A stretch of 14,444 nt of DNA, from NCBI GenBank assembly GCA_900319885.1, contig ONQH01000005.1, positions 1 through 14,444 on the forward strand, written 5' to 3'. Positions 1 to 14,444 of the stretch are shown one piece after another. The number at the start of each line of letters is the position of its first letter. The stretch's first letter is position 1. A model generated the notes under the pieces. That model was not told the origin of the DNA. It ran no database searches and saw only the letters and a list, made by a program, of their open reading frames with translations. This stretch comes from Candidatus Avelusimicrobium ruminicola (GTDB lineage Bacteria; Elusimicrobiota; Elusimicrobia; Elusimicrobiales; Elusimicrobiaceae). Made by a program: the position numbers and the translations under genes.

Positions 1-1
1 G

Positions 2-682
2 GAGTTCAAATCTATCCGCTTAGGGCAAATGGGCGCGGGCATTGACTTTTTGAAAGAGCACGCCGTAACTAAAGTAGTCATGGCGGGACGGGTGCAACAT
101 ACCTCTATCTTTACCAATTTAATGCCTGACAAACGCGGTCTTGCCTTTTTGGCCTCGCTTAAAAATATGCAAGCCAAGCATATTCTTTCCCGTGTGATTG
201 AAGAATGTGCCAAAGAAGGGATCCAATTTCAAAATTCGGCGCTGTTTTTGGAAGAATTTTTCCCCAAAAAAGGCGTGCTATCCAAACGCCAACCTACTGC
301 CGAAGAACAAAAGACCATAGACTATGGTTTCCATATCGCTAAGCAAATGGCCGCGCTGGATATTGGACTGACCTGTGTGGTAAGCCAACAAGTAGTCATT
401 GCGGTGGAAGGGATGGAAGGTACGGACCGCTGTATTGAACGTGCCGGAGAACTTTATAAAAAGTCCGCAGAAAAAGAATCCTGCGTAGCAGTGGTCAAAG
501 TAGCACGCCCCAATCAAGATGACCGGTACGATTTGCCCGTCATTGGGAAAACGACACTCAAACACGTGCATAAAGCCAAATTTGGAATTTTGGCTTTTGA
601 AGCCGGAAAAACCCTGGTGATGGATTTGGAAGAAGTAGTGGAAATGGCCAACAAATTAAATATTTGTTTAGTCGCTATCTAA
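2..682 (+). CDS. lpxI: UDP-2,3-diacylglucosamine pyrophosphatase LpxI, 5'-truncated by window edge
   Basis: LpxI hydrolyses UDP-2,3-diacylglucosamine to 2,3-diacylglucosamine 1-phosphate plus UMP in lipid A synthesis, replacing LpxH in some Gram-negatives. The frame is open from base 2, so the ATG at 29 is internal and the visible part is 226 residues of a family usually about 270-285 long. Family hallmarks seen are the segment around G-Q-M-G-A-G leading to V-V-M-A-G-R-V, the V-E-G-M-E-G-T-D stretch near bases 404-427, and P-N-Q-D-D-R-Y-D-L-P near 509-538, followed by F-E-A-G-K-T-L. These match the DUF1009/LpxI C-terminal domain as I know it. The gene ends just upstream of the tRNA-Leu promoter. 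Its presence implies that the organism makes lipid A. The missing N-terminus cannot be assessed here. Confidence 0.9.
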   Translation, partial: EFKSIRLGQMGAGIDFLKEHAVTKVVMAGRVQHTSIFTNLMPDKRGLAFLASLKNMQAKHILSRVIEECAKEGIQFQNSALFLEEFFPKKGVLSKRQPTAEEQKTIDYGFHIAKQMAALDIGLTCVVSQQVVIAVEGMEGTDRCIERAGELYKKSAEKESCVAVVKVARPNQDDRYDLPVIGKTTLKHVHKAKFGILAFEAGKTLVMDLEEVVEMANKLNICLVAI

Positions 683-708
683 ATTTATCCCAAACAATGC
701 CATAAATA

Positions 709-717
709 TGATATAAT
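709..717 (+). promoter_or_regulatory. Extended -10 promoter for tRNA-Leu
   Basis: TATAAT at 712-717 is a perfect sigma-70-type -10 box, preceded by TG at 709-710 (TG-N-TATAAT, extended -10). No good -35 is present at the usual distance, which extended -10 promoters tolerate. Transcription would begin near 724, about 10 bases before the tRNA. Assigned by motif and position only. Confidence 0.6.
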
Positions 718-733
718 AAATATATCAATTTAA

Positions 734-817
734 GCCGGGGTGCTGGAATTGGTATACAGGATAGTCTCAAAAACTATTGCCCGCACGGGCTTAAGGGTTC
801 AAGTCCCTTCCCCGGTA
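734..817 (+). tRNA. tRNA-Leu (anticodon CAA)
   Basis: A full class II tRNA folds by eye. The acceptor stem is 734-740 with 810-816 (one G-U pair at the end), and A817 is the leucine-type discriminator base. The D arm begins near 743. The anticodon stem ATAGT/ACTAT (761-765, 773-777) encloses the loop CTCAAAA, giving anticodon CAA at 768-770, which reads UUG. The long variable arm has a GCCCG/CGGGC stem (779-790). The T stem AAGGG/CCCTT (793-797, 805-809) encloses TTCAAGT. The 3' CCA is not encoded. The long variable arm and A73 support leucine. Its last 17 bases and its terminator are duplicated downstream. Confidence 0.95.
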
Positions 818-851
818 AAAATATAAACCGCCAAACGGCGGTTTTTTATTT
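801..851 (+). repeat. 51-bp direct repeat, copy 1 (tRNA-Leu 3' end plus terminator)
   Basis: Bases 801-851 are identical to 998-1048 (offset 197). The repeat covers the last 17 bases of tRNA-Leu, the 7-base linker and the whole terminator. Just upstream, AGGG is also shared, but three bases (TTC of the T loop) are absent from copy 2. This copy is part of the intact tRNA gene. Confidence 0.92.
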
Positions 852-852
852 T
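825..852 (+). terminator. Intrinsic terminator of tRNA-Leu
   Basis: AAACCGCC (825-832) pairs with GGCGGTTT (837-844) across the 4-base loop AAAC and runs into a T-rich tract. It lies 8 bases after the tRNA and is a standard Rho-independent terminator. An exact copy lies at 1022-1049. Confidence 0.88.
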
Positions 853-997
853 GAATCGGGGAGCGCATAAACTGCTTTATGCGCGTAAGGGGCTTGAAGC
901 CCGCAGCGATGTTTTTGTTTGAGCGACTAAGGCGCGAAAGGCAAAAACCGCGAGGGCCGGCCCGGAGGCAATTTCCGTAAGAAAATTGACCGCAGGG
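852..997. other. Hairpin-rich segment between the two tRNA-3'-end repeats
   Basis: There is no supported ORF here. The segment holds a dense series of self-complementary elements. GCGCATAAA (863-871) pairs perfectly with TTTATGCGC (876-884) across a 4-base loop. GGGC/GCCC at 890-902 forms a small hairpin. GCG plus GTTTTTG (906-917) pairs with CAAAAAC plus CGC (942-951), with a two-base bulge. GGGCCGGCCC (954-963) is a perfect palindrome. CAATTT (969-974) pairs with AAATTG (983-988). It could be a structured RNA, a palindromic intergenic repeat, or the core of a small element inserted at the tRNA. The strand and whether it is transcribed are unknown. I matched it to no known RNA family. Confidence 0.6.
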
Positions 998-1048
998 AAG
1001 TCCCTTCCCCGGTAAAAATATAAACCGCCAAACGGCGGTTTTTTATTT
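998..1048 (+). repeat. 51-bp direct repeat, copy 2 (orphan tRNA-Leu 3' fragment plus terminator)
   Basis: This is an exact copy of 801-851, lacking the rest of the tRNA. Its 5' flank is AGGG followed directly by AAG, so the T loop has lost TTC and no cloverleaf is possible. It is therefore a tRNA pseudofragment. An integration scar (att-like duplication) or a local segmental duplication would both produce this pattern. Confidence 0.9.
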
Positions 1049-1049
1049 C
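1022..1049 (+). terminator. Duplicated copy of the tRNA-Leu terminator
   Basis: AAACCGCC (1022-1029) and GGCGGTTT (1034-1041) repeat the terminator hairpin of the tRNA, followed by T-rich sequence. It could end transcripts crossing the hairpin-rich segment. It may also back up termination of the minus-strand tlpA-like gene, since its flanks are A/T-rich on both sides. Confidence 0.75.
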
Positions 1050-1051
1050 AC

Positions 1052-1083
1052 AAAAAATATCCCCACCTTACTGGTGGGGATAT
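1052..1083 (-). terminator. Intrinsic terminator of the minus-strand thioredoxin-like gene
   Basis: ATATCCCCACC (1057-1067) and GGTGGGGATAT (1073-1083) form a perfect 11-bp stem with a 5-base loop. Read on the minus strand, the stem is followed by a T run (complement of A1052-A1056), 17 bases after the stop of the minus-strand CDS. It is a strong Rho-independent terminator in that direction. Confidence 0.88.
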
Positions 1084-1099
1084 GATTACTTAATAATTT

Positions 1100-1585
1100 T
1101 TATTTTACCAGTTTGTCAATTTCTACACTGACCACTTCTTCCATATCCGGGCGGTAGCCTTCCCACACTTTAACGGCTTGGTGTTTTTTGTTAAACAAAA
1201 TCGTGTGCGGCAATCCATTTACACCCAGGCCTTCGGCCAATTCCCCGGCATCATATAAGGCTTTGCCCGTAAAACCGTTGGCTTGCATAGCATCATTTAC
1301 CGGTTCCGGGTTTTCATCCATAAAAGCACCTACAATTTCTACTTGGTCACCATATTTTGTCTTCAAGGCAGTTACAGCCGGCATAGTTTTTTTGCACCAC
1401 GGGCACCAAGAACCCATAAACACAACCAATATCGGTTTACCTTGATAATCTTCACTTTGCCACAAGGTAGTCTTGTCCGTTACAACAGGCAGTTGCGTAG
1501 ACGGAAGCGTGACGATTTCCGGCAATTTAGGAAAACACGCCGCCACAAATAAAACCGTACATACTAAGAGTAATATTTTCTTCAT
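1100..1585 (-). CDS. TlpA/ResA-like thioredoxin-fold lipoprotein
   Basis: A periplasmic, lipid-anchored thiol-disulfide oxidoreductase of 161 aa. Residues 1-17 form a lipoprotein signal with lipobox V-A-A-C (lipidated Cys17). The thioredoxin fold follows, with active site W-C-P-W-C (Cys61, Cys64) after the V-V-F-M-G-S strand and the cis-proline loop G-L-P-H (Pro126). Such proteins usually reduce or maintain thiols of envelope proteins, for example in cytochrome c maturation or general redox control. The substrate here is unknown and no cytochrome maturation genes are visible. The start is supported by AAGGAG 7 bases upstream. The gene is monocistronic in this window, has its own strong terminator, and diverges from the M23 peptidase gene 55 bp away. 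Confidence 0.88.
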   Translation of the reverse strand: MKKILLLVCTVLFVAACFPKLPEIVTLPSTQLPVVTDKTTLWQSEDYQGKPILVVFMGSWCPWCKKTMPAVTALKTKYGDQVEIVGAFMDENPEPVNDAMQANGFTGKALYDAGELAEGLGVNGLPHTILFNKKHQAVKVWEGYRPDMEEVVSVEIDKLVK

Positions 1586-1628
1586 AATTTCTCCTTAATT
1601 ATAGTTCCCTCGCAGGTCTATATATGAT

Positions 1629-1657
1629 AGAATACAAAAGATGAGCAATTTTATCAA
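1629..1657 (-). promoter_or_regulatory. Candidate sigma-70 promoter for the tlpA-like gene
   Basis: On the minus strand, TTGATA (complement of 1652-1657) and TATTCT (complement of 1629-1634) are separated by exactly 17 bases. Transcription would start near 1622, leaving a short leader to the ATG at 1585. The -35 lies inside the first codons of the divergent M23 gene. By motif only; a closer TATAAT (complement of 1598-1603) is an alternative -10, though it sits almost on the Shine-Dalgarno. Confidence 0.45.
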
Positions 1658-2561
1658 TACTTTAGCGGGTTTCTTAGGGGAGCGGGTGGACATCCTTGTC
1701 ATGCCGCGCAAAGGAGCCAGTTTTAAGTTCAAATTTCGTCGTATAACCTTACTTGTGGTAGCGCTTGCGTGGCTGCTCATCACGGGCGCCGGGTTACTGT
1801 TTTTTATACGCGGCTATGATTACAACATCCTTAAAACCGATAACAATTTTATGCGTATGAAAATGCAACTCATTGCCGACGAGTTGGAACGTGGCCGCAA
1901 ATACCTGGAACTAACCCGCACCACTGATACCCAGATGCGCCAAATGTTAGGGATGCCGGGCAGCAAATCTATCAACTTACCCAAAGGGTTGGAAGAAGCA
2001 CAGGCCCGCGCCGAACAACACGCCAAAGAACTTTTTGCCACGGACCTTAAGGACTTAGAACCCGAAGAATTTGGAAAATACGTAGATATTTTAGAAGAAA
2101 ACGCCAAAACGCGTTTGGCCAGTTTTCAAGAAATTGCCTGGTATTTTGCCAATAAAAAAGAAGGCCTTAACTCAACCCCTTCCATCCGTCCCTCCAACGC
2201 GCGTATTAGTTCGGGGTACGGATACCGGTTGGATCCGTTTGGGCATCGCACCTCTAAAAAGCACAACGGGGTAGACTTTGCCGGCCTGCCGGATAGTCCT
2301 ATTTTTGTAACGGCGGACGGTGTGGTACGCCATGCCGGTTGGGTTCCCAGTTTTGGCCAGGCTATTTTAGTGGACCACGGGTTTGGCTATTCCACCTTGT
2401 ATGCCCACACGACGGGGATTCAAGTAAAAGCAGGCGATGTGGTCAAACGGGGCGATAAAATTGCTACAATGGGTTCTAGTGGGCATTCTACCGGAACGCA
2501 TTTGCACTATGAAGTGTGGAAAGACGGACAACCGGTCAATCCGCGCAACTATTTTAAGTAA
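1641..2561 (+). CDS. Membrane-anchored M23 (LytM-type) murein endopeptidase
   Basis: A 306-aa zinc peptidase predicted to cut peptide cross-bridges in peptidoglycan from the periplasmic face. One transmembrane helix spans about residues 35-56, followed by a helical, probably coiled-coil linker to about 175. The LytM domain covers about 185-306. The zinc and catalytic residues are all present: H208-x3-D212, H256 in Y-A-H, and H287-x-H289. It should therefore be active, not a degenerate regulator. This ATG is the only in-frame start before an upstream stop at 1602. No clear Shine-Dalgarno precedes it, and a -10-like TAGAAT (1628-1633) lies so close that the mRNA may be nearly leaderless. The bactofilin gene follows after 14 bp, a pairing known from cell-shape loci. 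Confidence 0.92.
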   Translation: MSNFINTLAGFLGERVDILVMPRKGASFKFKFRRITLLVVALAWLLITGAGLLFFIRGYDYNILKTDNNFMRMKMQLIADELERGRKYLELTRTTDTQMRQMLGMPGSKSINLPKGLEEAQARAEQHAKELFATDLKDLEPEEFGKYVDILEENAKTRLASFQEIAWYFANKKEGLNSTPSIRPSNARISSGYGYRLDPFGHRTSKKHNGVDFAGLPDSPIFVTADGVVRHAGWVPSFGQAILVDHGFGYSTLYAHTTGIQVKAGDVVKRGDKIATMGSSGHSTGTHLHYEVWKDGQPVNPRNYFK

Positions 2562-2575
2562 TTTAGGAGGGACTC

Positions 2576-2956
2576 ATGGGATTTTTGAAAAAAGATTCTG
2601 ATTTTGCTTCAGGCGAACATTTTTCCGTTGTGAGTGCGGAATGTTACTTCCAAGGAACATTAAACGTACAAGGCTCCTTGCGGGTAGACGGCACGCTGGA
2701 AGGCTCAGTAGATAATGCCCGGCACGTCATTGTAGGAGATGGCGGCAAAATCGTCGGTGATGTGACCGCTGAGATTGTAGTTTGTGGCGGCACTATTGAA
2801 GGGAATGTATGCGCCGAAATGTTAGAAGTGCTTGGCAAAGCCTCCATCCACGGAGATATACGCGCCAAGAAAATGATTGTAGAAGAAGGTAGTAGCATTG
2901 ACGGGCATTGTACCATCGGGGAAAAACCCGGGGAATTGCCCACAGAAAACAACTAA
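2576..2956 (+). CDS. Bactofilin (BacA/CcmA family cytoskeletal protein)
   Basis: A 126-aa bactofilin, a self-assembling right-handed beta-helix scaffold at the inner face of the membrane. The core (about residues 20-110) shows regular turns with repeated G, V and I spacing, such as G-T-L-N-V-Q-G-S-L-R-V-D-G-T-L-E-G-S-V. Short unstructured tails flank it, ending in a P-G-E-L-P-T-E tail. Length and composition are typical. AGGAGG at 2565-2570 sets the start. Bactofilins commonly lie beside M23 peptidases and localise or regulate them to set cell shape, as described for Helicobacter CcmA and Csd proteins. The neighbouring gene supports that role here, but binding is inferred. Confidence 0.94.
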   Translation: MGFLKKDSDFASGEHFSVVSAECYFQGTLNVQGSLRVDGTLEGSVDNARHVIVGDGGKIVGDVTAEIVVCGGTIEGNVCAEMLEVLGKASIHGDIRAKKMIVEEGSSIDGHCTIGEKPGELPTENN

Positions 2957-2973
2957 TTACGGAGTGAAAAATT

Positions 2974-3654
2974 ATGATTTCGTTTCTTATTAAACATAAA
3001 AAATCTATTCTAATTATTACCCTATTTTTCTTTATTGGCAGTATTGCGTACTTAGGTTTAAGTGCCTATTCGCGCAGTAACGCTTCGTTAACTGCGGCCC
3101 AAGTAGGGAACCAACAAATTTCTTCGCGCGATTTATACCGCTTGGCGGACCAACGTGCTACCCAACTGCGCAACCAAGGCATTGAAGTAGACGAAGATAT
3201 GTTGAAATTTTTACAACAACAGGTTTTATCTTCCATGGTAAGCGAAGAAATCCTTAATCAAGCCGCCCAAAAAGCGGGGTTACACGTGGCTGATTACGAA
3301 GTGGCCTATGATATTAAAACCTCTCCGTGGTTTGCCCCCAATGGCACTTTTGACAAAGCGCAATATGAATATGCGTTGCGTTCTTCCGCTCATACCACGC
3401 CGGCCGAATTTGAAAACCAACTTCGCCGTGATAAACTGGCTAACCGTTTCCGCCAAACGTTGTATTCCCTATATAAATTAACACCTCAAGAGATAAAATG
3501 GGCCTATCAAACCCAACACGGAAATGTAACTGATTTTGACGCAAACAAAAACGACTTTGCCGTCGCCTTGATGGATACCAAGATGGAGACCGCCCAAAAA
3601 GCGTTTTTGGATGATTTCAATAATACTGTAAAAATTCAAACCTTTTTAGACTAA
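2974..3654 (+). CDS. Short SurA_N/PpiD-like membrane-anchored chaperone-type protein without a PPIase domain
   Basis: A 226-aa protein with a cytoplasmic basic N-terminus and one membrane helix at about residues 10-31. It continues with the SurA_N-type helical fold seen at the start of PpiD and SurA: A-A-Q-V-G-N-Q-Q-I-S-S-R-D-L near 41-54, a long amphipathic helix around 75-100, and F-x-x-x-G-x-F-D-K-A-Q-Y-E-Y near 115-133. PpiD and SurA proteins normally continue into parvulin domains. Here the chain stops about 30 residues after the T-P-Q-E-I motif, so no prolyl isomerase activity is expected. It may be a holdase or an assembly partner for envelope proteins. GGAG at 2961-2964 precedes the start. 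It sits between the bactofilin and a PfkB kinase (2-bp gap), implying one operon. Confidence 0.78.
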   Translation: MISFLIKHKKSILIITLFFFIGSIAYLGLSAYSRSNASLTAAQVGNQQISSRDLYRLADQRATQLRNQGIEVDEDMLKFLQQQVLSSMVSEEILNQAAQKAGLHVADYEVAYDIKTSPWFAPNGTFDKAQYEYALRSSAHTTPAEFENQLRRDKLANRFRQTLYSLYKLTPQEIKWAYQTQHGNVTDFDANKNDFAVALMDTKMETAQKAFLDDFNNTVKIQTFLD

Positions 3655-3656
3655 TT

Positions 3657-4571
3657 ATGAATAAAAACGAGGTGCTAGTCATTGGTTCTGTTGCGTTTGA
3701 CACCATTGAAAATGCCAATGGGCGTGCCGAACGTGTATTAGGCGGAGCGGCCAGTTATGCTTCTATTTGCGCCAGTTATTTTGCGCAACCCGAAATTGTT
3801 GCGGTAGTAGGTACAGACTTTACGCAAGAATATCGCGAGCCTTTTATCCGCCGTGGAGTGAACTTGACGGGTCTGGAAGTAAAAAACGGGCTCACGTTTC
3901 ACTGGGGCGGCAGTTATGATGCCGATTTCAACACCGCATTTACCAAGTTTACAGACTTAAATGTATTTAAGGACTTCAAGCCCGTGCTTTCTAAAGAACA
4001 ACAAAACGCCAAATCTGTTTTTTTGGCTAACATTGACCCGGAACTGCAACTTTCCGTATTAAAACAAGTAAAACATCCGCGTTTAGTAGCGTGCGATACC
4101 ATGAACTATTGGATCTCTTCTAAAAAAGAGACGCTACTTAAAGTAATCAAACAAATTGACGTACTCTTTTTGAACGAGAACGAAGCACGGTTGCTTACAG
4201 GGATGTATAACCTCATCCAAGCCGGGAAATGGTTGCTGGGCAAAGGGGTCAAATACGTCATTATTAAATTAGGTTCTAACGGGTCTATGCTGGTAAGTGC
4301 CAAAGGCATTGCCCAGTTACCCCCCTACATTTTAGAACACGTACACGATACCACCGGGGCCGGCGATACCTTTGGGGGCGGCTTTACCGGGTACTTGGCA
4401 AGCCTTAAAAACTGGAACAATATCCACGCCATTAAACGCGCTATGATGATTGGCAACGTAATGGCCTCTTTTACAATTGAGTCCTTTAGCGTGGTGCGCT
4501 TGGCCAGTTTAACACCGGCCATCATCAATAAACGCCTCAAAGAATATACCGATATGCTTCGGTTTGATTAG
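3657..4571 (+). CDS. PfkB/ribokinase-family kinase, substrate unassigned
   Basis: A 304-aa cytoplasmic small-molecule kinase. The N-terminal V-I-G-S-V-A-F-D-T and the G-G-A-A-S-Y-A region (about 29-35) form the substrate side. N-E-N-E-A-R-L-L-T-G (173-182) and D-T-T-G-A-G-D-T-F-G-G-G-F (231-243) are the PfkB signatures, with Asp237 as the catalytic base. The block L-A-N-I-D-P-E-L-Q and D-T-M-N-Y-W-I (about 123-153) marks, in my recollection, a widespread but uncharacterised PfkB subgroup often labelled sugar kinase. The phosphorylated substrate cannot be told from sequence. It starts 2 bp after the preceding stop with no separate Shine-Dalgarno, so translation is probably coupled. No convincing terminator follows in the 54 bp before the convergent gene. 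Confidence 0.87.
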   Translation: MNKNEVLVIGSVAFDTIENANGRAERVLGGAASYASICASYFAQPEIVAVVGTDFTQEYREPFIRRGVNLTGLEVKNGLTFHWGGSYDADFNTAFTKFTDLNVFKDFKPVLSKEQQNAKSVFLANIDPELQLSVLKQVKHPRLVACDTMNYWISSKKETLLKVIKQIDVLFLNENEARLLTGMYNLIQAGKWLLGKGVKYVIIKLGSNGSMLVSAKGIAQLPPYILEHVHDTTGAGDTFGGGFTGYLASLKNWNNIHAIKRAMMIGNVMASFTIESFSVVRLASLTPAIINKRLKEYTDMLRFD

Positions 4572-4625
4572 CCCTTATTTTTCCCGTGCTTTGGGGGATG
4601 CTTTTACAAGGCCCCTACCGTGCAG

Positions 4626-5135
4626 TTACTGCGGAAGAATGTAATGTTTAATCGGGTCTTTGGTAGCATCCCGAAAGGCCGATTGATATACATACACTCT
4701 TCTTTCAAGGATCTTTACGGTGGCCCAGGCCTGCCCACTACGCGCAAAGGAAAAACGGTAGACTGCATCTTCATCTATGGTAGTAAAAGGGACTTCCTGG
4801 TAAGGGTATGATAAGAAATGTACCAAATCCCGCCGGACATCCTTTTGCAAGAAGGGTCCGTCCAATAATACGATAGTATAGGTATTAAATACAGGGCTCT
4901 TATTTAGTGCGTTGGCAATCTCCGGATAAGACTTGGTTTTATTGCCTTTTGAGGGGATGGACAATTCCATTAACCAGGTCCCGCAACGATCTACCATATT
5001 ACAACTTGCAATCTTCTGCATAACGGTCTTATACGCTACAGCCGATTCCCGTACGCCCCCTTTTGCAAGAGAAAACGTACTTGCCGCCAATAAAAGAAAC
5101 ATAACACCCAACACAATTTTTTTAGTTACTTGCAT
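4626..5135 (-). CDS. Exported protein of unknown function
   Basis: A 169-aa protein I do not recognise. Residues 1-24 form a Sec signal peptide (K-K, then a hydrophobic run) with a probable cleavage after S-L-A near residue 23-24. There is no lipobox, so it is likely soluble in the periplasm. The mature part has two cysteines seven residues apart (C-N-M-V-D-R-C) that could form a disulfide, followed by mixed alpha/beta sequence with strands such as Y-T-I-V-L-L and R-V-Y-V-Y. A good Shine-Dalgarno (GGGAGA) lies about 6 bases upstream. It stands alone, convergent with the PfkB gene and divergent from tpiA. The GC content and codon use look similar to its neighbours, perhaps slightly AT-richer. 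Confidence 0.75.
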   Translation of the reverse strand: MQVTKKIVLGVMFLLLAASTFSLAKGGVRESAVAYKTVMQKIASCNMVDRCGTWLMELSIPSKGNKTKSYPEIANALNKSPVFNTYTIVLLDGPFLQKDVRRDLVHFLSYPYQEVPFTTIDEDAVYRFSFARSGQAWATVKILERRVYVYQSAFRDATKDPIKHYILPQ

Positions 5136-5264
5136 AGTATTCTCCCTAATCGTATAGCTAATATTTATAGTTTAATGCCCCGGGATAAGATTTCCAGGGT
5201 ATTTGGTTCTAAAGGGTATTAGGCCCAAAGACCTATACAAATGCGGCATAATGGCACAAGAATA

Positions 5265-5293
5265 TTGTTTTTCGGGCCCTTTTTTGATACTAT
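5265..5293 (+). promoter_or_regulatory. Candidate promoter for tpiA operon
   Basis: TTGTTT (5265-5270) and TACTAT (5288-5293) are separated by 17 bases, giving a start near 5300 and a leader of roughly 50 bases before the tpiA ATG at 5354. Matches are imperfect (4 of 6 in each box), so this is a motif-based suggestion. Confidence 0.4.
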
Positions 5294-5308
5294 GTAGAAG
5301 AGAGTATC
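5286..5308. promoter_or_regulatory. Inverted repeat overlapping the candidate tpiA promoter (possible operator)
   Basis: GATACT (5286-5291) and AGTATC (5303-5308) are perfect inverted half-sites with an 11-base spacer (17 bases centre to centre). The left half overlaps the proposed -10 box. That geometry suits a dimeric repressor, but short inverted repeats arise by chance and no regulator gene is adjacent. Confidence 0.3.
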
Positions 5309-5353
5309 CCGTTATGGGAATCCTATTTAATTTTACTAAGGAAGGGAACTATT

Positions 5354-6106
5354 ATGTCTAGAACACCTATTATTGCCGGAAACTGGAAAATGCACAACAC
5401 GATCGCCGAGGCTACCGCTTTGGTAAACGCGTTGAAACAAGCCGGGAACAAAAATAACGCCGAAATTATTATTGCTCCGTCTTATACAGCCTTAGCCGTA
5501 GCGGCCAACACCGCCAAAGGCAGCGAAATTAAAATTGCAGCCCAAGACGTACATTGGGAAGACAAAGGAGCCTTCACCAGCGCAGTTTCCCCCGTGCAAG
5601 CCAAAGAGGCCGGGGCCACTCACACCATTATCGGCCATAGCGAACGCCGCAGCGTATTTGGAGACACCGACGAAATTTTGAACAAAAAAGTGGCCGCCGC
5701 CTTGCGCCATAACTTAACGGTTATCTTCTGTGTAGGGGAAACCTTAGCCGAACGCGAAGCCAACAAAACCTTAGACGTAATTTCCGCTCAGTTAGAAAAT
5801 GGCCTCAAAGGCTTTACCGCCGAACAATTAAAAGGCTTAGTGATTGCTTATGAACCCGTGTGGGCCATTGGTACCGGCAAAACTGCCACGCCCGATCAAG
5901 CCCAAGAAGTACACGCGGCAATCCGTGCCCAACTAGCCAAAACTTATGGGGACGCTTTTGCACAGGCCACCCGCATCCTCTACGGAGGCAGTGTAAAAGA
6001 TACCAACGTAGATGAAATTATGGCTAAACCCGATGTGGATGGCGCCTTAGTGGGCGGTCAGTCCCTCATCGCTGAGAAATTTGCCCGTATTATTAACTTC
6101 AACTAA
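5354..6106 (+). CDS. tpiA: Triosephosphate isomerase
   Basis: Interconverts dihydroxyacetone phosphate and glyceraldehyde 3-phosphate in glycolysis and gluconeogenesis; cytoplasmic TIM barrel, usually a dimer. The 250-aa length is standard. All key residues are present: Asn10 and Lys12 in A-G-N-W-K-M, His95 in I-I-G-H-S-E-R-R, Glu167 in A-Y-E-P-V-W, and the flexible loop-6 sequence W-A-I-G-T-G-K-T-A (170-178). The phosphate-binding G-G-S (211-213) and G-A-L-V-G-G (230-235) also match. A purine-rich Shine-Dalgarno (AAGGAAGGGA, about 5338-5347) supports this start. It is the first gene of a tight plus-strand run; deoC follows after 2 bp. Confidence 0.98.
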
Positions 6107-6108
6107 TT

Positions 6109-6753
6109 ATGAATATTGCTAAATATATTGACCATACGCTTTTGAAACCCGCCGCCACACAAGCACAAATTGCCAAATTGTGTGACGAAGCACGCCAATA
6201 TGGCTTTTGCAGTGTTTGCGTAAACCCCTACTGGGTTCCTTTTGCCAAAAAAGCCCTACAAGGCAGCGGCGTAAAAGTGTGCACCGTCATTGGCTTTGCC
6301 TTAGGTGCTAGCACGGCAGCCGCAAAAGCATTTGAAACCAAAGATGCTATTGCCAACGGAGCGGATGAAGTAGATATGGTCATTAACATGGGAGCCTTAA
6401 AATCCGGCGACACCCAAACGGTACTGGCGGATATTCAAGCCGTACGCGATGCTTCCCGTGGGCATATTTTGAAAGTAATTATTGAAACTTCACAATTAAC
6501 CGATGAAGAAAAAGTAACCGCTTGCGAACTGGCCGCCAAGGCCGGGGCGGACTTTGTAAAAACCTCCACAGGGTTTAACGGAGGTGGGGCAACCGTACAG
6601 GATGTAGCGCTTATGCGCAAATCCATCCCGGCTGCCATGCAAGTAAAAGCATCCGGCGGCGTACGCTCACGCGCCGATGCAGATGCTATGATTGCTGCTG
6701 GGGCCACCCGCATTGGTACCAGTGGCGGGGTACAAATCGTTGAAAACAAATGA
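6109..6753 (+). CDS. deoC: Deoxyribose-phosphate aldolase
   Basis: Class I aldolase that splits 2-deoxyribose 5-phosphate into acetaldehyde and glyceraldehyde 3-phosphate, in deoxynucleoside salvage; cytoplasmic. The 214-aa length fits the short DeoC type. Seen are the N-terminal Y-I-D-H-T-L-L-K-P, the E-V-D-M-V-I-N strand with catalytic Asp89, the Schiff-base Lys151 in F-V-K-T-S-T-G-F, and Lys180 in V-K-A-S-G-G. The start is 2 bp after the tpiA stop. The bases around it (ACTAATTATGAATA) are identical to those at the PfkB gene start, suggesting termination-reinitiation coupling without a strong Shine-Dalgarno. The product glyceraldehyde 3-phosphate feeds TpiA. Its stop overlaps the next gene's start (ATGA). 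Confidence 0.97.
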
Positions 6754-9329
6754 TTGAAAATTGGGAAATTAACAATTGGATAGATCAAAAAACCGGTACC
6801 GTCCACTACACACTGTTAATGGACGGTACGGATACGGATGCCCGTTTGATGGCTAAAAAATTAAAGGGCTACGTACAAGAGACAAATGCCGCCGCGGCAC
6901 CCTATACATATGCTTTTTCGCTGCCAAACGACATGGATGAAAACACCCAGGAACAAATCCGCGTGGCTGTGCAAGAAATGGTGTCAAACTCTAAACAAAT
7001 AGATGACTTGGTACCGGGTGGAAATTTGGGCGATCCTTTATTTAATACCTCTCCCAATAGACAGGTGGATTTAGCGGCGGCAGAGTCGGCTGAATTGGGC
7101 CTACAAAAAAGGACCGTTGCTCCCCAGCAAGATGTTGCCGCCACCCCCGAACAGCCAGACAATGTAAAAATAGAAAAGCAAACCGTATCTGCAGACACCC
7201 AAACGCCCAGCACCATTTCTATTAGTGATAACGACATGCTCATTAAAGATATGGAAGGCTCCGTATTGGAGAAAATGCCCATTGAAGATATTTTGTCGGC
7301 AGAAACGAAATATGATATGTTTGTGGAACTGGAACAAACCCCCGGAAAAACCCAGCAAGTACAGCAAAGTAAGGACCAAAAAATAACCGGAGCACAACCT
7401 TCGTCCACCAGTTCTTTCAATGTATTTGACCACGAACTCAAAGAACAAACCAGCATTATTGATTTGGAAGACGTACAAACCATTACAGATAGACTTTCTA
7501 AAAAAGACACTAATTTTATGAACAATACAAATCCTCCTCACAATGACGAAAAAAACCCCTCGGCCGCTCCGCAAACGGATACGGACGCTTCCGCTACCTC
7601 CAGCACGCCTTTTACCTTAGGGGCCGCGCAAGAGCCGCCCAAAACCATGATGGAGGAATTTTCATCGGAAACCCCGTTAGAGGAGGAACAACTGTTGGCC
7701 GACACCGTCCCTCCGCAAGACGAGCATGCAGCCGAAGATTTGCCTGAAATTACGGTACGTCAGCAAATAGACAAATTAGATAAAACTTTCAATTTGGAAA
7801 CCACCTTTAATACGGAATTTTTGAAACAACAAGGCGAAAAAACACGCTCTCTGCGGGAAGGGAAACAGCCAGAGCCGGCCCCTGTAGAACAAGAGCCGCC
7901 GCATACCAGAACCATTTTACGTCTTAAAAAACACACACCGCCCACGCCGCCCAGCCCGGAATTGCCAGAGGCCGGCAAAACGATTTTGCGTTTGAGACGT
8001 AAAAATAATGCCCCGCAGACCCCGGCACAGACCCCGAAAACCTTGCGTAGTACTGTGTCCCCGGCGCATGCTACCCCGAAACAAAAGGGGATTGACCACT
8101 CTATTCAAATTCCCACATCGGAATTGAAAAAACACAACTGGCCTTTGGAAGTACCCTTAGTGCCCACCTATACGCTTAGCAATATGGTGATGTCGGTAAA
8201 CCGCTTTGCCCATGCCACTGCTGTTTCCGTGATTGAAAACCCCGGGAAACTGTATAACCCCCTAGTTCTACACGGCGGTACAGGCACCGGCAAAACGCAT
8301 TTCTTAAATGCACTGGCTTATGCTTTTAGCAAAAAATTTGGTCAAGAACATATCTTTATGACTAACGGGGTACGCCTTTCGCGCGGGATTCAACGCTATG
8401 TCATGGAAGGCAACATTGATAAATTTGAAAAGTTTATGCAGTCTGTACAAGCGCTGTTAATTGATGACGTGCACTTGCTTGCCATTAACGAACAGAACCG
8501 CGCTTATATCTCCAAACTGCTTAACGATTTTTTGCATGCGCAAAAACAAATCGTTATCACGTCTAAATATCCGCCGGAAAGCCTGGAAAAATTGGAAGAA
8601 CTCATCCAATTTAAATTGGATTCCGGCTGGATTAGCGAATTAAAACCGGCCACCGGGGCCACGCATTTCCGCATTGTCAAAAAGATGCTCTTTGAAAACG
8701 GCGTAGACCTTACGGATAAGCAAATTGAGGAATTTTTCAGTTCCCCGCACATGACGTTGGGTACGGTTACGCGCAGTATCCGCCGGTTAAAAGTGTTGGA
8801 AAATTTAATTTTCCCCGGATTACCCGAAAACCAAAAATCTCAAGCCGGGATTTTTGAGAAATTACTGGCCACAAAAGGGGAAGATAACACGAGCGAACTG
8901 CTTAACAAAGATCCGTCTGAAATCACCACGCTCAATATGTCCGGCAATGGCGAGTGGGGCCGCATTGGCTTCTTCTACCCGCAAAACTGCTCCGACATGA
9001 TGAATTGGATGGTTTACGCACTGGACCAACGCGCCAAGGAGTTGCATATTGAAGGCGGCTTTGAAATTGTGGTACGCTCTTCGTACGCTACGGAAAACAT
9101 TATTTCGTCCGCTTTCAAAATTGCCAACTTGTGTGACAACAAAAAATTGAAAGGCGCGGTGATTTTAGGGCCTAAACCTAATTCTTGCGACCCCTCCGTA
9201 CGGGAGAATTTCTACGATATTCTCACCCACATGTTGGAAATTATGCTCATTCGCTGCGGCATTATCAACTACGAAGATGTCCGCTTGCCAAGCACCTACG
9301 TAAAAGTGCTTTCCGAACTGATGAGGTAA
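6750..9329 (+). CDS. DnaA-domain-III-like AAA+ ATPase with long disordered N-terminus and novel C-terminal domain
   Basis: An 859-aa protein. Residues 1 to about 85 may form a small folded domain. About 86-465 are low-complexity (P, Q, T, E rich), with a repeated T-I-L-R-L plus basic motif at 388-394 and 411-417. About 470-690 match DnaA domain III: N-R-F-A-H-A (484-489), N-P-x-K-x-Y-N-P-L, Walker A G-G-T-G-T-G-K-T (509-516), Walker B L-L-I-D-D-V-H (569-575) and sensor I I-V-I-T-S (601-605). By my alignment the arginine-finger position of DnaA is Lys622 and the sensor-II arginine is Gly671, so ATP turnover or oligomer activation may be altered. DnaA's DNA-binding domain IV is absent; about 700-859 is a domain I do not recognise. 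It is not the replication initiator. ATGA overlap with deoC; lipoprotein genes follow after 2 bp. Function unknown. Confidence 0.85.
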
Positions 9330-9331
9330 CT

Positions 9332-9781
9332 ATGAAGAAAATTCTTGCGCTGTTAGTGTGTATCCCCTTGTTTGCCGCCTGCGGCAAAACCCTAAAATCG
9401 GCCGTAAAAGAGGGCAAGATTGCCCCCTCTTTTAACGATACGCTTTTGGATGACGACTACTTGTGGGTACGCGGATTTGGAGCCGCCAACCCCAAGCATC
9501 AAACGGACTCCCAACGCCGCATTTTAAGCCGCGAAGCCGCTATTGCCCATGCTTATCAGCGTGCTACGGAGGTGTTGTACGGGGCCGAGTTGCAGTCTCA
9601 CGTACAAATTGTGGATGCTACGACGGTGGGTAGCACCGTGGACACGTCCGCTACAGGCGTACTAAAACGCATGGAACTTATCCAAACAGAATATTTAGAC
9701 GACGGCGGATGCGCGGTAATCATGCGCCTTAGCCGCAGTTATTTACAAGAAATCGGTTTAGACCCCAAGGAGGCCAAATGA
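9332..9781 (+). CDS. LPP20/FlgP-like lipoprotein
   Basis: A 149-aa lipoprotein. The correct start is the ATG at 9332, after G-A-T-G-A-G-G at 9320-9326. An upstream in-frame ATG at 9185 would bury the lipobox and overlap the ATPase gene. The signal ends with F-A-A-C (lipidated Cys17). The rest resembles the LPP20 fold: W-V-R-G-F-G-A (45-51), a helix with S-R-E-A-A-I-A-H-A-Y-Q-R-A (67-79), and paired strands ending D-D-G-G-C-A-V-I-M-R-L (123-133). Related proteins include Helicobacter LPP20 and the flagellar outer-membrane lipoprotein FlgP. No flagellar gene is visible here, so an envelope role separate from motility is likely. It overlaps the next lipoprotein gene by ATGA. Confidence 0.8.
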   Translation: MKKILALLVCIPLFAACGKTLKSAVKEGKIAPSFNDTLLDDDYLWVRGFGAANPKHQTDSQRRILSREAAIAHAYQRATEVLYGAELQSHVQIVDATTVGSTVDTSATGVLKRMELIQTEYLDDGGCAVIMRLSRSYLQEIGLDPKEAK

Positions 9782-10884
9782 AAAAATTACTGATTTGTTT
9801 ATTAAGTGCATTGGTCCTAGCCAGTGCTTGCTCTTCTATTCGTATCGGCCCCAAAGGGGAAGGCGAATATGTAACGGCGGAATCACTCGTCCCGTATGAT
9901 GAACGCAACTTGCGCCAAATGAAAAAAGACGGTGAATTGGCCGCCCAAAAAGCCGCTGTGGAAAAAGTAGCCGGCGTATTTATTTCGTCCGCCACTACCG
10001 TGGAACAAGCCCAGTTGGTAGAAGATAAAATCACCTCCAAAACGGCCGGCTTTATCCGCAAATCGCACGTACAAAAATCCTACCGCAAAGGGGATGAATG
10101 GTACACCAAAATTAAAGCCATGGTGCTCGTCAAAGACATTGGAGCCATTATTAAACAATCCGAAGAAAATGCCTTTGCCAAAAAAACTACCGTTTTAGTT
10201 ACCTCACGCGAAACGGTAGGGGAAGAAATTTCCCTCACGCAAGATTGCAAACAGGCCATCTACCGCGTACTCAAGGAACAACCTTACAATTTAGTAAACG
10301 GGGATAATTTAAGTCAAAACAATATTGAAAACCCGAACCCCACGATTGATAAAGCGCGCACAGAAGGGGCCCGCTTTGTCATTGTGGCGGATGTAGAAGC
10401 CAACCCGTTAGCCTCTTTGCCGGGGGCCACCTCTGCCTTCAAATCTTACCGGGCACGCGCCAAAATGAACGCTTATGCCACCAACAATTATGCCGTGGTA
10501 GCGGAAGGAGCCCAACAACAAAGCGGCTTAGACCCGTTGGATACGATTGCCGCCAAAAAATCTATTTCCGCGGCGTGTGAAGCAGCTGCCAAACAACTGG
10601 TAGAGCCTATTAACGACGCTATCAATTCCGCCAAAATCTACAACGTTACGATTAAAAATATCAATACGATTGAACGCCTTAAACAAGTCCAAGATATTTT
10701 GCGCACCTTGCGCGAAATTGAAGACTTTAATTTAGTGCGCTATGCCAACTCGGCGGCCCAGTTTGAAATTTCGGCCAATATTGCCACGCCCGAAGAACTC
10801 ACCGCCAAGATGATCCGTAAATACAATATTTACTTTACGGTTGTTAGCATTACGCCCAACGCGGTTGTTTTGAGTTTTAATTAA
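9778..10884 (+). CDS. FlgT-like multidomain lipoprotein
   Basis: A 368-aa lipoprotein with lipobox A-S-A-C (Cys18). An N-terminal region (about 54-125) has the LPP20/FlgT_N pattern: a long Ala-rich helix, then a strand pair around S-Y-R-K-G-D-E-W-Y-T-K-I-K. The middle (about 137-280) has T-V-L-V-T-S and G-A-R-F-V-I-V-A-D-V and resembles the TolB-N/FlgT-middle or CsgG-like type. A C-terminal domain (about 285-368) begins V-T-I-K-N-I and could be ferredoxin-like. FlgT builds the H ring around the flagellar motor in Vibrio, next to FlgO and FlgP; the order LPP20-like then FlgT-like echoes that. AAGGAGG at 9767-9773 precedes the start, which overlaps the previous stop (ATGA). Family assignment is by pattern, and the function is unproven. 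Confidence 0.65.
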   Translation: MKKLLICLLSALVLASACSSIRIGPKGEGEYVTAESLVPYDERNLRQMKKDGELAAQKAAVEKVAGVFISSATTVEQAQLVEDKITSKTAGFIRKSHVQKSYRKGDEWYTKIKAMVLVKDIGAIIKQSEENAFAKKTTVLVTSRETVGEEISLTQDCKQAIYRVLKEQPYNLVNGDNLSQNNIENPNPTIDKARTEGARFVIVADVEANPLASLPGATSAFKSYRARAKMNAYATNNYAVVAEGAQQQSGLDPLDTIAAKKSISAACEAAAKQLVEPINDAINSAKIYNVTIKNINTIERLKQVQDILRTLREIEDFNLVRYANSAAQFEISANIATPEELTAKMIRKYNIYFTVVSITPNAVVLSFN

Positions 10885-10885
10885 C

Positions 10886-12424
10886 ATGCTTGCCAACGCA
10901 ACTGCCGCCACCATTAAAGGCATTGAGGGATTTGCGGTGTCCGTGGAAGTGGACATCGCCCCCGGTTTGCCTAATTTGGCGGTGGTAGGCCTGCCGGATG
11001 CAGAAGTTAAAGAAAGTAAAGAACGTGTCACAGCCGCTATCCGCAATAGCGGTTTTGATTTTCCGTTAAAACGTATTACCGTTAATTTAAGCCCGGCAGA
11101 ACTACGCAAAAGCGGGACTCAATTTGATTTACCTATTGCCCTAGGCATTTTGGCCGCCAGCGAGCAAATTTCCGCGCTGGCGCGTGAAAAAATAAACAAT
11201 CTCTTGGTGCTGGGGGAACTGGCTTTGGACGGCTCGTTACGGCCATGCGCCGGCGTTTTACCCATGCTGATTTCTTGCAAAAATTTAGGAAAAACCGCCG
11301 TCATCCCCCCCGCTAATGCGCTGGAAGGGCAAATTTCTTCGGCCCCGTTTATTACGCCGCATACGCTACGGGAACTGACCGACTATTTAGAAGAAAAAAT
11401 CCCGCTTAGTGCCGTGCAACTGGCTTACGTTCCCCCCACAGAGCAGGAAACTCAACCCTTATTAGATTTTAATGAAGTCAAAGGCCAAGCCTTGGCCAAA
11501 CGTGCGCTGGAAATTGCCGCGGCCGGCGGACATAATGTACTAATGATCGGCTTGCCCGGCACCGGCAAAAGCATGCTAGCCAAACGTTTCCCGGGGATTT
11601 TACCGCCTTTAACGGAAGATGAATCGCTGGAAATTACCAAAATTTATTCTATTTGCAATCTCTTGGGGAAAAGCCGCCTTTTGACGACGCGCCCCTTCCG
11701 CGATCCGCACCACACCATTTCCAACGTGGCCCTCATTGGCGGCGGTTCCACCCCCAAACCCGGGGAAGTATCATTAGCCCATAACGGGGTCCTCTTTTTA
11801 GATGAATTTGCCGAATTTTCCCGTAGCGCCTTAGAGGTGTTGCGTGAACCGTTAGAAAACGGACAAGTAACCATTTCGCGCGCCAAAGAAACGGTTTCGT
11901 ACCCGGCCCGCTTTACGTTGGTAGCCGCCATGAACCCCTGTCCGTGCGGCAATTTGGGCAACCCCCTTAAACCCTGCACTTGTTCCCCCATGCAGGTCAC
12001 GCGCTACAAAAACCGTATTTCAGGGCCACTACTAGACCGTATTGACTTAACCGTCAACTTAAATCCTGTCAAATTTACCGATTGGAAACAAGAGAAGGAA
12101 GGAGAGTCTTCCGCACAAATCCGTCAACGTGTTTTAGCCGCGCGGGAAATCCAAAAAGCACGCTTTACGGGTACTCCCACCACCGCCAACGCCTTTATGA
12201 CGCCCGCGCAAATTAAACAATTTTGTCAGTTACCGCCCGGGGCCGATACCATTTTAGAGGCCGCCATGCGGCGCTTTGGCCTAAGTGCGCGTAGTTTAGA
12301 TAAAATTTTGAAAACCGCCCGCACAATTGCTGACCTGGAAGGCAAAAGCGCTATAGAAACTAAACACCTGGTGGAAGTGATGCAATATCGCCCGCTGGAC
12401 CGTAAAGGAGTGGCCGATCTATGA
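10886..12424 (+). CDS. comM: ComM/YifB-family Mg-chelatase-like AAA+ helicase
   Basis: ComM is a hexameric helicase that promotes branch migration when transformed DNA recombines with the chromosome. The 512-aa length is typical. Order: Lon-protease-like ChlI N-domain (about 1-170, with the family start V-E-V-D-I-A-P-G-L-P and L-S-P-A-E-L-R-K-S-G), AAA+ Mg-chelatase core with Walker A G-L-P-G-T-G-K-S (222-229) and Walker B L-F-L-D-E (303-307). A P-C-P-C-G...P-C-T-C insertion follows (Cys352, 354, 364, 366; probable zinc site), then a C-terminal Mg_chelatase_C helical domain (about 415-505). It starts 1 bp after the FlgT-like stop and overlaps dprA by ATGA. Linkage to dprA supports a role in natural transformation or general recombination. 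Confidence 0.94.
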   Translation: MLANATAATIKGIEGFAVSVEVDIAPGLPNLAVVGLPDAEVKESKERVTAAIRNSGFDFPLKRITVNLSPAELRKSGTQFDLPIALGILAASEQISALAREKINNLLVLGELALDGSLRPCAGVLPMLISCKNLGKTAVIPPANALEGQISSAPFITPHTLRELTDYLEEKIPLSAVQLAYVPPTEQETQPLLDFNEVKGQALAKRALEIAAAGGHNVLMIGLPGTGKSMLAKRFPGILPPLTEDESLEITKIYSICNLLGKSRLLTTRPFRDPHHTISNVALIGGGSTPKPGEVSLAHNGVLFLDEFAEFSRSALEVLREPLENGQVTISRAKETVSYPARFTLVAAMNPCPCGNLGNPLKPCTCSPMQVTRYKNRISGPLLDRIDLTVNLNPVKFTDWKQEKEGESSAQIRQRVLAAREIQKARFTGTPTTANAFMTPAQIKQFCQLPPGADTILEAAMRRFGLSARSLDKILKTARTIADLEGKSAIETKHLVEVMQYRPLDRKGVADL

Positions 12425-13557
12425 ACGCAGCCATCCGCGCCGAGGAACGTTTGGCACGCATCCGCTTAAATGCGTTTTTGTATTTCCGCGCAGATTGGCT
12501 GGCTAGGCTATTAGAAATTTTTGGCTCTGCCCAAGAGATTTTAAGGCAAGATGCCCAAACGCTAGCACGCGAGGCCAACTTAAACCCTTCCACCGCGGCT
12601 AATTTACTCAAAGAAGCATTCTCTATCAATCCCCAAGAAGAGTGGGATAAGACCGAACAAATAGGCGGGCACATTTATATACCGGAAGATGAAGAATATC
12701 CCCAGGCACTTCGCAACTGCAAAGAGGCTCCCATTGCTATTTATGTATTAGGAAAACTACCCGCCGCCCAACAAGCGTGCGTAGGCTTGGTGGGCACGCG
12801 TAAAATTACCCCCTACGGCCGGCGCGTGGCCGCCAAATTGGCCGGTGAACTGGCCCAAGCGGGCGTGGTAGTAGTCAGCGGCTTGGCCCGCGGTATTGAC
12901 AGCGAGTGTCACGCGGCCTGCGTGCGCGCCAAAAAACCCACAGTGGGGGTCATAGGGACCGGAATCGGGCGATGTTATCCCCCGGAAAACCGCGCTCTAG
13001 AAAAAGCCATTTTGGAACACGGAGGAGCCGTTTTAAGTGAACTACCGTTTAATAAACCGCCCAATGCCTTTCATTTTCCGCGCCGCAACCGCTTAATTGC
13101 GGCTTTATCACAACCGGTAGTGGTCATAGAAGGGGAAGTAAAATCCGGTGCGTTGATTACTGCCAAACTTGCTTTAGAACAGGGAAAAGACGTTTTAGCC
13201 GTCCCCGGGCCTATTGACAGCCTACAATCGGGAGGGCCCAATTCTCTTCTTACACAGGGGGCGGGGGTTGTAACTTGCGTCGCGGATATTTTAGAATATA
13301 TACCACAGGCACAACGTTTTGGGTTGGAGGCGCGTTTCTTTGAACATACCGCGCAAACCCCAGCCAAACCGGAAGAAACCCTTTCCGCCCGCGAACAACA
13401 AGTCATGCACGCGGTAGCGGATGGGCAACTGAGTTTGGATCAAATAGCCTTGGCTATTGAGGCTGATGTGCCCGAAGCCGCCGAACTTCTATTTAATTTA
13501 GAAGTCAAAGGCTTCTTAGCCTGTGAAAACGGGTTATACAGTAAAAGCAAATTTTAA
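12421..13557 (+). CDS. dprA: DNA-processing protein DprA
   Basis: DprA binds incoming single-stranded DNA and loads RecA during transformation. The 378-aa protein has an N-terminal helical, helix-hairpin-helix/SAM-like region (about 1-70) and the Rossmann-type DprA fold (about 82-295). The Rossmann fold shows V-G-T-R-K-I-T-P-Y-G (124-133), S-G-L-A-R-G-I-D (153-160), F-P-R-R-N-R-L-I-A (219-227) and S-G-A-L-I-T-A-K-L-A (242-251). A C-terminal winged-helix domain (DprA_WH) runs from about 315 to 378. All typical motifs are intact. The start overlaps the comM stop by 4 bp (ATGA). No com pilus genes are visible in this window, so competence itself is an inference; DprA and ComM also occur in species not shown to be competent. 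Confidence 0.96.
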   Translation: MNAAIRAEERLARIRLNAFLYFRADWLARLLEIFGSAQEILRQDAQTLAREANLNPSTAANLLKEAFSINPQEEWDKTEQIGGHIYIPEDEEYPQALRNCKEAPIAIYVLGKLPAAQQACVGLVGTRKITPYGRRVAAKLAGELAQAGVVVVSGLARGIDSECHAACVRAKKPTVGVIGTGIGRCYPPENRALEKAILEHGGAVLSELPFNKPPNAFHFPRRNRLIAALSQPVVVIEGEVKSGALITAKLALEQGKDVLAVPGPIDSLQSGGPNSLLTQGAGVVTCVADILEYIPQAQRFGLEARFFEHTAQTPAKPEETLSAREQQVMHAVADGQLSLDQIALAIEADVPEAAELLFNLEVKGFLACENGLYSKSKF

Positions 13558-13577
13558 CTTTATAAGGAAGTGATACT

Positions 13578-14444
13578 ATGGCAGCAAAAGGTAAAAAACT
13601 AGTGATTGTGGAGTCTCCCACCAAGCAAAAAACCATTAGCAAAATCTTAGGAAATGATTTTATTGTGCGTAGTTCGTTTGGTCACGTGCGCGATTTGCCC
13701 CAACATGATATGGGCGTAGATATAGAGCACGGGTTTACCCCCACCTATGAACCGGTGGAACGCGCCAAACGCCTTATTAGCGAACTAAGTACCCTTGCCA
13801 AAAACGCCCCTGAGATTTACCTGGCTACCGACCCTGACCGCGAGGGCGAAGCCATCGCGTGGCACTTGATTGAATTATTAAAATTACCCAAAGAACGCTA
13901 CCAACGTATCTTCTTTCACGAAATTACCCCCACTGCCATTAAAGAATCCTTTGCCCATGCGCGCAAAATTGATGAGAACTTGGTCAACGCCCAGCAAGCC
14001 CGGCGCGTACTGGACCGTATTGTAGGGTATAAACTTTCTCCTCTCTTGTGGAAAAAAATTACCCGCGGCTTATCAGCAGGACGCGTGCAATCGGTAGCGG
14101 TGCGCTTGTTAGCCGAACGTGCCAAAGAAATTGCCGCTTTTAAGGAGCAAGAATACTGGACGATTGGCGCCCAATTTGAAAAAGAAGGCACTGCCCCTTC
14201 GTTTTGGGCCCGCGTCACCAAATATAAGGGTAAAAATGTGGAGCAAACCAAAACCCACAAACTTTTTGCGGAAGATTACAAAGTAAAAACTACCGTTTTT
14301 GACGCGCCCGAGAAACTGGCTCCCGTATCCGATCTGCTACGCAAAGGGCCTAATACCGTCGTAAAAGTAGAGAAAAAAGAGGTAAAACAACACCCCAAAC
14401 CGCCTTTTATTACCAGCACCTTGCAACAGGATGCCTACAATAAA
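13578..14444 (+). CDS. topA: DNA topoisomerase I, 3'-truncated by window edge
   Basis: Type IA topoisomerase that relaxes negative supercoils behind transcription and replication. The first 289 residues are present and the frame is open to the last base. The TOPRIM domain includes Glu12 in V-I-V-E-S-P-T-K and the metal-binding D-x-D-x-E at Asp85, Asp87 and Glu89 (T-D-P-D-R-E-G-E). The next conserved block is L-S-A-G-R-V-Q-S-V-A-V-R-L-L (165-178). P-P-F-I-T-S-T-L-Q-Q-D-A (275-286) is the segment just before the catalytic tyrosine, which lies beyond the window. AAGGAAG at 13564-13570 sets the start. The dprA-topA order with a 20-bp gap is a widespread arrangement. A full protein would be 700-900 residues. 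Confidence 0.97.
   Translation, partial: MAAKGKKLVIVESPTKQKTISKILGNDFIVRSSFGHVRDLPQHDMGVDIEHGFTPTYEPVERAKRLISELSTLAKNAPEIYLATDPDREGEAIAWHLIELLKLPKERYQRIFFHEITPTAIKESFAHARKIDENLVNAQQARRVLDRIVGYKLSPLLWKKITRGLSAGRVQSVAVRLLAERAKEIAAFKEQEYWTIGAQFEKEGTAPSFWARVTKYKGKNVEQTKTHKLFAEDYKVKTTVFDAPEKLAPVSDLLRKGPNTVVKVEKKEVKQHPKPPFITSTLQQDAYNK

Follow-up and report, generated by a model that had tools for sequence, protein, structure and literature searches.

DnaA ranks with the best conserved proteins of bacteria, and no derivative of it, Hda and the loaders included, is known to have left DNA metabolism. Hda is not known to have an arm or extra domains, and the AAA+ loaders DnaC, DnaI and IstB have other partners and another context than the protein described here. 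The type IV pilus regulators FimX, SgmX and PilG/PilH are not known to be built on a DnaA core. In the window, i.e., the whole stretch of 14,444 nucleotides from Candidatus Avelusimicrobium ruminicola that was analysed, an ORF (6750..9329; all coordinates in the window are on the forward strand) encodes an 859-aa protein with a DnaA-type core, as identified by Pfam and by matches in relatives. We coined the name DnaAL for the family of DnaA-core paralogues to which it belongs. Like Hda/HdaA, DnaAL has a DnaA-derived AAA+ core without domain IV. However, the Hda model (TIGR03420) has 226 positions, and DnaAL scored 47.7 bits against its NCBIfam equivalog cut-off of 194.8; the scores for DnaC, DnaI and IstB were also below the cut-offs. 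Unlike DnaA, DnaAL lacks domains I and IV, carries two new domains and a long arm, and lies in another gene context; the DnaAL of the window furthermore lacks R281, R285 and R334, and a separate DnaA coexists with it. Among the AAA+ proteins derived from DnaA, this architecture is new, and our literature search found no description of a protein of this type. A chance ORF was rejected as an explanation, because an orthologue-level match was obtained in its own genome and in those of all 40 relatives searched (41 of 41), the weakest best E value being 4e-64.

The ATG start of DnaAL overlaps the stop codon of the upstream deoC gene (6109..6753) as ATGA. Residues 1–100 (6750..7049) form an N-domain that is conserved across the phylum, as judged from an alignment and a profile. 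It gave no match in Pfam or in a PDB profile search, and its comparison with DnaA domain I by hhalign gave a Prob of 0.9%. The long arm that follows (residues 101–455; 7050..8114) is low in hydrophobicity, with 21% hydrophobic residues and 46% P/Q/T/E/S, and from this composition it is probably disordered. A sequence-only reading of the window had described about 460 low-complexity residues before the core; this holds for the arm, but not for the first 100 residues or so, which are the conserved domain. The stretch before the core was 88–1227 aa long in the other DnaALs read, except for one protein (L095) that has no N-domain and only 12 aa there. The resemblance of the core to DnaA, also proposed in that reading, was borne out by the Pfam Bac_DnaA match (PF00308; residues 472–627, E = 8e-31). 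The core corresponds to AAA+ domain III (residues 468–708; 8151..8873), and the residue alignment located Walker A at residues 509–517 (8274..8300) and Walker B, LLIDDVH, at residues 569–575 (8454..8474). Neither domain IV (PF08299) nor domain I (PF11638) was matched at E ≤ 1 in Pfam, and DnaAL reached 139.4 bits against the cut-off of 343.9 for the DnaA equivalog (NCBIfam).

A linker of about 25 aa joins the core to a C-terminal domain of 126 aa (residues 734–859; 8949..9326). Its predicted fold is beta-alpha-beta-alpha-beta-alpha-beta-alpha with a pLDDT of 94.1, i.e., alpha/beta instead of the helical fold of domain IV, and the hhalign comparison with domain IV gave a Prob of 0.1%. The absence of domain IV from this ORF was therefore correctly noted from the sequence. 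The same cannot be said in full of the "about 150 unrecognised residues" reported to replace it: they are new in sequence, but consist of the linker and a well-folded domain of known fold. All 50 VIA rows listed for the C-domain were Argonaute/PIWI entries, with many proteins represented more than once, and the match to the Argonaute/PIWI MID fold spans 116 of the 126 residues at 2.1 Å. The C-domain is new in sequence, not in fold. In contrast to Argonaute and PIWI proteins, no PIWI domain (PF02171) was matched in DnaAL at E ≤ 1, the identity over the MID match was 5–17%, and the lysines that bind the 5'-phosphate in MID appear to be absent by a hand alignment. Comparison of the domain with the MID of prokaryotic Argonautes by hhalign gave P = 0.018 and a Prob of 2.5%, a score reached by one of 200 column shuffles. 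PF02171 was also absent from the genome's own assembly, which is 83% complete. When 198 genomes of the phylum were examined, Piwi-family matches turned up in only two, a single one of them exceeding the cut-off. In G021, a genome of the window's genus, a short prokaryotic Argonaute is encoded downstream of a partner ORF (L277:1033-3463).

The strong match to DnaA domain III raises the reading that DnaAL is the working DnaA of the organism with a divergent DNA-binding end, to which we give almost no credence. The own assembly (1.20 Mb) contains a second PF00308 gene, which encodes a full-length DnaA with domains I, III and IV. This second gene and the alpha/beta fold of the C-domain refute the reading, and the degenerate arginine finger and sensor II of DnaAL also count against it. 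Because a separate DnaA with all these domains is present in the same genome, DnaAL is a paralogue and not the initiator. In a tree of the core, a single branch (100/99) separated 62 DnaAL rows from 20 canonical rows; E. coli DnaA, the only outgroup, grouped with the latter, and the program flagged long branches. This fits one old split between DnaA and DnaAL rather than recent convergence, with an uncertain point of origin. The tree rows include L228 and L229, which were fetched as canonical and proved to be DnaALs without the N-domain; these two are outside the 60 rows used for the residue and neighbour counts below. L210, first taken as a DnaAL, proved to be a canonical DnaA and was left out.

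DnaAL is spread through the phylum. The C-domain profile matched 94 of the 149 genomes in the phylum sample, and the core profile together with the loci read gave the identical 94. These are 94 of the 98 Elusimicrobiota genomes outside a family-level group, f16, which is probably Endomicrobia, and none of the 51 within it; the four exceptions outside f16 are G042, G043, G053 and G203. The N-domain profile matched 66 of 99 genomes, and the 33 misses were 29 f16 genomes, G042, G043, and also G044 and G141, in which DnaAL is present and the N-domain is absent. The loci listed from a genome collection (at least 80) were from Elusimicrobiota or from a "bacterium" without a phylum name. One assembly, GWC2_61_19, has two DnaAL-like loci (L108 and L140), the second being a divergent protein of 450 aa. 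Another DnaAL without domain IV (L216:4985-6835) passes the NCBIfam DnaA equivalog, with 361.8 against 343.9 bits, and automatic annotation may thus give such genomes two initiators.

Active-site residues were surveyed in 60 DnaAL rows and 20 canonical DnaA rows of the phylum, using E. coli DnaA numbering. Lys178 of Walker A and Asp235 of Walker B were kept in 60 of 60 DnaAL rows, that of the window included. R285 is the arginine finger of DnaA and R334 its sensor II residue, and R281 was scored with them. All three were kept in all 20 canonical DnaAs and in 22 of the 60 DnaAL rows, namely 19 loci of the outer classes and L093–L095. In the window, R281 is replaced by Leu, R285 by Lys and R334 by Gly, in a degenerate box VII (FKLDSGW, 8610..8630) and a degenerate sensor II region (8748..8789). 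Since the residues are kept in the canonical and outer-class rows and lost in the window, an assembly-competent ancestor appears, from the aligned sequences, to have retained the nucleotide pocket in the window's lineage but given up ATP sensing of the ring type. The suggestion that a DnaA core had been repurposed gains support from these losses together with the tree branch. Neither of the two outcomes that the sequence-only reading had named as refuting it, a domain IV fold of the C-terminus or the lack of another DnaA in the genome, was obtained. At V211, one of two ssDNA positions compared, the window DnaAL has Gln, whereas all 20 canonical rows have Ile or Val. At the other, R245, all 19 outer-class DnaALs carry Ser and the window DnaAL carries Gln; however, this position is Arg in only six of the 20 canonical DnaAs, the window genome's own DnaA being among the other 14, and it is therefore not informative on ssDNA binding by DnaAL. 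The residue survey also bears on a role as a replication regulator, in which DnaAL would target DnaA or DnaB in the manner of Hda or a AAA+ loader. We regard this as quite unlikely: the arginine finger is gone in the window's lineage, the Hda and loader models are far below cut-off, and the neighbours read include no recognised gene of replication initiation, though topA is near in the window. Furthermore, the C-domain is missing in 51 of 51 f16 genomes, so DnaAL is dispensable for replication in the phylum.

Gene neighbours were counted on the same strand within set distances at the 60 DnaAL loci, which are related by descent, so that the counts are not independent events; missing neighbours mean little at loci that lie at contig ends, e.g., L052, L079 and L091. 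A gene for a PilT-type retraction ATPase, PilT2, was found upstream of DnaAL at 26 loci, and a sister protein with an N- or C-domain of the DnaAL kind upstream at 32, the latter with a profile built from such upstream proteins themselves. A kinase-type gene was downstream at 33 loci, a count that includes L215, where the protein is of GAF type and, by eye, has no kinase end, and that misses L083, L085 and L089, where the kinase ORFs failed the overlap limit; GAF, HisKA and HATPase domains were tested in two of these genes. The linkage recurs in many families. In a quick tree, the 26 linked PilTs formed a clade apart from 22 others (99 SH-aLRT). The PilT2 profile scores were bimodal, with one gene of at least 522 bits in each of 28 of the 149 genomes and all remaining genes at 475 or less. 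All of these 28 genomes are among the 94 with DnaAL, and the two genes are on one contig in 26 of them; in the other two, they are at the ends of different contigs in one and unlinked in one. The C-domains of DnaAL and the sister proteins are homologous (hhalign Prob 98.5%, E = 2e-15), and some sister proteins also have the N-domain. One locus has a GGDEF protein that bears the DnaAL N-domain; in another, a CheY-like receiver comes after the kinase. PilT itself was over the cut-off in 115 genomes (98 non-f16 and 17 of the 51 f16 genomes), including the four non-f16 and 17 f16 genomes without DnaAL; DnaAL is therefore not needed for pili in general.

The kinase directly downstream at these 33 loci and the GGDEF protein with the N-domain are also what would be expected if DnaAL were the output of a sensor kinase on transcription or a second messenger rather than on pili. 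We find this clearly improbable, as no DNA-binding domain was found in DnaAL and, among the 37 loci outside the window's taxonomic order, PilT2 adjoins DnaAL more often than the kinase does (26 versus 23).

In the window, DnaAL is preceded by deoC and followed, in this order, by two lipoproteins, comM, dprA and topA; deoC was named by Pfam and the other neighbours by eye from the sequence. Lipoprotein 1 (9332..9781) has 149 aa from its ATG, the listed 198-aa ORF beginning at an upstream TTG. Lipoprotein 2 (9778..10884) has 368 aa and scored below the cut-off of LPAM_1; counting the window, 24 of 41 loci have a member of its family. The hint of an envelope link drawn from these lipoproteins has this recurrence behind it but is the weaker one, the links to PilT, the sensor kinase and the sister proteins elsewhere in the phylum being stronger. 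They are invisible from the window, because none of these genes is beside DnaAL in its family (0 of 11 loci). A group of genes at 1641-4571, encoding an M23 peptidase, a bactofilin, a SurA-like protein and a sugar-kinase-like ORF (by eye), recurs at just one of the other 40 loci read; the 226-aa protein at 2974-3654 matches nothing but N-terminal domains of the SurA type and stops shortly beyond them.

With comM and dprA downstream, DnaAL might be a competence factor, whose AAA+ core grips ssDNA that enters by pilus-driven uptake and whose MID-like domain holds a 5' end, before ComM and DprA take over. The comM and dprA families are found at 28 and 16 of the 41 loci, a pilus-retraction ATPase is linked to DnaAL elsewhere in the phylum, and the C-domain shares its fold with a nucleotide-binding domain. 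This is still unlikely in our judgement, given the Gln at the V211 position and the apparent lack of the MID phosphate-binding lysines; comM also gave no hit in 20 outer-class stretches. Upstream, deoC accompanies DnaAL in the window and at many outer-class loci, and shell-like ORFs lie near deoC by eye (L273:3343-3687, L275:3566-3859 and L080:2745-3107). These neighbours count against a reading in terms of pili, and DnaAL could instead place or regulate the shells of a deoC microcompartment encoded nearby. However, the shell label is by eye only, the genes flanking DnaAL in the window include none recognised as a shell gene, and wherever an outer-class locus has both deoC and PilT2, the latter lies between deoC and DnaAL and is hence the nearer neighbour; an organiser of microcompartments is thus highly improbable.

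The neighbours that recur in the phylum, i.e., a retraction motor, a sensor kinase, a receiver and a diguanylate cyclase, point to pilus control. We consider it an evenly poised possibility that DnaAL is a nucleotide-binding switch or scaffold that serves to control type IV pili instead of initiation. This reading builds on the observed architecture, paralogy, residue losses and gene linkage, whereas nucleotide binding, assembly, the partners and the pilus role are inferred. The proposed task and the types of partner (PilT, kinase, receiver and GGDEF) are like those of FimX, SgmX and PilG/PilH. The data suggest that a copy of DnaA, minus its DNA-binding end and plus two domains and an arm, was rebuilt for a system that controls surface pili. 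In this reading, an ancient Elusimicrobiota paralogue of the initiator lost domains I and IV and acquired the new N-domain and the MID-fold C-domain. In the ancestral form, which still has its arginine finger and sensor II, the core might assemble in an ATP-driven manner, gathering the arms and end domains and bringing in the sister proteins, with the common end domains as connectors. At the centre of this gathering would be PilT2, the dedicated retraction ATPase, with the GAF histidine kinase in control. In the window's lineage, DnaAL may be a scaffold that has nucleotide bound and a larger flexible arm. For the gut Elusimicrobiaceae, a scaffold is likelier than a motor, because the partners are absent at the locus, the finger has been lost and the arm is longer. 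The pilus link in this family is by ancestry only, since none of the 11 loci has the partners and the f2 kinase gave only kinase-core matches in the 11 genomes (150 bits or less; 1430 for the query itself). The own genome has a general PilT over the cut-off (477.7 bits). Its PilB and PilQ matches, the former beginning at a contig end, are below curated cut-offs that were reached by just 0 and 1 of 14 controls, respectively.

Isolates of the phylum are described as non-motile (PMC11257099), and retraction may therefore serve adhesion or DNA uptake instead. Competence and pilin genes are described in Endomicrobium (PMC8809381); if f16 corresponds to Endomicrobia, Endomicrobium would have these genes without DnaAL. 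A bolder form of the pilus-control proposal, which we rate as rather unlikely, is that the DnaA engine and the MID-like domain, Argonaute-descended or convergent, make up a phylum-specific machine. The MID-like domain would read a small-molecule or nucleotide signal and, together with ATP-driven assembly of the DnaA type, would set both the time and the place of retraction by the dedicated PilT, the machine having decayed to a nucleotide-bound scaffold in gut Elusimicrobiaceae. If it is true that a phylum-wide DnaA paralogue works in a PilT-kinase locus, the engine of the initiator was co-opted for control of the cell surface. The DnaAL forms from finger-intact to finger-lost offer a natural series in which the needs of DnaA-type assembly can be tested.

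Some minor features of the N-domain and sister proteins were also observed. The N-domain protein with GGDEF (Pfam) beside pilT has 477 aa (L227:2551-3984), and a similar 477-aa protein is on another contig in a second genome (L274:147-1580). Many sister proteins (e.g., L218:7637-8614 and L041:8552-10756) open with a short helical-looking motif, approximately D-L-x-x-I-L-x-x-L by eye, and a similar stretch, also by eye, follows the N-domain in several DnaALs.
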